A DNA stretch of 64,000 bases, from assembly GCF_005519465.1 (NCBI RefSeq), contig NZ_CP027858.1, forward strand, positions 2,728,001 through 2,792,000. Direction: 5' to 3'. Shown here piece by piece: positions 1-64,000 of this stretch. Position numbers and translations under genes: made by a program. The stretch is from Streptomyces clavuligerus. Its GTDB lineage: Bacteria > Actinomycetota > Actinomycetes > Streptomycetales > Streptomycetaceae. The notes under the pieces were generated by a model that saw only the letters and a list, made by a program, of their open reading frames with translations, searched no databases and was not told the origin of the DNA. How positions within the stretch are numbered: the first letter of the stretch is position 1; the number at the start of each line of letters is the position of its first letter.

Positions 1-21
1 AGCCGACGAGAAGGCGTATAC

Positions 22-954
22 ATGACAATGTGCGCATCGCAGTCCATACTCGTGCATATGACGCCCGAGAGTGCCACCGCCCACGCGGACCAGGGACACC
101 ACCTCTGCGGCATAGGGGACTTCCTCCGCTCCCGGCGGGCCCGGATCAGCCCCGCCGACGTCGGACTGCCGCACCTCGGCAGGCGGCGCGTCCCCGGGCT
201 GCGCCGTGAGGAGCTGGCCCAGCTCGCCGGGGTCAGCGCCGACTACTACACCCGGCTGGAGCGCGGACGGGCCCGCAATGTCTCCGACGCCGTCCTCGAC
301 GCCGTCGCCGACGCGCTCGATCTCGACGACACCGAACGCGGCTACCTCCAGCACCTCGCCCGCCCCTCCCGTATCACCCGTATCGGCCGCTCCCCCCGTC
401 GGCAGGGCCAGGAGGCCATGACCGTACGGCCCGGTCTGCGCCGGGTGCTGGAGACGCTGGACGGCTCACCGGCGTATGTCCTCGGCCCCTGCGCCGACGT
501 CGTCGCCTGGAACCGCCCCGCCGACGCCGTCTACGGCTTCAGCGCCCTGCACCCGGACCAGCGCAACGCCGCCCGGCACACCTTCCTCCACCCCGGCGCC
601 CAGGACTTCTACCCCGAGTGGCGCGCGGTCGCCGCCGAGGTCGTCGTCCTGCTCCATCAGCACGCGCTCGGGGACCCCGGGGACCGCCGTCTCGCACGGC
701 TCTGCGGCGAACTCGCCGTCCGCAGCGAGCTGTTCCGCCAGATCTGGGCACAGCATCCGCTCGCCGCGAGGACCCATGGGGTGAAACGCATCAACCACCC
801 CGCCGTGGGCGGGCTCGCGCTCGGATACGAACTCCTCGCCCTCCCCGGCGACCCCCGTCAGACCCTCGTGGTCCTCACGGCGGCCCCGGGCTCACGGACC
901 TCCCGGCGGCTCCGGTCCCTCACCGACCGGCCCCGGGGCGAGGGACCGCACTGA
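22..954 (+). CDS. XRE-family regulator with MmyB-like domain
   Basis: A 310-residue transcriptional regulator. Residues about 30-95 form the helix-turn-helix, with the PGLRREELAQLAGVS and YYTRLERG segments typical of this group. Residues about 135-295 match the MmyB-like ligand-binding (PAS-like) domain, including the AWNRPADAVYGF stretch. The family binds DNA, usually next to a divergently encoded oxidoreductase, and is thought to sense a small lipid or fatty-acid ligand. The ATG at 22 has GAGAAGG seven bases upstream, which supports this start. The window begins only 21 bases upstream, so its promoter and divergent partner are not visible. It converges on the DUF35 gene with 24 bases between them. 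The family call is secure; the target is unknown. Confidence 0.9.
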   Translation: MTMCASQSILVHMTPESATAHADQGHHLCGIGDFLRSRRARISPADVGLPHLGRRRVPGLRREELAQLAGVSADYYTRLERGRARNVSDAVLDAVADALDLDDTERGYLQHLARPSRITRIGRSPRRQGQEAMTVRPGLRRVLETLDGSPAYVLGPCADVVAWNRPADAVYGFSALHPDQRNAARHTFLHPGAQDFYPEWRAVAAEVVVLLHQHALGDPGDRRLARLCGELAVRSELFRQIWAQHPLAARTHGVKRINHPAVGGLALGYELLALPGDPRQTLVVLTAAPGSRTSRRLRSLTDRPRGEGPH

Positions 955-978
955 GGGAACGGGGGCCGGCGAAGGGCC

Positions 979-1419
979 CTACGCCGCGGCGGCCCCCGTA
1001 CCCCGGGACGGGCGGAACACCGGCAGCGCCAGGTCGGGGGCCGTACGGCGGAAGGTGGCCTCCAGCGGCATGGAGACGCGCAGGGAGGCCGCGTCGCACT
1101 CGACGATCTCGGTCATCATGCGGGGGCCCTCGGCGAGGTCGACCACGGCGGCGATGTACGGGAGCCGCAGGCTGAACGGGGGCAGGTCGTTGCGGTGCAC
1201 GACGGACCAGGTGTAGAGGGTGGCCCGACCGCTCGCGGTCTCCCAGACGACGTCCGTCGCCCAGCAGAACGGACAGAACTCGCGCGGGTAGTGGTGGGCC
1301 CGGTGGCAGCCCCGGCAGCGGCGGACGAGGAGGCGCCCCTCGGCGGCGGCCTCCCAGTACGGGCGGGTCAGCTCGTCGATCTCGGGCAGCGCCTGCGGAG
1401 GCGGGGTCGGGGCGGTCAT
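979..1419 (-). CDS. Zn-ribbon/OB-fold protein (DUF35 family)
   Basis: A 146-residue protein of the DUF35 (ChsH2-tail-like) family. An N-terminal rubredoxin-like zinc ribbon uses Cys35, Cys38, Cys49 and Cys52, and an OB-fold follows at about residues 60-135 (ATLYTWSVVHR, PYIAAVVDL). Family members bind acyl-CoA and normally partner a SCP2-type thiolase or an aldolase. No thiolase gene is next to it here, so its partner must be encoded elsewhere, or it acts with the nearby acyl-CoA enzymes. The start ATG at 1419 lies about 40 bases downstream of a TCTGAC-type operator (1460-1476), the same motif found at other acyl-CoA genes in this window. Confidence 0.85.
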   Translation of the reverse strand: MTAPTPPPQALPEIDELTRPYWEAAAEGRLLVRRCRGCHRAHHYPREFCPFCWATDVVWETASGRATLYTWSVVHRNDLPPFSLRLPYIAAVVDLAEGPRMMTEIVECDAASLRVSMPLEATFRRTAPDLALPVFRPSRGTGAAAA

Positions 1420-1741
1420 CCGGCTTCTCCCTGCTCGGCCCAGTCGCGGACGGACCGCTCCTGACGTCCTGTCAGTTCAGCGGAAGGTCACCGGGCGGCG
1501 CAAGACTCCTGCACCGGGCAGTCCCCGCGCGGGGCGGCGGCCCGGTCCGGTCCGGCCCGCCCGCCTCCGCGAGCCCGCCCGGTCCGGCACGCTCCGGCCC
1601 GATCCAGCTCGGTCCGGCTCGGTCCGGCTCGGTCCGGCTCGGTCCCGTACGGTTTCGTACTGCGCAGGGACGAACGCCCATCCGGGAAATCCGTTCACCA
1701 CAGGGGTCGTTCACCCACCCGCACCACTACGCTCACGCGCC
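1420..1741. other. Intergenic region, promoters and short tandem repeat
   Basis: This 322-base gap separates the DUF35 gene (minus) from the FMO-type gene (plus). It contains an operator-like palindrome at 1460-1476. The ten-base unit ggtccggctc is repeated three times in tandem at 1611-1640, with degenerate copies on both sides. TACGCT at 1728-1733 lies eight bases before the FMO start codon, which would fit a leaderless transcript. No credible gene is present. Confidence 0.55.
1460..1476. promoter_or_regulatory. TCTGAC-N5-GTCAGA-type operator, copy 1
   Basis: The inverted repeat CTGAC-gtcct-GTCAG has perfect five-base arms. It lies about 42 bases upstream of the DUF35 start codon. The same half-sites at the same spacing occur at 3076, 19314, 24745 and 24835, each in front of acyl-CoA metabolism genes. 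The pattern fits a TetR-type repressor; the repressor itself is not identified. Confidence 0.6.
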
Positions 1742-2929
1742 ATGGACCGAAGCGACGACAGGGCGCCTGTCTACGTCATCGGAGGCGGGCCCGCAGGGCT
1801 CGCCACCGCCGCCGCGCTCCGCCGGCGCGGGGTGCGGGCGCTGGTGCTGGAGAAGTCCGACGCGGTGGGGGCCTCCTGGCGCGGCCACTACGAACGGCTG
1901 CGGCTGCACACCACCCGCAGGCTCTCCGCGCTGCCGGGGCTCGCGATGCCCCGGCGGTTCGGGCGCTGGGTCGCCCGCGACGACGTGGTCCGCTATCTGG
2001 AGAAGTACGCCGCGTACCACGAACTGGACGTGGTGACCGGGGTCGAGGCCCACCGCGTGGAACCGGCCGGACCCGACGGCTCCGGGCCCGGCTGGCTGGT
2101 GCACGCGAGCGGCGGACGGCTGCTCACCGGGCGGACCGTGGTCGTGGCGACCGGCTTCAACCACACCCCGTTCCTGCCGGACTGGCCCGGACGGGACGGC
2201 TGGACCGGGGAGCTGCTGCACGCGTGCGCGTACCGGGAGCCCACCGCGTACAAGGGACGGGACGTCCTGGTGGTCGGCGTCGGGAACACCGGGGCCGAGA
2301 TAGCGGTGGACCTCGCCGACGGCGGCGCCGCCCATGTACGGCTCGCGGTGCGGACGCCGCCGCACATCGTCCGCCGCTCGACGGCCGGGTGGCCCGCGCA
2401 GCGCACCGGAATCCTCACCCGGCGGCTGCCCGCGCCGCTCGTGGACCGGGCCGCCGGAACGCTCGCCCGGTTCGCCGTGCCGGATCTCGCCCCGTACGGG
2501 CTGCCGCGCCCGGACCAGGGGCTGTACACGCGGTTCCGTGAGGGCGCGGTCCCGGTCCAGGACGTGGGGCTGATCGACGCGGTGCGGTCGGGACGGGTAC
2601 GGCCGGTGGCGCCGGTCGCCTCCTTCGACGGGGGGATCGTGACGCTCGCGGACGGCAGCCGGATCGCCCCGGACGCGGTGATCCTGGCGACCGGGTACCG
2701 GCGGGGGCTTGAGGGGCTGGTGGGGCATCTGGGGGTGCTGGACTCCCGGGGCAGACCGGTGGTCCGGGGTGCCCGGAGCCCGGCCCGCGCGCCGGGGCTC
2801 TACTTCAACGGGTACACCAACCCGATCAGCGGGATGCTCCGTGAGATCGCGCTGGACGCGGAGAAGATCGCCCGGGTGGTGAGCAGGCGCGGGCGGCAGC
2901 ACCGGAACGGAACGGGAAGCGGAGGGTGA
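1742..2929 (+). CDS. Flavin-containing monooxygenase-like oxidoreductase
   Basis: A 395-residue FAD/NAD(P)H-dependent oxidoreductase. The FAD-binding Rossmann motif GGGPAG is at residues 14-19. An FMO-type fingerprint WTGELLHACAY (pattern F/WxGxxxHxxxY) lies near residue 160, and the second nucleotide-binding motif VGVGNTGAE follows near residue 180. The C-terminal ATGYRRG motif is also typical of flavin monooxygenases. The family inserts oxygen into N, S or carbonyl substrates; the substrate here cannot be read from sequence. No Shine-Dalgarno sequence is evident before ATG 1742, but TACGCT eight bases upstream could be the -10 of a leaderless transcript. It may feed the adjacent acyl-CoA pathway; that link rests only on proximity. 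Confidence 0.85.
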   Translation: MDRSDDRAPVYVIGGGPAGLATAAALRRRGVRALVLEKSDAVGASWRGHYERLRLHTTRRLSALPGLAMPRRFGRWVARDDVVRYLEKYAAYHELDVVTGVEAHRVEPAGPDGSGPGWLVHASGGRLLTGRTVVVATGFNHTPFLPDWPGRDGWTGELLHACAYREPTAYKGRDVLVVGVGNTGAEIAVDLADGGAAHVRLAVRTPPHIVRRSTAGWPAQRTGILTRRLPAPLVDRAAGTLARFAVPDLAPYGLPRPDQGLYTRFREGAVPVQDVGLIDAVRSGRVRPVAPVASFDGGIVTLADGSRIAPDAVILATGYRRGLEGLVGHLGVLDSRGRPVVRGARSPARAPGLYFNGYTNPISGMLREIALDAEKIARVVSRRGRQHRNGTGSGG

Positions 2930-3075
2930 GCATGGGCCGGGGTGCCCCGGCGCTCCCCGCGCACCGGCGCCCGCCGTGCACGGGACCGCGTCACCCCGGC
3001 CCCCTCAACCCCTTTCACCCCACGGGGATCACCCGGCCCGGCGCAGACCTTCCTGACCCTGCCCCGGCTCGCTAA

Positions 3076-3092
3076 TCTGATTACGCGTCAGT
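3076..3092. promoter_or_regulatory. TCTGAC-N5-GTCAGA-type operator, copy 2
   Basis: CTGAT-tacgc-GTCAG lies 35 bases upstream of the ATG of the acyl-CoA synthetase gene at 3127, in an AT-richer promoter segment. One arm has a single mismatch to the consensus. The spacing is the same as in the other four copies. Confidence 0.6.
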
Positions 3093-3126
3093 ATTTTGGC
3101 ACCGAGAGCAGGAGCGGGGTTCAGCG

Positions 3127-5364
3127 ATGCTCGGATCCACCCACGGCACCCTCACCTCCGACCTCCGCGCACGCGTCGTCGCCTGCGGTGAGACCCCCCG
3201 CGACGCCGTCGTCCACGACACGGCCGCCCCGGCCGCCGTCGCCGCAGGTGAGCTGGATGTCAGTGGACGGCCGCTGTATGCGCCCGTCCCCGATCTCGAC
3301 CGCTTCTTCCGGCCCCGTTCGGTCGCCGTCGTCGGGGCGTCCGACGGCGAGGGGCGGCCCAACACCGTCATCACCCGCCAGCTCGTCGCCTGGGCGCAGC
3401 GGGTGGGCGCGCGCTTATGCCCGGTGCACCCGGTGCGCGAGACCGTCTTCGGCCTCCCCTGTGTCCGCCGCGTCGGCGATCTGGCCGAACCCGTCGACCT
3501 CGCGGTCCTTCTCGTGGCCGACCCGCTGCCGCTGATCGACGAACTCGCCGACGCGAAGATCCCGTTCGCCGTCGCCTTCGCCTCCGGCTACGCGGAGACC
3601 GGCGCGGAAGGCGCCGAGGCACAGCGGCGGCTCGGCGACGCGGCCCGCCGGACGGGGGTGCGGCTCCTCGGGCCGAACACCAACCTCAACGCCTTCGAAC
3701 GGTTCCGGGACGATCTCGAAGGCCCCGCGATCGCGCTGATCACCCAGTCCGGCCACCAGGGGCGGCCCGTCTTCGCCCTCCAGGAGCTGGGCGTCCGGCT
3801 CTCCCACTGGGCGCCCACCGGCAATGAGGCCGACCTCGAAACCGCCGACTTCCTCTCCTACTTCGCCGAACGGCCCGAGGTCGGCGCCATCGCCTGCTAC
3901 GTGGAGGGGCTCAAGGACGGCCGGGCCTTTCTGCTCGCCGCCGACCGCGCGGCCCGGCGCGGGGTGCCGGTGGTCGCCGTCAAGGTGGGCCGCACCGCCG
4001 CCGGGGCGCGCACGGCCGCCTCGCACACCGGCAAGCTGACCGGCGCGGACCAGGTGGTGGACGCGGCGATGCGGCAGTACGGGGTGATCCGCGTCGACGG
4101 GCTCGACCAGCTCCAGGACACCTCCACCCTGCTGGCGCGGGCCCGGCCGCCGCTCGCCGACGGAGTGGCCGTGTACTCGATCTCCGGCGGCACCGGCGCG
4201 CATTTCGCCGATCTCGCCACCGTCGCCGGGCTGCGGCTCCCGGCCCTCGGCGAGCGGACGCGGCGCGCGCTGCACCAGTGGATACCGGAGTATCTGGACG
4301 TCACCAACCCCGTCGACAGCGGCGGCCACCCGGTGGGCGACGAGCGGGGCCGGAAGATCATCGACGCGATCCTGGCCGACCCGGCCGTGGGGGTGCTCGT
4401 CTGCCCGATCACCGGACCGTTCCCGCCGATGAGCGACCGGCTGGCCCGGGACCTGGTCGAGGCGGCGGAGACCACCGAGAAGCCGGTGTGCGTGGTGTGG
4501 GGCTCGCCGGTGGGGACGGAGGCGGCGTACCGCGAGACGCTGCTCGGATCCTCGCGGGTCACCACGTTCCGTACGTTCGCCAACTGCGTCACGGCGGTAC
4601 GGGCCTATCTCGGCCACCACCGTTTCGTCCGGTCCTACTCCTCCCCGTTCGACGAGGCGCCCCGGACCCCGTCCCCGTCGTTCCGCAAGGCGCAGGCCCT
4701 GATGCAGCCGGGGCAGCAGCTCAGCGAGCACGCGGCGAAGCAGCTCCTGCGGGCGTACGGGATACGGGTGCCGCGCGAGCAGCTCGTGACGAGCGCGGCG
4801 GCGGCGGTACGGGCGGCGGCGCAGGTCGGGTACCCCGTGGTGATGAAGGCGTCCGGCCCGCAGCTCGCGCACAAGACCGAACTGGGGCTGGTGAAGGTGG
4901 GGATCACCTCCGCCAGCCAGGTGCGGGACGCGTACCGGGAGCTGATCGACATCGCCCGGTACGAGGGCGTCGAGCTGGACGGTGTCCTGGTCTGCCAGAT
5001 GGTGGGGCACGGTCTGGAGACGATGGTCGGGGTGACGCGGGACGCCCTCTTCGGGCCGACGGTGACGGTCGGGCTCGGCGGGGTGCTGGTGGAGGTGGTC
5101 CAGGACACGGCTGTGCGGGTGCCGCCCTTCGGCGAGGGCGGGGCCCGGGCGATGCTGGACGAGCTGCGCGGGCGGGCCCTCTTCGACGGGGTGCGCGGCG
5201 GCCCGCCGCTGGATCTGGACGCGCTGGTCGAGGTGGTGCTGCGGGTGCAGCGGATGGCGCTGGAGCTGGGCGGGGAGCTGGCGGAGCTGGACATCAATCC
5301 GCTGGTGGTGCTGGAACGGGGGCAGGGCGCGGTGGCGCTGGACGCGCTGGCGGTGTGCCGGTGA
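3127..5364 (+). CDS. ADP-forming acyl-CoA synthetase (acetate-CoA ligase family)
   Basis: A 745-residue single-chain acyl-CoA synthetase that joins the alpha and beta parts of the ADP-forming acetyl-CoA synthetase family. It has a CoA-binding Rossmann domain (about 45-170, RPRSVAVVGAS), succinyl-CoA-ligase-like flavodoxin domains (about 190-490, with the SHTGKLTG segment) and a C-terminal ATP-grasp domain (about 520-745, VVMKASGPQLAHKTE and LAELDINPLVV). The expected reaction is acid + CoA + ATP to acyl-CoA + ADP + Pi. Actinobacterial members often activate unusual carboxylic acids, so acetate need not be the substrate. GAGCAGGAG precedes ATG 3127. The stop overlaps the GTG of the enoyl-CoA hydratase/isomerase gene (GTGA), so the two are translationally coupled. 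A TCTGAC-type operator lies just upstream. Confidence 0.88.
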   Translation: MLGSTHGTLTSDLRARVVACGETPRDAVVHDTAAPAAVAAGELDVSGRPLYAPVPDLDRFFRPRSVAVVGASDGEGRPNTVITRQLVAWAQRVGARLCPVHPVRETVFGLPCVRRVGDLAEPVDLAVLLVADPLPLIDELADAKIPFAVAFASGYAETGAEGAEAQRRLGDAARRTGVRLLGPNTNLNAFERFRDDLEGPAIALITQSGHQGRPVFALQELGVRLSHWAPTGNEADLETADFLSYFAERPEVGAIACYVEGLKDGRAFLLAADRAARRGVPVVAVKVGRTAAGARTAASHTGKLTGADQVVDAAMRQYGVIRVDGLDQLQDTSTLLARARPPLADGVAVYSISGGTGAHFADLATVAGLRLPALGERTRRALHQWIPEYLDVTNPVDSGGHPVGDERGRKIIDAILADPAVGVLVCPITGPFPPMSDRLARDLVEAAETTEKPVCVVWGSPVGTEAAYRETLLGSSRVTTFRTFANCVTAVRAYLGHHRFVRSYSSPFDEAPRTPSPSFRKAQALMQPGQQLSEHAAKQLLRAYGIRVPREQLVTSAAAAVRAAAQVGYPVVMKASGPQLAHKTELGLVKVGITSASQVRDAYRELIDIARYEGVELDGVLVCQMVGHGLETMVGVTRDALFGPTVTVGLGGVLVEVVQDTAVRVPPFGEGGARAMLDELRGRALFDGVRGGPPLDLDALVEVVLRVQRMALELGGELAELDINPLVVLERGQGAVALDALAVCR

Positions 5365-6254
5365 GCGGCGGGGGCGGCGACGGCCCGGCGGCGGCGGGCG
5401 ACGGGGGCGACCGCCCGGCGGCGGTCGGAGGGGAGCAGCACGGGGCGGGCGCGGCGACCGGGCTGCTGATCCGCTCGGAGGGCGCGGTCCGGTGGATCGT
5501 CCTCGACCGGCCGCAGGCGATGAACGCGCTGCTGTATCCGCAGTACGGATATCTCGTGGGGGCGCTGGAGGAGGCGTCCGGGAATCCGGACATCCGGGCC
5601 GTGGTCCTCACCGGCACCGGCAAGGGCTTCTGCACCGGGGCCGATCTGCGCTCGGGGGCCGGGCGCCCCGGCCCCGTGGAGCGGGTGCCGGGCGATCTGA
5701 CCCGGCGGCTCCGCCGCGGGGCGCAGCGGCTGATCGCCGCCGTCATGGACTGCGAGAAGCCGGTGATCGCGGCCGTCAACGGCACCGCCGCCGGGCTCGG
5801 GGCGCATCTCGCGCTCGCCTGCGACCTGGTGCTGGCGGCGGAGGAGGCCCGTTTCATCGAGGTGTTCGTGCGCCGGGGGCTGGTGCCCGACGGCGGCGGG
5901 GCGTATCTGCTGCCCCGGCTGATCGGGCCGCAGCGGGCGAAGGAGCTGATGTTCTTCGGGGACGTGGTCACGGCCGCCGAGGCGGAGCGGCTGGGGATGG
6001 TGAACCGGGTGGTGCCCGGGGCGGACCTGGAGCAGACGGCCAGGGACTGGGCGGAGCGGCTGGCCCGGGGGCCGACACGGGCCCTGGCCCTGACCAAGGA
6101 ACTGGTCAACGCCTCGATCGCGGGCGGGATGGACCGGTCGGCGGCGTTCGCGGCGGAGGCCGCGGCGCAGGAGGTCAACATGGGGACGGCGGACGCCCAG
6201 GAGGGTGTGCGGAGCTTCGTGGAACGGCGGACTCCGGACTTCCGGGGGCGGTGA
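5361..6254 (+). CDS. Enoyl-CoA hydratase/isomerase (PaaG-like)
   Basis: A 297-residue crotonase-fold protein starting at GTG 5361, which overlaps the preceding stop codon by four bases. The first 30 residues are a Gly/Ala-rich extension. The crotonase core follows, with the oxyanion-hole segments CTGADL and AAVNGTAAGLGAHLALACDL. The catalytic region reads LVPDGGGAYLLPRLIG, the PaaG-type pattern with Asp where classical hydratases have a second Glu, so double-bond isomerisation is at least as likely as hydration. It probably acts on the CoA thioester made by the coupled synthetase. Confidence 0.87.
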   Translation: MSGGGGDGPAAAGDGGDRPAAVGGEQHGAGAATGLLIRSEGAVRWIVLDRPQAMNALLYPQYGYLVGALEEASGNPDIRAVVLTGTGKGFCTGADLRSGAGRPGPVERVPGDLTRRLRRGAQRLIAAVMDCEKPVIAAVNGTAAGLGAHLALACDLVLAAEEARFIEVFVRRGLVPDGGGAYLLPRLIGPQRAKELMFFGDVVTAAEAERLGMVNRVVPGADLEQTARDWAERLARGPTRALALTKELVNASIAGGMDRSAAFAAEAAAQEVNMGTADAQEGVRSFVERRTPDFRGR

Positions 6255-6303
6255 GACCCCCGGAGCCCGGCCCGGCCGATGACCGGCCCGGCCGCCGTCA
6301 CCC

Positions 6304-6326
6304 GGCGGCCGCCTCCTCCGGCCGCC
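6304..6326. terminator. Possible convergent terminator hairpin
   Basis: GGCGGCC and GGCCGCC are separated by nine bases, in the 84-base gap between the convergent isomerase (plus) and ectB (minus) genes. There is no T-run, as is usual in this genome. The stem is short, so this is only a plausible terminator. Confidence 0.35.
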
Positions 6327-6338
6327 CCGGCCCGCCGC

Positions 6339-7604
6339 TCATACGGTGGCGAAGACCGAACGGGAGAGCAGCAGCAGCCCTTCGGCCAGTTCGTCCGAGG
6401 TGATGGTGAGCGGCGGCAGGATCTTCACCACCTCGTCGTCGGGGCCGGAGGTCTCCAGCAGCAGACCGTGTCCGAAGGCACGGGCACAGACGGCGGCCGC
6501 CCGCTCCCGGTCGGCGAACTCCAGGCCCCACACCAGGCCACGACCGCGGTGGCGGGCATCGAGCCCGGGCTCCGCGCAGAGGAGCCGCAGGGTCTCCTCG
6601 ACCTGTTCGCCCCGTGCGGCCGTCTGCTTCTCCAGTTGCTGATCCGACCAGTACAGGTCCAGGGCGGCGGTGGCCGTGACGAAGGCGGGGTTGTTCCCCC
6701 GGAAGGTGCCGTTGTGCTCACCCGGCTCCCAGAGGTCCAGCTCCGGCCGGAACAGACAGAGCGACATGGGCAGTCCATATCCGCTGATGGACTTGGACAG
6801 GGTGACGATGTCGGGGACGACCCCGGCCTCCTCGAAGGAGAAGAAGCCGCCGGTGCGGCCACAGCCCATCTGGATGTCGTCGACGATCAGCAACATCTCA
6901 TGGCGACGGCACAGGTCCGCGAGACCGCGCAGCCATTCGGCGCGGGCGACGTTGACACCTCCCTCGCCCTGGACGCACTCGACGATGACGGCCGCGGGCC
7001 GGTCGAAACCGGACCCCCGGTCCTCCAGCACCCTCTCGAACCAGAGGAAATCGGGGACTCGTCCATCGAGATAGCCGTCGTAGGGCATGGGTGTGCCATG
7101 GACGAGCGGGACACCGGCACCGGCCCGTTTGAACGCGTTGCCCGTGACGGAGAGGGAACCGAGTGACATTCCGTGGAACGCGTTGGTGAACGAGACGACC
7201 GACGTCCGCCCGGTCGCCTTGCGCGCCAGCTTGAGTGCGGCCTCCACGGCATTGGTTCCGGTCGGACCGGTGAACATGACCTTGTACCGGAGGTCACGCG
7301 GCCGGAGTATCAGCCGGTCGAAGGAGTCCAGGAACACCCGTTTGGCGGTGGTCGCCATATCGAGTCCATGGGTGATTCCGTCGTGCTCCAGATAATCCAT
7401 GAGGGCACGTTTCAGCACCGGATTGTTGTGGCCGTAGTTGAGGGAACCGGCTCCGGCGAAGAAGTCGAGATAGTGGCGGCCGTCCTCATCGGTGAGGCGG
7501 CTCCCCCGGGACCGGCTGAAAACCGTGGGCCAGCCACGGCTGTAGCTGCGTACCCGGGATTCCAGCGTGTGAAAGACATCGAGATCGGGCTGAGTGACAG
7601 TCAT
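6339..7604 (-). CDS. ectB: Diaminobutyrate-2-oxoglutarate aminotransferase
   Basis: A 421-residue class-III PLP aminotransferase of the EctB type. It carries the N-terminal VRSYSRGWPTVF signature, the FTGPTGTNAVEAALKLARK block, the cofactor aspartate in VDDIQMGCGRTG (about Asp242) and the Schiff-base lysine in TLSKSISGYG (Lys271). EctB makes L-2,4-diaminobutyrate from aspartate semialdehyde and glutamate. It is the last gene of a five-gene minus-strand operon and its ATG overlaps the ectA stop by four bases. No ectC or ectD follows: the next gene downstream is convergent and unrelated. The product is therefore probably used for something other than ectoine, or handed to an EctC encoded elsewhere. 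Confidence 0.93.
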   Translation of the reverse strand: MTVTQPDLDVFHTLESRVRSYSRGWPTVFSRSRGSRLTDEDGRHYLDFFAGAGSLNYGHNNPVLKRALMDYLEHDGITHGLDMATTAKRVFLDSFDRLILRPRDLRYKVMFTGPTGTNAVEAALKLARKATGRTSVVSFTNAFHGMSLGSLSVTGNAFKRAGAGVPLVHGTPMPYDGYLDGRVPDFLWFERVLEDRGSGFDRPAAVIVECVQGEGGVNVARAEWLRGLADLCRRHEMLLIVDDIQMGCGRTGGFFSFEEAGVVPDIVTLSKSISGYGLPMSLCLFRPELDLWEPGEHNGTFRGNNPAFVTATAALDLYWSDQQLEKQTAARGEQVEETLRLLCAEPGLDARHRGRGLVWGLEFADRERAAAVCARAFGHGLLLETSGPDDEVVKILPPLTITSDELAEGLLLLSRSVFATV

Positions 7605-8185
7605 GCGGGACTCCTGGGGGGACAGGGTGGCTCCTGCGCACCGCTACCGGCGGCCATCGGCCCGATGCGGTAGAGAATTTCGGGCTGGTGTTCCTTGTCG
7701 GGGAAGAGGTCATTGCTCAGCAGCCCGCATCGGTGCAGCGGGGCGCGCCGGCGGCGGGCATAGGAGGTGAAAAGACGGTCGGAGGCAGTGTTGTCGGGCG
7801 TCACCGTGGTCTCGACCGTCGTGATCCCCCGGCCGGGGACGACCCGGTCGGTGATGGCGTCCAGCAGCCTGCCTCCCAGCCCGTGCCCCCGGTAGGCACG
7901 GTCGACGGCGATCTGCCAGACGAAATAGGTGTCGGGTCGATCCGGACGGATGTATCCGGTGAGGAAGGCGACCGGGGTTCCGTTCGCCGCCCGGGCCACC
8001 AGGGATGTGCCGGAGAAGTCGCGGCACCAGATCAGATAGCTGTAGGGGGAGTTCAGATCGAGTGACTCGCTGTCGCGGGCGATGCGCCAGAGATCGCCTC
8101 CGTCCGCGAGGGACGGGGCGGCGATGCCGACCTCTTCCGGGCGTTCGCCCCTGTCGCCGATGCTCTCGGTCGACCTCATTCGCAT
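7601..8185 (-). CDS. ectA: Diaminobutyrate N-acetyltransferase-like GNAT
   Basis: A 194-residue GNAT acetyltransferase with strong EctA features: the LDLNSPYSYLIWCRDFSGTS segment at 42-61 and the acetyl-CoA pyrophosphate loop RGHGLGGRLL at 99-108. EctA transfers acetyl from acetyl-CoA to the 4-amino group of 2,4-diaminobutyrate. The N-terminal 20 residues are a polar extension, and a start at the second Met (8179) is also possible. A GGAGAGAAG sequence precedes ATG 8185. The stop overlaps the ectB start (ATGA). The 98-base gap from the upstream MFS gene holds a four-copy 14-base repeat. Without EctC, its product N-acetyl-diaminobutyrate would not be cyclised by this cluster. Confidence 0.9.
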   Translation of the reverse strand: MRMRSTESIGDRGERPEEVGIAAPSLADGGDLWRIARDSESLDLNSPYSYLIWCRDFSGTSLVARAANGTPVAFLTGYIRPDRPDTYFVWQIAVDRAYRGHGLGGRLLDAITDRVVPGRGITTVETTVTPDNTASDRLFTSYARRRRAPLHRCGLLSNDLFPDKEHQPEILYRIGPMAAGSGAQEPPCPPRSPA

Positions 8186-8211
8186 GGAATTTCTTCTCTC
8201 CCTCTGCTTCC

Positions 8212-8267
8212 GTTCCCTGCTGCCTGTTCCCCGCGGTCCGTTCCCCGCGGTCCGTTCTCCGCTGCCT
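8212..8267. repeat. 14-bp tandem repeat, four copies
   Basis: Four contiguous 14-base units begin with gttc. The two central units (8226-8239 and 8240-8253) are identical (gttccccgcggtcc); the outer two differ at a few positions. The array lies inside the operon, between the MFS stop and the ectA start. It could be a slippage product or could affect expression of the distal genes. Confidence 0.75.
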
Positions 8268-8283
8268 GTTCATGTGTCCTCGC

Positions 8284-9474
8284 TCATACCGCTTCTCTGC
8301 GCCGCATGTGCGGGGAGAGCAGGAGCTGAGCGCAGACAGCGATGGCGCACAGCCCGGCGCACACCCCCCAGAGCAGCGCGGCCCCGTGCTCCAGAAGGCG
8401 GGTGCCGAGAAGGGGGGCCGCCAGCATGGCGGTGGCCCACACCATTCCGTACAGGCCGTAGTACCGCCCGCGCAGATGCGCGGGGGCCAAGGGCGCCACG
8501 ATGGCCTGGTTGACCGCGCTGAACGCGATTTCCCCCAAGGACCAGACGATCACCGTTGCGCAGTACTCAAGGGCGGAGGAGGCCAGGGAGGTCAAACCGA
8601 ATCCGGTCCCCAGCAGCACCATTCCGAGCATCAGGACCCGGTGCGGGTCCATTCTGCTGACGACGGGCACCGAGAGGGGCTGGAAGACCACGACCACGAC
8701 CGCGTTGACCCCCATGATGAAACCGAACAGGGAAGGGGACAGGCCATCGAGGCTCATGGCCAGGGGAAGCGTCGTTCCCGCCTGACGGAACACCACTCCG
8801 TAGCAGAGCGTGACCATGAGATATCCGAGCATCAGCCGGTCCCGCAGAATCCCCAGGAACCCGCCCTTCGGCGGGGCCTCTCCCGGCACCGCCCCACTCC
8901 TGCCGAGCGCCGGAAGGGAACGCCATACCAGGAGCCCCGCCGCCACGCAGGTGGCGGAGTTGACATAGAAGAGGGAGGTATAGCCGTGCCGTACCAGCAC
9001 CCCGCCGAGGATCATGGAACATCCGTAACCGACATTCACCGCCCAGTAGACGAAGCTGTAGGCCCGCGGCAGATCCTGCGGGGAGAACTGGTGGGCCACC
9101 AGGGCCGCGACCGCCGGCCGGTACATCTCCGCCGTGGCCCCGACCAGAAAGGTACAGACGACGATGGGCCCGATCTGATCCGATGAGGCGAGGAACAGCA
9201 GGGCGAAGCCGGTCAGCGACATGCTTCCGGCCATGACCGATCGATAGCCGAGACGGTCGACCAGGATTCCGCCCACCCACTGACAGACGACTCCGCCGAT
9301 ACCGGCCGCCGTCAGAACGGTCCCCGCGGCGGTGACCGAGAGACCTTGTTCCTGAGTGAGGTAGTACCCGAGATAGGTGAGGACCATCGCGCCGATCTGG
9401 TTGGTGAACAGACCCGCGCAGACGCTCCAGAACGAGCGGTCGAAGCCGCCCGTCAGTGACTTCAGCCGGACCAC
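8284..9474 (-). CDS. MFS transporter, probable exporter
   Basis: A 396-residue major-facilitator protein with about 12 hydrophobic segments. The loop-2 motif appears as GGILVDRLGYRSVM near residue 70. The overall pattern resembles drug/H+ antiporter-type efflux proteins. The start is GTG 9474, six bases after the stop of the ligase-like gene, so it is translated from the same transcript. In this context it is most simply the exporter of the cluster product or an immunity pump. The substrate is unknown. Confidence 0.85.
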   Translation of the reverse strand: MVRLKSLTGGFDRSFWSVCAGLFTNQIGAMVLTYLGYYLTQEQGLSVTAAGTVLTAAGIGGVVCQWVGGILVDRLGYRSVMAGSMSLTGFALLFLASSDQIGPIVVCTFLVGATAEMYRPAVAALVAHQFSPQDLPRAYSFVYWAVNVGYGCSMILGGVLVRHGYTSLFYVNSATCVAAGLLVWRSLPALGRSGAVPGEAPPKGGFLGILRDRLMLGYLMVTLCYGVVFRQAGTTLPLAMSLDGLSPSLFGFIMGVNAVVVVVFQPLSVPVVSRMDPHRVLMLGMVLLGTGFGLTSLASSALEYCATVIVWSLGEIAFSAVNQAIVAPLAPAHLRGRYYGLYGMVWATAMLAAPLLGTRLLEHGAALLWGVCAGLCAIAVCAQLLLSPHMRRREAV

Positions 9475-9480
9475 TCCGCG

Positions 9481-10413
9481 TCAGGGGCAGTAGGCAGGCC
9501 GGTCAAAAGCGCTCTGGAGCATGATCTCGACGACCCTCCGGTACCCGAGACCGGAGGCTTTGGCCATGGCCGCCAGATTTCCCTGGAGGGTCAGCCCGGG
9601 GACGGTGTTGACCTCCAGCACCACGGGACGGTCCTCGCTGAGCATGAAGTCGACGCGGGCCACCCCGCGGCAGCCGCAGACGGTGAACACCCGGACGGCC
9701 AGCTCCTGCATACGGTCCCTGAGGGAATCGGGGATCGGCGCGGGGCACCGGTACTCGTGCAGTGAGGGGTCCTGCTTCGCCTCGCTGTCGTAGAACTCCC
9801 GCAGCGAGACGGCCTCCAGCACGGGAAGCGCCTCGATCTTGCCGTCGATGTCGAGAACTCCCACGGTAAAGGTGTTCCCCGTGAGGAAGGGCTCCGCGAT
9901 GAACTCGTCCGAGCTGTACTCGCCTTCCTCGGCGAGGAGTTCCCGGAGATCCTTGTCCGACCTGACGATGCCCGCCTCGAAGCTCTCGCCGTTGGAGGCG
10001 GGCTTGGCGAAGAGCGGCAGCCCGATCCCGGCTGTCACCCGGGATATCTGCGCGGCTGTGGCGCCCCTGCTCACGGGTTCCCAGGGAAGCGTCTCTATCC
10101 CATGGGCCACCATAAGACTCTTGAACGTGGGTTTGTGCATCCCGACGGAGCTGGCCAGCACTCCCGATCCGGTGTAGGGCAGCCCCATCACCTCCAGCAG
10201 CCCTTGGAGTTTTCCGTCCTCCGCATACCATCCGTGTCCGGCGATGAAGGCCGCCTCGAAGTCCGGAAGCCGCTTCCAGAAATCCGGCACCGATATATCG
10301 ACCACTTCTGTCTCGTGGCCCAGTTCCCGCAGCGCCTGCCCGGCAGCGTCGGCCGACAGGAAGGAGCCCTGGCCTTCAGGGCTCGGCCCTCCGGCCAGAA
10401 TGGCAACACGCAT
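9481..10413 (-). CDS. D-Ala-D-Ala ligase-like ATP-grasp enzyme, divergent
   Basis: A 310-residue ATP-grasp ligase of the Ddl family. The fold markers are clear: AGGPSPEGQGS at the N-terminus, LQGLLEVMGLPYTGSG, an ATP-grasp core around FAKPASNGES and the metal-binding LEVNTVPGLT. Aligned by eye with E. coli DdlB, catalytic Glu15 is kept (Glu13 here), as are Arg255 and Asn272 (Arg253, Asn269). Ser150 aligns with Glu143, Tyr216 with Gln214, and the Ser281-Leu282 pair that holds the second D-Ala with Gly278-Asn279. The start ATG 10413 has GAAGGGA upstream and lies 19 bases after the racemase stop. It may ligate a D-amino acid to a partner other than D-Ala, or be an inhibitor-tolerant Ddl. Confidence 0.82.
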   Translation of the reverse strand: MRVAILAGGPSPEGQGSFLSADAAGQALRELGHETEVVDISVPDFWKRLPDFEAAFIAGHGWYAEDGKLQGLLEVMGLPYTGSGVLASSVGMHKPTFKSLMVAHGIETLPWEPVSRGATAAQISRVTAGIGLPLFAKPASNGESFEAGIVRSDKDLRELLAEEGEYSSDEFIAEPFLTGNTFTVGVLDIDGKIEALPVLEAVSLREFYDSEAKQDPSLHEYRCPAPIPDSLRDRMQELAVRVFTVCGCRGVARVDFMLSEDRPVVLEVNTVPGLTLQGNLAAMAKASGLGYRRVVEIMLQSAFDRPAYCP

Positions 10414-10432
10414 CGTCAGTTCCCTTCTCGCT

Positions 10433-11491
10433 CTAGCTGACGGGTAAAGATCCGGAATGATCGTTGAGTATTCTCCGGTGGACCCGCAGCGGATCGTTCG
10501 AAAGTCCCGTGCACAACTCCCAGTTGGCCATGGAGGCGAACCGGAGATGACTCTCCATGGGAAGGCCGTCACCTATCAGGGTCACCGGAGTGCCGATCGG
10601 GAATCTCCTGGGCAGTGCCACGGTCAGCGCGTCCATGGAAACCGAACCGATCACCGTCGCGGGCTCGTCCCCGACCAGAACCGTGGTGCCGACCAGCCGG
10701 GACACGAAGCCGTCGCCGTAGCCGACCGGAACGACTCCCGTCACCGTCGGCCGGGTGACCCGATGGGCCCCTTCGTAGCCGACGGCGGCACCGGCCGGAA
10801 GGTTTCTCACCTGGGCGAGACAGCTGATCCAGCTCAGTGCGGGCCGCAGTGGGAGACGGCTGGACGGATTCGTCATCAGGGAGACGCCGAGCAGGGCACT
10901 CCCCGAACGCACCGCGTCCAGCCGGGCCGCCGGCAGGGAGAGCGCCGCCGAGCTGTTGCAGACATGGCGCGTCGCCCGGGGTACCGCCTCGCACTGCTCC
11001 AGGAACCGGGCGAGCTGGAGCGCGGTGACCTCCAGGTCGACATGGGCGTGGGAGAACTGCCCGAAGACACCGACCGGTTGCTCCCGCAGACGGTCCGGAA
11101 TCCGATCGAATCCGTATCTGTTCAGCCCCAGATTCACCTTGATGTGGTATTCGACGGCACCGGAGAGCGCTTCGAGGCTGGCATCGTCGTGTGCGACGCA
11201 CTCCAGGCCCGCGCGGCTCGCGGCGGGGACGGAGCCGGGGCCCACAGGCCCGAGGACGACAATGCGGGCCCGGGGGAATCTCTCGCGTAACGCCAGCCCC
11301 TCGCCGAGGGTCGCCACACAGAGCGCCCGGGCCCCGGCCTCCAGCGCCGCCCCGGCCACCGGGACCGCGCCGTGCCCATAGGCGTTCCCCTTGACAACCG
11401 CCCATAATTCGGCGCCGTCGACCATCTTTATCAGCTGCCGCGCATTGTGCCGAACCGCATCCAGATCGAGTGTGATTTCACTTCTGTGCAT
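10433..11491 (-). CDS. alr: Alanine racemase family protein
   Basis: A 352-residue fold-type III PLP racemase. Lys34 in AVVKGNAYGHG binds PLP, the second catalytic base is Tyr239 in AVGYEGAHRV, and the PVGYGDGF and GSVSMD motifs follow. The C-terminus reads WELCTGLSNDPLRVHRR where housekeeping enzymes usually have a tighter YEI...RVPR pattern, so it is probably not the chromosomal housekeeping copy. It should interconvert L- and D-alanine or a related amino acid. The start ATG 11491 is preceded by GGGAG. It is the first gene of the operon alr-ligase-MFS-ectA-ectB and supplies a D-amino acid, or confers tolerance to an alanine-racemase inhibitor. Confidence 0.88.
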   Translation of the reverse strand: MHRSEITLDLDAVRHNARQLIKMVDGAELWAVVKGNAYGHGAVPVAGAALEAGARALCVATLGEGLALRERFPRARIVVLGPVGPGSVPAASRAGLECVAHDDASLEALSGAVEYHIKVNLGLNRYGFDRIPDRLREQPVGVFGQFSHAHVDLEVTALQLARFLEQCEAVPRATRHVCNSSAALSLPAARLDAVRSGSALLGVSLMTNPSSRLPLRPALSWISCLAQVRNLPAGAAVGYEGAHRVTRPTVTGVVPVGYGDGFVSRLVGTTVLVGDEPATVIGSVSMDALTVALPRRFPIGTPVTLIGDGLPMESHLRFASMANWELCTGLSNDPLRVHRRILNDHSGSLPVS

Positions 11492-11817
11492 GAGCCATCT
11501 CCCAGCCGGACGGAATGTGGAACAGAAGTTCGCCACCGATGTTCCGCGCCGGAAGCAGACCCAAGAGTGCAACTGGCACTTACGGGCGGCAAGAGCCAAG
11601 GGCAGGTGCGGCTCAAAATGATCTGTTGCCGCTCCGGGCGCCCGTACGGAGGCGCGATGACCGGCCACTTCGGCCGATCGGCACCCGGACAGCGGCCTTC
11701 ACCAGCCAGAACACCAGCTACGACATAAGCGGAATCAGCACCCGAAGAGCCAGAACATATACGCATATCTGCGACACATCACTCTTGCTTTATCGGCCGA
11801 ATTTACCTTGTGGGGTT
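11492..11817. other. AT-richer promoter island upstream of alr operon
   Basis: A 326-base gap between alr and the C39-like peptidase gene, both on the minus strand. It is clearly poorer in G+C than its surroundings: 11701-11760 has 31 G/C of 60, while 13081-13140 has 47 of 60. It must hold the promoter of the alr operon, but no convincing -35/-10 pair stands out. An AT-rich near-palindrome, catatacgcatat, lies near 11755. No gene is seen. Confidence 0.5.
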
Positions 11818-12444
11818 TCAGGGCCGGGCGAGCGTCACTCCGCGTCCGGCGTAGAACCGGTCGAGATCGTTCCAGGGCACGCGCGCGAACTCCTGCGAAC
11901 CGCCGGGGAATCCGGACGGGTTGTGGATCACCAGATGCTCCGGGGTGGCCCCGACCGCCAGCACGAGATGACCGCCCTTCCCCGGCGGTACGCGGTGCGG
12001 CTCACGGATGGCGGGGTGCACCGAGAGCATCAGCAGCTCGCCGGAGGCGAGGCGGCCCGGGACGTCCGCGGCGGGGAGGTCCGGGTGCGCCTCGGCGCGG
12101 AGTCCCCAGCGGGAGGAGACATGGGCGGCGAACGGCGCGTAGATCAGCCCGTCCAGTCCGTCCCCACGCCGGACATAGGCTCCGGCCCCGACGCACTCGG
12201 CCGCCAGGGCGAGGGGCGGCGGCGCCACGCCCAGCCAGTGGCGGAGCGTCATCCGCAGACAGGCCATGCCGCACAGCCGCCAGGACCACCAGTCGTACTC
12301 CTCGGGGCTCGTGGCTCCGTACTCGGCCCACAGGGGGTCGTCGGCGGCGCGGATCTCCCCCGTCACGATCTCGCGCACCAGCCCGGGCGAGGCCCACTGG
12401 GAGTAATAGGGGACAGGGTGGATCAACTCGATGCCATCGGTCAT
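11818..12444 (-). CDS. C39-family-like cysteine peptidase domain protein
   Basis: A 208-residue protein of the peptidase C39-like fold. The probable nucleophile is Cys58 in the LCGMAC motif, the His is in GGHLVLAVG and the acidic/amide partner is in HNPSG. It has no signal peptide, transmembrane segment or ABC domains, so it is a stand-alone cytosolic member and not a bacteriocin exporter. The start ATG 12444 was chosen because the conserved N-terminal block (PVPYYSQW) begins just after it. It lies 326 bases upstream of alr on the same strand, and whether it belongs to that operon is uncertain. It is divergent from the flavin reductase gene. Confidence 0.78.
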   Translation of the reverse strand: MTDGIELIHPVPYYSQWASPGLVREIVTGEIRAADDPLWAEYGATSPEEYDWWSWRLCGMACLRMTLRHWLGVAPPPLALAAECVGAGAYVRRGDGLDGLIYAPFAAHVSSRWGLRAEAHPDLPAADVPGRLASGELLMLSVHPAIREPHRVPPGKGGHLVLAVGATPEHLVIHNPSGFPGGSQEFARVPWNDLDRFYAGRGVTLARP

Positions 12445-12547
12445 GGTCCCGCAGTCTGCCCCGGCCGGGGAGCGGCCTGTCAAACACGCCGAGCCTGTCA
12501 ACCCACCCCTTCTCAACCGACATCCCGGCCGTTTCAATGGGAGGGTG

Positions 12548-13249
12548 ATGGGACACGCAGCCATGGCCGAGACCGCCATCCGCTATCTCCGCTCGGCCGC
12601 CTCCCAGGCCGCCGCGACCGGGGCGGGCGGCGATGCCGCCGCCGGGGACGGGGAGGCCGCCGTGCCGGGTCCGCGGGCGCGGCTGCGGGCCGTCGGGGTG
12701 GACGAGCGGGCCCCCGGGGCGGCCGGGCAGCCGCCGGCGGACATCGACGCGGGGGAGTTCCGGCGGGTGCTCGGGGGCTTCCCGAGCGGGGTGACCGTGA
12801 TCACCGCGCACACCCCCGACGACCCGGCCGGGCCCGCCGGGTTCGCCTGCCAGTCCTTCTCCGCGCTCTCCCTCGATCCGCCGCTCGTGGTCTTCATGGT
12901 GGGACGGACCTCCTCGACCTGGCCGAGAATCGCCCGTGCCGGGGGGTTCTGTGTGAACGTGCTGAACGAGGATCAGGGCGCGCTCTGCCGGGGGTTCGCG
13001 GTGAGCGGCGCGGACGGGCGGGACAAGTTCGCCGGGGTGGCGCACCGCCCGGCGCCGGTCACCGGGTCCCCGCTGCTCACGGGGGCGCAGGCGTGGCTGG
13101 ACTGCCGGGTCCACGCCGTGCACCCCGGGGGCGACCATCTGATCGTGGTGGGGCGGGTGCTCGGTCTCGGGGCGGCCGATGACGGCGCGGGGGAGCCGCT
13201 GGTCTTCCACCGGGGCGCCTTCCGTCGGCTCGCCCGGCCGCAGCCGTAG
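12548..13249 (+). CDS. Flavin reductase family protein
   Basis: A 233-residue protein with a C-terminal FMN-binding split-barrel (about 75-230): FRRVLGGFPSGVTVITA, CQSFSALSLDPPLVVFMVG, and RGFAVSGADGRDKFAGV. Such proteins are the reductase components of two-component flavin monooxygenases or NAD(P)H:FMN oxidoreductases. The first 70 residues are a low-complexity Ala/Gly-rich extension. GGGAGG precedes ATG 12548, which decides this start over earlier in-frame codons. The promoter gap contains a direct repeat, GCCTGTCAA, at 12475 and 12493 (18-base period). No oxygenase component is adjacent; the nearest oxidases are the FMO-type protein at 1742 and the acyl-CoA dehydrogenases. Confidence 0.87.
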   Translation: MGHAAMAETAIRYLRSAASQAAATGAGGDAAAGDGEAAVPGPRARLRAVGVDERAPGAAGQPPADIDAGEFRRVLGGFPSGVTVITAHTPDDPAGPAGFACQSFSALSLDPPLVVFMVGRTSSTWPRIARAGGFCVNVLNEDQGALCRGFAVSGADGRDKFAGVAHRPAPVTGSPLLTGAQAWLDCRVHAVHPGGDHLIVVGRVLGLGAADDGAGEPLVFHRGAFRRLARPQP

Positions 13250-13346
13250 CCGTCGGCGCGGGTACGGGCACCGGCACGGGCCCGGCCGTCCGCCCCGGCC
13301 GCGACCGTCCGCCCCGGCCGTCCCGCCGCCGTCGCAGCCGCTCCGG

Positions 13347-14699
13347 CTACGCGGCCGTCCGCTCCGCCACCGCCCCGGCGGCGGGCGGCCCCGGGGTGTC
13401 CGGGGCGTCCGGGGCTGTCGGACGGGTGATCACCAGGGCCATCAGCGCGGCCGTCGCGCACAGCGCCCCGGAGGCGTACCAGACCACGTCGTACGAGCCG
13501 AAGGCATCCCGCGCGACCCCGCCCGCGAAGGCCACGATCGCGGCGCCGACCTGGTGGGAGGCGAGGACCCAGCCGAAGACGATGGCGCTGTCCTCGCCGT
13601 AGTGCTCCCGGCACAGGGCGATCGTCGGCGGCACGGTGGCCACCCAGTCGAGCCCGTAGAAGACGATGAAGAAGACCATCGGCAGCTCCACCGACGGGGC
13701 CAGCAGCATCGGCAGGAAGAGCAGGCTGATCCCGCGCAGGGCGTAGTACACGGCGAGCAGCCTGCGGGTGTCGAAGCGGTCCGTGAACCAGCCGGAGGCG
13801 ATCGTTCCGACGATGTCGAAGACGCCGATGACCGCGAGCAGGGAGGCCGCCGCCGTGACCGCCATGCCGTGGTCGTGGGCGGCGGGCACGAAGTGCGTCT
13901 TCATCAGGCCGTTGGTGGAGGCGCCGCAGATCGCGAAGGTGCCCGCGAGCAGCCAGAAGGGCCCCGTGCGCGCGGCCCGGAGGAGCACCGTCACCGCCCG
14001 GCGGGCGGCGCCGGGGACCGGGGGCGGCTTGGGCACCGCCTCGGTCGCGCCGTAGGGGGCGAGTCCCACGTCCGCCGGGTGGTCCCGGAGCAGCAGCAGG
14101 ACGAACGGGACGACGCAGAGCGCGGAGAGCGCGACCGTGATCGAGGCGGGCCGCCAGCCGTGCTCCTCGACCAGCCAGGAGAGCAGCGGCAGGAAGACGA
14201 GCTGCCCGGAGGCCCCGGCGGCGGTGAGGACGCCGGTGACCAGGCCGCGCCGGGCGGCGAACCAGCGGTTGGTGACGGTGGCGGCGAAGGCCAGCGCCAT
14301 CGAGCCGCTGCCGAGGCCGACGAGGACGCCCCAGTAGAGGACGAGCTGCCAGGTGGTGGTCATGACCGTGGTCAGCGCGGAGCCCAGCGCGATGACGGTG
14401 AGGGCGACGGCGACCACCCGGCGTATCCCGAAGCGGTCCATGAGGGCGGCGGCGAACGGCGCCGTGATCCCGTACAGCGCCAGATTGACCGAGACGGCGA
14501 AGCCGACGCTCCCGCGTGACCAGTCGAACTCCTCGTGGAGCGGGTCGATCAGCAGCCCGGGGAGCGAGGTGAAGGCGGCGGCGCCGACGATCGTCACAAA
14601 GGTGACGGCGGCGACGGACCACGCGCGGTGGACACGGGGGGCGCGGAGGGGGCGGTTTCTGGTCACAGACGTCAGCATCCGGGGCGGGCCGATCACCAT
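13347..14699 (-). CDS. MFS transporter, monocarboxylate/OFA-like
   Basis: A 450-residue major-facilitator permease with 12 predicted membrane segments; the loop motif AALMDRFGIRRVVAVAL lies near residue 85. Its layout resembles OFA/monocarboxylate-type carriers, so uptake of an organic acid for the adjacent acyl-CoA pathway is plausible. Neither ATG 14699 nor ATG 14678 has a clear Shine-Dalgarno sequence, and the shorter start would remove seven residues. It is transcribed divergently from the GlxA-type regulator 38 bases away, the usual arrangement for a regulator and its target permease. Confidence 0.83.
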   Translation of the reverse strand: MVIGPPRMLTSVTRNRPLRAPRVHRAWSVAAVTFVTIVGAAAFTSLPGLLIDPLHEEFDWSRGSVGFAVSVNLALYGITAPFAAALMDRFGIRRVVAVALTVIALGSALTTVMTTTWQLVLYWGVLVGLGSGSMALAFAATVTNRWFAARRGLVTGVLTAAGASGQLVFLPLLSWLVEEHGWRPASITVALSALCVVPFVLLLLRDHPADVGLAPYGATEAVPKPPPVPGAARRAVTVLLRAARTGPFWLLAGTFAICGASTNGLMKTHFVPAAHDHGMAVTAAASLLAVIGVFDIVGTIASGWFTDRFDTRRLLAVYYALRGISLLFLPMLLAPSVELPMVFFIVFYGLDWVATVPPTIALCREHYGEDSAIVFGWVLASHQVGAAIVAFAGGVARDAFGSYDVVWYASGALCATAALMALVITRPTAPDAPDTPGPPAAGAVAERTAA

Positions 14700-14737
14700 C
14701 GAGTGGCCCGAAGGACAGCTTTCGCTAGGATCGGGCC

Positions 14738-15808
14738 ATGGCCGATGTCCCCCAGCGCCGTACGGGCGCCCGACCGGGCGGCGCCGTCCCCCGGCCCCGC
14801 GCCGCAGGGGCGGAGCGCGCGCACGGCGGTCCGCACCGGGTGGTGGTGCTGGCGCTCCCCGGGTGCATCCCGTTCGAGCTGAGCATGCCCGTCCGGCTCT
14901 TCGGCCGGGCCCTCTCCCCGGCGGGCGACCCCCTGTACGAGGTGCTGACCTGCACGCCCGTCCCCGGTCTCGTCCCCACCGAGGCGGATTTCGCGCTCCA
15001 TGTGGAGCATGGCCCCGAGCTGCTGGCCACCGCCGACACGGTGATCGTCCCGGCCGCGTACGGGCCCCGGTCCGTCTTCTCCGAGGGGCGGCTGCCCGAG
15101 GAGCTGGTGGAGGTCTTCGCCGCGATCCGGCCCGGCACCCGGCTGGCGTCCATCTGCACCGGCGGTTTCTTCCTCGCCGCCGCCGGGTATCTGGACGGCC
15201 GCCCCGCCACCACCCACTGGGGCTGGGCCGAGCACTTCCAGCGGGTCTTCCCGTCCGTCCGGGTCGATCCGCAGGTGCTGTACGTGGACGACGGCGACGT
15301 GCTCACCTCGGCGGGGGTCGCCGCCGGGATCGACCTCTGTCTCCATCTCGTCCGGCGCGACCACGGCGCGGCGGTCGCCAACGACCTGGCCCGGCGGAGC
15401 GTCGTCCCGCCGCACCGGGAGGGCGGACAGGCCCAGTACATCCAGCGGCCGGTGCCGCAGCCGCAGCTCGCGACGACCGCCGGGGCCCGCCGCTGGGCGC
15501 TGGACCGGCTGGGCGAGCCGATCCATCTGCGCGATCTCGCGGAACGGGAGTCGATGAGCGTCCGGACGTTCACCCGCCGCTTCCGCGAGGAGGTCGGGGT
15601 GAGCCCGGGGCAGTGGCTCACCCGGCAGCGGGTGGAACGGGCGTGCCAGCTCCTGGAGTCGACGGATCTGTCGGTGGACCAGGTCGCCCGGGACGCCGGT
15701 TTCGGGACGGCGCAGTCGATGCGGCAGCACCTCCAGTCGGCGCTGGGGGTGGCGCCGACGGTCTACCGCCGCACCTTCCGCACGGCGTCGGGGACGGCAC
15801 AGGTCTGA
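14738..15808 (+). CDS. GlxA family transcriptional regulator (DJ-1/AraC)
   Basis: A 356-residue regulator. An N-terminal DJ-1/PfpI-like sensor domain (about 30-205, HRVVVLALPGCIPFELS and ASICTGGFFLAAAGYLDG) is joined to a C-terminal AraC DNA-binding domain (about 245-345, HLRDLAERESMSVRTFTRRF). TAGGAT at 14726-14731 lies six bases before the ATG, so the gene may be transcribed leaderless; AGGAtc in the same stretch could instead serve as a weak ribosome site. It probably controls the divergent MFS gene. The effector is unknown. Confidence 0.9.
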   Translation: MADVPQRRTGARPGGAVPRPRAAGAERAHGGPHRVVVLALPGCIPFELSMPVRLFGRALSPAGDPLYEVLTCTPVPGLVPTEADFALHVEHGPELLATADTVIVPAAYGPRSVFSEGRLPEELVEVFAAIRPGTRLASICTGGFFLAAAGYLDGRPATTHWGWAEHFQRVFPSVRVDPQVLYVDDGDVLTSAGVAAGIDLCLHLVRRDHGAAVANDLARRSVVPPHREGGQAQYIQRPVPQPQLATTAGARRWALDRLGEPIHLRDLAERESMSVRTFTRRFREEVGVSPGQWLTRQRVERACQLLESTDLSVDQVARDAGFGTAQSMRQHLQSALGVAPTVYRRTFRTASGTAQV

Positions 15809-15830
15809 CGCCGTACGGAAGGCGCGGCCC

Positions 15831-16892
15831 TCAGAAGGTGAGCACCGCGCGGGCGACCCGGCCCGCGCGGGCGTCGGCGGCGGCCCGGGCGAAGTCCTCC
15901 ACCGGGTGCACGGCGGTGACCAGTTCGTCCAGGAGCAGCAGGCCCCTGCGGTAGAACTCGGCGTAGCGCGGGATGTCGTACTGGGGGCGGGAGGAGCCGT
16001 AGCGGCAGCCGAGGATGGACTTGTCGAGGAACATCGCGGCGGGCGGGAAGGCGGCCTCCGCCGTGGGCGCGGCCATCCCGAGCAGGACCGCCTGACCGCC
16101 CCGGTCGAGGAGGTCGACGGCCCGGCGGACCAGGGCGGGGCTCCCGACGCACTCGAAGACGTGGTCGGCGCCCGTGGGCAGCAGCTCGCGCACGCCGTCG
16201 GCCGAGGTGAGGAAGTCGCTCGCGCCGAAACGCCGGGCGGTGGCCTCCTTCGCCGGGTTGGTGTCGACGGCGACGGCGCGGGAGGCGCCCGCGAGCCGCG
16301 CGCCCTGGAGGACGTTGAGGCCGACGCCTCCGGCGCCGAGGACGACGACGGTGTCCCCGGGGGCGACCCGGGCCCGGTTGAGGACGGCGCCGACGCCGGT
16401 GAGCACCCCGCAGCCGAGCAGCGCCGCCGAGGTCAGCGGGATGTCCTCGGGGATGCGCACCGCCTGCACGGCACGGACCAGGGTGCGTTCGGCGAAGGCG
16501 GAGTTCGCGGCGAACTGGAAGAGCGGCTCGTCCTTCCGGCCCCCTCGGGTGAAGACCCGGCGGGGTCGGCCGACGCTGCCCCGGCAGAGGGTGGGGCGGC
16601 CCCGGTCGCAGTCGGCGCAGGTGCCGCAGTTCGCGAGCGTGGACAGCGCCACATGGTCCCCGGGCGCCACATGGGAGACATCGGGGCCGACCGCCCGGAC
16701 CACGCCCGCGCCCTCGTGGCCGAGGACCACCGGAACGGGGAACGGAATCGTCCCGTCGAGCACGGACAGATCGCTGTGGCAGAGCCCCGCCGCCGCGATC
16801 GCGACGTCGACCTCGCCCGGTCCGGGGCGCCGCGCCAGCTCCAGATCCCCGACGACGACGGCCTCGGTCCCGTCGAACACCACGCCTCTCAT
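15831..16892 (-). CDS. Zinc-dependent alcohol dehydrogenase (MDR)
   Basis: A 353-residue medium-chain dehydrogenase. The catalytic zinc ligands are in GLCHSDLS and GHEGAGVV. Four structural-zinc cysteines are present in NCGTCADCDRGRPTLC, and the NAD-binding motif GAGGVGLNVLQGA is near residue 193. The pattern is nearest to class III-like or benzyl alcohol/NDMA-dependent dehydrogenases. It is the last gene of the SDR/acyl-CoA dehydrogenase/alcohol dehydrogenase operon, and its ATG overlaps the dehydrogenase stop by four bases. It would interconvert an alcohol and aldehyde on the pathway substrate. Confidence 0.9.
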   Translation of the reverse strand: MRGVVFDGTEAVVVGDLELARRPGPGEVDVAIAAAGLCHSDLSVLDGTIPFPVPVVLGHEGAGVVRAVGPDVSHVAPGDHVALSTLANCGTCADCDRGRPTLCRGSVGRPRRVFTRGGRKDEPLFQFAANSAFAERTLVRAVQAVRIPEDIPLTSAALLGCGVLTGVGAVLNRARVAPGDTVVVLGAGGVGLNVLQGARLAGASRAVAVDTNPAKEATARRFGASDFLTSADGVRELLPTGADHVFECVGSPALVRRAVDLLDRGGQAVLLGMAAPTAEAAFPPAAMFLDKSILGCRYGSSRPQYDIPRYAEFYRRGLLLLDELVTAVHPVEDFARAAADARAGRVARAVLTF

Positions 16893-18307
16893 CCCCGCTC
16901 CCCCGATCGGCCCGGGTCCGCGGGCCGTTCCCTGGGCAGCTTGAGCACCCGGTCGGCGATGATGTCGCGCTGGATCTCGTCCGAGCCGCCGTAGATGGTG
17001 TCGGCGCGGCTGAAGAGGAACAGCCGCTGGTCGTGGTCGAGTTCATAGGGCCGCCCGGCGCTCCACTCCTCGGGCCCGGTGGCCGCGTCCGCCCCGCGGA
17101 CGGCCATCGCCAGCTCGCCGAGGCGCCGGTGCCAGCCGCCCCACAGCAGCTTGGCGACGCTGGGCGCGCCCGGGTCGCCCTCGGCACCGAGGGTGCGCAG
17201 CGCGTTCCAGCGCATGGCGCGCAGCTCGGCCCACTGCCGGACGATCCGGTCGCGGACGACGGGGTCGCGGTCGGCGCCGCGGGCCACGGCGGTGCGGACG
17301 ATTCCGGCCAGCTCCGCCGCGAAGCCGATCTGGAGGACGAGGGTCGCGACGCCGCGTTCGCGGTCGAGGAGGCCCATGGCGACGCGCCAGCCCTCGCCCT
17401 CCCCGCCGACGACATGGGCGGCGTCGGCGCGGGCCCCGTCGAGGAAGACCTCGTTGAACTCACTGGTGCCGGTGAGCTGGCGGATGGGGCGCACCTCGAC
17501 ATGGCCGGGCTGGTCCAGGGGGACGAGGAGGAGGGAGAGCCCCCGGTGGCGGGTGGAGCCGGGTTCGGTGCGGGCGAGGACGAAGCACCAGTCGGCGCCG
17601 AGGGCGAGCGAGGTCCAGGTCTTCTGCCCGGTGACGCGGTAGCAGCCGGTGCCGTCCCGGACGGCGGTGGTGCGGACGGCGGCGAGGTCGGAGCCCGCGC
17701 CGGGTTCGCTGTACCCCTGGCACCAGTACTCCTCGCCGCGGGCGATGGGCCCGAGGAAGCGCCGCCGCTGCTCGGGGGTGCCGTCGGCGATCAGGGTGGG
17801 CGCGAGCAGGTGCTCGCCGATGTGGCCGAGGCGGCCGGGGGCACCGGCGGCGGCGTACTCCTCGGCCCAGACGATCTGCTGGGTGAGGGTGGCGGCGCGG
17901 TTGCCGTGGCCGGAGGCGGGCCAGCCGATGCCGATCCAGCCGCCGCGGCCGAGTTCCCGTTCCCAGGCGCGGCGGACCGCGACGGACTCGTGTTCCCGGC
18001 CGGGGCCGCCGCCCGCGGACCGGTACGCGTCCGTGAGATGGGTCCGCAGCCACTGGCGGGCCTCGGCCCGGAACGCCCGGTCGGCCCGGGAGGCCCACTC
18101 CTCTTCCCCGCCGTCTCCCGTGGCGCTCCCGGCCCGGTCGTCCCGTTCCGCCTCCCCGGTCCCGCCGGAGTGTGCCGGTGGGTCCGTGCGGGCGGTCGCG
18201 GCCGTGCGGCCCGCGGTGTCGGTGCGGCCCGCGGTGTCGGCGGTGGTGTCCGCCCGGCCCGCCGTGTCGGTCCGGCCCCTTCCGGGGCCCTGTTCCTCGT
18301 CCGTCAT
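16889..18307 (-). CDS. Acyl-CoA dehydrogenase
   Basis: A 472-residue flavoprotein. A low-complexity N-terminal tail of about 65 residues carries repeated DTAGRT units. The acyl-CoA dehydrogenase fold follows, with WCQGYSEPGAGSDLA for FAD/substrate binding, KTWTSLALGADW, and a C-terminal IYGGSDEIQRDIIADRVL. It should introduce an alpha,beta double bond into an acyl-CoA in the cytoplasm. The start ATG 18307 has GGAGGGGG just upstream. It lies 77 bases after the SDR gene and overlaps the alcohol dehydrogenase gene by four bases. The N-terminal repeats are probably a lineage-specific expansion. Confidence 0.9.
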   Translation of the reverse strand: MTDEEQGPGRGRTDTAGRADTTADTAGRTDTAGRTAATARTDPPAHSGGTGEAERDDRAGSATGDGGEEEWASRADRAFRAEARQWLRTHLTDAYRSAGGGPGREHESVAVRRAWERELGRGGWIGIGWPASGHGNRAATLTQQIVWAEEYAAAGAPGRLGHIGEHLLAPTLIADGTPEQRRRFLGPIARGEEYWCQGYSEPGAGSDLAAVRTTAVRDGTGCYRVTGQKTWTSLALGADWCFVLARTEPGSTRHRGLSLLLVPLDQPGHVEVRPIRQLTGTSEFNEVFLDGARADAAHVVGGEGEGWRVAMGLLDRERGVATLVLQIGFAAELAGIVRTAVARGADRDPVVRDRIVRQWAELRAMRWNALRTLGAEGDPGAPSVAKLLWGGWHRRLGELAMAVRGADAATGPEEWSAGRPYELDHDQRLFLFSRADTIYGGSDEIQRDIIADRVLKLPRERPADPGRSGERG

Positions 18308-18384
18308 GTCCCCCTCCACACTCCGTACTCCGTACAAGGTCACCGCCCGCCCGGTCCGGTCCGCCGGGCACGCGTCCCGCGTGC

Positions 18385-19293
18385 TCACGCGTTCGGCCGC
18401 TCCCCCGAGGCCGCCGCGCGGGCCATCTCCTCCAGCCGGGCGAGCAGGGGCATCGGGTCGGTGCCCACCGTCCCGGGGAGGAAGTCCGCGATGGTCTCCG
18501 GTGTCCAGGCGCCGCCCTGCGCGTACGCCGCGCGCAGCTCCCTCGGCTGGGCCCAGACGGCGATCTTGGGACCGGCGACGGTGTACACCTGGCCGGTGAT
18601 CGCGCGGGCGCGGTCGGAGAGCAGATAGACGACGAGCGGGGCCACGTCCTCCGGTTCGCCGATCTCCGTCAGCTCCATCGGCACCCCGGCCGACATCCGG
18701 GTACGGGCCACGGGGGCGACCGCGTTCGCCGTCACCCCGTACTTGTGCAGTCCGAGCGCCGCGCTGCGGACGAGCGAGATGATGCCGCCCTTGGCCGCCG
18801 CGTAGTTGGCCTGGGCGACGGAGCCCTGGTGGTTGCCGCTGGTGAAGCCGATGAGGGTGCCGGAGCGCTGTCGGCGCATCTGCGCGGAGGCCGCCCGGAA
18901 GACGGTGAACGTGCCCTTCAGATGGGTGGCGACCACCGGGTCCCACTCCTCCTCGGACATGTTGAAGAGCATCCGCTCGCGCAGGATTCCCGCGCCGCAG
19001 ACGGCCCCGTCGAGCCGTCCGTAGGTGTCGACGGCGGTGTCCACGACCCGCTGACCGCCCGCCATGGTGGAGATGTCGTCGGCGACCGCGACGGCCGTGC
19101 CGCCCGCGTCCACGATCTCCTGGACGACCGCCCGGGCCGGTTCGGAGGAGGGCGCGGCGCCGTCGACGGAGACCCCGTGGTCGTTGACGACGACCCGGGC
19201 GCCCTCCGCCGCCGCGGCCAGCGCCACCGCCCGCCCGATGCCCCGGCCCGCGCCGGTGACGGCGACGACCCTGTCTGCCAAGAAGTTCCCCAC
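18385..19293 (-). CDS. SDR-family oxidoreductase
   Basis: A 302-residue short-chain dehydrogenase resembling the dehydrogenase part of MFE-2/HSD17B4-type enzymes. Features are TGAGRGIG for cofactor binding, GAGIL replacing the usual NNAG, and YAAAKGG with the catalytic Tyr and Lys. It is likely a 3-hydroxyacyl-CoA dehydrogenase. GTG 19293 was chosen because GGGAAGGGG lies in front of it; an ATG at 19311 has no ribosome site. The promoter carries a TCTGAC-type operator 21 bases upstream. It is the first gene of a three-gene operon and is divergent from the cyclase-family gene. Confidence 0.88.
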   Translation of the reverse strand: MGNFLADRVVAVTGAGRGIGRAVALAAAAEGARVVVNDHGVSVDGAAPSSEPARAVVQEIVDAGGTAVAVADDISTMAGGQRVVDTAVDTYGRLDGAVCGAGILRERMLFNMSEEEWDPVVATHLKGTFTVFRAASAQMRRQRSGTLIGFTSGNHQGSVAQANYAAAKGGIISLVRSAALGLHKYGVTANAVAPVARTRMSAGVPMELTEIGEPEDVAPLVVYLLSDRARAITGQVYTVAGPKIAVWAQPRELRAAYAQGGAWTPETIADFLPGTVGTDPMPLLARLEEMARAAASGERPNA

Positions 19294-19313
19294 ACCGGCC
19301 CCTTCCCGCATTT

Positions 19314-19330
19314 TCTGACGGACCGTTAGA
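19314..19330. promoter_or_regulatory. TCTGAC-N5-GTCAGA-type operator, copy 3
   Basis: TCTGAC-ggacc-GTTAGA lies in the 87-base gap between the divergent SDR and cyclase-family genes, where one bound repressor could control both. One position in the right arm deviates from perfect symmetry. Confidence 0.65.
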
Positions 19331-19380
19331 TTGAAGGCCAGGCCACCACCAGAAGACAAGCCCCGGGAGGTCCGTTCCCG

Positions 19381-20307
19381 ATGCCCCTGCCACCGGAGTT
19401 CCACGAGATCGCCCGGCGCGTCAACAACTGGGGCCGCTGGGGGGACGGTGACGAGCTGGGCACCCTCAACCTGATCACCGACGAGGTGGTGCGCGGGGCC
19501 GCCGCGCAGGTGCGCCGCGGCCGCCGGGTGCCGCTCGCGCTGCCGCTGCGGCAGAACGGGGTGCAGACGGGGATCATCCCCGGCCGGATCAATCCGCTGC
19601 ACACGATGACCCAGATCAACCAGGAGACCTTCGGCCCGGGGAACGTCGCCTTCAGCGACGACGTCGTCACCATGGGACTCCAGGCGGCCACCCACTGGGA
19701 CGCCCTGGCCCATGCGTCCCACTCCGGCACCCTCTACAACGGCCGCCCCGCCGCGAGCGTCACCGTGCACGAGGGCGCGGCGCACGGCGGCATCGACCGC
19801 GTCCCGTATCTCGTCTCCCGGGGGGTGCTGCTCGACGTGGCCCGCGCGAAGGGGCTCGACCGGCTGCCCGCCGACCACGCGGTGACACCGGAGGACCTGG
19901 ACGAGGCCGCCGAGTTCGGCCGGCTGTCCCCCGTGGCCGGGGACGTCGTGCTCGTCCGGACCGGGCAGATGCGGAGCTGGCTCGACGGGGACCGGGACGG
20001 CTACGGCTTCCCGGCGCCGGGGCTCTCGATCCGGACGCCCGAGTGGTTCCACGCGCGCGACATCGCGGCGGTGGCCACGGACACCCTGCCGTTCGAGATC
20101 GTCCCCCCGGAGATCGAGGGGCTGTGGCTGCCCGTGCACGGGCTCCACCTCGTCGAGATGGGAATGCTCCAGGGGCAGAACTGGAACCTGGAGGGGCTGT
20201 CCGCGGTCTGTGCGGAGGAGGGGCGGCACAGCTTTCTGCTCTGTGCCGCGCCCGAGCCGTTCGCCGGGGCCACGGGGTCGCCGGTCGCGCCGGTCGCCGT
20301 TCTCTAG
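19381..20307 (+). CDS. Cyclase family protein (kynurenine formamidase-like)
   Basis: A 308-residue member of the putative cyclase/arylformamidase family (PF04199-like). The metal-binding motif is ATHWDALAHAS, and further ligands are likely in the PVHGLHLVEMG segment near residue 260. Family enzymes hydrolyse amide or lactone bonds using a divalent metal. Actinobacterial members are often found in aromatic or alicyclic acid clusters with no known substrate. GGGAGGT lies ten bases before ATG 19381. It shares its promoter region, including the TCTGAC-type operator, with the divergent SDR operon. Confidence 0.87.
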   Translation: MPLPPEFHEIARRVNNWGRWGDGDELGTLNLITDEVVRGAAAQVRRGRRVPLALPLRQNGVQTGIIPGRINPLHTMTQINQETFGPGNVAFSDDVVTMGLQAATHWDALAHASHSGTLYNGRPAASVTVHEGAAHGGIDRVPYLVSRGVLLDVARAKGLDRLPADHAVTPEDLDEAAEFGRLSPVAGDVVLVRTGQMRSWLDGDRDGYGFPAPGLSIRTPEWFHARDIAAVATDTLPFEIVPPEIEGLWLPVHGLHLVEMGMLQGQNWNLEGLSAVCAEEGRHSFLLCAAPEPFAGATGSPVAPVAVL

Positions 20308-20361
20308 GGCGCGGGGGCGCCCCGGAGCCCGGGCCCGGCCGGGCGGCCACCGGGCCGGGGC

Positions 20362-20823
20362 TCAGCCCCGGGTGGCCACCGGGCCGCGGGAGGCGCCCCG
20401 CCCGCAGACGGCCTCCTCCGGCTGCTCCCGGTCCACCTCGCACCAGATCGACTTCCCGGCGCCCTCGGGCCGCCAGCCCCAGCGGTCGGAGAGGCCCGCG
20501 ACCAGCTCCAGACCCCGCCCATTGGTGTCCTCGCCGCCCGCGTGCCGCTGCCGGGGCGGTCGGGCGCTGCGGTCGGCGACCTCCACCCGCACCGTCTGGG
20601 CCTCGATCGCGCCGCCGCCGAAGAGCATCCGCAGCACGGCCGGGCACCCGGTGTGCACCACCGCGTTGGTGACCAGCTCCGAGATGAGCAGGATCAGGGT
20701 CTCGGCCAGGGGCTCACCGTCCTCTATACCGGACCCGGCCAGCCGCGACCGGGCCCATCTCCGGGCCCGCCCCACCTCTGAGGGCTCAGGTCCGACTTCC
20801 AACTGAACCAGGAGCTGCTGCAC
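20362..20823 (-). CDS. ATP-binding anti-sigma-type regulatory protein
   Basis: A 153-residue HATPase_c protein of the RsbW/SpoIIAB-like stand-alone type abundant in Streptomyces. It has the N-box ELVTNAVVHT, the G1-like VEVADRS and the G2-like GRGLELV. Such proteins bind and sometimes phosphorylate anti-sigma antagonists. An in-frame TGA two codons upstream restricts the start to GTG 20823. Cys residues near the C-terminus are unusual but unexplained. The family is secure; the partner is unknown. Confidence 0.85.
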   Translation of the reverse strand: MQQLLVQLEVGPEPSEVGRARRWARSRLAGSGIEDGEPLAETLILLISELVTNAVVHTGCPAVLRMLFGGGAIEAQTVRVEVADRSARPPRQRHAGGEDTNGRGLELVAGLSDRWGWRPEGAGKSIWCEVDREQPEEAVCGRGASRGPVATRG

Positions 20824-21342
20824 CGCTCACACCATCCGAACCGGCGGACACTTCGCCTCGCGCCTCGACTGGATCATCGCGGGGACCGCCGCCCGGGACC
20901 GGGCCGTCGTCATCCCCGGCCGGATCACCGAACGTGACCCCGCTCTCCCCCAGCATGGTTGACGTACAGTCACCGCTACAAGCGCTTCAGGCATATTCCA
21001 ACGCGAAGGAGTACCCGTCGCGCATCCTGTGCGACGCCTGTCGCGAAGAGTCGAACAGGGGCTCGTGGACCGCCTGGCCAGCGGTCTCGATACGACTCGC
21101 ATCTCACGCAGCGTACCGGAGACCGGCCCCGGGAACAGGGCGCGGGCACCGGGCGAAGGACACAGGTCAATATCGACGCACAGTGACCAAAACGGCGTTC
21201 GCCCGTCCGCCCGGAGCACCGGGGGCACGCCCCGGCGCGGGTCCGGGCGCTCCGCGCGGACCCGGGCGCCCGGTACGAGCCGGGCGCCCCCGGCCGGGCG
21301 GACGGGTCCCGCCACCGCGCCCGGCCGGTCCCGGACTCCTCC
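20824..21342. other. Intergenic region with promoter of ATP-binding gene
   Basis: A 519-base gap. On the minus strand, TTGTAG (20976-20981) and CATGCT (20952-20957), separated by 18 bases, resemble a promoter for the ATP-binding protein gene and would give a leader of about 120 bases. No convincing gene is present, although several shadow reading frames cross it. Confidence 0.45.
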
Positions 21343-22305
21343 TCAGCCGGTGTCCAGCGCCTCCGCGCAGACCTCCTCGGCCTGCGCCGCCGTGGGCCGC
21401 GCCCGGGCCCGTACCCAGGCCCTCTTCAGATGCAGATGCACCTCGGCCTCCCAGGTGAAGCCCATCCCGCCGTATACCTGGAGACAGTCGCGGGCGTTGC
21501 GCACGGCGGCGTCGTCGGCGAGGAGCTTGGCCCCGGCGACGGCGACCGGGTCGGCCCCGGCCGGGCCCGCGAGGCCGGCGGAACCGGACGCGGCGGCCGT
21601 GGCGGGCCCGGCGAGGACGGCGGCGGCGTGGAGGGCGCCGCGTGCCAGTTCCGTCCGTACGAGTGCGTCGGCGCACAGATGTTTGACCGCCTGGAAGGCA
21701 CCGATGGGGCGGCCGAACTGCTCCCGCTCCCGGGCGTGGCGGACCGCCAGCGCCAGCGTGCGCTCCGCGCTGCCGAGTTGCTCCGCCGCCGTGAGCAGCG
21801 CCCCCACCGCGTCGTACGGGCCGGGGGTCCGCGTGGGCACCCGGTGGAGCGGGGTGAGCGGATCGACCGACCGCAGCGGCACGGCCCCGGCACGCACCGC
21901 CGCCGCCGGGGCGGGGGCCCCGCGGCACCAGACCCCGTCCGCCGCGTCCAGCCAGGCCACCAGCTCCCCGTCCAGCCAGGCCACGGCCTGTTCGCCCCGG
22001 GCGGCACCCGGCAGCGCGCCCGCCGCGAGATGGGTCCCGACCAGCGGCCCGGGCAGCAGCACCCGTCCCGCCTCGGTGAAGACGAGCACCGCCTCCAGCA
22101 GACCGAGGCCCGCGCCGCCCGCCTCCTCGGGGAGCCGCAGCGCGAAGAACCCGGCCTCGCCCAGGGCCCGCCACACCTCCCGGTCCAGCACGGGCGCGGG
22201 CAGCGCGGCGGCCCGCCCGGGGGCGTCCCCGGGCCACAGCCGGGCGAGGAGCCGCCGGGTGTCGGCGCACAGCGCCCGCTGCTCGGCGCCGAGCCTGAAG
22301 TCCAC
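21343..22305 (-). CDS. Acyl-CoA dehydrogenase, short subunit
   Basis: A 320-residue acyl-CoA dehydrogenase-like protein. It has a shortened N-terminal/middle region but a canonical C-terminal domain: REREQFGRPIGAFQAVKH and QVYGGMGFTWEAEVHLHLKR. It starts at GTG 22305, two bases after the stop of the 383-residue dehydrogenase. Adjacent unequal pairs like this in actinobacterial steroid and cyclic-acid pathways form alpha2beta2 heterotetramers in which only one subunit carries the catalytic glutamate. I infer the same here. It is the last gene of the amidohydrolase operon. Confidence 0.87.
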   Translation of the reverse strand: MDFRLGAEQRALCADTRRLLARLWPGDAPGRAAALPAPVLDREVWRALGEAGFFALRLPEEAGGAGLGLLEAVLVFTEAGRVLLPGPLVGTHLAAGALPGAARGEQAVAWLDGELVAWLDAADGVWCRGAPAPAAAVRAGAVPLRSVDPLTPLHRVPTRTPGPYDAVGALLTAAEQLGSAERTLALAVRHAREREQFGRPIGAFQAVKHLCADALVRTELARGALHAAAVLAGPATAAASGSAGLAGPAGADPVAVAGAKLLADDAAVRNARDCLQVYGGMGFTWEAEVHLHLKRAWVRARARPTAAQAEEVCAEALDTG

Positions 22306-22307
22306 CG

Positions 22308-23459
22308 TCAGCCGCCCTTCGGAAGGCCGAGGACGCGCTCGGCGATGATGTTCCGCTGGATCTGCGAGGTACCGGCGGCGATGGTGTACGCGAGCGAGGA
22401 GAGCCGCTCGGACGTCCAGGGGCCGTCCAGGTCCAGCGCCTCGTCCCCGAGCACCTGCGCCGCCGTCTCGTACAGCTCCTGCCGGGCCTGCGAGTAGCGC
22501 AGCTTCAGCACCGAGCCGCCGCTGCCGGGGACGCCGCCGGAGTGCTGCGCCTCGCTCACGTTCGCCTGGACGAGCCGCCACAGCGCGGTGAACTCGGCGG
22601 CCAGCCTGCCGAGCGCGCGGCGCAGCACGGGGTCGTCCCAGCGGCCGTTCGCGCGGGCCGTCCGGGCCAGCTCCGCGAGGGTGCGGCGGCAGGCGACGAC
22701 CTCCCCGGCGAAGGCGGTGCCGCGTTCGAAGGAGAGGGTGACCATGGTGACGCGCCAGCCGTCGTTCTCGGCGCCGACGCGATGGGACACGGGGACGGGC
22801 ACCTCGTCGAGGAAGACCTCGGCGAACTCGGCGGACCCGGCGAGTGTCCGCAGCGGCCGTACCGTCACCCCCGGCGCGTCCATGGGCAGGGCGAGCCAGG
22901 TGATGCCCCGGTGGCGGGCGGTGTCCGTGCCGGTGCCGATGGCGGGGCCGGTGCGGACGAGCAGTTCGCACCAGTCGGCGACCTCGGCGTGGGAGGTCCA
23001 GATCTTGGAGCCGGTGACGCGGTAGGTGTCGCCGTCGCGGACGGCCCGGGTCCGCAGCGAGGCGAGGTCCGATCCGGCGCCGGGCTCGCTGAATCCCTGG
23101 CACCAGATCTCGTCCCCGCGCAGGATCGGATCGAGCCAGCGCGCCCGCTGTTCCGCCGTCCCCTCGGCGATGATGGTGGGCCCGGCGTGCAGCAGACCGA
23201 CGAAGTTGGCGCCGACGTAGGGGGCCCTGGCCAGCTCCGTCTCCTCCAGGAAGATCAGCCGCCGGGCGGGGGACGCGGACCAGTGGAGCCCGGCGTATCC
23301 GGCGTCGTACAGCAGCCGCTGCCAGGCGGTGTCGTACGCGCGGCGGCCGGGCCAGTCGGCGGGCGACGGCGGCGGGGGCAGCGTGGGCAGGGTGCGGGCG
23401 AGCCAGTCCCGCAGCCCGGCGCGGAACTCCTCTTCCTCCTCGGTCGGGGCGAGGTCCAT
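22308..23459 (-). CDS. Acyl-CoA dehydrogenase, long subunit
   Basis: A 383-residue acyl-CoA dehydrogenase with WCQGFSEPGAGSDLAS, KIWTSHAEVADW and a C-terminal AAGTSQIQRNIIAERVLGLP. The ATG (23459) shares a base with the TGA of the amidohydrolase (TGATG), so the two are coupled, and the next gene, a second dehydrogenase, starts two bases after its stop. It probably forms a heteromer with that protein and oxidises a branched or cyclic acyl-CoA. Confidence 0.9.
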   Translation of the reverse strand: MDLAPTEEEEEFRAGLRDWLARTLPTLPPPPSPADWPGRRAYDTAWQRLLYDAGYAGLHWSASPARRLIFLEETELARAPYVGANFVGLLHAGPTIIAEGTAEQRARWLDPILRGDEIWCQGFSEPGAGSDLASLRTRAVRDGDTYRVTGSKIWTSHAEVADWCELLVRTGPAIGTGTDTARHRGITWLALPMDAPGVTVRPLRTLAGSAEFAEVFLDEVPVPVSHRVGAENDGWRVTMVTLSFERGTAFAGEVVACRRTLAELARTARANGRWDDPVLRRALGRLAAEFTALWRLVQANVSEAQHSGGVPGSGGSVLKLRYSQARQELYETAAQVLGDEALDLDGPWTSERLSSLAYTIAAGTSQIQRNIIAERVLGLPKGG

Positions 23460-24718
23460 CAGCGCCCCGGGGTCCGGGTCGCCGCACGGCCACCGTCGCG
23501 GTCCCGGTTCTGGTCGCGGTCGCGGTCCCGGTCCAGGTCGAGGCCGAGCATCCGGATGGCGTTGCCGCGCATGAGCTTGTAGACGGTCTCCTCGTCGAGC
23601 CCCCGGACATGGTCGAGGGCGATCTCCTTGGTGTGCGGGAAGGTCGAGTCGACATGCGGATAGTCGGTCTCGAAGGTGGCGTTGTCCCGGCCGACGGCGT
23701 CCAGCGCGGCGATGCCGTGCCGGTCGCGGAAGAAGCAGCAGTAGATCTGCCGGTAGTAGTAGGAGGACGGCGGCTCGGGGACGATGTCCCGCACCCCGCC
23801 CCAGGCGCGGTGCTCCCGCCATACGTCGTCGGCGCGTTCCAGGGCGTACGGAATCCACCCCATCTGGCCCTCGCTGTAGGCGAGCCGCAGCGCGGGGAAC
23901 CGCACCAGGACCCCGCTGAAGAGGAAGTCCATCATCGAGGCCATCGCGTTGTTGAAGCTCAGCGACGCCTGCACGGCGGGCGGGGCGTCGGGGGACGCGG
24001 CGGGCATCTGCGAGGAGGACCCGATGTGCATGTTGACGACGGTGCCGGTCTCCGCGCAGACCGCGAAGAAGGGGTCCCAGTGGCCGGAGTGGATGGAGGG
24101 CAGGCCGAGGTGGGTGGGGATCTCGGAGAAGGTCACGGCCCGCACCCCGCGGGCCGCGTTCCGTTCGATCTCGGCGACCGCGAGACCGACGTCCCAGAGC
24201 GGGATGAGACACAGCGGGACGAGCCGGCCGCCGCTGTCGCCGCACCACTCCTCGACCATCCAGTCGTTGTAGGCGCGGACACAGGCGAGAGCGACCTCCT
24301 TGTCGTGCGCCTCGGCGAAGGTCTGGCCGCAGAAGCGGGGGAAGGTGGGGAAGCAGAGCGACGCCTCGACATGGTTGAGGTCCATGTCCTTCAGCCGCTC
24401 GGCCGGGTCCCAGCAGCCGGGCCGCATCTCGGCCCGGGTGATCCCCTCCAGGGTCATCTCGTCCCGGTCGAAGCCGACGGCCGCGATGTTCCGCTTGTAC
24501 GGGAACCGCAGGTCCTCGTAGATCCACCAGTCCGTGGGCGGCCCCTCGGGGTCCATCGTGATCCGGTACTTGCCGCCGATGTAGGCGAGCTGTCCGATGC
24601 CCGCCGTGAGCGGCTGCGGGCCCCGGGCGCGGTACCGGGCCGGGAGCCAGGTCTCGAAGAGATGGGCCGGTTCGATGACATGGTCGTCGACGCTGACGAT
24701 CCGAGGGAGTTCAGCCAT
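23459..24718 (-). CDS. Amidohydrolase family protein (ACMSD-like TIM barrel)
   Basis: A 419-residue metal-dependent hydrolase/decarboxylase of the amidohydrolase_2 type. The N-terminal VSVDDHVIEP motif supplies the first metal ligands, the middle has NMHIGSSSQ, and the C-terminal FETDYPHVDSTFP contains a catalytic Asp. Relatives include ACMSD-type decarboxylases and ring-opening hydrolases of actinobacterial degradation clusters. The last 20 residues are a DRDRDQNRDRD-type repeat outside the fold. It is the first gene of a three-gene operon and faces the CoA ligase gene across a 156-base gap that carries two TCTGAC-type operators. Confidence 0.88.
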   Translation of the reverse strand: MAELPRIVSVDDHVIEPAHLFETWLPARYRARGPQPLTAGIGQLAYIGGKYRITMDPEGPPTDWWIYEDLRFPYKRNIAAVGFDRDEMTLEGITRAEMRPGCWDPAERLKDMDLNHVEASLCFPTFPRFCGQTFAEAHDKEVALACVRAYNDWMVEEWCGDSGGRLVPLCLIPLWDVGLAVAEIERNAARGVRAVTFSEIPTHLGLPSIHSGHWDPFFAVCAETGTVVNMHIGSSSQMPAASPDAPPAVQASLSFNNAMASMMDFLFSGVLVRFPALRLAYSEGQMGWIPYALERADDVWREHRAWGGVRDIVPEPPSSYYYRQIYCCFFRDRHGIAALDAVGRDNATFETDYPHVDSTFPHTKEIALDHVRGLDEETVYKLMRGNAIRMLGLDLDRDRDRDQNRDRDGGRAATRTPGR

Positions 24719-24744
24719 GGTGTCCCCTTCGCCCGCTCCCGTTG

Positions 24745-24763
24745 ATCTGACGCTTCGTCAGAT
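24745..24763. promoter_or_regulatory. TCTGAC-N5-GTCAGA operator, copy 4 (perfect)
   Basis: ATCTGAC-gcttc-GTCAGAT is a perfect palindrome and the best copy of the motif in the window. It is 27 bases upstream of the amidohydrolase start codon. Confidence 0.7.
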
Positions 24764-24834
24764 ACGTTCGGACGCAGGCTAGCCGCGCACCCCTGGACCG
24801 ACAAGCGGGGCGGACCTAGGCTCTCGTCGCTCTG

Positions 24835-24851
24835 TCTGACACCGCATCAGT
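24835..24851. promoter_or_regulatory. TCTGAC-N5-GTCAGA-type operator, copy 5
   Basis: TCTGAC-accgc-ATCAGT lies 24 bases upstream of the CoA ligase start codon, where bound protein would block its promoter or ribosome site. It has one strong and one degenerate arm. Confidence 0.55.
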
Positions 24852-24874
24852 TCTTTCTGTGGAGGCGTACGGAC

Positions 24875-26371
24875 ATGAACACGACCGCGCACGCGCTCTC
24901 CGGCTCCCCCACCCTCTGGGAACTGCTCCGCGGCCGGGCCGCGGCCTCGCCGGAGCGGACCGCGCTCCTCCAGGGGGACCGGGAGCTGACCTTCGCGGAG
25001 CTGCACGACCGGGCCGAACGGGTCGCCGCCGGGCTGCACGGGCGCGGGGTGCGGCCGGGGACGGTGGTGGCCTGGCAGCTCCCCACCCGGATCGAGACCG
25101 TCCTGCTCATGCTCGCCCTCGCCCGGATCGGCGCGATCCAGTCGCCGGTGATCCCGTACTGCCGCGACCGGGAGGTGTCCTTCGCGCTGCGCACCGCGCG
25201 GGCGGAGTTCTTCGCGGTGCCCGGCGCATGGCGGGGGTTCGACCACACCGCGATGGCCCGGCGGATCGGGGCGGCGGGCCTCTTCGAGGCGTACACGGAG
25301 CTGCCGGAGGGCGATCCCGCCACCCTGCCCCCGCCGCCCGCCTCCGGGACCCAGGTCCGCTGGATCTACTGGACCTCCGGCACCACGTCGGACCCCAAGG
25401 GCGTGCTGCACACGGACCGTTCACTGATCGCCGGGGGCACCACCCTCGCGGGCGCCCTGCGGCTCACCCGGGACGACGTGGGCTCGGTCGCCTTCCCGTT
25501 CGCCCACATCGGCGGCGCGGACTATCTGGTGATGCAGCTCCTGCACGGGTTCCCGGTGGTCCTCTTCGAGAGCTTCGCGCTCCCCGGGGCGCTGGCCGAG
25601 TACCGCAGGCACGGGGTGACCATGGCGGGCGGCTCCACCGCCTTCTACACGCTCTTCCTGGCCGAACAGCGCAAGCGGCCCGAGCGCCCGATCCTCCCGG
25701 CCCTCCGGCTGCTCGCGGGCGGCGGCGCGCCCAAGCCGCCGGAGCTGTACCACGCGGTGGTGCGGGAGCTGGGGTGCGAGCTGACCCACGGCTACGGCAT
25801 GACCGAGGTGCCCATGATCACGATGGGCTCCCCCGAGGACACCGCGGAACAGCTCGCCACCACGGAGGGACGCCCGCCGGACGGCATGGAGATCCGGATC
25901 GTGGACGACGAGATCCGGCTCCGCGGGGAGGCCGTCTGCCAGGGGTATCTCGACCCGGCCCACACCGCCGAGGCGTTCGACGAGGAGGGCTTCCTGCGCA
26001 CGGGCGACCTGGGGCGGCTCACCCCGAGCGGCCATCTCGTGCTCACCGGCCGCCGCAAGGACATCATCATCCGCAAGGGCGAGACCATCTCGGCCAAGGA
26101 GATCGAGGACCTGCTGCACACCCACCCCGGGGTGGCCGACTCCGCCGTGATCGGGCTGCCCGACCCCGTCCGGGGCGAACGCGTCTGCGCGGTGGTCGAA
26201 CAGCCCCCGGGCGCGGCGCCGCTGACCCTTCAGGCGGTGGTGTCCCATCTGCGGTCCCAGGGCCTGGCCCCGCACAAACTCCCCGAACAGCTCGAAGTCC
26301 TGGACGAGCTGCCGCGGAACGAGGCCCTGCGCAAGGTGCTGAAGTACCGGCTGCGGGAGCGCTTCGCCTGA
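24875..26371 (+). CDS. AMP-forming acyl-CoA synthetase
   Basis: A 498-residue class I adenylate-forming enzyme. Motifs are YWTSGTTSDPKGVLHT (P-loop), HGYGMTEVP, LRTGDLGRL and the hinge/C-domain TGRRKDIIIRKGE with a late NEALRKVLKY lysine region. It activates a carboxylic acid through an acyl-adenylate. Similarity is closest to cyclohexanecarboxylate- or medium-chain acyl-CoA ligases, but the substrate is not determinable. GGAGG lies nine bases before ATG 24875. It is controlled from the same operator region as the divergent amidohydrolase/dehydrogenase operon, so it probably starts that pathway. Confidence 0.9.
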   Translation: MNTTAHALSGSPTLWELLRGRAAASPERTALLQGDRELTFAELHDRAERVAAGLHGRGVRPGTVVAWQLPTRIETVLLMLALARIGAIQSPVIPYCRDREVSFALRTARAEFFAVPGAWRGFDHTAMARRIGAAGLFEAYTELPEGDPATLPPPPASGTQVRWIYWTSGTTSDPKGVLHTDRSLIAGGTTLAGALRLTRDDVGSVAFPFAHIGGADYLVMQLLHGFPVVLFESFALPGALAEYRRHGVTMAGGSTAFYTLFLAEQRKRPERPILPALRLLAGGGAPKPPELYHAVVRELGCELTHGYGMTEVPMITMGSPEDTAEQLATTEGRPPDGMEIRIVDDEIRLRGEAVCQGYLDPAHTAEAFDEEGFLRTGDLGRLTPSGHLVLTGRRKDIIIRKGETISAKEIEDLLHTHPGVADSAVIGLPDPVRGERVCAVVEQPPGAAPLTLQAVVSHLRSQGLAPHKLPEQLEVLDELPRNEALRKVLKYRLRERFA

Positions 26372-26537
26372 GCGCGGCGGGCCGGGACGCCGCGCGCTCA
26401 CGGGCCGCGTCCACGTCCTCGCCCAGACCCTCGTCCGGCCGCCTGTCCGGGGCTCGTCCGGCGCCTGCCCGGGCCCGTTCAACGCCCGTCCGGGGAGCCG
26501 GGGGTGGAAGAGAGCGCGGCCGATTCTGCACTTGCTG

Positions 26538-26566
26538 TGGACACGCCTACATGGCAGGTCTACTCT
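26538..26566 (+). promoter_or_regulatory. Predicted promoter of LPMO gene
   Basis: TGGACA (26538-26543) and TACTCT (26561-26566) are 17 bases apart. They resemble a housekeeping-type promoter placed about 75 bases before the LPMO start codon, with the DasR-like site just downstream of the -10. Confidence 0.5.
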
Positions 26567-26569
26567 CGG

Positions 26570-26585
26570 ACTTGGTCTAGACCGC
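26570..26585. promoter_or_regulatory. DasR-responsive element (dre)
   Basis: ACTTGGTCTAGACCGC contains the ten-base palindrome GGTCTAGACC, the core of the Streptomyces DasR site (consensus ACTGGTCTAGACCACT). It lies about 55 bases upstream of the LPMO gene and four bases after the predicted -10. DasR represses chitin/N-acetylglucosamine genes, which fits the function of the downstream gene. Confidence 0.75.
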
Positions 26586-26639
26586 AGCTCGTCCGTCCTT
26601 CGAGCCGTCCCCACGGCTCCCCCCACAACGGAGCGAAGC

Positions 26640-27230
26640 ATGCGCAGAAAACTGACCTCTTTACTCATCGGCCTCGGCATCACGGGCACCTCGCTCTTCG
26701 CGATGACCGGCAGCGCCCAGGGCCACGGCTACACCGACTCCCCGGTGACCAGCCGCCAGAAGCTGTGTGCCAACCGCACGGTGGCGAACTGCGGTTCGAT
26801 CGTCTGGGAACCGCAGAGCGTCGAAGGTCTCAAGGGGTTCCCGGCCGCGGGCCCCGCCGACGGCACCATCTGCGCGGGCGGCAACAGCCGCTTCTCCGAA
26901 CTGGACGACCCGCGCGGCGGAGCCTGGCCCGCCACCCGGGTCAGCGGTGGCTCCGCGCAGAACTTCACCTGGCGCTTCACCGCACGCCACTCCACGACCG
27001 ACTTCCGCTACTACATCACCAAGGACGGCTACAACCCCTCCCAGCGGCTGACCCGCGCCGCCCTGGAGTCCCAGCCCTTCCTCGTCGTCCCCTACCGGGG
27101 CCAGCCGCCCGAGAGCCTGAGCCACTCCGGCACCCTTCCCCGTAAGACGGGCAAGCACCTGATCCTCGCCGTCTGGACGATCGCGGACACGGGCAACGCC
27201 TTCTACGCCTGCTCCGACGTCCAGTTCTGA
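26640..27230 (+). CDS. AA10 lytic polysaccharide monooxygenase
   Basis: A 196-residue secreted copper oxygenase. A signal peptide of 28 residues (MRRK, then a hydrophobic core ending GSAQG) is cleaved before His29, giving the mature N-terminal HGY needed for the copper histidine brace. The second copper ligand is His117 in TARHSTTDFRYYITKDG, and an axial Phe lies in the C-terminal NAFYACSDVQF. There is no carbohydrate-binding domain, so this is a small single-domain enzyme, probably chitin-active. CGGAGCG precedes ATG 26640. A DasR-like site and promoter are just upstream and a strong terminator follows, so it is monocistronic. Confidence 0.94.
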   Translation: MRRKLTSLLIGLGITGTSLFAMTGSAQGHGYTDSPVTSRQKLCANRTVANCGSIVWEPQSVEGLKGFPAAGPADGTICAGGNSRFSELDDPRGGAWPATRVSGGSAQNFTWRFTARHSTTDFRYYITKDGYNPSQRLTRAALESQPFLVVPYRGQPPESLSHSGTLPRKTGKHLILAVWTIADTGNAFYACSDVQF

Positions 27231-27252
27231 GCCGCACCCTCCGCCCCCACCC

Positions 27253-27291
27253 GACGGGACCCGCCCACCGCTCGAACGGGCGGGTCCCGTC
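27253..27291. terminator. Strong hairpin terminator after LPMO gene
   Basis: GACGGGACCCGCCC and GGGCGGGTCCCGTC pair perfectly over 14 bases with an 11-base loop, 22 bases after the LPMO stop codon. A second GC-rich hairpin near 27458-27481 probably ends the convergent EF-hand gene. Confidence 0.85.
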
Positions 27292-27487
27292 CGCGTCCGG
27301 ACCCGGTGAGGTCCGCCCCCGCACCGCGGACCCCGCCGGTCAGCGGAGCCGGGCGCGGCACACGTTCGGGTGGACCGCGCGTACCGGGGCCGTTCGGGGC
27401 ATGGGGGCGGGTGGGGGCGTACGAGACTGAGGGGGTGGGCCGGTGTGCGGGGACGGGGCCCCGCCCGGGGCGGGCGGGGCAGGGGGG

Positions 27488-28003
27488 TCAGGGGTGTTCG
27501 GGGGTCACGTAGTAGGACGCGAGCGCCGCGAGTACGTCCTCCTCGCCGATGCGGCCGTCGCCGTCGCGGTCGAGCGCGCGGGCGGCCTCGGCGGCGCGGT
27601 CCTGGGCGACGCCGAGAACCGTGAGGGCGCGGGCCGCCGAGGCCGGGGTGAGGCCCGTGCCGTCGGGATCGGCCACGGCCATGACCGCGTGCAGGAAGGG
27701 ACGGGCGATCCCGGCGAACCGCCCCGGGTTGTCGCGGAGCCGTTTCACCGCGCCGGTGACGAACTCCTGCCGGGACACCCGCTGGTCCCCGTCCACATCG
27801 GCGATGCCCGCCATGCCCTGCCAGAACGCCTCCGCCCCGCTGTACAGGGCCTGGCCCCGCTCGCAGCGGGCGGTGACGGAGAACTCCGCGAGGAGCGCGG
27901 CGGCGGCGCCGCTGAAGTCCTCACGGTCGATGTAGCCATTGCCGTCCTGGTCAAAGGCGGCGAAACGAGACGCGATCGTGCGCTCGTACTCTGCGCTGTC
28001 CAT
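27488..28003 (-). CDS. EF-hand calcium-binding protein
   Basis: A 171-residue calerythrin-like protein with four EF-hand loops: DQDGNGYIDRED (18-29), DVDGDQRVSRQE (about 68-79), DPDGTGLTPASA (about 112-123, degenerate at the last ligand) and DRDGDGRIGEED (about 145-156). It has no signal peptide, so it is a cytosolic calcium sensor or buffer of the type common in streptomycetes. No Shine-Dalgarno sequence is clear before ATG 28003, but the conserved region begins immediately after it. Confidence 0.92.
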   Translation of the reverse strand: MDSAEYERTIASRFAAFDQDGNGYIDREDFSGAAAALLAEFSVTARCERGQALYSGAEAFWQGMAGIADVDGDQRVSRQEFVTGAVKRLRDNPGRFAGIARPFLHAVMAVADPDGTGLTPASAARALTVLGVAQDRAAEAARALDRDGDGRIGEEDVLAALASYYVTPEHP

Positions 28004-28116
28004 GCGGGGAGCGTAAGGCCAGCTGCCGCTTACCCGTGCAAGTACCAGCGAACGAGGGGGAATCGTCCGATAGATCCCCCTGGGGGCGCTCCCCGGGGCA
28101 CCCCCAGGACCGGCGT

Positions 28117-28188
28117 CCGGCTCAGCGTCAGAACCGGTATCGGGCTCAGCGTCGGAACCGGTATCGGGCTCGGCGTCAAAACCGGTAT
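28117..28188. repeat. 24-bp tandem repeat, three copies
   Basis: Three contiguous 24-base units, each ending in accggtat (28117-28140, 28141-28164, 28165-28188), differ at two to four positions. They lie in the 201-base gap between the EF-hand and STAS genes. No function is evident. Confidence 0.75.
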
Positions 28189-28204
28189 CCGGCTTGGTGG
28201 GCCG

Positions 28205-28591
28205 TCACGCCGTCAGCCGCCCCGGCCGCTGCCCCGGCCCCTCCCCGGTGGCCGCCGTGACATCCCCGTACACCTCGAAGAGACGGCGGACACCGAGCGC
28301 GCCGAGGACCCGCCGCACATGCGAGCCGTCCGCCGGGCGCCGCGCGGGCAGGACGAGACGGAGCCGGCCCCCGCAGGAGTTCAGCAGCCGCCGGGCCGCG
28401 ATCAGCACCCCGACCCCGCTGGAGTCGCAGAAGACGACATCCGTCAGGTCGAGCACCACATCGCGGCGGCCCGCCGCCACCGCCGCGTGCACCTGGCGGC
28501 GCACCTCCGGCGAGGACAGCAGATCCAGCTCGCCCCGGATGTGCAGTACGGTCCACGGGCCGTGCCGGGACTCGTTCACCATGAGGGTCAC
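28205..28591 (-). CDS. STAS-domain anti-anti-sigma factor
   Basis: A 128-residue single STAS-domain protein, an anti-sigma-factor antagonist. The phosphorylatable serine region reads VVFCDSSGVGVLIAARRL. GTG 28591 was chosen because GAGGAGGT lies five bases in front of it; an internal ATG at 28582 lacks that. It is divergent from the sigma factor gene at 28914 and may regulate a sigma factor through an HATPase partner, but no such kinase gene is adjacent. Confidence 0.87.
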   Translation of the reverse strand: MTLMVNESRHGPWTVLHIRGELDLLSSPEVRRQVHAAVAAGRRDVVLDLTDVVFCDSSGVGVLIAARRLLNSCGGRLRLVLPARRPADGSHVRRVLGALGVRRLFEVYGDVTAATGEGPGQRPGRLTA

Positions 28592-28913
28592 ACCCGACCT
28601 CCTCGTCGCATTCGTCTCCACCGCGTCCGGCGCTTCCCCGCATCCCATCGCATGCCCGCCGCGGTCTCCTTGAGCCACACAGAGCCCCTTACCATCTCGG
28701 CCTTCCCCGGGGGGCGCACTTGATGCAAAGGGGCGTGCGGAACGGCCGTGCGCATTACATTCACCGGGGAGGGGACACGGGATACGAGGACCACGAGGGA
28801 TACGAGGAAGCGGCAGGGGAGCACCAGGAGTACGGAGACCACGGGATGCACGCCGGCACACGCGGACGCGTCCCGCGGCAGAGGCAGGACGCACCACGAG
28901 GCTTGGGGGCCGG
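28592..28913. other. Divergent promoter region, no gene seen
   Basis: A 322-base region between the STAS gene and the sigma factor gene. The right half is rich in short GA/AC repeats (cacgggatacgagg-like units at about 28775-28810). No convincing coding sequence or defined operator was found. Confidence 0.4.
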
Positions 28914-29501
28914 ATGGCAAAGGACGCAGCGCCGCGCTGGGACCGGAAGATGCAGCAGCGGCTGGCGCGGGGCGAGGCCGCCGCGCTCGGTGAGCTGTAC
29001 GACAGGTTCGCCTCGCTCGTGCACATGCTGGCCCATCGGGTGCTCGACGACGAGGAAGCCGCCGACCAGGTCACCCGTGAGGTGTTCGGCTATGTCTGGG
29101 AGAACCCCGACGCCTACGACCCCAAGCAGGGCTCGATGCGTTCCTGGGTCGCCAAGCTCACCAACAGCCAGGCCGTCCACCGGCTGCGGCAGACCGAGGC
29201 GGCGGCGCTCGCCGACGGCAGCGGCTCGCCGGAGGAGCGGGAAGAGCTGGAGCTGAAGGTCCGCCGGGCGACGGTGGCGGCCCGCGCCGACTACATCGTC
29301 ACCTCGATGCCCGCCCCGCTGCGGGCCGCGCTGGAACTCGCCTACCACCAGCGCAGGGACTACCGCGAGACCGCCCGGGACCTCGGGGTGAGCGAGGACG
29401 AGGCCCGGCGCAGGCTGCGGCTCGGCCTCCAGTTGCTGTCCACCGCGCACGCCAGGCCGCTGGAGGGTTCCTCGCCCCCGGGATACGGGCGGCCGTGGTG
29501 A
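28914..29501 (+). CDS. RNA polymerase sigma factor, ECF-like
   Basis: A 195-residue sigma-70-family protein with region 2 (LGELYDRFASLVHMLAHRVL, DQVTREVFGYVWENP) and region 4 (ALELAYHQRRDYRETARDLGVSEDEARRRL). The region 2 sequence is atypical, as in the sigma-like proteins paired with zinc-finger mycothiol-enzyme proteins. Its TGA overlaps the GTG of the downstream gene (GTGA), so the two are coupled. It most likely directs a small regulon and is held inactive by the downstream zinc-finger protein. Confidence 0.88.
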   Translation: MAKDAAPRWDRKMQQRLARGEAAALGELYDRFASLVHMLAHRVLDDEEAADQVTREVFGYVWENPDAYDPKQGSMRSWVAKLTNSQAVHRLRQTEAAALADGSGSPEEREELELKVRRATVAARADYIVTSMPAPLRAALELAYHQRRDYRETARDLGVSEDEARRRLRLGLQLLSTAHARPLEGSSPPGYGRPW

Positions 29502-30889
29502 ACGGCGTGCCCCACGGCCCCGGGCCGGGCGAGGAGCGGCGGCCCGGTGACGAACGTCCCGACACCGGAACGGGGGCCGGCACCACCGGCCCCGGCGGCG
29601 CCGACAGCACCGGGCGCGCCCGGCCGCGGATACCGGCGCCCCGCACCGCCGCCGACGATCTCGATCCGCAACCACCCCCGGCCACTCCCCCGCCCGCGCA
29701 CCGCGGGCCCGAGTCCGGGACCGTCCCGTCCGAGGCCGATATGCCCGCAGTACCCCCCGTCCCCAGCGCCCGCGGTCCCCACGACGGCGACGACGACACC
29801 CACAGCGTGCTCAAGTCCTTCCTGGGCGCGTGGGCGCTGTCCGCCTGCTCGCCCGAGGAGAGCGCCGCCGTCGAGGCCCATCTCGGCGAGTGCGCTCCCT
29901 GCGCGGACGAGGCGCTGCGGCTGCGGGACGCGGTCGGGCTGCTGCACACCGAACGGGATCTCGACCTCGATCCGCTGCTGCGCTTCCGGGTCCTGGAGAA
30001 CTGCCTCGGCCGCCGCCCCGCCCGCATCCCCGTACCGGACTGGGCCGCTCCGTACGATGCCGAGACGGCCCGGCTGGACGCGCTGCTGCGGGACATAGGC
30101 GAAGCGGAGTGGAACCGCCCGGTGCGGCTGCGCTGGTTCGAGTCGGACGAGCAGGTCTCCCGCACCACCACGGTCGCCGGGGCCATCGGCCATCTGATGA
30201 CCATGGACGGGCTGGTCGCCGGGGCGCTGGGGCTCGATGACCCGCTCGGCCGGGACGCCCCGTGCGCACCGGTGGAACGGACCGAGAAGTTCTGGCGGGG
30301 CGAGAGCTTCCCCGTCGCGAGCGAGGTCCACGACCCCTGGCGGGACCAGAGCCACACGCTGATCCGCACGGTGTCCTTCGCGGGCCGCGAGGTCGCCGAG
30401 CTGTCCATCTCCTACAGCGACTTCTCGCTGCCGCTGCGGGACTCCCTGCTGGACCGCGCCTTCGAGTGCTGGATACACGCCGACGACATCGCGGACGCCG
30501 TGGACTATCCCTATGAGCCGCCCCGGGGCTCCCATCTGCACCGGATGATCGACCTCGCGATGCGGCTGCTGCCCGCCGCGCTCGCCGGACGGCGCCGTTC
30601 CGGGCGGGCGGGACCGGCGAGACACCTGGTGAGCGCCGGATCGCCGGGCCGCTCGCTCCATCTGGAGATCGAGGGCGCGGGCGGCGGCAACTGGTACATC
30701 CCGCTCGACTCACCGGCGGCGCTGGGCTCCCCCGACCACACCGTGGCGCAGGTGGCGCTGGACCGGATCGAGTTCTGCCAGCTCGTCGCCGGGCATGTGC
30801 CGCCCGACGAGGCCGCCGCCGGACAGGACGGGGACCGGCAGGCGATCCGGGACGTGCTCTTCGCCGCCGCGTCGCTCAGCCGGATGTGA
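29498..30889 (+). CDS. Zinc-finger/mycothiol-dependent enzyme fusion, putative anti-sigma
   Basis: A 463-residue protein starting at GTG 29498 within the sigma factor stop; GTG 29495 is one codon earlier. Residues 1-100 are Pro/Gly-rich and disordered. A zf-HC2-type anti-sigma zinc finger follows (AWALSACSPEESAAVEAHL then GECAPCADEAL). The remainder is a DinB/maleylpyruvate-isomerase-like mycothiol enzyme fold (AIGHLMTMDGLVAGALG, ECWIHADDIADAV). The finger and the gene coupling suggest an anti-sigma factor whose C-terminal domain may sense a thiol-linked or small-molecule signal. Confidence 0.85.
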   Translation: MNGVPHGPGPGEERRPGDERPDTGTGAGTTGPGGADSTGRARPRIPAPRTAADDLDPQPPPATPPPAHRGPESGTVPSEADMPAVPPVPSARGPHDGDDDTHSVLKSFLGAWALSACSPEESAAVEAHLGECAPCADEALRLRDAVGLLHTERDLDLDPLLRFRVLENCLGRRPARIPVPDWAAPYDAETARLDALLRDIGEAEWNRPVRLRWFESDEQVSRTTTVAGAIGHLMTMDGLVAGALGLDDPLGRDAPCAPVERTEKFWRGESFPVASEVHDPWRDQSHTLIRTVSFAGREVAELSISYSDFSLPLRDSLLDRAFECWIHADDIADAVDYPYEPPRGSHLHRMIDLAMRLLPAALAGRRRSGRAGPARHLVSAGSPGRSLHLEIEGAGGGNWYIPLDSPAALGSPDHTVAQVALDRIEFCQLVAGHVPPDEAAAGQDGDRQAIRDVLFAAASLSRM

Positions 30890-30972
30890 CGCGCGGAGAA
30901 CGGCCCGCGGCGACGACACGCGACGGCACGAGGCGCCACGCAGCGCCATGAGGAAGAAGAGCGGGAAGAGGG

Positions 30973-31010
30973 GACGGGTGGCGGGGGCCCGCACGCCCCC
31001 GCCACCCGTC
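30973..31010. terminator. Bidirectional terminator hairpin
   Basis: GACGGGTGGCGGGGGC and GCCCCCGCCACCCGTC form a perfect 16-base stem with a six-base loop. It lies between the convergent zinc-finger gene (ends 30889) and purU (ends 31051), and is one of the strongest hairpins in the window. Confidence 0.88.
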
Positions 31011-31050
31011 GGCCGGACCGGGCGGCCGCCCGTCGGCCCGCGGAGCCGTG

Positions 31051-31902
31051 TCAGTCGAAGACGACCGTACGGCGTCCGTTGAGCAGAATCCGGTGCTCGG
31101 CGTGCCACTTCACCGCCCGTGCCAGCGCCTGGCACTCCACATCGCGGCCCACCGCCACGAGCTGTTCCGGGGAGAGCCCGTGCCCCACCCGCTCGACCTC
31201 CTGCTCGATGATCGGGCCCTCGTCGAGGTCGGCCGTCACATAGTGCGCGGTCGCGCCGATCAGTTTCACACCCCGGGCGTGCGCCTGGTGGTAGGGCCGC
31301 GCGCCCTTGAAGCTCGGCAGGAAGGAGTGGTGGATATTGATGATCCGCCCGCTCAGCTCCTTGCAGAGGTCGTCCGACAGCACCTGCATATAGCGGGCGA
31401 GCACCACCAGCTCCACGTTCTCCGCGCGCACCAGCTCCAGGAGGCGCGCCTCCGCCTCCGGCTTGTTCTCCTTGGTGACCGGGATGTGGTGGAACGGGAT
31501 GTGGTACGAGCCGGCCAGCTCCTCGAACTCCCGGTGGTTGGAGACCACGGCGGCGATCTCCACCGGCAGTGCGCCGATCCGGGCGCGGAAGAGCAGGTCA
31601 TTGAGGCAGTGACCGAACTTGCTGACCATGAGCACGATGCGCATCGGCTCGTCCGCGCGGTTGATCCGCCAGTCCATCTGGAAGGCGTCGCCGACGGCGG
31701 CGAAGCTGGCCCGCAGCTTCTCCAGGGTCACCGGCTCCTCGGCCGAGAACTGGACCCGCATGAAGAACAGACCTGTGTCCTGGTCCCCGAACTGCTTGCT
31801 GTCCTCGATATTGCATCCCGTGATGAAGAGGTAGCTGGACACCGCGTGCACGATGCCCTGCTTGTCGGGGCAGGAGAGCGTCAGGACGTACTGGTCGGTC
31901 AT
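31051..31902 (-). CDS. purU: Formyltetrahydrofolate deformylase
   Basis: A 283-residue enzyme that hydrolyses 10-formyl-THF to formate and THF, which balances one-carbon pools and feeds formate to purine synthesis. An N-terminal ACT domain (about 5-80, LTLSCPDKQGIVHAVSSYLF) precedes the formyltransferase-fold domain. Active-site segments are INIHHSFLPSFKGARPY and GATAHYVTADLDEGPII. The start ATG 31902 was chosen over an upstream in-frame codon because the conserved ACT domain begins at once after it. It lies 73 bases after the SCO4402-family gene on the same strand. Confidence 0.95.
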   Translation of the reverse strand: MTDQYVLTLSCPDKQGIVHAVSSYLFITGCNIEDSKQFGDQDTGLFFMRVQFSAEEPVTLEKLRASFAAVGDAFQMDWRINRADEPMRIVLMVSKFGHCLNDLLFRARIGALPVEIAAVVSNHREFEELAGSYHIPFHHIPVTKENKPEAEARLLELVRAENVELVVLARYMQVLSDDLCKELSGRIINIHHSFLPSFKGARPYHQAHARGVKLIGATAHYVTADLDEGPIIEQEVERVGHGLSPEQLVAVGRDVECQALARAVKWHAEHRILLNGRRTVVFD

Positions 31903-31975
31903 CCCCGTAGGGTGCCACACCGGTGGCGCCGGGGGCGGAACGCGTCCGCCCACCGGACCGGCCGGGGGACGGGTG

Positions 31976-32503
31976 TCAACCGGAACGTGTCATGATCCGC
32001 AGCACATCGAGGGAGCGGGGCGGGGTCTCCGGGTCCTCGCCGTCGTTGGCCGCCAGCCGGGCATGGGCGTCCCGGCAGGCGCGCACCGCCTCCGGCCAGG
32101 CGTGGTGGGCCATGAACTCCGACACGGGGGCGTCCGCGCCCACCTGGTGCATGATCCGCAGCACCCGCAGCACCGCCACATCCACCAGCGCCGCCTCGTT
32201 CGAGTCACGGAAGACCGTGCCGACGTACTTCTCGGCGGACCAGTTGTCCAGCCAGGTGTCCTCCACCAGGCGGTAGACGGCGTCGGTCACATCCCCGTAC
32301 CCCTCCACCCCGGGGAGCCAGGTCTCCTGGTGGAAGACGGGGTCCGAGAGCATGTGCAGCGCGGAGCGCACCTGCGCGCGCCAGCGCCACCAGGGCATGT
32401 CATTGAGCGGCATACCGCCCATGGTGGAGGAGCGACGGCCGCGACGGGAAGAGGGACCGGGTCCTTGCTGCTGCTGCACGCCCTCGATCGTACGTTCCGC
32501 CAC
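31976..32503 (-). CDS. SCO4402 family protein
   Basis: A 175-residue cytosolic protein of unknown function, conserved in streptomycetes next to purU. The core starts at MPLNDMPWWRWRAQVRSAL and is helical. The N-terminal 30 residues are polar with a QQQQ run. GTG 32503 has GGAG at the right distance, whereas the internal ATG 32422 has none, so the longer form is preferred. It is probably co-transcribed with purU and is divergent from the lipoprotein gene. Confidence 0.8.
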   Translation of the reverse strand: MAERTIEGVQQQQGPGPSSRRGRRSSTMGGMPLNDMPWWRWRAQVRSALHMLSDPVFHQETWLPGVEGYGDVTDAVYRLVEDTWLDNWSAEKYVGTVFRDSNEAALVDVAVLRVLRIMHQVGADAPVSEFMAHHAWPEAVRACRDAHARLAANDGEDPETPPRSLDVLRIMTRSG

Positions 32504-32646
32504 CGACACTCCGGACAGGGCGGTCCAGAACCGGCGTCGCGGACCGTACGGAACGGGGGGCGGGCTCCCGCAATTCACCTGCCCGACACTCCTCGTTGGA
32601 GAACGCACACTCCCCCGTTACCCGGGTAGCGGAAATGTGAGGGCCC

Positions 32647-33990
32647 ATGAGTGGAAGGCGACGTTCGTACCCCTCCTGCCCCTCCCGACCCCCTGTACCC
32701 CCGGCCCCGGTCCCGGCCCCGTTCCGCGCGCTGCGGGCCCTGCGCGCGCTGCCCGTGGTCACCGCGGCGGCCGGGGCGCTGCTGGTCTCCGGCTGCGGTC
32801 TGCTCCCCGGCTCCGGCGGCGGCGAGGCGCCCGTGACGGTGATGACCTTCGCCCCGGAGAAGACCTCGTCGACGAATATGCCGGGAATGCCCGCCATGGC
32901 CCATGCCTATGCCCGCTGGGTGAACGACCAGGGCGGCCTGGGCGGCCGGGAGCTGCGCGTCATCACCTGCAACGAGCGGAACACCGCCCGGGGCGCGGGC
33001 GCCTGCGCCCGGCAGGCGATCGAGGAGAAGGTGGACGCCGTCGTCGGCTCGTACAGCCAGCACGGCCATGCCTTCATGTCCCCGCTGGAGGTCGCCGGCA
33101 TCCCCTTCATCGGGGGCTTCGGACTCTCGAAGGACGAGTTCGGCAGCTTCCTCTCGTACCCGGTGAACGGCGGACAGGCCACGCTGCTCGCGGGGCACGG
33201 CGTACAGCTCGCGGACGTCTGCGGGAAGGTCGCGCTGGTACGGCCCGACTCGCTCGCCGGGGACCAGCTCGCGCCGCTGCTGAACGCGGGGCTCGCGGAG
33301 GCGGGGAACGAGACCACCGACGTCCTCGCGCCCGACGACGCCACCGAGTACACGGACGCGGCCGACGAGGCCCGCCGCACCGCCGGGGCGGGCAGAAGCG
33401 GCGACGGCTCCCGGCCCGGCTGTGTCACCGCCGCGCTCGGCGACCGGACCGAGACCTTCTTCGACTCCTTCCGGCGGCTGCCCGCCGAGGGTCCTCGGGT
33501 CAGGGTCTCCTCGGTGATCGGCAGCGTGGGGCAGCCGCTCATCAACCGCACCGGCGGGCGGAACGGCCCGTTCGAGGGAGCGTTCATCACCGGGTGGTAC
33601 CCGGACGCGGGCGACAGCCGGTGGGGCGAGATGCGCCGGGTCATCGACGAGTACGCCTTCGGGGACGACCGGATCGACCCGGCGGACGTGGGCGTGCAGA
33701 CGACCTGGATCGCGTACACCGCGCTGCGCGAGGTCGTCGAGTCGCTGGACGGCGGGGAGATCGGCCCCGGGGACATCACCCGCGCCCTCGACGGCGGGCT
33801 GCGCGTGAGCACCGGCGGGCTCACGCCCGAGCTGCGCTGGGAGTTCGACGACATGTTCGGCGCGCCGGACTTCCCCCGGATCGTCAATCTGCGGGTGACG
33901 TTCCAGGTGGTGCGGGAGGGGCGGCTGGTGGCGCAGCGGGAGGGATTCGTGGATGTGCGCGATCCGCTGACGGAGTCCGTGCGGATGTGA
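32647..33990 (+). CDS. ABC transporter substrate-binding lipoprotein
   Basis: A 447-residue exported lipoprotein. After a long, Pro/Arg-rich N-region the hydrophobic stretch ends in the lipobox LLVSGC, so Cys50 would be lipidated. The mature part is a type I periplasmic-binding fold like branched-chain amino-acid/amide receptors (GMPAMAHAYARWVNDQGGLGG, VVGSYSQHGHAFMSPLEVAGIPFIGG). No permease or ATPase gene is adjacent, so it is an orphan receptor or a sensory binding protein. The start ATG 32647 has a weak ribosome site. Confidence 0.87.
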   Translation: MSGRRRSYPSCPSRPPVPPAPVPAPFRALRALRALPVVTAAAGALLVSGCGLLPGSGGGEAPVTVMTFAPEKTSSTNMPGMPAMAHAYARWVNDQGGLGGRELRVITCNERNTARGAGACARQAIEEKVDAVVGSYSQHGHAFMSPLEVAGIPFIGGFGLSKDEFGSFLSYPVNGGQATLLAGHGVQLADVCGKVALVRPDSLAGDQLAPLLNAGLAEAGNETTDVLAPDDATEYTDAADEARRTAGAGRSGDGSRPGCVTAALGDRTETFFDSFRRLPAEGPRVRVSSVIGSVGQPLINRTGGRNGPFEGAFITGWYPDAGDSRWGEMRRVIDEYAFGDDRIDPADVGVQTTWIAYTALREVVESLDGGEIGPGDITRALDGGLRVSTGGLTPELRWEFDDMFGAPDFPRIVNLRVTFQVVREGRLVAQREGFVDVRDPLTESVRM

Positions 33991-34117
33991 CGGGGGCGGA
34001 GGCAACGGGTAACGGGTGGGGTGCGTACGTGGGTGCGGTGCGTACGGGGGCGCGGTGCGTCGGGTGCGGTACGTACGCGGGTGCCGCGCGGCTCGCGGCG
34101 GGGCGGGGTCGGAGCCG

Positions 34118-35935
34118 TCAGAGCTGGTCGCCGCCGCGCGCGGTGAGTCCGTACCGTGCCGCGATCGGGTTCCACCGCTCCGAAGCCTCCTTCTTGGCCT
34201 CGGTCGCCCTGCCGCTGGCCGCGTTGCCCCGGGCGGTCCGGCCGGTGGGACGGGCCTTGTCCTTCTTGCAGCCCTTGGGGCGCGCCGCCTGGTCCGCCCA
34301 GGCCGCGTAGTGGTCGTCGGCCTCGGCCGACGCCTCCCACGCCGCCGCCAGCGACCGGGTCAGCTCCCGGTGTCCGGGCAGCCGGTCCACGGTCAGCCCG
34401 TCGAGCCGGGTGACGAGGCCGCGGCGCTGTTCGGCCGCGCCCCGGAGGTCCGCCGCCGCCTGCGGGAGGGCCGTGCACCGTTTGATGTTCTCGACCGAGC
34501 GGATCACGGCGGCGCGGCTGTCGTTGCTGTCGGCGAGCAGCCGGTCGAGTTCCCGGGCCTGCGGGCGGGCCGAGTCCTGGGCGGGGGTCCGGTCGGGCGC
34601 GGCGCCCGCCGGTCCGTCCGGGCCCGGCGCGGACGGGGAGACGGCGGAACGGTCACCGCCGGGGCTCTTGTCCTTGTCCCCGCCGCCTCCGCCGCCGAAG
34701 AGCGCGGCGCCGACGCCGAGGCCCAGCACCGCGCAGCCGACGACGACCGCCGCGATGACGGGCACGCCCACCGGCCTGCGCTCCCGGGCGGGGCGGGCGC
34801 GGCGCCGTGAGCCGCTTCCGGCACCGGGGGCGCGCCGGGACGGCGGGGCGGCGGGCGGCTGCGGCGGGCGCGGTGCGGCTGCGGCGGAGCCGCGGAAGAG
34901 ATTGTCGAACTCGGCGGGTGTGCCGCGGTCGTCGGCGGGTGCCGAGTGGTCCCCCGGGGCACCGGGCCTGATGCCGTAGGGGGCGCCCGTGGGGGGCGGC
35001 GGCACGGACGGCCCGGCAGGCACCGGCGGCATGATCCGGGTCGCCGGGTCCTGGGCGGGCCGCTCGGGCGGCAGCGCACCGGCCCCGGTGGCCCGCACCG
35101 GCGGAATCACCTGCGTGGGGTCCCCGGCGGCGGCCGTCTGCGGCGGCAGCGGTCCCGCGCCCACCGGGGGAATGACCTGGGTCGCGTCCGACGCGGATGC
35201 CCAGGGGGTCTGCGCGCCCACCGGCGGGATCACCTGCGTCGCGTCGTCCGGGACGCCGGGGGCGCGGTCCCCGGCCGGTCCCGGCCTGCGCCGCCGCCCG
35301 GTGCCGGGCCCCGGCCCGGGGCCCGGCGGCCGGATCGCCCGCGTCGGGTCGCCCGCGGCACCGGCGACCGGCGGAATCACCTGGGTGGCGTCCGCGCCAT
35401 CCGGCCCGCCGGACGCCCACGGCGCCGACGCGGGCACCGTCCCCGCGCCGAGCGGCGGAAACTCCCGGCCGCCACCGGACGCTCCACGCCTGCGGCGGGA
35501 CCCCGTCCCCGGCACCGGCGGAACGGGCCACGCACCCGACCCGGCGTCCGGCGCCTCAGGGGCCCAGGGGACATGCCCGGCGCCGCCGCCCGGTGCTTCA
35601 GGGTCCTGCGGCGGCAGGGGTCCCGCGCCCACCGGGGGAACGGCCTGGGGCTCGTCAAAGACGTCCGACGCGCCGTACGGCCCCGGGGGGTACGGCGGAC
35701 GGGCCGGGGGGAGGGGCTGCGCACGGACGCCGTGGCCGGTGGCCGATACGGACTCCGGGCCCTGGGCCCACGGCTGCGCCGGTGCCTCCGGGGCGGCCTC
35801 GGCGGGCGCGGCCCACCAGTCGCCCTCCGCCTCCGGGGCGGTGAAGGGAGTGGAGCCGTCGGAGGGGATGATCACGCCCTCATGGGCGGGGCGGGCGGCG
35901 GGGCGCCGATCCTCACCCTGGCCGCTGTGCGTCAC
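34118..35935 (-). CDS. Pro-rich single-pass membrane protein
   Basis: A 605-residue protein. The first 385 residues are a disordered, cytoplasmic Pro/Gly/Ala-rich region with at least five copies of DATQVIPPV or close variants. A single membrane helix spans about 389-414 (VIAAVVVGCAVLGLGVGAAL). An extracytoplasmic helical domain of about 190 residues ends the protein (Cys in KRCTALPQ and KGCKKDKA). GTG 35935 is preceded by GGAGGAG at ideal spacing. Similar streptomycete proteins are annotated only as membrane proteins. The repeats could bind a cytosolic partner; no function is claimed. Confidence 0.8.
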   Translation of the reverse strand: MTHSGQGEDRRPAARPAHEGVIIPSDGSTPFTAPEAEGDWWAAPAEAAPEAPAQPWAQGPESVSATGHGVRAQPLPPARPPYPPGPYGASDVFDEPQAVPPVGAGPLPPQDPEAPGGGAGHVPWAPEAPDAGSGAWPVPPVPGTGSRRRRGASGGGREFPPLGAGTVPASAPWASGGPDGADATQVIPPVAGAAGDPTRAIRPPGPGPGPGTGRRRRPGPAGDRAPGVPDDATQVIPPVGAQTPWASASDATQVIPPVGAGPLPPQTAAAGDPTQVIPPVRATGAGALPPERPAQDPATRIMPPVPAGPSVPPPPTGAPYGIRPGAPGDHSAPADDRGTPAEFDNLFRGSAAAAPRPPQPPAAPPSRRAPGAGSGSRRRARPARERRPVGVPVIAAVVVGCAVLGLGVGAALFGGGGGGDKDKSPGGDRSAVSPSAPGPDGPAGAAPDRTPAQDSARPQARELDRLLADSNDSRAAVIRSVENIKRCTALPQAAADLRGAAEQRRGLVTRLDGLTVDRLPGHRELTRSLAAAWEASAEADDHYAAWADQAARPKGCKKDKARPTGRTARGNAASGRATEAKKEASERWNPIAARYGLTARGGDQL

Positions 35936-36962
35936 CGGAACTCCTCCATCAGAACCTACGGAACCGTCGGGTCACGCTACCGGGTGCCCCGGCTGCCGCC
36001 GTAGCCACAGGGCGGAACCGGGCCCCGCCGCATGCCTCAAGTCCCTGCTGGGACAGGCCCTGTGACGGTGGTCACGCGCCCCCGGGGGCGGTGGCCGGTG
36101 CCCACCGGAAGGACCCGCATCCCGGAAGGCCGGACACCGGGGCCGGAGTCGGCGTCGGCGTCGGCGGAGCCGGAAGAGCCGGTGCCGGAAGGCCCGAAGC
36201 CATCGCCGGAGGGCCGGAGGGCCGGTGCAGGGGGGCCGTGGTCGGCGGAGCGGCGGCCGGGGTGCCGGACGGCCTTGTGCCCGGCCGAGAGGCAGCGGAC
36301 GGTGCCGGAAGGCCGGGGGTTGGAGGACCGACAGGGCCGGAACTCCTGAGCACAGGAGGCAGCGGTGCCGGAAGACCCGGAGCCGTGGCCGGAGGACCGG
36401 GGGACGGGGCGCCGGAGAGCCCGGTCCGGGAGCGCCGGCAGAACCAGAGGCCCCGGTGCCGGAAGGCCGGGTGCCACAAGCCCCGGAGCCAGAGCCGGAA
36501 GAACCTGCGCCCCAGACGCCCCGCGCCGAAGACACCGGCACCGAAGAACCGGCGGACCGAACCCCCACCGGAGCAACAGCAGGTCGACAGGACCGGCGCC
36601 GGAGGCCAGCAGGCCGCGGGCCCGATACCGGGGTCAGCAGACCGGAACGCCCAGTGCCGCGAGACCGCGAGCGCCACAGGCCCCGGAGCCACAGCCGAAG
36701 GACCCGCGCCCCAGACGCCCCGGACCGGAGACACCGGCACCGAAGAACCGGCGGACCGGACCCCCACCGGAGAGACAAGGGCCAGGGGTGCCGGAGGTGT
36801 GCGTGCCGGAACACACGGTGCTCGGACGGCCCGGCACCCGAGGACCCAGGTATCGGAAGGCCCGAACGCGAAGTCGGCGGCCGGGGCGACGGGCCGGGCC
36901 AGGAGGCCGGGTACCGGAAGACCCGGGTGCCGGTGCGCCGACGCACCGGCACCCGTGGGGGA
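35936..36962. other. 1-kb gene-free, repeat-rich region
   Basis: Between the membrane protein gene and the TPR regulator gene. The plus strand is purine-rich and built from degenerate ggccggag/ccggaag units from about 36100 to 36900. Long reading frames exist in several frames because stops are rare, but none shows conserved protein sequence, a ribosome site or coherent codon bias. An imperfect 100-base duplication is listed separately. Confidence 0.5.
36474..36772. repeat. Imperfect 100-bp direct repeat
   Basis: Copy 1 (36474-36573) and copy 2 (36674-36772) both begin ccaca-gccccggagcca and end cccccaccggag. They share long identical blocks such as gacaccggcaccgaagaacc. Copy 2 is one base shorter, so the repeat does not keep one reading frame, which argues against a coding repeat. 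Confidence 0.75.
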
Positions 36963-38345
36963 TCACGCGGCCTGGAGCTCCACCCTCGCCCCGAACTCCC
37001 GGACCGCCGGTTCGTCCGCGTACGGCTCCAGCCGTTGCTGAAGGTCCTCCAGATACTCCGCGCCCCGGGTCGACCGCAGCCGGCCCAGCAGTTCGACCGC
37101 GCGCGTGCCGGTGTGGCACGCCTGTTCCACCTCCCGCTGCTGCACCTGCGCGGAGGCGAGCAGCACCATCCCGATCGCCCGCCGCCGGGCCCGGGACTCC
37201 GGGTGCCCCTCCAGCGCGCCCTCGGCCTGCTGCGCCGCCGCGTCCGCCTGGCCCAGGTCGCGATAGCAGTGGGCGAGTTCGTCCGCGAGGTACGCGCGGT
37301 CGAAGTGGGCGATCCACGCCGGGTCGTCGCCGGTGTCCGGCTCGGCCCGCTCCAGCGCGGCGCCCGCCTTCCCGGCCACCGTCTGGCAGGTGCGGGCGTC
37401 CCCGAGCAGGGCGTGCCCGCGGGCCTCGGCGGCGTAGAACATGGCCTCGGCCCGGGGGGTGACATGCCCCCGCGCCCCCTCCTGCGCGGCCCGCGCGAGC
37501 TGGGCGATCTCCCGGGGGTTGCCGAGCTGCGCCGCGAGATGGCTCATCGACGCCGCGAGCACATAGCCGCCGTACGCGCGGTCCCCAGCGGCCTGGGCGA
37601 GCCGCAGCGCCTGGATGTAGTAGCGCTGGGCGAGCCCCGGCTGTCCGGTGTCGACGGCCATATAGCCCGCCAGCTCGGTCAGCCGGGCGACCGCCGCGAA
37701 CAGCTCACGCCCGACGGACTCCCGGTACGAGCCGGAGAGCAGCCCGGACACCACGGAGTTGAGGTAGTGCACGACGACCGGGCGGACATGCCCGCTGCCG
37801 AAGCGGTGGTCGAGGTCGGTGAGGGCGGCGGTCATCGCCCGTACCGCCTCCACGTCCGACGCGCCGACCCGGGCGCCCGCCGTCCGCGCGACCTGGGTGT
37901 CCGCGCCGGTGATCAGCCAGTCACGGCTGGGTTCGACGAGCGCGGACGCGGCGACCGAGGCGCCGGAGAGGAAGTCGCGGCGGCCGACGTCGCTCCGCCA
38001 CAACTCACAGACCTGCTCGATCGCGCCGAGGACGGTCGGCGAGAACTGGAGGCCCACGCCGGACGCGAGGTTCTTGCCGTTGGCCATGCCGATCTCGTCG
38101 ATCGTGACCGTACGGCCGAGTTTGCGGCCCAGGGCCTCGGCGATGATGCCGGGGGCCCGGCCGCGCGGCTGCTGTCCGCGCAGCCAGCGGGCGACGGATG
38201 TCTTGTCGTACCGCAGGTCCAACCCCCGTTCGGCACCGACCATGTTGACGCGTCGGGCCAGCCCGGCGTTGGAACACCCGGCTTCCTGGATGAGCGCCTG
38301 CAACCGTTCATTCGGTTGTCGGGCGACGAGAGGCCTGGCTGCCAT
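36963..38345 (-). CDS. HTH/TPR-type transcriptional regulator
   Basis: A 460-residue streptomycete regulator. An N-terminal DNA-binding-like domain (about 10-90, CSNAGLARRVNMVGAERGLDLRYDKTSVARWLRGQ) is followed by a helical tetratricopeptide region (about 200-430, AQRYYIQALRLAQAAGDRAY and similar units). The architecture is shared with pleiotropic developmental regulators in this genus. AGGGGGT lies seven bases before ATG 38345, which fixes the start. It is divergent from the prim-pol-domain gene. Specific targets are unknown. Confidence 0.87.
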   Translation of the reverse strand: MAARPLVARQPNERLQALIQEAGCSNAGLARRVNMVGAERGLDLRYDKTSVARWLRGQQPRGRAPGIIAEALGRKLGRTVTIDEIGMANGKNLASGVGLQFSPTVLGAIEQVCELWRSDVGRRDFLSGASVAASALVEPSRDWLITGADTQVARTAGARVGASDVEAVRAMTAALTDLDHRFGSGHVRPVVVHYLNSVVSGLLSGSYRESVGRELFAAVARLTELAGYMAVDTGQPGLAQRYYIQALRLAQAAGDRAYGGYVLAASMSHLAAQLGNPREIAQLARAAQEGARGHVTPRAEAMFYAAEARGHALLGDARTCQTVAGKAGAALERAEPDTGDDPAWIAHFDRAYLADELAHCYRDLGQADAAAQQAEGALEGHPESRARRRAIGMVLLASAQVQQREVEQACHTGTRAVELLGRLRSTRGAEYLEDLQQRLEPYADEPAVREFGARVELQAA

Positions 38346-38658
38346 GAGAAACCCCCTGAGCCGCGGTGATCCACACGGGAATCACTGCCCGGCTGATAAG
38401 CGGAGAATGCAGAATTGACGGACTTGGTCTGTTTTTTCCAAGGTGCTTACTGATGGACCCGCCCGCCCCGGCCGTACGAACCCCTCCCCGGCGCAGGCGA
38501 CATCTCGCCCCTCTTGTACACGTAGCTACCCGCCGCCGTGGCCCGTCCCGGCACGCGCCCCCGTCCGTGCATCGATGCGCCCCATATGCGAGATCATGAT
38601 CGGGGGCCAGGCCGTAGGGTGCCCGTAACTCAAGGTGACGGCGAGAGTTGAGAGGGAC
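38346..38658. other. Divergent promoter gap
   Basis: A 313-base gap between the TPR regulator gene and the prim-pol-domain gene, AT-richer around 38395-38455. TTGACG at 38414-38419 could be a -35 for the plus-strand gene, but no good -10 pairs with it. No gene or clear operator was found. Confidence 0.4.
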
Positions 38659-39354
38659 GTGGAAGAGACCATCGGAGTCGAAGAGACCATCGGAGCCACG
38701 GGAACCGCGCAGATCCCGCGCCAGCGCGGCGGCGGGCTGCTGGACCACGCGGTGCGGTACGCGGAAGAACGGCACTGGGACGTCTTTCCCGGCACCTGGC
38801 TGGAGGCGGCCGACGGCCGCGAGCACTGCTCCTGCGGCGACGCGGAATGCGAACGGCCCGGCGCGCACGCCACCCGCGCGGACTGGGCGAACCAGGCGAC
38901 CGGCAGCGCCACCGCCGCCCGCAGACTGTGGGGCAAGCACCCCAAGGCGTCCATCCTGCTGCCCACCGGCCGGACGTTCGACGTGCTCGATCTCCCGGAG
39001 TCGGCGGGCTTCCTCGCGCTGGCCAGGCTGGAGCGGATGGAGCTGCCGCTCGGCCCGGTGAGCTGCACCCCCGACCGCCGGATGTTCTTCTTCGTCCTGC
39101 CGGGGGCGTCGGCGAAGCTGCCCGATCTGATCCGCGGCCTGGGCTGGTCCCCCAGCGCCCTCGATCTGATCGCGCGCGGCGAGGGCCACTACATCGCCGC
39201 CCCGCCGACCCGGGTCGGCGGCTGGGGCGCGGTGCAGTGGGTGCGCCCGCCCACGGAGTCCAACCGCTGGCTGCCGGACGCCGAGGAACTGATCAATCCG
39301 CTGGCCTACGCCTGCGGCCGGGACGCGGCGGACGCCCGCGCCCGGGGTCTGTGA
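38659..39354 (+). CDS. Bifunctional DNA primase/polymerase N-terminal-like protein
   Basis: A 231-residue protein resembling the prim-pol N-terminal domain (AVRYAEERHWDVFPGTWLE, CSCGDAECERPGAHATRADW), with no helicase or C-terminal module. The usual catalytic acidic motif of active prim-pols is weak (FDVLDLPE), so it may be a regulatory derivative. GTG 38659 has AGAGGG upstream and is preferred to GTG 38635. The first residues carry a perfect six-residue tandem duplication (VEETIG twice), encoded by an 18-base repeat with one difference. Confidence 0.8.
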   Translation: MEETIGVEETIGATGTAQIPRQRGGGLLDHAVRYAEERHWDVFPGTWLEAADGREHCSCGDAECERPGAHATRADWANQATGSATAARRLWGKHPKASILLPTGRTFDVLDLPESAGFLALARLERMELPLGPVSCTPDRRMFFFVLPGASAKLPDLIRGLGWSPSALDLIARGEGHYIAAPPTRVGGWGAVQWVRPPTESNRWLPDAEELINPLAYACGRDAADARARGL

Positions 39355-39406
39355 CCGGGGCCGACAGACCGGGGGCCGGGCCCACTGCGTGAGCCGACGC
39401 CCGTGA

Positions 39407-39439
39407 CACCGGACCGGTGACCGCGGCACCGGACCGGTG
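39407..39439. repeat. Two CACCGGaCCGGTG palindromes, 20-bp period
   Basis: The 13-base palindrome CACCGGACCGGTG occurs at 39407-39419 and again at 39427-39439. The 20-base period places both on the same DNA face, about 205 bases before the ABC ATPase gene. They could be a paired operator, or a chance product of GC-rich sequence after the prim-pol gene. Confidence 0.45.
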
Positions 39440-39643
39440 AGCGTGACACGGGGTCGCACGGCCCGGGACCCGCCGCCCGGGCCCGGGTCAGCACGGTGCC
39501 CCGGCCCGCGCGGCCCCCACCGCGCCACGGGCCCGCACGCGGTACCCGGGGCCCCTGGAGGGTGCCTGCATAGGGTGGACCGTACTGCCGTTCCCAGGAC
39601 CGGGACCGGCAGCGCGATACGGGACATCGAAAGGCGGAGCACC

Positions 39644-40513
39644 ATGGCGCAGGGCCGGGCCACCGGGGACGGAGGACGGGACGCGGGCGGAGCGGCACAG
39701 GGCACGCCCGCTGTCCGCGTGGAGGGGCTGTGGAAACGGTTCGGCGATCAGATCGCCGTCTCCGGGATCGACCTCGTCCTCCCCGCGGGCAGGTTCATCG
39801 GCCTCGTCGGCCCCAACGGCGCGGGCAAGACGACCACGCTGTCCATGGTGACCGGGCTGCTCCGCCCCGACCAGGGCCGGGTGGAGATAGCCGGGCACGA
39901 CGTCTGGCGGGACCCGGTCGCGGTCAAGTCCCGCATCGGTGTGCTGCCGGAGGGGCTGCGGCTCTTCGAGCGGCTGTCCGGACGGGAGCTGCTCGCCTAC
40001 AGCGGACGGCTGCGCGGGCTGCCCGGCGACGAGGTCGACAAGCGGGCCACCCAGCTCCTCGACGTGCTCGACCTCGCGGGCGCGCAGCACAAGCTGGTCG
40101 TCGACTACTCCACCGGTATGCGCAAGAAGATCGGTCTCGCGGCGGCGCTGCTGCACAACCCGGAAGTGCTCTTCCTGGACGAGCCGTTCGAAGGCGTCGA
40201 CCCGGTGTCGGCACAGACGATCCGGGGGGTCCTGGAGCGGTACACGGCGTCCGGCGCCACGGTCGTCTTCTCCAGCCATGTGATGGAGCTGGTGGAGTCG
40301 CTGTGCGACTGGGTGGCCGTGATGGCGGACGGCCGTATCCGGGCACGGGGGCCGCTCGCCGAGGTGCGGGGCGACGCCGCCTCGCTCCAGGAGGCGTTCC
40401 TCGAACTGGTCGGAGCGCGCGGGCGCACCGACCACGCCTCCCTGGACTGGCTGGGCGGCACCGGTACCGGCGCCACCGACGGGACGCACGGCACCGACGG
40501 CGGTGCGCGGTGA
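39644..40513 (+). CDS. ABC transporter ATP-binding protein
   Basis: A 289-residue ATPase subunit with Walker A GPNGAGKTT (56-64), signature YSTGMRKKIGLA (typical of ABC-2/antibiotic-type exporters), Walker B VLFLDEPFEG and the switch His in FSSHVM. GGAG precedes ATG 39644. TAGGGT at 39571-39576 could be its -10. Its stop overlaps the GTG of the permease gene (GTGA), so the pair forms one transporter. Confidence 0.93.
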   Translation: MAQGRATGDGGRDAGGAAQGTPAVRVEGLWKRFGDQIAVSGIDLVLPAGRFIGLVGPNGAGKTTTLSMVTGLLRPDQGRVEIAGHDVWRDPVAVKSRIGVLPEGLRLFERLSGRELLAYSGRLRGLPGDEVDKRATQLLDVLDLAGAQHKLVVDYSTGMRKKIGLAAALLHNPEVLFLDEPFEGVDPVSAQTIRGVLERYTASGATVVFSSHVMELVESLCDWVAVMADGRIRARGPLAEVRGDAASLQEAFLELVGARGRTDHASLDWLGGTGTGATDGTHGTDGGAR

Positions 40514-42177
40514 GCACGTCGAGCGTGCCGAAGGCCCCGGCGCACGCCCCCGTGGAGCGGAGCGCTCCGCAGGAACCTCTGGACACAGGGGCGCTCACCG
40601 CGACCTTCGTCCGGCTGAAGCTCTCGCTGCTGCGCAACGGGCTGCGCCAGTCGTCCAGCCGTACCGCCGTCTTCGTCGTCTCGCTGGTGCTGTCGCTGCT
40701 CTTCGCCGCCCTCCAGCTCCTTGGGCTGATCATGCTGCGCGGCCATGGCGACGCCGCCACCGTGGTGGTCCTCATGACGGGTCTGCTGGCGCTCGGCTGG
40801 GCCGTGCTGCCGCTCTTCTTCCACAGCGGGGACGACACGCTGGACGCGACCCGGCTGGTGATGCTGCCGCTGCGGCCCCGGCCGCTGGTCGCCGCGCTGC
40901 TGGCGTCCTCGCTGGTGGGCATCGGACCCGCGTTCACGCTCGTGCTCGCGGTCGGCGCCGCCGTCGCCCTGGCGCACGGGGCGTTCGCGGCGCTGGTGGC
41001 GGTGGTCGCCGTGCCGCTGACGCTGCTGGTGTGCGTCGCGCTGGCGCGGGCGGTGACGGCGGCCAACACCCGGCTGCTCGTCTCCCGCCGGGGCCGTGAC
41101 CTCGCGGTGCTCGGCGGTCTGCTGATCGCGGTGGGCGCCCAGGTGGTCAACTACGGCGTGGTGAGGATCAGCGAGCAGGAGAGCGCCGCGTCGCTGGAGC
41201 CCGCGGCCGAGGTCGTCCGCTGGCTGCCGCCCGCGTCGGCGGTGTCCGCGATCGACTCGGCGAGCCGGGGCGCCGCGGGCGTCGCGGTGCTCCAGCTCGC
41301 GCTGGCGGCGCTGGTGCTCGCGGCGCTGCTGGTGTGGTGGCAGCGGAGCCTGACCCGGCTGATGACCACGCCGGACGGCTCGACGCTCGCGGCGGCCGAG
41401 AGCGGGCCGGAGCGCGCTGAGAGCGGTTCCGCGCTGGCCCGGCTGCTGCCCGAGGGGCGCACCGGCACGGTGATGCTGCGGACCCTGCGCTATGTGTGGC
41501 GCCATCCGAAGACGAAGACGGCGTGGGTGTCCTCGCTGGCGCTCGGTCTGATCGTGCCGCTCGCGAGCGCGGCGCAGGGCTCGGGTTCGCTCTACATGGC
41601 GACGTTCGCGGCGGGGATGCTGGGCATCCAGATGTACAACCAGTTCGGCCAGGACGGTTCGGCCTTCTGGATGGTGGCCCAGACCCTCTCCACCGCCCGG
41701 GACGCCCGGGCCGAGCTGGCGGCGCGGGCGTACGCGCTGCTGCTGGTGACCCTCCCGTACACGGTGGTGGTGATGGTCGCGGTGGCGGCGGTGCTCGGCG
41801 ACTGGGCGGTGCTGCCGTCGGCGACGGGTGTCTCGTTCTCCGTGCTGGGCGCGCTGCTGGCGACCGGCGCGGTGGCCTCGGCGCTCTACCCGTACTCGAT
41901 CCCGCAGGAGGAGGCCCACAAGAGCGTGGCCCCGGGGCAGGCCGGGATCGCCTGGCTGTCGTTCTTCGGCGGGATGCTGGCCGCCGCGGTGCTGTCCGCC
42001 CCGGTGATCGGCACCGCGATCTGGCTGCATCTGACGGACGGGCACGAACGGCTCTGGCTGGTGCTGCCGTTCGGGGCGGTGTACGGGGCGCTGCTGGGCT
42101 GGGCCGGGGTACGGGTCGCCGCGCCGCTGACGGCACGGCGGCTGCCGGAGATCCTGACGGCGGTCAGCAAGGGCTGA
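40510..42177 (+). CDS. ABC transporter permease
   Basis: A 555-residue integral membrane protein with about 12 hydrophobic segments (for example VFVVSLVLSLLFAALQLLGLIML and VALPLTLLVCVALA-like helices) and no extracellular domain. It starts at GTG 40510 inside the ATPase stop codon. It is the membrane partner of that ATPase, and the architecture suggests export. The substrate is not deducible. A perfect 12-base hairpin follows about 90 bases after the stop. Confidence 0.88.
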   Translation: MSTSSVPKAPAHAPVERSAPQEPLDTGALTATFVRLKLSLLRNGLRQSSSRTAVFVVSLVLSLLFAALQLLGLIMLRGHGDAATVVVLMTGLLALGWAVLPLFFHSGDDTLDATRLVMLPLRPRPLVAALLASSLVGIGPAFTLVLAVGAAVALAHGAFAALVAVVAVPLTLLVCVALARAVTAANTRLLVSRRGRDLAVLGGLLIAVGAQVVNYGVVRISEQESAASLEPAAEVVRWLPPASAVSAIDSASRGAAGVAVLQLALAALVLAALLVWWQRSLTRLMTTPDGSTLAAAESGPERAESGSALARLLPEGRTGTVMLRTLRYVWRHPKTKTAWVSSLALGLIVPLASAAQGSGSLYMATFAAGMLGIQMYNQFGQDGSAFWMVAQTLSTARDARAELAARAYALLLVTLPYTVVVMVAVAAVLGDWAVLPSATGVSFSVLGALLATGAVASALYPYSIPQEEAHKSVAPGQAGIAWLSFFGGMLAAAVLSAPVIGTAIWLHLTDGHERLWLVLPFGAVYGALLGWAGVRVAAPLTARRLPEILTAVSKG

Positions 42178-42268
42178 GCCCCGCCGTCCGCCACGGACCC
42201 GACGGGCACGCACGACGGACACGAGCGCCACAGATGTCACAGATGTCACGGACGTCACCGATCCCACT

Positions 42269-42296
42269 GAGGGGGCCGCGCGCACGCGGCCCCCTC
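42269..42296. terminator. Terminator after ABC transporter operon
   Basis: GAGGGGGCCGCG and CGCGGCCCCCTC form a perfect 12-base stem with a four-base loop, 91 bases after the permease stop codon. Confidence 0.82.
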
Positions 42297-42680
42297 GGGC
42301 GTTCCCGGGGCCGGAACGGACGGCTTCGCGGGTGGCAGACGGGTCGGCCGGGGCGGTTCGAGGGGCCGGGTCAACGGCCGTACCGGGGACAGATGCCCCC
42401 TACAGGCGACTGTTTCACGTCGAAGCGTCATGACCGAAGAAACGTAACGCCCCTGCATCACCGCAGGTCGGCCATGACAATTGGACTGGACCAGCGAAGA
42501 ACACCCTCGCGCGGGACGGGTCGGCGCACCCTCCGACAGCCGTCACCATCAGCCCAAACGACCATTCGGTCAGCCCTCCGGCGACACAGACGGCCGGAAA
42601 GTGGTGATCAAGATGCCTCAACCCCCCTTTTACGCAAAACTTTTCAGCGCAACGACCCTCAGACTGAAGGAGTTCCTCCC
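42297..42680. other. Upstream region of ssi gene
   Basis: A 384-base gap, AT-richer from 42410, holding the promoter of the inhibitor gene. A DasR-like sequence with two deviations (tggactggacca, 42482-42493) lies about 190 bases before the gene; I consider it weak. No coding sequence was found. Confidence 0.4.
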
Positions 42681-43205
42681 ATGCGTTCCGTACGCAGCAC
42701 GATCGCCGTCTCCGCCGCACTGGTGCTGAGTGGAGCGGCGGCGGGTACGGCCCATGCCGCGACGGCGCCGCAGCAGGCGTCCGCCTCCGTCGCGCAGGCC
42801 GCGCTTCCGCTCGCGTCCGGGTCCAGCGCCGGAGCCAAGGCCCCGGCGTCCACCACCGCCCCGAAGGGGCTGTTCGCGCCCTCCGCGCTGGTGCTCGTCA
42901 TCAGCAAGGGCGAGGAGCCGAAGACCTCCGCCGTCCAGCGCGCCGTCACCCTCAGCTGTGAGCCCCGGGCCATGGGCACCCACCCCTCGCCCCGGGCCGC
43001 CTGCCGGGAGCTGACCGCCGTGAACGGGGACTTCAACGCGCTGCCGTCCACGCTCGCGGGCGTCCTCTGCACGCGGCAGTACGACCCGGTCGCCGTCACC
43101 GCCCACGGCGTGTGGCGCGGCGTGCGCGTGGACTGGACCGCCTCGTTCAACAACGCGTGCGAGATGGGCGCGTCACTCGGCGGCGGGGCGCTCTACGCCT
43201 TCTGA
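42681..43205 (+). CDS. ssi: SSI-family protease inhibitor
   Basis: A 174-residue secreted Streptomyces subtilisin inhibitor-type protein. A signal peptide (MRSVRS, then a hydrophobic core ending TAHA) is followed by a 35-residue Ala/Ser-rich spacer and the inhibitor domain (LFAPSALVLVISKGE). Four cysteines (93, 108, 130, 160) give the two family disulfides. The reactive-site loop reads LCTRQYDP, so P1 is Arg132 where classical SSI has Met, which predicts inhibition of trypsin-like rather than subtilisin-like proteases. AAGGAG lies eight bases before ATG 42681. It is monocistronic and followed by strong palindromes. Confidence 0.93.
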   Translation: MRSVRSTIAVSAALVLSGAAAGTAHAATAPQQASASVAQAALPLASGSSAGAKAPASTTAPKGLFAPSALVLVISKGEEPKTSAVQRAVTLSCEPRAMGTHPSPRAACRELTAVNGDFNALPSTLAGVLCTRQYDPVAVTAHGVWRGVRVDWTASFNNACEMGASLGGGALYAF

Positions 43206-43271
43206 GCCCGCTGGGCCCGCTCACCCCTGTGAACAGGCTGAACGGGGTGGACGGGCGGGTCTCCCGGCCCG

Positions 43272-43299
43272 CCGCCCCCGGCCGGCCGGCCGGGGGCGG
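43272..43299. terminator. 28-bp perfect palindrome, ssi terminator
   Basis: CCGCCCCCGGCCGG is followed directly by its reverse complement, 67 bases after the ssi stop. It is the best candidate transcription terminator for that gene. Confidence 0.7.
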
Positions 43300-43392
43300 G
43301 AGGAGCACGCGCCGGACGGCCGGGGCGCCTCCCCGGACGACAACCCCGGTGGACCCCCCGCCGTTCCCCCGGCGGCGGCGGTTTCCACCGGT

Positions 43393-43428
43393 GGTGTCTC
43401 CGGGCCGGGGCCCCGGCCCGGAGACACC
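43393..43428. repeat. 36-bp perfect palindrome
   Basis: GGTGTCTCCGGGCCGGGG is followed immediately by its exact reverse complement: an 18-base arm with no spacer. This is longer than a typical terminator in this window, and its role is unknown. Confidence 0.8.
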
Positions 43429-43504
43429 GCGCACGGCCGTGCCACCGGAGCCGGGCAGGGCCCGGCGGCACGGCGGGGCCCTGTGCGGGCCGGGCCCCGC
43501 AACG

Positions 43505-43530
43505 GCGGGAGTCCCCCGTGGGACTCCCGC
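43505..43530. repeat. 11-bp-stem hairpin
   Basis: GCGGGAGTCCC-ccgt-GGGACTCCCGC is a perfect stem-loop. It is the third strong hairpin in 260 bases, possibly part of a back-to-back terminator array between convergent genes. Confidence 0.75.
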
Positions 43531-43772
43531 CCCCGGACCGCGGGCGCCCCGCGCACCGGACACAGGGCATCGGACACGGCCCCGACCCGTCGGCCCGTCC
43601 GCCCGTCCGCCCCTCGGCTCCTCGGCTCCTCGGGGCAAGGGCCTCGGTTCCTCGGGGCAAAGGTCTCGGCGGACGGCCCCTGAGCAAAGGCCCGTAAGGG
43701 AACCCCTGGGGGAAGGCCCTCGGCGGGAGACCCTTGGGGGAAGACCCTTGGGGGCCGGAGGCCCGGCCGTCG

Positions 43773-43798
43773 CGGACCTGAGGGCCCTCAGCGGTCCG
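43773..43798. terminator. Hairpin spanning hydrolase stop codon
   Basis: CTGAGGGCCCTCAG is a perfect palindrome, extended outward by CGGAC/GTCCG-type pairing. It overlaps the stop codon of the minus-strand hydrolase and may terminate that transcript or protect its 3' end. Confidence 0.5.
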
Positions 43799-44819
43799 GG
43801 TGCAGCGGGGGCAGCGCGGCGAGAAAGGGCTCCACGGCCGCGCGCCAGCCCTCCGGCTGATCGTGGTGGACGAGATGACCGGCCCCGTCCACCTCCGCGT
43901 ACTGCCCGCGCGGAAGCACCCTCACCATCTCCGTGGCCTCGGCGCGCCCCAGTTCGCCGTCGAGGCCGCGGAGCACCAGCGCGGGACAGCGGACCTGGGC
44001 CAGCTCCTCCCAGTGGGCGTCGTGCGCCCACCCGGAGCGGGCCGCGAGCATCTGGCGGCGGGAGAAGACCGGCCGCCAGCCGTCCTCCCGTTCGGCCATC
44101 ACCTCGGCGAAGAACTCGCCCCGGGCGGGGTTGGGACGTTCGAGGACCGGGTCCTCTCCACCGAACCAGCGGCGGACGTCCGCGAGGGTCGTGAACGGCA
44201 GCGGCCAGGAGTCGAACCACGCCTCCCACTCCCGCTGGGACGCCGCCCCCAGGGCCGAGGCCCGCATCTCGCAGAGGACCAGCGCCCGGACCAGCTCCGG
44301 CCGGGCGGCGGCGAGCCGCCAGGCGGTGAGCGCGCCCATGGCGTGGCCGATCACGACGGCGGGGCCGAGGCCAAGACCCTCGATCGCCGCCGCCGCGTCG
44401 GCGGCGAGGACCTCCCCGGCGCGGGGTCCTTCGGCGGGTTTGTCGCTGTGGCCGTGGCCGCGCTGGTCCAGGGCGACGACCCGGTGGGCCCCGGAGAGCC
44501 AGCGGGCGGTGGCGGCCCAGTGGGACGCGCGGCCCATCAGTCCGTGGAGCAGCAGGACCCCGGGCACAGCACCCGCCCCGCCCGCCTCCCCCTCCGGCTT
44601 CTCCGGCCTCTCGGGCTCCTCGGGCTTCTCCGTACCCCCGGCCCGCTCCCACGCCGCGGCCGCGTCCGGGCCCATGCCACCCGGGACCGCCGGGCCCGAG
44701 GACATCGCGTCCGTGGCCACCGGGCCGCCCCCGGGCCCGGGGCCCTTGAGCGGATCGGTGAACTCCCAGGCGGCCAGCCGTATGCCGCCCGCTCCGGTCA
44801 CATCGACGCGCCGCACCAT
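43788..44819 (-). CDS. Alpha/beta hydrolase-fold protein lacking nucleophile Ser
   Basis: A 343-residue alpha/beta hydrolase. The oxyanion segment is LLLHGLMGRASHW, strand beta4 reads VVALDQRGHGHSDKP, and the terminal His lies in GAGHLVHHDQPEGW. The nucleophile elbow reads VVIGHAMGA (codon GCC) where the family has GHSMG, so the catalytic Ser is replaced by Ala. Either it is a non-hydrolytic binding or lyase-like protein, or the reaction uses another residue. An inserted low-complexity linker (about residues 20-85, repeated EKPEE/ERPEKPE) splits the N-terminus. ATG 44819 was chosen because the conserved N-terminal strand follows it. Confidence 0.85.
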   Translation of the reverse strand: MVRRVDVTGAGGIRLAAWEFTDPLKGPGPGGGPVATDAMSSGPAVPGGMGPDAAAAWERAGGTEKPEEPERPEKPEGEAGGAGAVPGVLLLHGLMGRASHWAATARWLSGAHRVVALDQRGHGHSDKPAEGPRAGEVLAADAAAAIEGLGLGPAVVIGHAMGALTAWRLAAARPELVRALVLCEMRASALGAASQREWEAWFDSWPLPFTTLADVRRWFGGEDPVLERPNPARGEFFAEVMAEREDGWRPVFSRRQMLAARSGWAHDAHWEELAQVRCPALVLRGLDGELGRAEATEMVRVLPRGQYAEVDGAGHLVHHDQPEGWRAAVEPFLAALPPLHPDR

Positions 44820-45673
44820 GTGCCTGGCACCTCTCTCCCCTTCCCCTGCCCCGTTCCGACCCCTCCGGCCGCAGCCGGTCGGTCGCTCCCTGTCGACCGG
44901 CGGCCCGGAGGACACCAGCAGACTATCGAACAACTATTCGATGCCACGTGGAGCAGCAAAAACCACGATCCGGCACATAACACCCCTCGTACGAGTGACC
45001 ATCGGGCAGGAATGACCGCCGCCGGTGGGGGGAGACCTTCAGCGGGAGGCGGGCCGCTCGGGGAAGACGGTCCGCGGGGGCCGACCCTGGGAGCTCGGGG
45101 CTCCGGGTCGGCACAGGGGAGGACAGGCCCCGGCGCCCTCGGGCGCCGGGGCACTTTCGCGAGGGCCCCGCGCGGCGGACGGCCCGGGAAGCGCGGCAGA
45201 CCCGGGAAGCACAGCAGGCCCGGCAGGCACGAGAAGCGCGCGCAGCACAGGAAGCGCGGAAAGACCGAAAAGTGCCGGAAGAGTCGGAAGAGCCGGAAGA
45301 ACCGCTGGATCGGAAGGTCCGGAAAAAGCGGCGGGAACGGCGGCGAGGACAGAAACCGCAGAAACGGCAGGAACCGCGGGAACGGCGGGAACGGCGGAAG
45401 TCGGCGGGCCCGGAAAAGCCGGAAGAAGCCGGCGGGAACGGCCCGGGCCGGGAAGAGCGCGGTGAGCCCGGGGGGCGGGGGTCGGGCGAACCCGGGGGGC
45501 ACGGGGCGTACGACGGGCGCGTCACCCTCATCCCTCCCCGGCCTTCGGTCATATGCCTGAGGAACAGCCTTGCACGCTCCGCCCACGGACGCCTTGATTC
45601 CGGGTGGAAATCGTCGGGGGCGGACCGAAACCGGCCCGCCCCCGCTCGCTCCGCACCCCTCCGTCGGCGTGAT
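44820..45673. other. Long gene-free region with polypurine tract
   Basis: An 854-base gap between the hydrolase gene and the DmdR gene. A hairpin with a 12-base stem sits at 45127-45152 (GCCCCGGCGCCC and its complement). From about 45180 to 45450 the plus strand is purine-rich, with cggaag/gggaac units. No frame in it looks like a protein. The promoter of the minus-strand hydrolase lies at its left edge. Confidence 0.5.
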
Positions 45674-46366
45674 TCAGCGCTTCGCGACGAAGACATGCGA
45701 GGCCACGTCGGCCCCCAGCTCCGCCGCCTCGCCGCTGCTGCCGACCAGCACCCCGCCCGGGGACTCCGTCACGCTCACCACCGAGCCGGGCTGCACCCCG
45801 GCCCGCCGCAGCGTGTACATGAGCTGGGCGTCGGTCTGGATCGGCTCACCGATCCGCCGGACCACCACGGTCTTGCCGTCGGAACCGGGGTCCAGGTCCG
45901 CCAGCGACACCATGCTCTCGTCCAGGAAGGGGTCGGCCTCGGCCTTCTCACCCAGTTCCTCAAGGCCCGGGATGGGGTTGCCGTAGGGAGACTCGGTGGG
46001 GTGGCGCAGCAGTTCGAGCACCCGTCGCTCGACCGCCTCGCTCATCACATGCTCCCAGCGACACGCCTCGGCGTGCACCTGCTCCCACTCAAGGCCGATC
46101 ACGTCGACGAGCAGACACTCGGCGAGCCGGTGCTTGCGCATCACGCGGGTGGCCAGTCGGCGGCCCTCCTCGGTCAGCTCCAGATGGCGGTCCCCCGCGA
46201 CCTGCACCAGGCCGTCGCGCTCCATCCGGGCCACGGTCTGACTGACCGTGGGCCCGCTCTGGTCAAGCCGCTCGGCAATGCGGGCTCGCATAGGAACCAC
46301 ACCTTCCTCCTCAAGTTCGAGGATGGTGCGGAGATACATCTCCGTGGTGTCGATCAGTCCGGACAT
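45674..46366 (-). CDS. dmdR1: DtxR/IdeR-family iron-dependent repressor
   Basis: A 230-residue metalloregulator. The N-terminal winged helix (DTTEMYLRTILELEEEGVV, QSGPTVSQTVARMERDGL) and the metal-site/dimerisation domain (EACRWEHVMSEAVERRVLELL with the primary-site Cys and His) match IdeR. The C-terminal SH3-like domain follows (about 150-230). It represses siderophore and iron-uptake genes when loaded with Fe2+. GAGGGGC precedes ATG 46366. The gene order dmdR-SIS-PAS-pdxH-citrate synthase resembles that of other streptomycetes. The symbol is given by similarity to the main DmdR of the genus. Confidence 0.92.
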   Translation of the reverse strand: MSGLIDTTEMYLRTILELEEEGVVPMRARIAERLDQSGPTVSQTVARMERDGLVQVAGDRHLELTEEGRRLATRVMRKHRLAECLLVDVIGLEWEQVHAEACRWEHVMSEAVERRVLELLRHPTESPYGNPIPGLEELGEKAEADPFLDESMVSLADLDPGSDGKTVVVRRIGEPIQTDAQLMYTLRRAGVQPGSVVSVTESPGGVLVGSSGEAAELGADVASHVFVAKR

Positions 46367-46471
46367 TCGTGCCCCTCGGTGGAATCGTGCCGCTGCGGCC
46401 CCGGAGTCAATTCTTACGCATCCCGCTGACTACCGTGCCGCGCCGGAGGGAAGCCGGTCTTCCGGACCGTA

Positions 46472-46501
46472 TTGACAGCGCAATGGTCCAGACCGCAACG
46501 T
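46472..46501 (+). promoter_or_regulatory. Promoter of SIS gene overlapped by a dre-like site
   Basis: TTGACA (46472-46477) and CAACGT (46496-46501), 18 bases apart, form a probable promoter for the SIS gene. Between them lies AATGGTCCAGACCGCA (46482-46497), with TGGTCCAGACC matching the DasR site apart from one central base. A repressor bound there would block RNA polymerase directly. The right half GACCGCA is the same as in the LPMO site. Confidence 0.65.
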
Positions 46502-46618
46502 GATCGACGGCACAGGAAACGCCGAGCGCGCCTCGTGCCCACACCGTACGCACCACCTCCCGGTACCCCCGCACTCCACGCTGTACTCCGCGTTTTCGCA
46601 CCTGGAAAGGGCTCACTG

Positions 46619-47374
46619 ATGAGCGAGAGCAAGCTGGCCGGTCAGTTCCTGGACGCCGCGATCGGTCTGCTGCACCGCGTACGGGACGAGGAGGCCGGAA
46701 GTGTCGCGGCGGCCGGGGCGGCGATCGCGGACACGGTGGCGTCGGGCGGACGGCTCTTCGCCTTCGGCGCCGGGCACTCCGCGCTGCCCGCGCAGGACGT
46801 CGTCTACCGGGCGGGCGGCCTCGCGCTGATGAACCTGCTCACCGTGCCCGGCATGGTCGGTGTGGACGTCATGCCCGCGACGCTCGGCTCGGCCCTGGAG
46901 CGGGTCGAGGGCCTGGCGACGACGGTCCTCGACACCAGCCCGCTCCGGCGCGGCGATCTTCTGGTGATCGTCTCGCTCTCCGGGCGGAACGCGCTCCCCG
47001 TCGAGATGGCCGCGCACGCGCGGGAACTGGGCGTCACCGTCATCGGGCTGACCTCGGTGGCGTACGCGGAGCGGACGAGCGCCCGGAACCCCTCGGGCAC
47101 CTTCCTCAAGGACCACTGCGACATCGTCCTCGACTCCAAGATCGCCGTCGGGGACGCGGAGCTGACCCACGAGGGCATCGAGGCCCCCTTCGCCCCCGCC
47201 TCCACCGTGGTGACCAGCGCCCTGATGCAGGCGACGCTGGCGGCGGCGGCCGAGGAGCTGGTGGCGCGCGGCATCGAGCCGCCGCTGCTGCGCTCGGGGA
47301 ACGTGGACGGCGGCACCGAGTGGAACCAGCGGGTCATGAGCGAGTACGGCGACCGGATCTTCTACCAGCGCTGA
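46619..47374 (+). CDS. SIS-domain sugar-phosphate protein (UPF0309-like)
   Basis: A 251-residue SIS-domain protein (FAFGAGHSALPAQDVVYRAGG, VIVSLSGRNALPVEMAAHA). Such proteins bind phosphosugars and act as isomerases or regulators. Conserved actinobacterial homologues are uncharacterised. GGAAAGGG precedes ATG 46619. The promoter carries a DasR-like site, which suggests a role in amino-sugar metabolism, for example handling an N-acetylglucosamine-derived phosphate. It is divergent from dmdR1. Confidence 0.87.
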   Translation: MSESKLAGQFLDAAIGLLHRVRDEEAGSVAAAGAAIADTVASGGRLFAFGAGHSALPAQDVVYRAGGLALMNLLTVPGMVGVDVMPATLGSALERVEGLATTVLDTSPLRRGDLLVIVSLSGRNALPVEMAAHARELGVTVIGLTSVAYAERTSARNPSGTFLKDHCDIVLDSKIAVGDAELTHEGIEAPFAPASTVVTSALMQATLAAAAEELVARGIEPPLLRSGNVDGGTEWNQRVMSEYGDRIFYQR

Positions 47375-47431
47375 CCCCCGGCCTCCGCGCCACGGCCGGC
47401 CGCGGCTCCCCCACCGTTCCCACCGTTTCCA

Positions 47432-47724
47432 CCGGGCCTCCGCACCGCCGTGCGGCGGGAGCGGCCCCGGCCGTTCCGCCGCCGGGCCGGACACGTCGCC
47501 GGACACGTCGCCGGGCGGGCCCGGTCACGGACCGGACGCGTCGTCGGCCGAGTGCCGCCGCGAGCCGGGCACGGTCACGGGCCGGGCACGGTCACGGTCA
47601 CGGGCCGGGAACGGTCACGGGCCGCGCGGCGCCGGGCCGGGGCATGGCGCCGGGCGGACGCGGCGCCGGGCCTCCGCACCGCCGTGCGGCCGGAGCGGCC
47701 CCGGCCGTTCCGCCGCCGGGCCGG
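47432..47724. repeat. 59-bp direct repeat pair in a repeat-rich gap
   Basis: Copies at 47432-47490 and 47666-47724 are identical except for one base. Between them lie further tandem units (gccgggcacggtcacgg at about 47570-47625; acacgtcgccgg twice near 47490). The gap 47375-47824 holds no recognisable gene. The whole region looks like slippage or recombination-generated sequence. Confidence 0.75.
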
Positions 47725-47824
47725 GCCCGGTCGCGAGCCGGGCACGGTCCCCGTTCGGACACGGTCGCCGTTCGGACACGGTCATGCGCCGGAACCTCGG
47801 CGGACGGGCGCGGCGCCGGGCGGA

Positions 47825-49180
47825 TCACCCCTCCGTCGGCACCACCGGGTGCAGGGCCGCCGCCATCAGGGCCGCCATGCTCTCCGCGTACACCGCGTCG
47901 GCGCGCTCGAAACCGGGGCGCCGCTGACCGCGCAGCAGGGTGAGCACGCCGAGGGTGCGGCCCCGGGCCCGCAGCGGGACGCACAGGGCGTAGATCATGT
48001 CCGGCGGCCACAGCCGGTCCCGGGACCAGTCGCCGGGCTCGGCCGGGTCGGGGGCGGCCGAGCGGACCGGGCCCGCGCGGTCCACGGCGTGCAGCGCCGG
48101 ATGGCCGAGCGGATAGCGGGCCGGGAGGCCGCCGCCGGACACGGCGACACAGGGGCCGGGCATGCTCACCGGGGTGGACGCCGCGCGGACCAGCCGCACG
48201 TCCTCCCCCGGCCCCTCCCCCTGCCCCGGCCGCACCAGATCGATCAGGGCGTGGTCGGCGAAGCCCGCGAGGACGAAGTCCGCGTACGCCGTCGCGGCCT
48301 CCATCGGCTCCTCGTACTCGGCCCCGGCCCGCGCCGCCCGGTGGAGCTGGCTGGCGCGGAACCGCAGCCGGTCCGCCTCCTGTTCGGCCGTCTTCGCCTC
48401 GGTGACGTCGTGGAAGAGCCAGCCCACGCCCAGCGGCACCGGCCGCTCCGCCAGCGGGGACCCCAGCCGGACGAAGCCACTGCGCCAGCAGCGCCGCAGC
48501 GGCCGGCCCACCCCGCCCGCCAGCGTCACCCAGATGTCGGTGACCCCGCGCGGCGCGCCCTCCGACAGCACATGGTGGAGCGCGCCCTCCACCTCGTCCA
48601 CACCCTCGGTGATCAGCTCGCCCAGCGGACGGCCCAGCTCCGGGACGGGGCCGCAGCCCAGGGCGCGGGCCGCGTAGGTGTTGACGACGGCGGGCCGCAG
48701 ATCGACGTCGACGAGGACCACCCCCCAGGGCGCGTCGTCGAACAGCGCCTCGCTCAGCGCGATGGAGCGCTCCAGGTCGATCTGGGTGTGCACCTCGGTG
48801 AACGCGCAGTACACCCCGGCCGGTTCGCCGTCGGCGCCGAGGACCCGCGCGCACTGGGCGCGGACCAGGACCCGGCCGCCGTCCTTGCGCAGCAGCGCGA
48901 ACTCGTGGACGGTGCGGCCCGGCGCGCCCATGGTGGCGAGCAGCCGCTCGACCGTGCCCGCCGCGTCGGCGGGTCTCGCGGCCCAGCCGGTGAAGCCGTG
49001 CCGCCCGACGGCGTCCCGGGCCTGCCAGCCGAGGACGCGCTCGGCCTCCCGGTTCCAGTGGGTGACGACACCGTCGGCGTCGAAGGCGCAGAGCGCCGCG
49101 TCCATGCCGTCGAGCAGCGCCGCCAGCAGTTCCGCCCCCGCGTGCGCCGCCAGCACCGGCTCACCGTTCGAAGCACTCAT
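47825..49180 (-). CDS. PAS/PAS/GAF sensory protein without output domain
   Basis: A 451-residue protein. Two PAS domains (about 25-135, MDAALCAFDADGVVTHWNREAERVLGW; about 145-265, FDDAPWGVVLVDVDLRPAVVN) are followed by a coiled segment and a GAF-like domain (about 290-445, IYALCVPLRARGRTLGVLTLL). No histidine kinase, GGDEF, PP2C or HTH domain is present, so output must be through a partner. ATG 49180 is used; an upstream GTG would add eight residues. Confidence 0.83.
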   Translation of the reverse strand: MSASNGEPVLAAHAGAELLAALLDGMDAALCAFDADGVVTHWNREAERVLGWQARDAVGRHGFTGWAARPADAAGTVERLLATMGAPGRTVHEFALLRKDGGRVLVRAQCARVLGADGEPAGVYCAFTEVHTQIDLERSIALSEALFDDAPWGVVLVDVDLRPAVVNTYAARALGCGPVPELGRPLGELITEGVDEVEGALHHVLSEGAPRGVTDIWVTLAGGVGRPLRRCWRSGFVRLGSPLAERPVPLGVGWLFHDVTEAKTAEQEADRLRFRASQLHRAARAGAEYEEPMEAATAYADFVLAGFADHALIDLVRPGQGEGPGEDVRLVRAASTPVSMPGPCVAVSGGGLPARYPLGHPALHAVDRAGPVRSAAPDPAEPGDWSRDRLWPPDMIYALCVPLRARGRTLGVLTLLRGQRRPGFERADAVYAESMAALMAAALHPVVPTEG

Positions 49181-49316
49181 TTCCGGCCCCCCAGGACGCG
49201 ACAAGGATGTGTTGTTGCACGTCAGAGCCTATTCAACTGGAGCGTGACGCACGACACACCGGTTTTTGGCCCCTCGTTGGCCATGGGACGGCGGCAAAAC
49301 GGCTCGAATAATTCGC

Positions 49317-49345
49317 TTGAGCGCTCCGGAGGGGCCTCCTACTGT
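49317..49345 (+). promoter_or_regulatory. Strong promoter, TTGAGC-N17-TACTGT
   Basis: TTGAGC (49317-49322) and TACTGT (49340-49345), 17 bases apart, make the most canonical housekeeping promoter in this part of the window. It points into the anti-16S/hairpin element and not at an ordinary gene. Transcription would start near 49352. Confidence 0.65.
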
Positions 49346-49351
49346 GTGGAG

Positions 49352-49550
49352 CACACGATGAAAGGAGGTGATCCGGAAGTGTTTTCTTCTCGGATGCGTG
49401 AGGTGGCTGCGGGCTGAGGCCTGCTGTCGCGCTCTCCACTGTCGGCAGGCCTCCTGCCGCAATCCCCAGCAGTCACCCGACCCGTGGGCCGCCGGAATCC
49501 GACCGGCATCCTCCGTAACGTACGGCGGAGGATTCAGGCCCACGGGTCGT
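49352..49550 (+). ncRNA. Candidate structured RNA with 16S-tail complement
   Basis: The expected transcript begins a few bases before AUGAAAGGAGGUGAUCC, in which 14 bases (49361-49374, AAAGGAGGTGATCC) are exactly complementary to the 3' end of 16S rRNA. Short ORFs start at ATG 49358 (19 codons) and GTG 49379 (12 codons), both ending at 49417. Next come a hairpin with 9-base arms (49416-49453) and a 12-base perfect stem (49479-49490 with 49537-49548) that encloses an inner ATCCTCCG/CGGAGGAT stem. No downstream plus-strand gene follows. It could be a small RNA, a leader-peptide cassette or a highly translated micro-ORF. Confidence 0.5.
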
Positions 49551-49725
49551 CCGCGTTCCCGGCCCAGCGCGCGCCCGGTGGCACGGGCCTTCCGGACCCG
49601 GACCGCCGAAAGGCTCCCGCCCCGGACCGCCGGGAAGCCCCGGCCGCCGGAGAACGGACCGCCGGGGGAGCGGGCCCGCCGGGGAACGGACCGCTGAGGA
49701 AACCGGACCGCCGGGGAACGGGCCG

Positions 49726-50481
49726 TCAGGGAGCGAGCCGCTCCACCCGCCAGCCCTCGCCGTCGGCCGCGTACCGCAGCCGGTCGTGCAGCCGGTTCTC
49801 GTGCCCCTGCCAGAACTCCACGCTGTCCGGTACGACCCGGTAGCCGCCCCACTGCGCCGGAGCGGGTACCTGCTCGCCCTCCGGGTAGCGCGTGGCCAGC
49901 TCCTCGTACCGCCCCAGCAGCTCCTGCCGGGAGCCGATCACGGTGGACTGGTCGCTCGCCCAGGCGCCGAGCTGGGAGCCGTGCGGACGGCTGCGGAAGT
50001 ACGCCGCCGTCTCGTCCCGGCCCACCCGGTGGGCCTGCCCCGTCACCAGGATCTGACGGCCGATCGGATGCCAGGGGAAGAGCAGCGAGACAAACGGGTT
50101 CGCCGTGATCTCCCGGCCCTTGCGGGAGGCGTAGTTGGTGAAGAAGACGAAGCCCCGGGAGTCGTACTGCTTCAGCAGCACCGTCCGGGACGAGGGGCGG
50201 CCGTCGGGGGTCGCGGTGGCCACCACCATGGCGTTCGGCTCGGCCACCCCGGCGGACGTGGCCTGGAGGAACCAGCGGGCGAACTGATCCATGGGCGTCG
50301 GGGCGAGATCCGTCTCCAGCAGCGGGGTGGAGCGGTACTGCCGGCGCATCACCGCCGGGTCGGGCGGGGCGTCACCCAGGGACGCGGGCACGGACACGGA
50401 CAGGGCATCGGACAGGGCATCGGACACGGAAACAGAATCCGGTGTCGGTTTCTGAGCGGCGGCGTCGGTCACATCGTCCAT
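49726..50481 (-). CDS. pdxH: Pyridoxamine 5'-phosphate oxidase
   Basis: A 251-residue FMN enzyme of PLP biosynthesis and salvage, oxidising PNP/PMP to PLP. The core matches Pdx[59 protein letters not shown] and the C-terminal NRLHDRLRY substrate-binding motif. The first 40 residues are a Ser/Asp-rich extension with a repeated SDALS unit. The start ATG 50481 faces the citrate synthase gene, with a 41-base inverted repeat between them (50550-50590). Confidence 0.95.
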
Positions 50482-50549
50482 CCTGCCGCAGGGCCTCAGT
50501 CTGCCCGGTGCCGAGTGCGGTTAATCCTCCCGGAGTGGGTAGGCGGACT

Positions 50550-50590
50550 GTGCCGGTTCTCACGCTTCCCCGCTTCGGGTGAACCGGCAC
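50550..50590. promoter_or_regulatory. Inverted repeat between pdxH and citrate synthase
   Basis: GTGCCGGTTCTCAC and GTGAACCGGCAC pair over 12 bases with a one- to two-base bulge and a 15-base loop. It sits in the divergent promoter region of pdxH and the citrate synthase gene, so it could be an operator or a leader hairpin. No known family matches clearly. Confidence 0.4.
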
Positions 50591-50746
50591 AATCCTTAAC
50601 CCGGCCGCACCCGGCCCCCGCCGTACCCCGGTCAGGACCCCCGGTCGGCGGACCGGGCCCGCGCGCACGGGCACAGGAGCAGGACGCACCCGCACACCCC
50701 CGCGCGGCGCCCCGTACCGACGCCGCCCTCACGTGAGGAGCCGCCC

Positions 50747-51838
50747 ATGTCCGACTTCGTCCCCGGGCTCGAAGGAGTCGTCGCGTTCGAAACGGAGATC
50801 GCCGAGCCGGACAAGGAGGGCGGTGCCCTGCGCTACCGGGGCGTCGACATCGAGGATCTCGTCGGCCGGGTCCCGTTCGGCCAGGTGTGGGGGCTGCTGG
50901 TCGACGGCGCCTTCGAACCGGGGCTGCCGCCCGCCGAGCCCTTCCCCCTTCCCGTGCACTCCGGGGACGTCCGGGTCGACGTCCAGTCCGCGCTGGCGAT
51001 GCTCGCCCCGGTGTGGGGGCTGAAACCGCTGCTCGACATCGACGCCGACCAGGCCCGCGCCGATCTCGCGCGGGCGGCCGTGATGGCGCTGTCGTACGTC
51101 GCCCAGAGCGCGCGCGGCCAAGGCGTGCCGATGGTGCCCCAGCGGGAGATCGACAAGGCGGAGTCCGTCGTCGAGCGCTTCATGGTCCGCTGGCGCGGGG
51201 AGCCGGACCCGCGCCATGTGAAGGCCGTGGACGCCTACTGGACCTCCGCCGCCGAACACGGCATGAACGCCTCCACCTTCACCGCCCGGGTGATCGCCTC
51301 CACCGGCGCGGACGTCGCGGCGGCCCTGTCGGGCGCGGTCGGCGCGATGTCGGGCCCGCTGCACGGGGGCGCGCCCTCCCGGGTGCTCGGCATGATCGAG
51401 GAGATCGAACGGACCGGGGACGCGGTGGGCTTTGTCCGGCGCGCCCTCGACCGGGGCGAGCGGCTGATGGGCTTCGGCCACCGGGTCTACCGGGCGGAGG
51501 ACCCCCGGGCGCGGGTGCTGCGGCGCACCGCGAAGGAGCTGGGCGCGCCCCGGTACGAGGTGGCGCAGGCGCTGGAGAAGGCCGCGCTGGAGGAGCTGCA
51601 CAGCCGCCGTCCGGACCGGGTGCTGGCCACGAACGTGGAGTTCTGGGCAGCGATCATGCTGGACTTCGCCGAGGTGCCCGCGCCCATGTTCACCTCGATG
51701 TTCACCTGTGCCCGTACGGCGGGCTGGTCGGCGCACATCCTGGAGCAGAAGCGCACCGGGCGGCTGGTGCGTCCCTCCGCCCGCTACACGGGGCCGGGGG
51801 CGCGCGATCCGCGTGACGTCCCCGGCTACCGGGGCTGA
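50747..51838 (+). CDS. citA: Citrate synthase
   Basis: A 363-residue citrate synthase of the short bacterial type, which condenses oxaloacetate and acetyl-CoA at TCA-cycle entry. Catalytic His residues are in SGPLHGGAPSRV and FGHRVYRAEDPRA, and the catalytic Asp lies in NVEFWAAIMLDFAEVP. GAGGAG lies nine bases before ATG 50747. It is followed by a convergent terminator shared with the TetR-ended operon. It is likely one of two citrate synthase paralogues, as in other streptomycetes. Confidence 0.93.
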   Translation: MSDFVPGLEGVVAFETEIAEPDKEGGALRYRGVDIEDLVGRVPFGQVWGLLVDGAFEPGLPPAEPFPLPVHSGDVRVDVQSALAMLAPVWGLKPLLDIDADQARADLARAAVMALSYVAQSARGQGVPMVPQREIDKAESVVERFMVRWRGEPDPRHVKAVDAYWTSAAEHGMNASTFTARVIASTGADVAAALSGAVGAMSGPLHGGAPSRVLGMIEEIERTGDAVGFVRRALDRGERLMGFGHRVYRAEDPRARVLRRTAKELGAPRYEVAQALEKAALEELHSRRPDRVLATNVEFWAAIMLDFAEVPAPMFTSMFTCARTAGWSAHILEQKRTGRLVRPSARYTGPGARDPRDVPGYRG

Positions 51839-51856
51839 GCCGGGAAGGCGCCCGGG

Positions 51857-51886
51857 CCGGACCGGGGCGGGCGGAGCCCGGTCCGG
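51857..51886. terminator. Convergent terminator hairpin
   Basis: CCGGACCGGG and CCCGGTCCGG form a ten-base stem with a ten-base loop. It lies between the citrate synthase stop (51838) and the TetR gene stop (51940) and could serve both strands. Confidence 0.7.
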
Positions 51887-51939
51887 GACCGGGCGGTCCG
51901 GAGCGGTGGCGGTGGCCCGGGGGAGCCGGGCCCGACTGC

Positions 51940-52830
51940 TCACTCCGGGGGGTGCCCCGGACAGACGGCCCGGGGCACCGACGGCGCGCACGCGCCCTCC
52001 AGTACACCGGAAGCACCGGAAGCACCGGAAGCACCGGAAGCACCAAGGGCATCGGGCGCCCTCGAAGGCACGGGCACCCCGGGCACACCGGACGACGCGA
52101 GCCCCCCGGGCGAGGCCGACGCCCCGGACGGCACGGCAGCGCCGGAAGACGCACCGGCACCGGGCCCCCCGGCAGCCACCGGTGCCCCGGGCCCTGGAGA
52201 GTCCGCCCCCGGGTCCGGGTCCTCCAGGGCCCGGGCCACCAGGACGGCCCACTGCCCCACCACCCGCTCCCTGCGCACCCCGTCGTCCGTCAGCAGATCC
52301 GCGAGCCCCAGCCCCCGCGCCAGGTCGAGCACCCCCTGCACGGTCTCCCGGGCGCCGGGCGCGGACTCGTCGACGCCCAGCAGCCGGACCGCCATCCGAT
52401 GGGTCTCCCGGCCGAGGCGCTCCTCCAGCTCGGCGACGCGGGCCCGCAGTCCGGGCTCGTGCGAGGCGGCGACCCAGAGGTGGAGGGCGGCCCGGAAGAG
52501 CGGCCCGGTGTACAGCCCGACCAGGGCGGCCACCACGGCGCCCCGGTCCCGCCCGGTCAGCTCGCGCAGCGCGGAGCGCCGCCGTTCCGCCACATGCTCC
52601 ACCGCCGCGGTGAACAGGTCCTCGCGGGTGGGGAAGTGGTGCTGCGCCGCGCCCCGGGAGACCCCGGCGCGGGCCGCGACCACGGAGACCGTGGCCCCGG
52701 CCCAGCCGACCTCGGCGAGCGCGTCGACAGCGGCCTCCAGCAGCCGCCCCCGGGTGAGCCGGCCGCGCTCCCCGCCGCGGCGGCCGTCCCCGCCGTCCGG
52801 CCCGGGGGCCACCGGCGCTACAGCACCCAT
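51940..52830 (-). CDS. TetR-family transcriptional regulator
   Basis: A 296-residue TetR-type repressor. The N-terminal HTH (about 20-70, TRGRLLEAAVDALAEVGW, GVSRGAAQHHFPTREDL) is followed by a helical ligand domain. Beyond residue 210 there is a low-complexity tail unlike the family, including (GAS)x4 encoded by a nine-base repeat (accggaagc, four copies at 52006-52041). The start ATG 52830 lies inside the end of the enoyl-CoA hydratase gene (13-base overlap). It is the last gene of the eight-gene operon and probably represses it through the palindrome at 63097. Confidence 0.9.
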   Translation of the reverse strand: MGAVAPVAPGPDGGDGRRGGERGRLTRGRLLEAAVDALAEVGWAGATVSVVAARAGVSRGAAQHHFPTREDLFTAAVEHVAERRRSALRELTGRDRGAVVAALVGLYTGPLFRAALHLWVAASHEPGLRARVAELEERLGRETHRMAVRLLGVDESAPGARETVQGVLDLARGLGLADLLTDDGVRRERVVGQWAVLVARALEDPDPGADSPGPGAPVAAGGPGAGASSGAAVPSGASASPGGLASSGVPGVPVPSRAPDALGASGASGASGASGVLEGACAPSVPRAVCPGHPPE

Positions 52831-53609
52831 GCCGGGTCCCGCCGCTCCAGGAACGCGGCGATGCCCTCGCGGGCCTCGGCGGAGGCGAACAGGGTCGCCG
52901 AGCGCTGCACCAGATCCTCCGCGTCCCGGTCGAACGCCTCCAGCACCCGCGCGGTGACCAGCGCCTTGGTGGCGGCGAGCGCCTTCGGGGACGCCTTGCG
53001 CAGCCCGTCGAGCACCGGCCGGAGCAGCGCGTCCACCTCCTCGCCGTCCCCGCCGTCCCCGCCTTCCTCGCCTTCCTCGCCCTGCGGGGCCTTCCCGGCG
53101 GCGAGGGTGAGCAGTCCGATCCGGGCCGCCTCCGCCGCGCCGAAGCTCTCCCCGGTGAGGCAGTAGCGCGCGGCGGCCCGGGGGTCGAGCCGCGGCAGCA
53201 GCGGCAGCGAGATCACGGCGGGCGCCACCCCGATCCGTACCTCCGTGAACGCGAAGTCCGCCCGGGGGCCCGCGACCGCGATGTCGCAGGCGCCGATCAG
53301 CCCGAGCCCGCCCGCCCGGGTCCGGCCGGTCACCCGGGCCACCACCGGCTTGGGCAGGGCCACGATCCGGCGCAGCAGGTCGACGAACGTGTACGGGCTC
53401 GGCGGGGCCTTCAGATCGGCGCCCGAGCTGAACACCTCCCCGGTGTGGGTCAGCAGCACCGCCCGGACGCCGGGGTCGGCGGCGCACGCGTCCAGCGCCC
53501 CGGCCAGCTCGTCCACCAGCCGCGCGGAGAGCGCGTTGCGGTTGGCGGGCGAGTCGAGCGTCAGGGTGGCGACACCGCGTTCGCGAGCGGTGGCGACCAG
53601 TTCGGTCAT
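52818..53609 (-). CDS. Enoyl-CoA hydratase
   Basis: A 263-residue crotonase-fold enzyme with VFSSGADLKAP and TGRTRAGGLGLIGACDIAVAGP for the oxyanion hole; the catalytic-Glu region FAFTEVRIGVAP is present. A Gly/Glu-rich insertion (about residues 170-190) is an unusual loop expansion. Its ATG overlaps the CoA ligase stop by four bases and its end overlaps the TetR start by 13. In atu/liu-type pathways this enzyme hydrates the carboxylated enoyl-CoA, as AtuE/LiuC do. Confidence 0.88.
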   Translation of the reverse strand: MTELVATARERGVATLTLDSPANRNALSARLVDELAGALDACAADPGVRAVLLTHTGEVFSSGADLKAPPSPYTFVDLLRRIVALPKPVVARVTGRTRAGGLGLIGACDIAVAGPRADFAFTEVRIGVAPAVISLPLLPRLDPRAAARYCLTGESFGAAEAARIGLLTLAAGKAPQGEEGEEGGDGGDGEEVDALLRPVLDGLRKASPKALAATKALVTARVLEAFDRDAEDLVQRSATLFASAEAREGIAAFLERRDPAWVL

Positions 53610-55342
53610 GGTGTGGCTCCCTCCCGGTCCTCGTCCCCCGGGTCCGTGCCCCGAGGGGACCGCCGCGCGGCGCGCAGCTCCCGGCGGAGGATCTTCCCCG
53701 ATGCGGCACGAGGCACCCCGGAGACGAACGAGACCCGCCGGACCTTCTTGTACGGGGAGACCCGCGCGGCGACGTGGGCGGCGACGTCGGCGGCGGTGAG
53801 GGAGTCCCCCGCGCCGCCGGGCCGCCGGACCACGAACGCGTGCGGGATCTCCGTCCCCTCGTCCTCGTCGTACACCCCGATCACGGCGGCGTCCGCGATG
53901 CCCCCGTGGGTGAGCAGCAGCGCCTCCAGCTCGGCCGGCGCGACCTGGAAGCCCTTGTACTTGATCAGCTCCTTCACCCGGTCGACGACATGGAGCCAGC
54001 CGTCCGCGTCGACCCGTCCGACGTCCCCGGTGCGCAGCCACCCGTCCGCGTCGATCATCTCGGCGGTGGCCTCGGGCCGCCCCAGATACCCCTTCATGAC
54101 CTGCGGCCCCCGGATGGCGATCTCGCCGTCCTCGCCGGGGCCGACGCAGCGCCCGGGGTCGTCCAGACGGAGCAGCCTCATCTCGGTGGACGGGAACAGC
54201 AGCCCGACCGTGCCCGGCGGCGGGGCGGGCTCGTCCAGGGGGACGGCGTAGCAGCCCGGCGACAGCTCGGTCATGCCGTACGCCTGCCGGACCAGCGGCA
54301 CCCCGACCCGGGCGGCGCAGGCCGCCGCGATCTCCGCGTCGAGCGGGGCGGCGGCCGAGAAGACGTGCCGGACCGAGGAGAGGTCGTACCGGGCCACCGC
54401 CGGGTGCTTGGCCAGCGCCAGCACGATCGGCGGGGCCACGTACAACGTGGTGACGCGGTGCTTCTCGACGGCCGCGAGAAAGCCCTCCAGGTCGAAGCGG
54501 GGCAGGACGACGACGGTCGCCCCGTTGCGCAGCGGGGCGCTCATCAGTCCGACGAGGCCGTAGATGTGGAAGAACGGGAGCACGGCGAGGACGCGGTCGC
54601 CGGGCCGCAGCGGGATCAGGCGGTGGGCCTGGACGAGGTTGGTGACGAGGGAGCGGTGCGTGAGCATCACGCCCTTGGGGGTGCCGGTGGTGCCCGAGGA
54701 GTACGGGAGCAGCGCGACGTCCTGGTCCGGGTCGACGGGGACGGCGGGCTCGGGCGCGGTGGAGTCCAGCATCGCGGCCACGCCGGTGTGCCCCTCGGCC
54801 CGGTCGAAGACGAAGATCTCCCCGATGCCGGGGGTGAGTTCGGCGGCGCGCCGGGCGGTCTCCAGACAGGGGGCGGCGGTCACGATCCAGCGGGCGGCCG
54901 AGTCCCGGAGCTGCCGGGCCAGCTCCTCCGCCGTCGCCAGCGGATGCGCCGTGGTCACGGTGGCCCCGGCGCGCAGGGCCCCGTACAGGACGGCCGGGTA
55001 GCCGGTCGAGTTGGGGCTGTGCAGGGCGACGACGTCACCCTTGCGGACACCCGCGGCGGCGAGGGCGGCGGCGATCCGCCGGTGGTCGCGGTCGAGCCGC
55101 GCGTAGCTGACGACGGCGCCGGTGAGCCCGTCGACGAGGGCGGGCTCGGACCCGTACCCGGCGGCCCGGCCGAGCACCGCCTCGTGGAGGGGTTCGCTCA
55201 CCGGCTCGATGTCGGGGTAGCGGCTGCGGAAGACGGGCGCGGTCCCGGCACCGGCCGGGCCGGGGGACGGGGTGCCGGACGGGCCGGAGGGCGGAGTGCC
55301 GGACGGGGTGCCGGACGGTCCGGGGGAGGGGGTGGACGCCAT
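53606..55342 (-). CDS. 4-coumarate-CoA ligase-like acyl-CoA synthetase
   Basis: A 578-residue AMP-forming ligase with YSSGTTGTPKGVMLTHRS (P-loop), AYGMTELSPGC, WLRTGDVGRVDADG, and the C-terminal PRAASGKILRREL lysine motif. It belongs to the 4CL-like group. A low-complexity N-terminal tail (GPSGTPSG-type repeats, about 35 residues) precedes the fold. It starts the operon's pathway by making the CoA thioester of the acid. Its stop overlaps the hydratase ATG. Confidence 0.91.
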   Translation of the reverse strand: MASTPSPGPSGTPSGTPPSGPSGTPSPGPAGAGTAPVFRSRYPDIEPVSEPLHEAVLGRAAGYGSEPALVDGLTGAVVSYARLDRDHRRIAAALAAAGVRKGDVVALHSPNSTGYPAVLYGALRAGATVTTAHPLATAEELARQLRDSAARWIVTAAPCLETARRAAELTPGIGEIFVFDRAEGHTGVAAMLDSTAPEPAVPVDPDQDVALLPYSSGTTGTPKGVMLTHRSLVTNLVQAHRLIPLRPGDRVLAVLPFFHIYGLVGLMSAPLRNGATVVVLPRFDLEGFLAAVEKHRVTTLYVAPPIVLALAKHPAVARYDLSSVRHVFSAAAPLDAEIAAACAARVGVPLVRQAYGMTELSPGCYAVPLDEPAPPPGTVGLLFPSTEMRLLRLDDPGRCVGPGEDGEIAIRGPQVMKGYLGRPEATAEMIDADGWLRTGDVGRVDADGWLHVVDRVKELIKYKGFQVAPAELEALLLTHGGIADAAVIGVYDEDEGTEIPHAFVVRRPGGAGDSLTAADVAAHVAARVSPYKKVRRVSFVSGVPRAASGKILRRELRAARRSPRGTDPGDEDREGATP

Positions 55343-55384
55343 CGGTGCCTCCTCGCTGGGTCGACAGGGCCGGAATCGGGCCTC

Positions 55385-56575
55385 TCAGTACGACTTGGGG
55401 AGCCCCAGGGACTGATGGGACACATAGTTGAGGATCATCTCCCGGCTGACGGGCGCGATCCGGGTGACACGAGCGGCGGTGATCAGCGAGGCGAGGCCGA
55501 ACTCCCGGGTGAGTCCATTGCCGCCGAGGGTGTGCACGGCGTGGTCGACGGCGGCGACACAGGCTTCGGCCGCCGCGTACTTGGCCATGTTGGCGGCCTC
55601 GCCCGCGCCCGCGTCGTCCCCCTCGTCGTAGAGCCGGGCCGCCTTCGCCGTCATCAGCCGGGCGAGTTCGATCTCTATGTGGGAACGGGCGAGGGGGTGG
55701 GCGATGGCCTGGTGGGCGCCGATGGGGGTGTCCCAGACCTGGCGCTGCTTCGCGTACTCGACGGCCCGGCCCAGCGCGTAACGGGCCATGCCGAGCGCGA
55801 ACGAGGCCGTCATCACCCGTTCGGGGTTGAGTCCGGCGAAGAGCTGGAGCAGCCCGGCGTTCTCGTCCCCGACGAGGGCGTCGGCGGGCAGCCGGACCTC
55901 GTCGAGCACCAGCTCGAACTGTTTCTCATGGGCCTGGATCTCCATGTCGATCTTCCTGCGGCCGAACCCTTCGGTGTCCCGGGGCACGACGAAGAGACAG
56001 GGCTTGAGCCGCCCGGTGCGGGCGTCCTCGGTGCGGCCGACGATCAGGGTCGCGTCCGCGATGTCGACGCCGGAGACGAAGACCTTGCGGCCGGTGAGCA
56101 CCCAGTCGTCGCCGTCGCGGCGCGCGGTGGTGGTGATGCGGTGGGAGTTGGACCCGGCGTCGGGTTCGGTGATCCCGAACGCCATGGTGAGCGAGCCGTC
56201 GGCCAGGCCGGGGAGCCAGGTGCGCCGCTGCTCGGCGGTGCCGTAGCGGGCGATGACCGTGCCGCAGATGGCGGGCGAGACCACCATCATCAGCAGCGGG
56301 CACCCCGCGGCGCCCAACTCTTCGAGAACGATGGACAGTTCGACGAGTCCGCCGCCTCCGCCGCCGTACTCCTCGGGGAGGGCGACCCCGAGATATCCGA
56401 GCGCGGCGGCCTCCGCCCACAGCCGCTCCCGGTCGTGGTCGCGGCCGTGGCGGCGGCCGAGCGCGGCGACGGCGGCGCGCAACGCCCGGCGCTCGGGGGT
56501 CTCCGCGCTGTCGGTGCTCCCGGCGCCGTCCGCGGTCTCGGAGGAGGGTGCGGGGCGGCTGTGCTCGGTGCTCAT
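55385..56575 (-). CDS. Acyl-CoA dehydrogenase (atu/liu type)
   Basis: A 396-residue acyl-CoA dehydrogenase with MAFGITEPDAGSNSHRITT, GRKVFVSGVDIAD, and the C-terminal HTLGGNGLTREFGLASLI region with its catalytic Glu segment. The match is best to isovaleryl/citronellyl-CoA-type dehydrogenases, which make the 2-enoyl-CoA substrate for the carboxylase. Its ATG overlaps the carboxylase alpha stop by four bases. The operon places it between activation and carboxylation. Confidence 0.91.
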   Translation of the reverse strand: MSTEHSRPAPSSETADGAGSTDSAETPERRALRAAVAALGRRHGRDHDRERLWAEAAALGYLGVALPEEYGGGGGGLVELSIVLEELGAAGCPLLMMVVSPAICGTVIARYGTAEQRRTWLPGLADGSLTMAFGITEPDAGSNSHRITTTARRDGDDWVLTGRKVFVSGVDIADATLIVGRTEDARTGRLKPCLFVVPRDTEGFGRRKIDMEIQAHEKQFELVLDEVRLPADALVGDENAGLLQLFAGLNPERVMTASFALGMARYALGRAVEYAKQRQVWDTPIGAHQAIAHPLARSHIEIELARLMTAKAARLYDEGDDAGAGEAANMAKYAAAEACVAAVDHAVHTLGGNGLTREFGLASLITAARVTRIAPVSREMILNYVSHQSLGLPKSY

Positions 56576-58683
56576 GAGGTCTCCTCGGGTGTGGCCGACA
56601 CGTCCTCGGGTACGGGGTGGTCCTGCGGGCCGGCCCCCTGCCCGTCCTTCTGCCCCTCCTCCTTTCCGTCCCCGTCCTCGTCCTTGTCCTCGTTGTCCTC
56701 GTTCTCGTTCCCGTTCTCCTCGCTGCCCTCCTGGCCGTCCCCGCCGCCGTCACCGTCCTCCTGGACGACGGCGAGCAGCGCGCCCGGCTCCACCTGGCGG
56801 CCCGGCTCCGCGTACAGCGCGGTCAGCACCCCGGCGGCGGGCGCGGTGACGCGGTGCTCCATCTTCATGGCCTCCAGCCAGAGCAGGGGTTGCCCGGCGG
56901 CGACCCGGGCCCCCGCGACGACGCCGTCCGCGACCCGGACCACCGTGCCGGGCATGGGGGCGAGCAGCGAGCCGGGTTCATGGCGCCGGGCGGGGTCGGG
57001 GAACCTCGGCAGGGCGGTCAGCGCGGTGTTCCCCGCGTACACCCGTCCCCCCGGGTACCGGGCCAGCTCGTAGCTCCGCCGTACGCCGTCCACCTCCAGG
57101 ACCACCGTGCCGGGCAGCGCCCGCACCACCCGGACGTCCGCCGCGCCGCCGGGGTCGGCGGCGGCGAGCCCGTCGCGGGTGTGGCGGTAGCGCACCTCGT
57201 GCTCGGCGCCGTCGGCCTCGGTGCGGTAGCGCCTGACCTGCGGCGGGTACGGGAGGTTGCGCCAGCCGCCGAAGCGGGAGGGGGAGGCCGCGGCGGCACC
57301 GAGGGCGGCGGCCAGCGGGGCGTACGGGTCGGGGGCCCGCCGGGTCAGCCCGTCCAGATGACGTGCGTAGAACGAGGTGTCCATGCGGGCCTCCGTCACC
57401 TCCGGGTGGCGCAGGGAGCGCACCAGCAGCCCGAGTCCGGTGGCCGGGCCGTGCACGGTGGCCCGTTCCAGGGCGCCGGAGAGCCGCCGCAGCGCCTCCT
57501 CGCGGGTGGGGGCCCAGGCGACGACCTTGGCGAGCAGGGCGTCGTAGTGGACGGGGACGGTGTCGCCGTCGGCGTATCCGCCGTCCACCCGGAGCCCGGG
57601 GCCGCCGGGCACGGACAGCCGGTGCAGGACGCCGCTCTGCGGGGCCCAGTCCCGGGCCGGGTCCTCCGCGTACAGCCGGGCCTCGACGGCGTGGCCCCGG
57701 GGCGCGGGCGGCTCGGGCGGCAGCGGGCGGCCCTCGGCGATCCGCAGTTGCCAGGCCACGAGATCCAGGCCGAAAACCTCCTCGGTGACCGGGTGTTCCA
57801 CCTGGAGGCGGGTGTTCATCTCCAGGAAGTGGGGCCGTCCCGAGGGCGGAAGCAGGAACTCCACGGTGCCCGCGCCCGTATAGCCGACGGCACGGGCGAG
57901 GGCCGCCGCCGACTCCTGGAGGAACGCCGTCGTCCCGGCGTCCAGACCGGGGGCCGGGCACTCCTCGACGACCTTCTGATGGCGGCGCTGGAGCGAGCAG
58001 TCACGGGTGCCGAGCGTCCACACCGTGCCCGCGGTGTCGGCGAGGAGCTGCACCTCCACATGGCGTCCCCGTTCGATGTAGGGCTCCGTGAACACCTCGC
58101 CGTCGCCGAACGCGGACACCGCCTCCGCGCGGGCCGCCGCCAGCGCCGCGGGCAGCTCGTCGAGGGTGCGGACGATCCGCATGCCCCGGCCGCCGCCGCC
58201 CGCCGCCGCCTTCACCAGGAGGGGCAGCTCCGCCTCGGTGGGCGAGGCGGACCGATCGGCGCTCTCGGTGCTCTCGGTGCTCTCCGTGGGCTCCAGTACC
58301 GTGCGGGCCAGCCGTTTCGCCCGGGTCTTGGAGGCCATGGCGGCGATGGCGTCCGGCGGCGGCCCCACCCAGATCAGCCCCGCCCCGGTCACCGCGCGCG
58401 CGAAGGCGGCGCTCTCGGAGAGGAAGCCGTAGCCGGGGTGGACGGCGTCGGCGCCCGCCGCGAGCGCCGCCCGGATCAGCGCCCCGGAGTCCAGATAGGT
58501 GTCGGCGGGCGCCGCGCCCGGCAGCCGTACGGACCGGTCGGCCAGCCGGACGTGCAGCGCGTCCGCGTCGGGGTCGGAGTGCACGGCGACGGTGGCGATG
58601 CCCAGCTCACGGCAGGTGCGGAAGATCCGGCAGGCGATCTCGCCCCGGTTCGCGACCAGCAGGGTTCGGATCAGTGCGGTCAT
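56572..58683 (-). CDS. Biotin-dependent acyl-CoA carboxylase alpha subunit
   Basis: A 703-residue biotin carboxylase with a BCCP domain. Biotin carboxylase motifs are LLVANRGEIACRIFRTCREL, GGGGRGMRIVRT (ATP loop), TRDCSLQRRHQKVVEE and FLEMNTRLQVEHPVTE. Biotin attaches to Lys607 in EAMKMEH. After the BCCP domain comes an extra 60-residue acidic tail rich in Glu, Asp and Asn, which is absent from typical enzymes. It pairs with the beta subunit next to it to carboxylate a 3-methylenoyl-CoA (methylcrotonyl- or geranyl-CoA type). Confidence 0.92.
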   Translation of the reverse strand: MTALIRTLLVANRGEIACRIFRTCRELGIATVAVHSDPDADALHVRLADRSVRLPGAAPADTYLDSGALIRAALAAGADAVHPGYGFLSESAAFARAVTGAGLIWVGPPPDAIAAMASKTRAKRLARTVLEPTESTESTESADRSASPTEAELPLLVKAAAGGGGRGMRIVRTLDELPAALAAARAEAVSAFGDGEVFTEPYIERGRHVEVQLLADTAGTVWTLGTRDCSLQRRHQKVVEECPAPGLDAGTTAFLQESAAALARAVGYTGAGTVEFLLPPSGRPHFLEMNTRLQVEHPVTEEVFGLDLVAWQLRIAEGRPLPPEPPAPRGHAVEARLYAEDPARDWAPQSGVLHRLSVPGGPGLRVDGGYADGDTVPVHYDALLAKVVAWAPTREEALRRLSGALERATVHGPATGLGLLVRSLRHPEVTEARMDTSFYARHLDGLTRRAPDPYAPLAAALGAAAASPSRFGGWRNLPYPPQVRRYRTEADGAEHEVRYRHTRDGLAAADPGGAADVRVVRALPGTVVLEVDGVRRSYELARYPGGRVYAGNTALTALPRFPDPARRHEPGSLLAPMPGTVVRVADGVVAGARVAAGQPLLWLEAMKMEHRVTAPAAGVLTALYAEPGRQVEPGALLAVVQEDGDGGGDGQEGSEENGNENEDNEDKDEDGDGKEEGQKDGQGAGPQDHPVPEDVSATPEETS

Positions 58684-58697
58684 GTCCCCTCTGCTTC

Positions 58698-60305
58698 TCA
58701 CATACGGAAGACGCCGAAGCCGCCGCGGGCTCCCTCGACGGGCGCGGTGTGGATCGCGGAGAGACAGATCCCGAGGACGGTACGGGTGTCCCGGGGGTCG
58801 ATCACCCCGTCGTCGTACAGCCGCCCGGACAGGAACGCGGGCAGCGACTCGGCCTCGATCTGCGCCTCCACCATCGCGCGCAGCCCGGCGTCGGCCTCCT
58901 CGTCGTACGGCTTTCCCTTCGCGGCGGCGGAGGCGCGGGCCACCAGCGAGAGCACCCCGGCGAGCTGCTGCGGCCCCATGACGGCGGACTTGGCGCTCGG
59001 CCAGGCGAAGAGGAAACGGGGGTCGTAGGCGCGCCCGCACATGCCGTAGTGGCCCGCGCCGTAGGAGGCGCCCATGAGCACGGACAGATGCGGGACGGTG
59101 GAGTTGGCCACCGCGTTGATCATCATGGCGCCGTGTTTGATGATCCCGCCCTGCTCGTACTCCTTGCCGACCATGTAGCCGGTGGTGTTGTGGAGGAAGA
59201 GCAGCGGGATGTCCCGCTGGTTGGCGAGCTGGATGAAGTGGGCCGCCTTCTGCGACTCCTGGCTGAACAGCACCCCCTGCGCATTGGCGAGCACCCCGAC
59301 CGGATAGCCGTGGAGGCTCGCCCACGCGGTGACCAGACTGGGCCCGTAGACCGGCTTGAACTCGTCGTACGCCGAGTCGTCGACGATCCGGACGATCACC
59401 TCGCGCGGGTCGAACGGGATCTTCAGATCCTCCGGGACGATGTCGAGCAGCTCCTCGGCGGGGTACCGGGGCGGCGGCGCGGGCGGCGGGTCGGGGTGGG
59501 CCTTGCGCCGGTTGAGCCGGGCGACGATCCGGCGGGCGGTGCGCAGCGCGTCGGGCTCGTCCAGCGCGAAGTGGTCGGCGAGCCCGGAGGAACGGGCGTG
59601 CATGGCGGCGCCGCCGAGGGACTCGTCGTCGCTCTCCTCGCCGGTGGCCATCTTCACCAGGGGCGGACCGCCGAGGAAGACCTTGGAACGCTCCTTGATC
59701 ATGACGGTGTGGTCGGACATCCCGGGGACATAGGCGCCGCCCGCCGTGGAGTTGCCGAACACGACCGCGATGGTGGGGATACGGGCTGCGGAGAGCCGGG
59801 TGAGGTCGCGGAAGAGCGCCCCGCCGGGGATGAACACCTCCTTCTGGGAGGGGAGGTCGGCACCGCCGGACTCGACCAGCGAGATCAGCGGCAGCCGGTT
59901 GGCGAGCGCGATCTCGTTCGCCCGCAGGGACTTCTTCAGCGTCCAGACGTTGGAGGCGCCGCCGCGTACGGTCGGGTCGTTCGCCGTGATCACGCACTCC
60001 ACGCCCTCGACCACGCCGACGCCGGTGACGAGGGAGGCGCCGACGGGGTACTCGGTGCCCCAGGCGGCGAGCGGGGACAGCTCCAGGAACGGGGTGTCCG
60101 GGTCGAGCAGCAGCTCGATCCGCTCCCGGGCGAGGAGTTTGCCCCGGGCGCGGTGGCGGGCGGTGTACTTCTCGCCGCCGCCCGCGAGCGCCTTGGCGTG
60201 CTCGGCGTCGAGCGCGGCGACACGGGCGAGCATGGCGGCGCGGCGGGCGGATCGGTCACCCGGGCCACCCGGCTCGGGCGGCGGCGGTGCGGGGCCGTCG
60301 GTCAC
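58698..60305 (-). CDS. Acyl-CoA carboxylase beta subunit (carboxyltransferase)
   Basis: A 535-residue carboxyltransferase of the methylcrotonyl/geranyl-CoA type. Acyl-CoA and biotin site segments are VVFGNSTAGGAYVPGMSD, KVFLGGPPLVKMATGEE and HNTTGYMVGKEYEQGGIIKHGAMM. It starts at GTG 60305 with GGAGG in front. It transfers the carboxyl group from biotin of the alpha subunit to the substrate. With AtuA next to it, a terpenoid (geranyl-type) or leucine-derived substrate is likely; sequence alone does not separate them. Confidence 0.9.
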   Translation of the reverse strand: MTDGPAPPPPEPGGPGDRSARRAAMLARVAALDAEHAKALAGGGEKYTARHRARGKLLARERIELLLDPDTPFLELSPLAAWGTEYPVGASLVTGVGVVEGVECVITANDPTVRGGASNVWTLKKSLRANEIALANRLPLISLVESGGADLPSQKEVFIPGGALFRDLTRLSAARIPTIAVVFGNSTAGGAYVPGMSDHTVMIKERSKVFLGGPPLVKMATGEESDDESLGGAAMHARSSGLADHFALDEPDALRTARRIVARLNRRKAHPDPPPAPPPRYPAEELLDIVPEDLKIPFDPREVIVRIVDDSAYDEFKPVYGPSLVTAWASLHGYPVGVLANAQGVLFSQESQKAAHFIQLANQRDIPLLFLHNTTGYMVGKEYEQGGIIKHGAMMINAVANSTVPHLSVLMGASYGAGHYGMCGRAYDPRFLFAWPSAKSAVMGPQQLAGVLSLVARASAAAKGKPYDEEADAGLRAMVEAQIEAESLPAFLSGRLYDDGVIDPRDTRTVLGICLSAIHTAPVEGARGGFGVFRM

Positions 60306-60380
60306 GGATGCCTCCGGGGTCGGGGTGCGGAGGGGGGTGGAGGGGGGCGGAGTGCGGGCGCGGGGGGTGCCGGTCCCGGC

Positions 60381-62210
60381 TCAGGGGTCGGGGTCGGAGT
60401 CCGGGCCAGGGTCGGGGTCGGAGTCCGGGTCGGGGTCGGGGTCGGAGTCCGGGTCGGGGTCGGGGTCGGGGGCGCCGTCCGGGAGCAGGGCCTCGGGGAT
60501 GTCGAGCCACCGGGACCGCAGCCACTCCCCCAGCGCCTTGGCCTGCGGGTCGAAACGGGCCCGGGCCGCGACGCCCTCGCCGAGAATCCCGTACACGGTG
60601 AAGTTCACCGCGCGCAGATTCGGCAGCACCGCGCGGTCGACGGCGAGCGGGGCGGTCTCGGGCAGCAGCGCGCGGAGCCGGTCGGTGGTGAGGGTGTGGA
60701 CGAGCCAGGGCCAGGCAGCGTCCGAGCGCACCCAGACGCCGATGTTGGCGTCGCCGCCCTTGTCGCCGCTGCGGGCCCCGGCGACCAGGCCGAGCGGGGC
60801 CCGGCGGGTGGGACCCGGCGGCGGGAGCGGCGGCAGCGGGGGCGGTGGGGCGGGTGCGAGCGGCCGGGTGCGCGCGGGGTGCGGGAGCACGGTCCGGGTG
60901 CCGTCGGGGAGGACGGCGGTGTGGGTCACCGCCGACGCGTCGACGTAGTGCGCCGTGAACACCCCGTAGGGCGCGGCGTCCCCGGGCGGCGCGGTGGCAT
61001 GGAAACCGGGGTAGCTGCCCAGGGCGAGTTCGACGGCGGCCGAGCCGATCGCCCGTCCGGCCCGCACGGGGTCGCGGTCGCGGACGACGAGCCGCAGATA
61101 GGCGCTCGCCCGTTCCTCCGTGTCCGCGTCGGCCCGGTCGGTGCGGGACAGCTCCCAGCGGACCTCGGCGGGACGGCCCGCCCCGGCGTCCAGGGCCTCT
61201 TCCATCTGGGCTTTCACCAGTGCGGCCTTGGCCTCGATGTCGAGCCCCGTCAGCACGAGGACGACCTCGTTGCGCCAGCCGCCGACCCGGGTGACGCCGA
61301 CCTTGAGGGAGGGCGGCGGCGGCTCGCCCCGGACCCCGGAGATCCGCACACGGTCGGGGCCGTCCGGCTCCAGCCGGACGGAGTCGAGCCGCGCGGTGAC
61401 GTCGGGACCGGCGTAGCGGGCGCCGCCGGTCTCGTACAGGAGCTGGGCGGTGACCGTGCCGATGTCGACGCGTCCGCCGGTGCCGGGGTGCTTGGTGACG
61501 ACCGAGGAGCCGTCGGAACGGATCTCCGCGAGGGGGAAGCCGGGGCGGAGGCCGGGACGGGGGCGGGGGCCGGGGCGGGTACGGGCGGCGGCGTCGGTGA
61601 AGAAGGCGTAGTTGCCGCCGGTGGCCTGGGTGCCGCACTCCAGGACATGGCCCGCGACGACGGCGCCCGCCAGCGCGTCGAGGTCGTCGGGGTCGTCCGG
61701 GTCCCAGCCGAAGTGGGCGGCGGCGGGGCCGGTGACGAGGGCGGCGTCGGTGACCCGGCCGGTGACGACGATGTCCGCGCCCGCCCGCAGACAGGCGGCG
61801 ATGCCCGCGCCGCCGAGGTAGGCGTCGGCGGTGAGCGCGCCCCGCCCCCAGGGGCCGTCGGCGGGTGTGCCGCCCTCGACATGGGCCACACGGACCGGGA
61901 CGCCGAGCCGTGCGGCGAGCGTCCGTACCTCGTCGGCGAGGGCCGCCGGGTTGAGGCCGCCCGCGTTGGTGACGATCCGCACCCCCCGGTCGACGGCGAG
62001 CCCGAGACACTCCTCCAACTGGCGCGGGAACGTCTTGGCGTAGCCGAGCGCGGGGTCCTTCCGGCGGTCGCGGCCGAGGATCAGCAGGGTCAGCTCGGCG
62101 AGGTAGTCGCCGGTGAGCACGTCCAGCGGGCCGCCGGTGAGCATCTCCCGCAGGGCGTCGAAGCGGTCGCCGTAGAAGCCGGAGGCGTTTCCGATCCGGA
62201 GCGTGTCCAC
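60381..62210 (-). CDS. atuA: Acyclic terpene utilization AtuA-like protein
   Basis: A 609-residue protein of the AtuA (DUF1446) family with the N-terminal GNASGFYGDRFDALREML, ITNAGGLNP-type and ARSGDKGGDANIGVWVRSD segments. AtuA is required for citronellol/geraniol-type acyclic terpene use, but its exact reaction is unproven. The C-terminal domain near 500-570 matches the family, but the last 30 residues are a DPDPDSDP tandem repeat from a slippage-prone DNA tract (60381-60475). The start is GTG 62210, six bases after the upstream gene's stop. Confidence 0.88.
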   Translation of the reverse strand: MDTLRIGNASGFYGDRFDALREMLTGGPLDVLTGDYLAELTLLILGRDRRKDPALGYAKTFPRQLEECLGLAVDRGVRIVTNAGGLNPAALADEVRTLAARLGVPVRVAHVEGGTPADGPWGRGALTADAYLGGAGIAACLRAGADIVVTGRVTDAALVTGPAAAHFGWDPDDPDDLDALAGAVVAGHVLECGTQATGGNYAFFTDAAARTRPGPRPRPGLRPGFPLAEIRSDGSSVVTKHPGTGGRVDIGTVTAQLLYETGGARYAGPDVTARLDSVRLEPDGPDRVRISGVRGEPPPPSLKVGVTRVGGWRNEVVLVLTGLDIEAKAALVKAQMEEALDAGAGRPAEVRWELSRTDRADADTEERASAYLRLVVRDRDPVRAGRAIGSAAVELALGSYPGFHATAPPGDAAPYGVFTAHYVDASAVTHTAVLPDGTRTVLPHPARTRPLAPAPPPPLPPLPPPGPTRRAPLGLVAGARSGDKGGDANIGVWVRSDAAWPWLVHTLTTDRLRALLPETAPLAVDRAVLPNLRAVNFTVYGILGEGVAARARFDPQAKALGEWLRSRWLDIPEALLPDGAPDPDPDPDSDPDPDPDSDPDPGPDSDPDP

Positions 62211-62216
62211 CGGGGC

Positions 62217-63035
62217 TCAGCCCTTCCCCGCCGCCGTCCGCTCATGCGGGGGTCGTGGCACGGGCTCGGGCCCCGGGGCGCCCGCGAACGCCTGGGCGAT
62301 CGTGAGCCAGTGGGCGGCGTCCGGGCCCTCGGCCGTCACCGCGAGATCGGCGGCGCGGGCGCGGCGGGTCACCAGCAGACAGAAGTCGAGCGCCGGGCCG
62401 GTGACCCGCTGCGCCGCGTCCTCGGGGCCGTGGCACCAGAGGGTGCCGTCCGGTGCGGTCAGCTCGATCCGGAAGGGGGCGGCGGGCGGGGTGAGCCCGC
62501 GCAGCCGGTGGGCGTGGTCCCGGGTGCGCACGCCGATGTGCGCGATGTGGCGCAGCCGGGCGGTGGGGACCCGGGCCGACCCGAGCGCGTCCGCCACGTC
62601 CTGGCCGTGCGCCCAGGTCTCCATGAGCCGGGCGCTCGCCATGGACGCGATGCCCATGGGCGGCCCGTACCAGGGGAAACGACTGTCGACGGGGGCGGAC
62701 TCCAGTGCGGTGAGCAGGAGTTCGCGCCCTTCGCGCCAGTAGGCGAGCAGGGTGGCGGGCGGCATCCTCGCCCATTCGGTCGCGGCCTCGTCCACGAAGG
62801 TCTCCGGCGTGGCGAGGGCCTTGGCCGCCTCGGTGGCGAAGGTGTCGGGGTCCGTGACCGCGAGCAGTGCGGCGCGGTCGGTCCACGCGAGATGCGCGAC
62901 CTGGTGCGCGACGCTCCACCGTGGGGCGGAGGTGCCGCGCGCCCAGGTCTCGTCCGTGGCATCCGCCAGCAGCCGGTCGAGTTCTTCGTACTCGTCCCGG
63001 AGATCTCTGAGCACGGCGGCGACGACTTGGGACAC
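62217..63035 (-). CDS. TIGR03084-like mycothiol/metal-binding protein
   Basis: A 272-residue protein of the DinB-like maleylpyruvate isomerase superfamily, close to the TIGR03084 group. It has VAHQVAHLAWTDRAALLAV, METWAHGQDVADAL and RHIAHIG with the metal-ligand histidines. GTG 63035 is preceded by GAGGGGAG and the conserved helix starts right after it, so it is preferred over an earlier in-frame codon. It is the first gene of the AtuA/carboxylase operon. Family members may be mycothiol-dependent transferases; the exact reaction is unknown. Confidence 0.85.
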   Translation of the reverse strand: MSQVVAAVLRDLRDEYEELDRLLADATDETWARGTSAPRWSVAHQVAHLAWTDRAALLAVTDPDTFATEAAKALATPETFVDEAATEWARMPPATLLAYWREGRELLLTALESAPVDSRFPWYGPPMGIASMASARLMETWAHGQDVADALGSARVPTARLRHIAHIGVRTRDHAHRLRGLTPPAAPFRIELTAPDGTLWCHGPEDAAQRVTGPALDFCLLVTRRARAADLAVTAEGPDAAHWLTIAQAFAGAPGPEPVPRPPHERTAAGKG

Positions 63036-63096
63036 GGTGCGCTCCCCTCGGGGGTCGGACGGTGTGTGCCGGGAGCATGGCAGTGTGTTGTGGAAC

Positions 63097-63114
63097 AAGC
63101 AAGCGTGCTTGCTT
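63097..63114. promoter_or_regulatory. Perfect TetR-type operator AAGCAAGC-gt-GCTTGCTT
   Basis: AAGCAAGC-gt-GCTTGCTT lies 62 bases upstream of the first gene of the eight-gene operon. It has the size and symmetry of a TetR operator. The TetR protein encoded as the last gene of the same operon is the natural candidate to bind it and autoregulate the whole unit. Confidence 0.72.
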
Positions 63115-63188
63115 GGTGGTTGGCCGGTGGGTGACGTGGCCCCTCTGGGGGCAAATTCAGCCCCTTGGGGGTGCCCATTTCAGCCTCG

Positions 63189-63304
63189 CCGGCGTTTGAG
63201 GCGCGGGGGTTCGGGGGCTGGCCCCCGACGACGGGGCCGCGCGGGGGCGGTCGGCTTGCGCGTCAGGCTTTGCGTTGGACGCGGGGTCCGTCCTCAAACG
63301 CCGG
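63189..63304. repeat. Streptomyces intergenic inverted repeat
   Basis: CCGGCGTTTGAGG (63189-63201) and CCTCAAACGCCGG (63292-63304) are an exact 13-base inverted pair flanking a 90-base GC-rich middle. Short elements with this core occur in many intergenic regions of streptomycete genomes. No gene lies in 63115-63488 apart from this element. Confidence 0.65.
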
Positions 63305-63488
63305 ACGGGCTTGGTGTGCTCGGGTCGGTCGTCGGGTGCGGGATGTGGGGGCCTCCGGGCTCGACTCCTCAGGGCCGGCAGACCGAGCGTCCGACGCAGA
63401 GTGCGGGCGGTTGTCCGCCGGTCCCTTCCGGGGACGACCCTGCACCCCCCACCACGGGGAGACGGCCCACCCGGGTGCGGGGGTTCCG

Positions 63489-63617
63489 TCAGACGGGGAG
63501 GCGGAGTGTTTCGAGGTCGCTGGCGACTCCGGAGGCGATCATCCCCACGGATATGGCCCACAGCGACAGAATCATGACGGCCCCCAGCAGGGAGACGTTC
63601 TTACTCCGGCGGCGCAT
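63489..63617 (-). CDS. Small membrane protein, 42 residues
   Basis: Reads MRRRSKN, then a hydrophobic helix (LLGAVMILSLWAISVGMI) and a short polar tail ending LRLPV. The positive N-terminus and single transmembrane segment are typical of a small inner-membrane peptide. Its ATG lies within the end of the 57-residue gene (17-base overlap), with GGAGGGG about six bases before it. It is probably translated with that gene. Function unknown. Confidence 0.72.
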   Translation of the reverse strand: MRRRSKNVSLLGAVMILSLWAISVGMIASGVASDLETLRLPV

Positions 63618-63774
63618 CGGGCCCCTCCGGCTGGGCGGGAGCCACCGGGGCCTTCTCCCGCAGAGCGGTGAGCACGGGCGCCTTCTTCTTCAGCTTGCAG
63701 TCGGGGCGGGGACAGGCACAGGGCCCGAAGTCGAGCGGATTGAACTCCGGACCTCGGTCATACGGCCGACTCAT
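63601..63774 (-). CDS. Small Cys/Lys-rich protein, 57 residues
   Basis: The 57-residue product starts MSRPYDRGPEFNPLDFGP and has a CACPRPDC cluster and a Lys-rich stretch (KLKKKAP), suggesting a small metal-binding or nucleic-acid-binding protein. GGAGGT precedes ATG 63774. An in-frame ATG at 63897 with AAGGAGG upstream would give a longer protein, but its extra residues look less protein-like. It overlaps the next small gene by 17 bases. Function unknown. Confidence 0.65.
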   Translation of the reverse strand: MSRPYDRGPEFNPLDFGPCACPRPDCKLKKKAPVLTALREKAPVAPAQPEGPDAPPE

Positions 63775-63916
63775 GGTCAACCTCCGTGGACGTGCTGGCG
63801 GAATGACGGTCAGATCCCTCGGGAGCAGCTTCCGCGCCGGTCGGCGACCTCCGCACAGTCCGCCGTCGCCGCTCGGGACGGGTCGGCTGTTGGTCATGCG
63901 GCGCCTCCTTGCGCAC
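63758..63916 (-). CDS. Possible small Arg-rich protein
   Basis: A reading frame of 52 residues from GTG 63916 with an Arg-rich start (PERRRRTVRR) and a Thr/Ser/Asp-rich end. Its stop overlaps the following small gene by 17 bases, the same overlap as between the next two genes, which supports it being real. The start codon is uncertain and the protein family is not recognised. Confidence 0.35.
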   Translation of the reverse strand: MRKEAPHDQQPTRPERRRRTVRRSPTGAEAAPEGSDRHSASTSTEVDHESAV

Positions 63917-63980
63917 CCCTCGGGAGGGGCGGTTTCGCTGCGTGACCAGATGACCACAACTAGCCCTACACTTGGCGCTG

Positions 63981-63998
63981 TTCAGTGGCTTCACTGAA
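63981..63998. promoter_or_regulatory. Inverted repeat at window edge
   Basis: TTCAGTG-gctt-CACTGAA lies upstream of the small-gene series near the end of the window. It may be a repressor operator for them. The window stops two bases later, so its context is incomplete. Confidence 0.45.
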
Positions 63999-64000
63999 CG

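Follow-up and report, generated by a model that had tools for sequence, protein, structure and literature searches.

Gene content and layout of the locus

The window, the whole 64-kb stretch of Streptomyces clavuligerus DNA that was analysed (C1:2728001-2792000), carries a block of minus-strand genes between positions 12444 and 6339. Five of these genes run from 11491 to 6339: alr, which encodes a 352-aa Alr-type PLP racemase (10433..11491), a gene for a 310-aa Ddl-fold ATP-grasp ligase with altered amino-acid pockets (9481..10413), a gene with a GTG start for a 396-aa MFS transporter that is a putative exporter (8284..9474), ectA, a second copy of the gene for L-2,4-diaminobutyrate N-acetyltransferase (7601..8185), and ectB, a second copy of the gene for diaminobutyrate--2-oxoglutarate transaminase (6339..7604). 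The gaps between alr and the ligase gene (19 bases), the ligase and MFS genes (6 bases), and the MFS gene and ectA (98 bases), and the 4-base overlap of ectA with ectB, agree with a preliminary description of this DNA, in which these five genes had been correctly recognised. A sixth gene had been overlooked. It encodes a C39-like (papain-fold) cysteine peptidase (11818..12444; 208 aa when read from the ATG at 12444, with a longer ORF starting at 12579) and lies on the same strand as alr, 326 bases upstream of it.

As judged from the gene coordinates, a transcript that runs from alr to ectB may start in the 326 bases separating the C39 gene from alr (11492..11817). The shared strand and the 98-base spacing between the MFS gene and ectA suggest that ectAB belong to the same operon. 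Scans of the 6000-13000 region found no sigma-70-type consensus promoter, with 0.6 sites given by shuffled sequence, and three candidate terminators compared to 2.3 in shuffles. No Rfam match was found in 6000-13500 at E 0.1, and the anti-phage defence models of a single library, PADLOC, matched none of the 10 proteins searched at E 0.001 (6 from the window and 4 from the plasmid locus L044). The ligase, racemase and C39 proteins are of ordinary size and appear to be soluble.

Extra copies with altered specificity residues

Both ectoine-type enzymes pass the curated cut-offs of their families, as EctA scored 188.6 bits with TIGR02406 (cut-off 120.6) and EctB scored 650.8 bits with TIGR02407 (cut-off 552.2). 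In this respect the pair resembles an ectoine cluster, ectABC(D), but the window set differs from such a cluster in its lack of EctC, its other neighbours and its diverged EctA. The reported absence of EctC beside ectAB was borne out: there is no ectC in the window operon, and the two EctC matches of the genome both lie elsewhere. One of them, at C1:5428868, adjoins ectA and ectB and forms a separate, complete ectoine locus. The other, at C2:1452664, has no ectA or ectB match in the surrounding 18 kb; this orphan was considered as a partner for the window EctAB and dropped as unlikely, since by eye its neighbours are trp-like or NRPS-like and do not include ectAB. The genome also contains separate Ddl and Alr genes that score higher than the window copies, and thus the ligase and racemase described here are not its only Ddl and Alr. 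Since the ectoine enzymes, Ddl and Alr are all encoded elsewhere as well, ectA, ectB, alr and the ligase gene of the window are extra copies.

The simplest use for a second EctA and EctB would be to raise the flux to ectoine, with EctC provided by the ectoine locus and with the neighbouring genes unrelated. The presence of an ectA, ectB, ectC locus elsewhere in the genome, the 78% identity of the window EctB to the EctB of that locus, and the detection of ectoine in S. clavuligerus extracts, as stated in a part of PMC6856088, are consistent with such an osmolyte side branch. It is nevertheless very improbable, because the shared strand and the 98-base spacing to the MFS gene point to one operon, and because the window EctA is diverged (56% identity to the EctA of the genome's own ectoine locus) and pairs apart from other EctAs in the tree.

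In that tree of 121 EctA rows, the window EctA pairs with P0278 of Streptomyces sp. NPDC048254 (support 97/95). The pairing is uncertain because the window branch is long (0.94) and because simple identity does not set P0278 apart: it is 67% identical to the window EctA, and ordinary EctAs reach 69%. The same strain has the closest relative of the ligase, P0002 (79%), and a C39 relative, P0122 (71%). Linkage of the three genes in NPDC048254 was inferred from the fact that each lies on a 219,806-base contig of this one strain, and equal contig sizes also arise by chance, as P0354 of another strain is on a 4,123-base contig, the same size as L014. The sequences thus support, without proving, the view that the window EctA is apparently a dedicated lineage common to one other strain; such a lineage, in a strain that also has the ligase and C39, fits a diaminobutyrate-derived product.

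The ligase belongs to the Ddl fold family (PF07478, 129.4 bits; cut-off 24) but falls below the cut-offs of the strict Ddl subfamilies (TIGR01205, 207.3 against 245.65; PRK01372, 235.5 against 243) and is only 36% identical to the housekeeping Ddl. It was aligned with 21 hand-picked relatives (22 rows, numbering of E. coli DdlB). Like D-Ala-D-Ala ligase, the window enzyme has the ATP-grasp fold and the catalytic and ATP-binding residues, as E15, K144, K215, R255, D257, E270 and N272 are retained in all 22 rows; H63 is substituted in four rows, so even the retained chemistry varies within the family. Unlike Ddl, it has S150, Y216, S281 and L282 replaced by E, Q, G and N, respectively. Y216 is altered in 22 of 22 rows, S150 in 21, S281 in 22 (to G in 21 and A in one), and L282 in 22 (to N in 21 and T in one), while the housekeeping S. 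clavuligerus Ddl retains S150, Y216 and S281. In the tree, these ligases form a clade of their own, separate from canonical Ddl with a support of 100/99. According to a section of PMC7691350, ligases that form D-Ala-D-Ala and nothing else have S150 and Y216 conserved. These changes at positions characteristic of strict D-Ala-D-Ala ligases favour a product other than D-Ala-D-Ala.

A comparable change was observed in the racemase. The protein passes the Alr cut-off (TIGR00492, 209.8 bits; cut-off 168), its catalytic Lys and Tyr positions are retained in an alignment with a solved Alr, and it is 29.6% identical to the housekeeping Alr. The equivalent of Tyr354, which is Tyr in the housekeeping Alr, is Trp in the window racemase and in L014. 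Within PMC3485190, one passage describes this Tyr as strictly conserved in Alrs and gives Asn for the serine racemase VanT. The assignment of the window racemase as VanT-like was rejected on the basis of the aligned Trp. The MFS transporter (PF07690, 160.6 bits; cut-off 33.4) has a 58% identical protein in L014, and every NCBIfam match is far below its cut-off (for example, YdeE, 49.7 against 582), so that no clear specificity is indicated.

These residues bear on one of the two roles that the preliminary description had suggested, namely that the racemase and ligase are resistance copies against a product that inhibits D-Ala metabolism. In a fuller form of this reading, they would be drug-tolerant versions that guard against a D-Ala antimetabolite, such as a cycloserine-like compound, with the MFS protein as the efflux pump. 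The second copies of both drug targets were confirmed and they adjoin the MFS gene, and mobile Ddl cassettes can confer D-cycloserine resistance, as noted in part of PMC7691350. However, the Ddl6/Ddl7 resistance cassettes treated there retain the residues conserved in strict D-Ala-D-Ala ligases, in contrast to the changes seen across the whole family sampled here, and Tyr354 of the racemase is Trp. Among the neighbours looked at, no genes for warhead synthesis were noticed, and EctAB and C39 would be left unexplained. The changed specificity residues in both ligase and racemase make simple resistance copies unlikely, even though enzymes altered in this way may be a source of resistance as well.

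A recurrent association of the ligase with C39 and MurF

The C39 protein has a papain fold in its predicted model, together with a Gln/Cys/His/Asn catalytic set. A pseudomurein endoisopeptidase is one of many papain-like enzymes with which the model aligns, and sequence searches of the PDB, run with the single sequence and with a profile, were empty up to E 1. The ligase loci of 21 relatives were opened and their neighbours were identified with chosen queries. Near the ligase, 19 of the 21 loci had C39, 16 had MurF or just the C-terminal domain of MurF, 12 had a fold-II PLP enzyme, and six had a MurC-like protein; in 11 of 14 short loci, C39 was within 1.5 kb of the ligase. The window C39 is closer to C39 proteins that have no such ligase nearby (up to 69% identity) than to most cassette C39s (55-61%), and it is about 40% identical to those of the plasmid type. 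This resemblance suggests that C39 has roles outside the cassette.

Seven of the loci (L044-L050, from Streptomyces and Nonomuraea) are on plasmids. All seven combine the ligase with a PLP enzyme and C39, six have MurF and five have a MurC-like protein. The window shares the ligase and C39 families with these plasmid operons; they have the fold-II PLP enzyme in place of the window's Alr and, with the queries used, no EctAB, Alr or MFS. One Nonomuraea locus protein had its best NCBIfam match, at 203.6 bits against a cut-off of 430, with the D-aminopeptidase DppA. In S. aureocirculatus, alr, ligase, MFS and C39 genes lie together on a short contig without EctAB, and one EctA is found elsewhere in the genome. 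S. clavuligerus and S. aureocirculatus thus both have an MFS gene that adjoins the core genes or lies among them.

The five window genes are a genuine set. Of them, alr, ligase and MFS, with C39, recur in S. aureocirculatus, and EctAB was found in none of the 21 relatives' loci. Together with the S. aureocirculatus core, this makes EctAB look like a lineage-specific addition to the cassette. Two further searches covered genome sets that overlap extensively. The window racemase (E 1e-75, 395 relatives' genomes) recovered only G000, and P0003 (E 1e-90, 362 genomes of the genus) gave no match, which is not evidence of absence. Among the open-licence PMC matches listed, no description of the window operon or of a ligase/C39/MurF cassette was recognised; this is weak evidence, and the wider, partly plasmid-borne gene family seems to be undescribed.

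The association with Mur ligases raises the possibility of peptidoglycan remodelling, in which the dipeptide stays in the cell and, with no dedicated MurF, the housekeeping MurF adds it to form an altered stem-peptide end. C39 would remove D-Ala-D-Ala or trim normal precursors in the manner of VanX/VanXY, and EctAB would either supply a diaminobutyrate-type residue or be unrelated. The outcome would be a modified wall instead of an exported product. The MurF (16/21) and MurC-like (6/21) neighbours in other ligase branches, the DppA-like Nonomuraea protein and the alignment with pseudomurein endoisopeptidase are all in line with this, but the neighbourhood of the window operon yielded no Mur ligase, the genome has a single MurF above cut-off, and the MFS gene accompanies the core in two species. 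Wall remodelling by the window operon is therefore possible but doubtful.

Proposed function and comparison with known systems

The most likely product of the gene set is a dipeptide with a non-standard D-amino-acid composition. In the mechanism we propose, a supply enzyme (the Alr-type racemase here, and in the plasmid relatives a fold-II member of the serine racemase/threonine dehydratase family of PLP enzymes) would provide an unusual D-amino acid, which the Ddl-fold ligase would join to a second amino acid. C39, probably cytosolic, may edit the pool of dipeptides or peptides, for instance by removing D-Ala-D-Ala or by cutting or transferring the new dipeptide. In most of the opened relatives, a dedicated MurF, sometimes with MurC, could pass the product to UDP-MurNAc. 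In the S. clavuligerus branch, EctB-EctA for diaminobutyrate supply and the MFS transporter would have been added, and a dipeptide with diaminobutyrate or N-acetyl-diaminobutyrate may leave the cell as a small antimetabolite. This form of the product is suggested by the added MFS and EctB-EctA genes and by the finding of no Mur ligase in the branch; given that EctAB is absent from 21 of 21 opened relatives' loci, it may instead serve another step. We tentatively assign the locus to a family of D,D-dipeptide cassettes built on the Van operon logic with other parts, as its S. clavuligerus branch, which would export a diaminobutyrate-type dipeptide. A small exported dipeptide-like metabolite had been suggested earlier. 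That reading is partly supported, as the ligase residues favour a product other than D-Ala-D-Ala, and it had missed the C39 peptidase and the wider family, whose ligases are tied to C39, MurF and MurC and not to ectoine enzymes.

If this placement is correct, cassettes for cell-wall precursors or D,D-dipeptides exist in Actinobacteria as a second family, plasmid-borne and chromosomal, with a papain-like peptidase. Such a family would be relevant to the ways in which producers defend or arm themselves at the D-Ala step, and the much-studied industrial strain that produces clavulanic acid might have a new dipeptide metabolite.

In terms of known systems, the D-cycloserine cluster likewise combines a Ddl-like ligase with a transporter, but the window ligase departs from Ddl at the specificity residues. 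The closer parallel is with Van systems, especially the VanC type, which consists of the serine racemase VanT, the D-Ala-D-Ser ligase VanC and the peptidase VanXY. VanC- and VanA-type cassettes make D-Ala-D-Ser or D-Ala-D-Lac precursors, and Van systems use zinc peptidases. The window similarly encodes a supply enzyme, an altered Ddl-fold ligase and a peptidase together as extra copies; alr, ligase and C39 genes lie in one block, and the same supply-ligase-peptidase logic is found in all seven opened plasmid relatives. The parts are different. The peptidase is of the C39/papain type and not of the VanX/VanXY/VanY family, the racemase has Trp and not the Asn reported for VanT, and MFS and EctAB are carried in addition. 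The Van ligase models scored 82-132 bits with the window ligase, far below their cut-offs, among the 25 matches listed. These cassettes could represent a second, independently assembled answer to the Van task, in which alanine is swapped for serine or, in S. clavuligerus, possibly for a diaminobutyrate-type residue, an idea that we regard as somewhat unlikely.

Gene set of the operon and second copies in the genome

The window spans C1:2728001-2792000 of a genome in two contigs; over 18 kb, the second contig is 100% identical to two plasmid records of Streptomyces clavuligerus, which places the genome in this species. The preliminary description listed five minus-strand genes, alr (11491-10433), a Ddl-like ligase gene (10413-9481), an MFS transporter gene (9474-8284), ectA (8185-7601) and ectB (7604-6339), and these genes and every gap between them proved correct. 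All five passed their family tests, the ligase falling short of the curated D-Ala-D-Ala ligase cut-offs. Absent from that list was a C39-like (papain-like cysteine) peptidase gene on the same strand (12444-11818), 326 bases upstream of alr. With a threshold of E 1e-5, no other C39 turned up in the genome. The adjoining stretch at 979-6254 encodes a weak BbsA-like match, an FMO-like flavoprotein, an ADP-forming acyl-CoA ligase-like protein and an enoyl-CoA hydratase, which suggests a catabolic block with no relation to the operon.

Genome searches bore out that the window ligase and racemase are not the only Ddl and Alr of this strain. Stronger copies were found at C1:1514360 (Ddl, 230 bits versus 131 for the window ligase; 36% identity between them) and C1:2482915 (Alr, 145 bits versus 87 for the window racemase; 30% identity). 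The separate ectoine locus that had been sought carries ectA, ectB and ectC around C1:5428868; the window copies share 78% (EctB) and 56% (EctA) identity with the proteins encoded there. Ectoine was detected in extracts of S. clavuligerus, as stated in part of PMC6856088. It is very improbable that the window EctA and EctB form a side branch of ectoine synthesis. The other contig carries a second, lone EctC-like gene (locus L004 8638-9012; C2:1452664) amid trp-like and NRPS-like genes, types named by eye, and neither ectA nor ectB was seen in the 18 kb around it.

The ligase and C39 peptidase across relatives

The loci of 21 relatives were read at wide range, from a genus search (E 1e-60; all 6 non-self matches), a plasmid search (E 1e-40; 7 of 9 matches, H3 and H9 being left out) and a family search (E 1e-60; 8 of 14 non-self matches, one of the remaining six being already covered). 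Genes were marked by tblastn with few queries, and an unmarked gene may still be present. The ligase was marked in all 21 loci, C39 in 19, MurF in 16 (12 long matches and 4 to the C-terminal domain only), a fold-II PLP enzyme in 12 and a MurC-like ligase in 6. An MFS gene was marked in L025 alone (26% identical to the window MFS), and these few queries marked Alr, and EctA or EctB, in 0 of 21 loci, where unmarked copies may exist. Among the short loci of the family search, C39 lay within 1.5 kb of the ligase in 11 of 14, and in two proteins (P0148 and P0160) a Mur ligase C-terminal domain and C39 are joined in one chain. The operon finding is real; its ligase-C39 part is the conserved core, while the ectoine part looks peripheral.

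Stand-alone MurF C-terminal domains of about 120 aa follow C39 in the relatives' loci L022 (7520-7876), L023 (8092-8463), L024 (8724-9086) and L092 (7880-8245). In 9 of 29 loci, all from one other genus of the family (L060-L063, L072, L075, L081, L082 and L087), a C39 gene 60-69% identical to that of the window, with no ligase nearby, has as a neighbor a gene that by eye resembles ribulose-phosphate 3-epimerase.

All seven plasmid loci read contain the ligase, the PLP enzyme and C39, with MurF in six and a MurC-like ligase in five. In Streptomyces, plasmid loci L044 and L046-L050 and locus L027 each have an operon that combines a Ddl-like ligase with a fold-II PLP enzyme, C39 and MurF (MurC-like in six of these seven); Nonomuraea locus L045 is without MurF and has DppA-like and peptide-deformylase-like proteins instead, both below curated cut-offs. 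In L044, MurF scored 404.2 (cut-off 288.6) and the second Mur ligase 332.3 against MurC (cut-off 335.1). The best solved relatives of its PLP enzyme are a fission-yeast protein (taken to be serine racemase), a threonine dehydratase and proteins that bear the name serine racemase, so that racemase and dehydratase are both possible. As a group, these operons resemble an alternative gene set for cell-wall precursors that is partly mobile. The genome of S. clavuligerus has one MurF above cut-off, outside the window, and a close rival reading, itself rather unlikely, is that this housekeeping MurF puts the dipeptide into peptidoglycan. Near the S. chartreusis plasmid cassette is an ATP-grasp RiPP system (L047 15591-17974; annotated tgmA, tgmB, tgmC), and a protein at L023 4133-5275 matches the same methyltransferase model below cut-off.

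Origin of ectA and ectB in the operon

In S. aureocirculatus, a contig of 4,123 bases carries alr, ligase and MFS together with C39 in convergent orientation, and the one EctA of its genome is on a different contig. The nearest ligase (P0002, 79%), a C39 (P0122, 71%) and an EctA (P0278, 67%) come from Streptomyces sp. NPDC048254 and are each on a 219,806-base contig, their linkage being read from this equal size only. Such agreement can arise by chance: P0354 of an unrelated strain is on a contig as long as that of S. aureocirculatus (4,123 bases). In a 121-row EctA tree (the best 119 matches after the window's own, the window EctA and the ectoine-locus EctA), P0278 is the partner of the window EctA at 97/95, apart from the other 119 rows. 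Their branches are long, however (0.94 and 0.45), and plain identity does not bring P0278 nearer to the window EctA than ordinary EctAs, which reach up to 69%. The ligase tree makes sisters of P0001 and P0002 (100/98), with P0003 and P0004 adjoining them, a placement that fits a gain of EctAB on one branch.

Ligase and racemase residues and the proposed function

In a 50-row tree, the ligase family (44 rows) separates from canonical ligases at 100/99 and contains the window clade of 12 (98/98), a branch of C39/MurF loci (100/99) and one of plasmid-type loci (99/96). The window ligase and 21 hand-picked relatives were aligned to E. coli DdlB. E15, K144, K215, R255, D257, E270 and N272 are kept in all 22 rows; Y216, S281 (Gly in 21) and L282 (Asn in 21) are changed in every row, S150 in 21 and H63 in four. 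S281 presumably helps to hold the second D-Ala. The housekeeping Ddl retains S150, Y216 and S281, and part of PMC7691350 describes S150 and Y216 as conserved in D-Ala-D-Ala-only ligases. Judged by its sequence, the window ligase is no ordinary Ddl.

The window racemase keeps the catalytic positions, but Trp replaces Tyr354, a change shared by the S. aureocirculatus copy; the housekeeping Alr retains the Tyr. The preliminary description had offered, as one of two options, that Alr and the ligase are resistance copies, and the second copies in the genome bear on this idea. By these residues, neither of the two resembles a simple duplicate for resistance, and this option is improbable.

The substrates of the cassette and the reaction of C39 are throughout what we infer. 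We tentatively favor a cassette that would make a D,D-dipeptide by Van-like logic, for which the S. clavuligerus branch may have gained its own diaminobutyrate supply, through the operon's EctA and EctB, and a transporter by which the dipeptide would be exported. According to part of PMC3485190, Alrs conserve Tyr354 strictly and VanT has Asn at this position, in contrast to the Trp of the window racemase.
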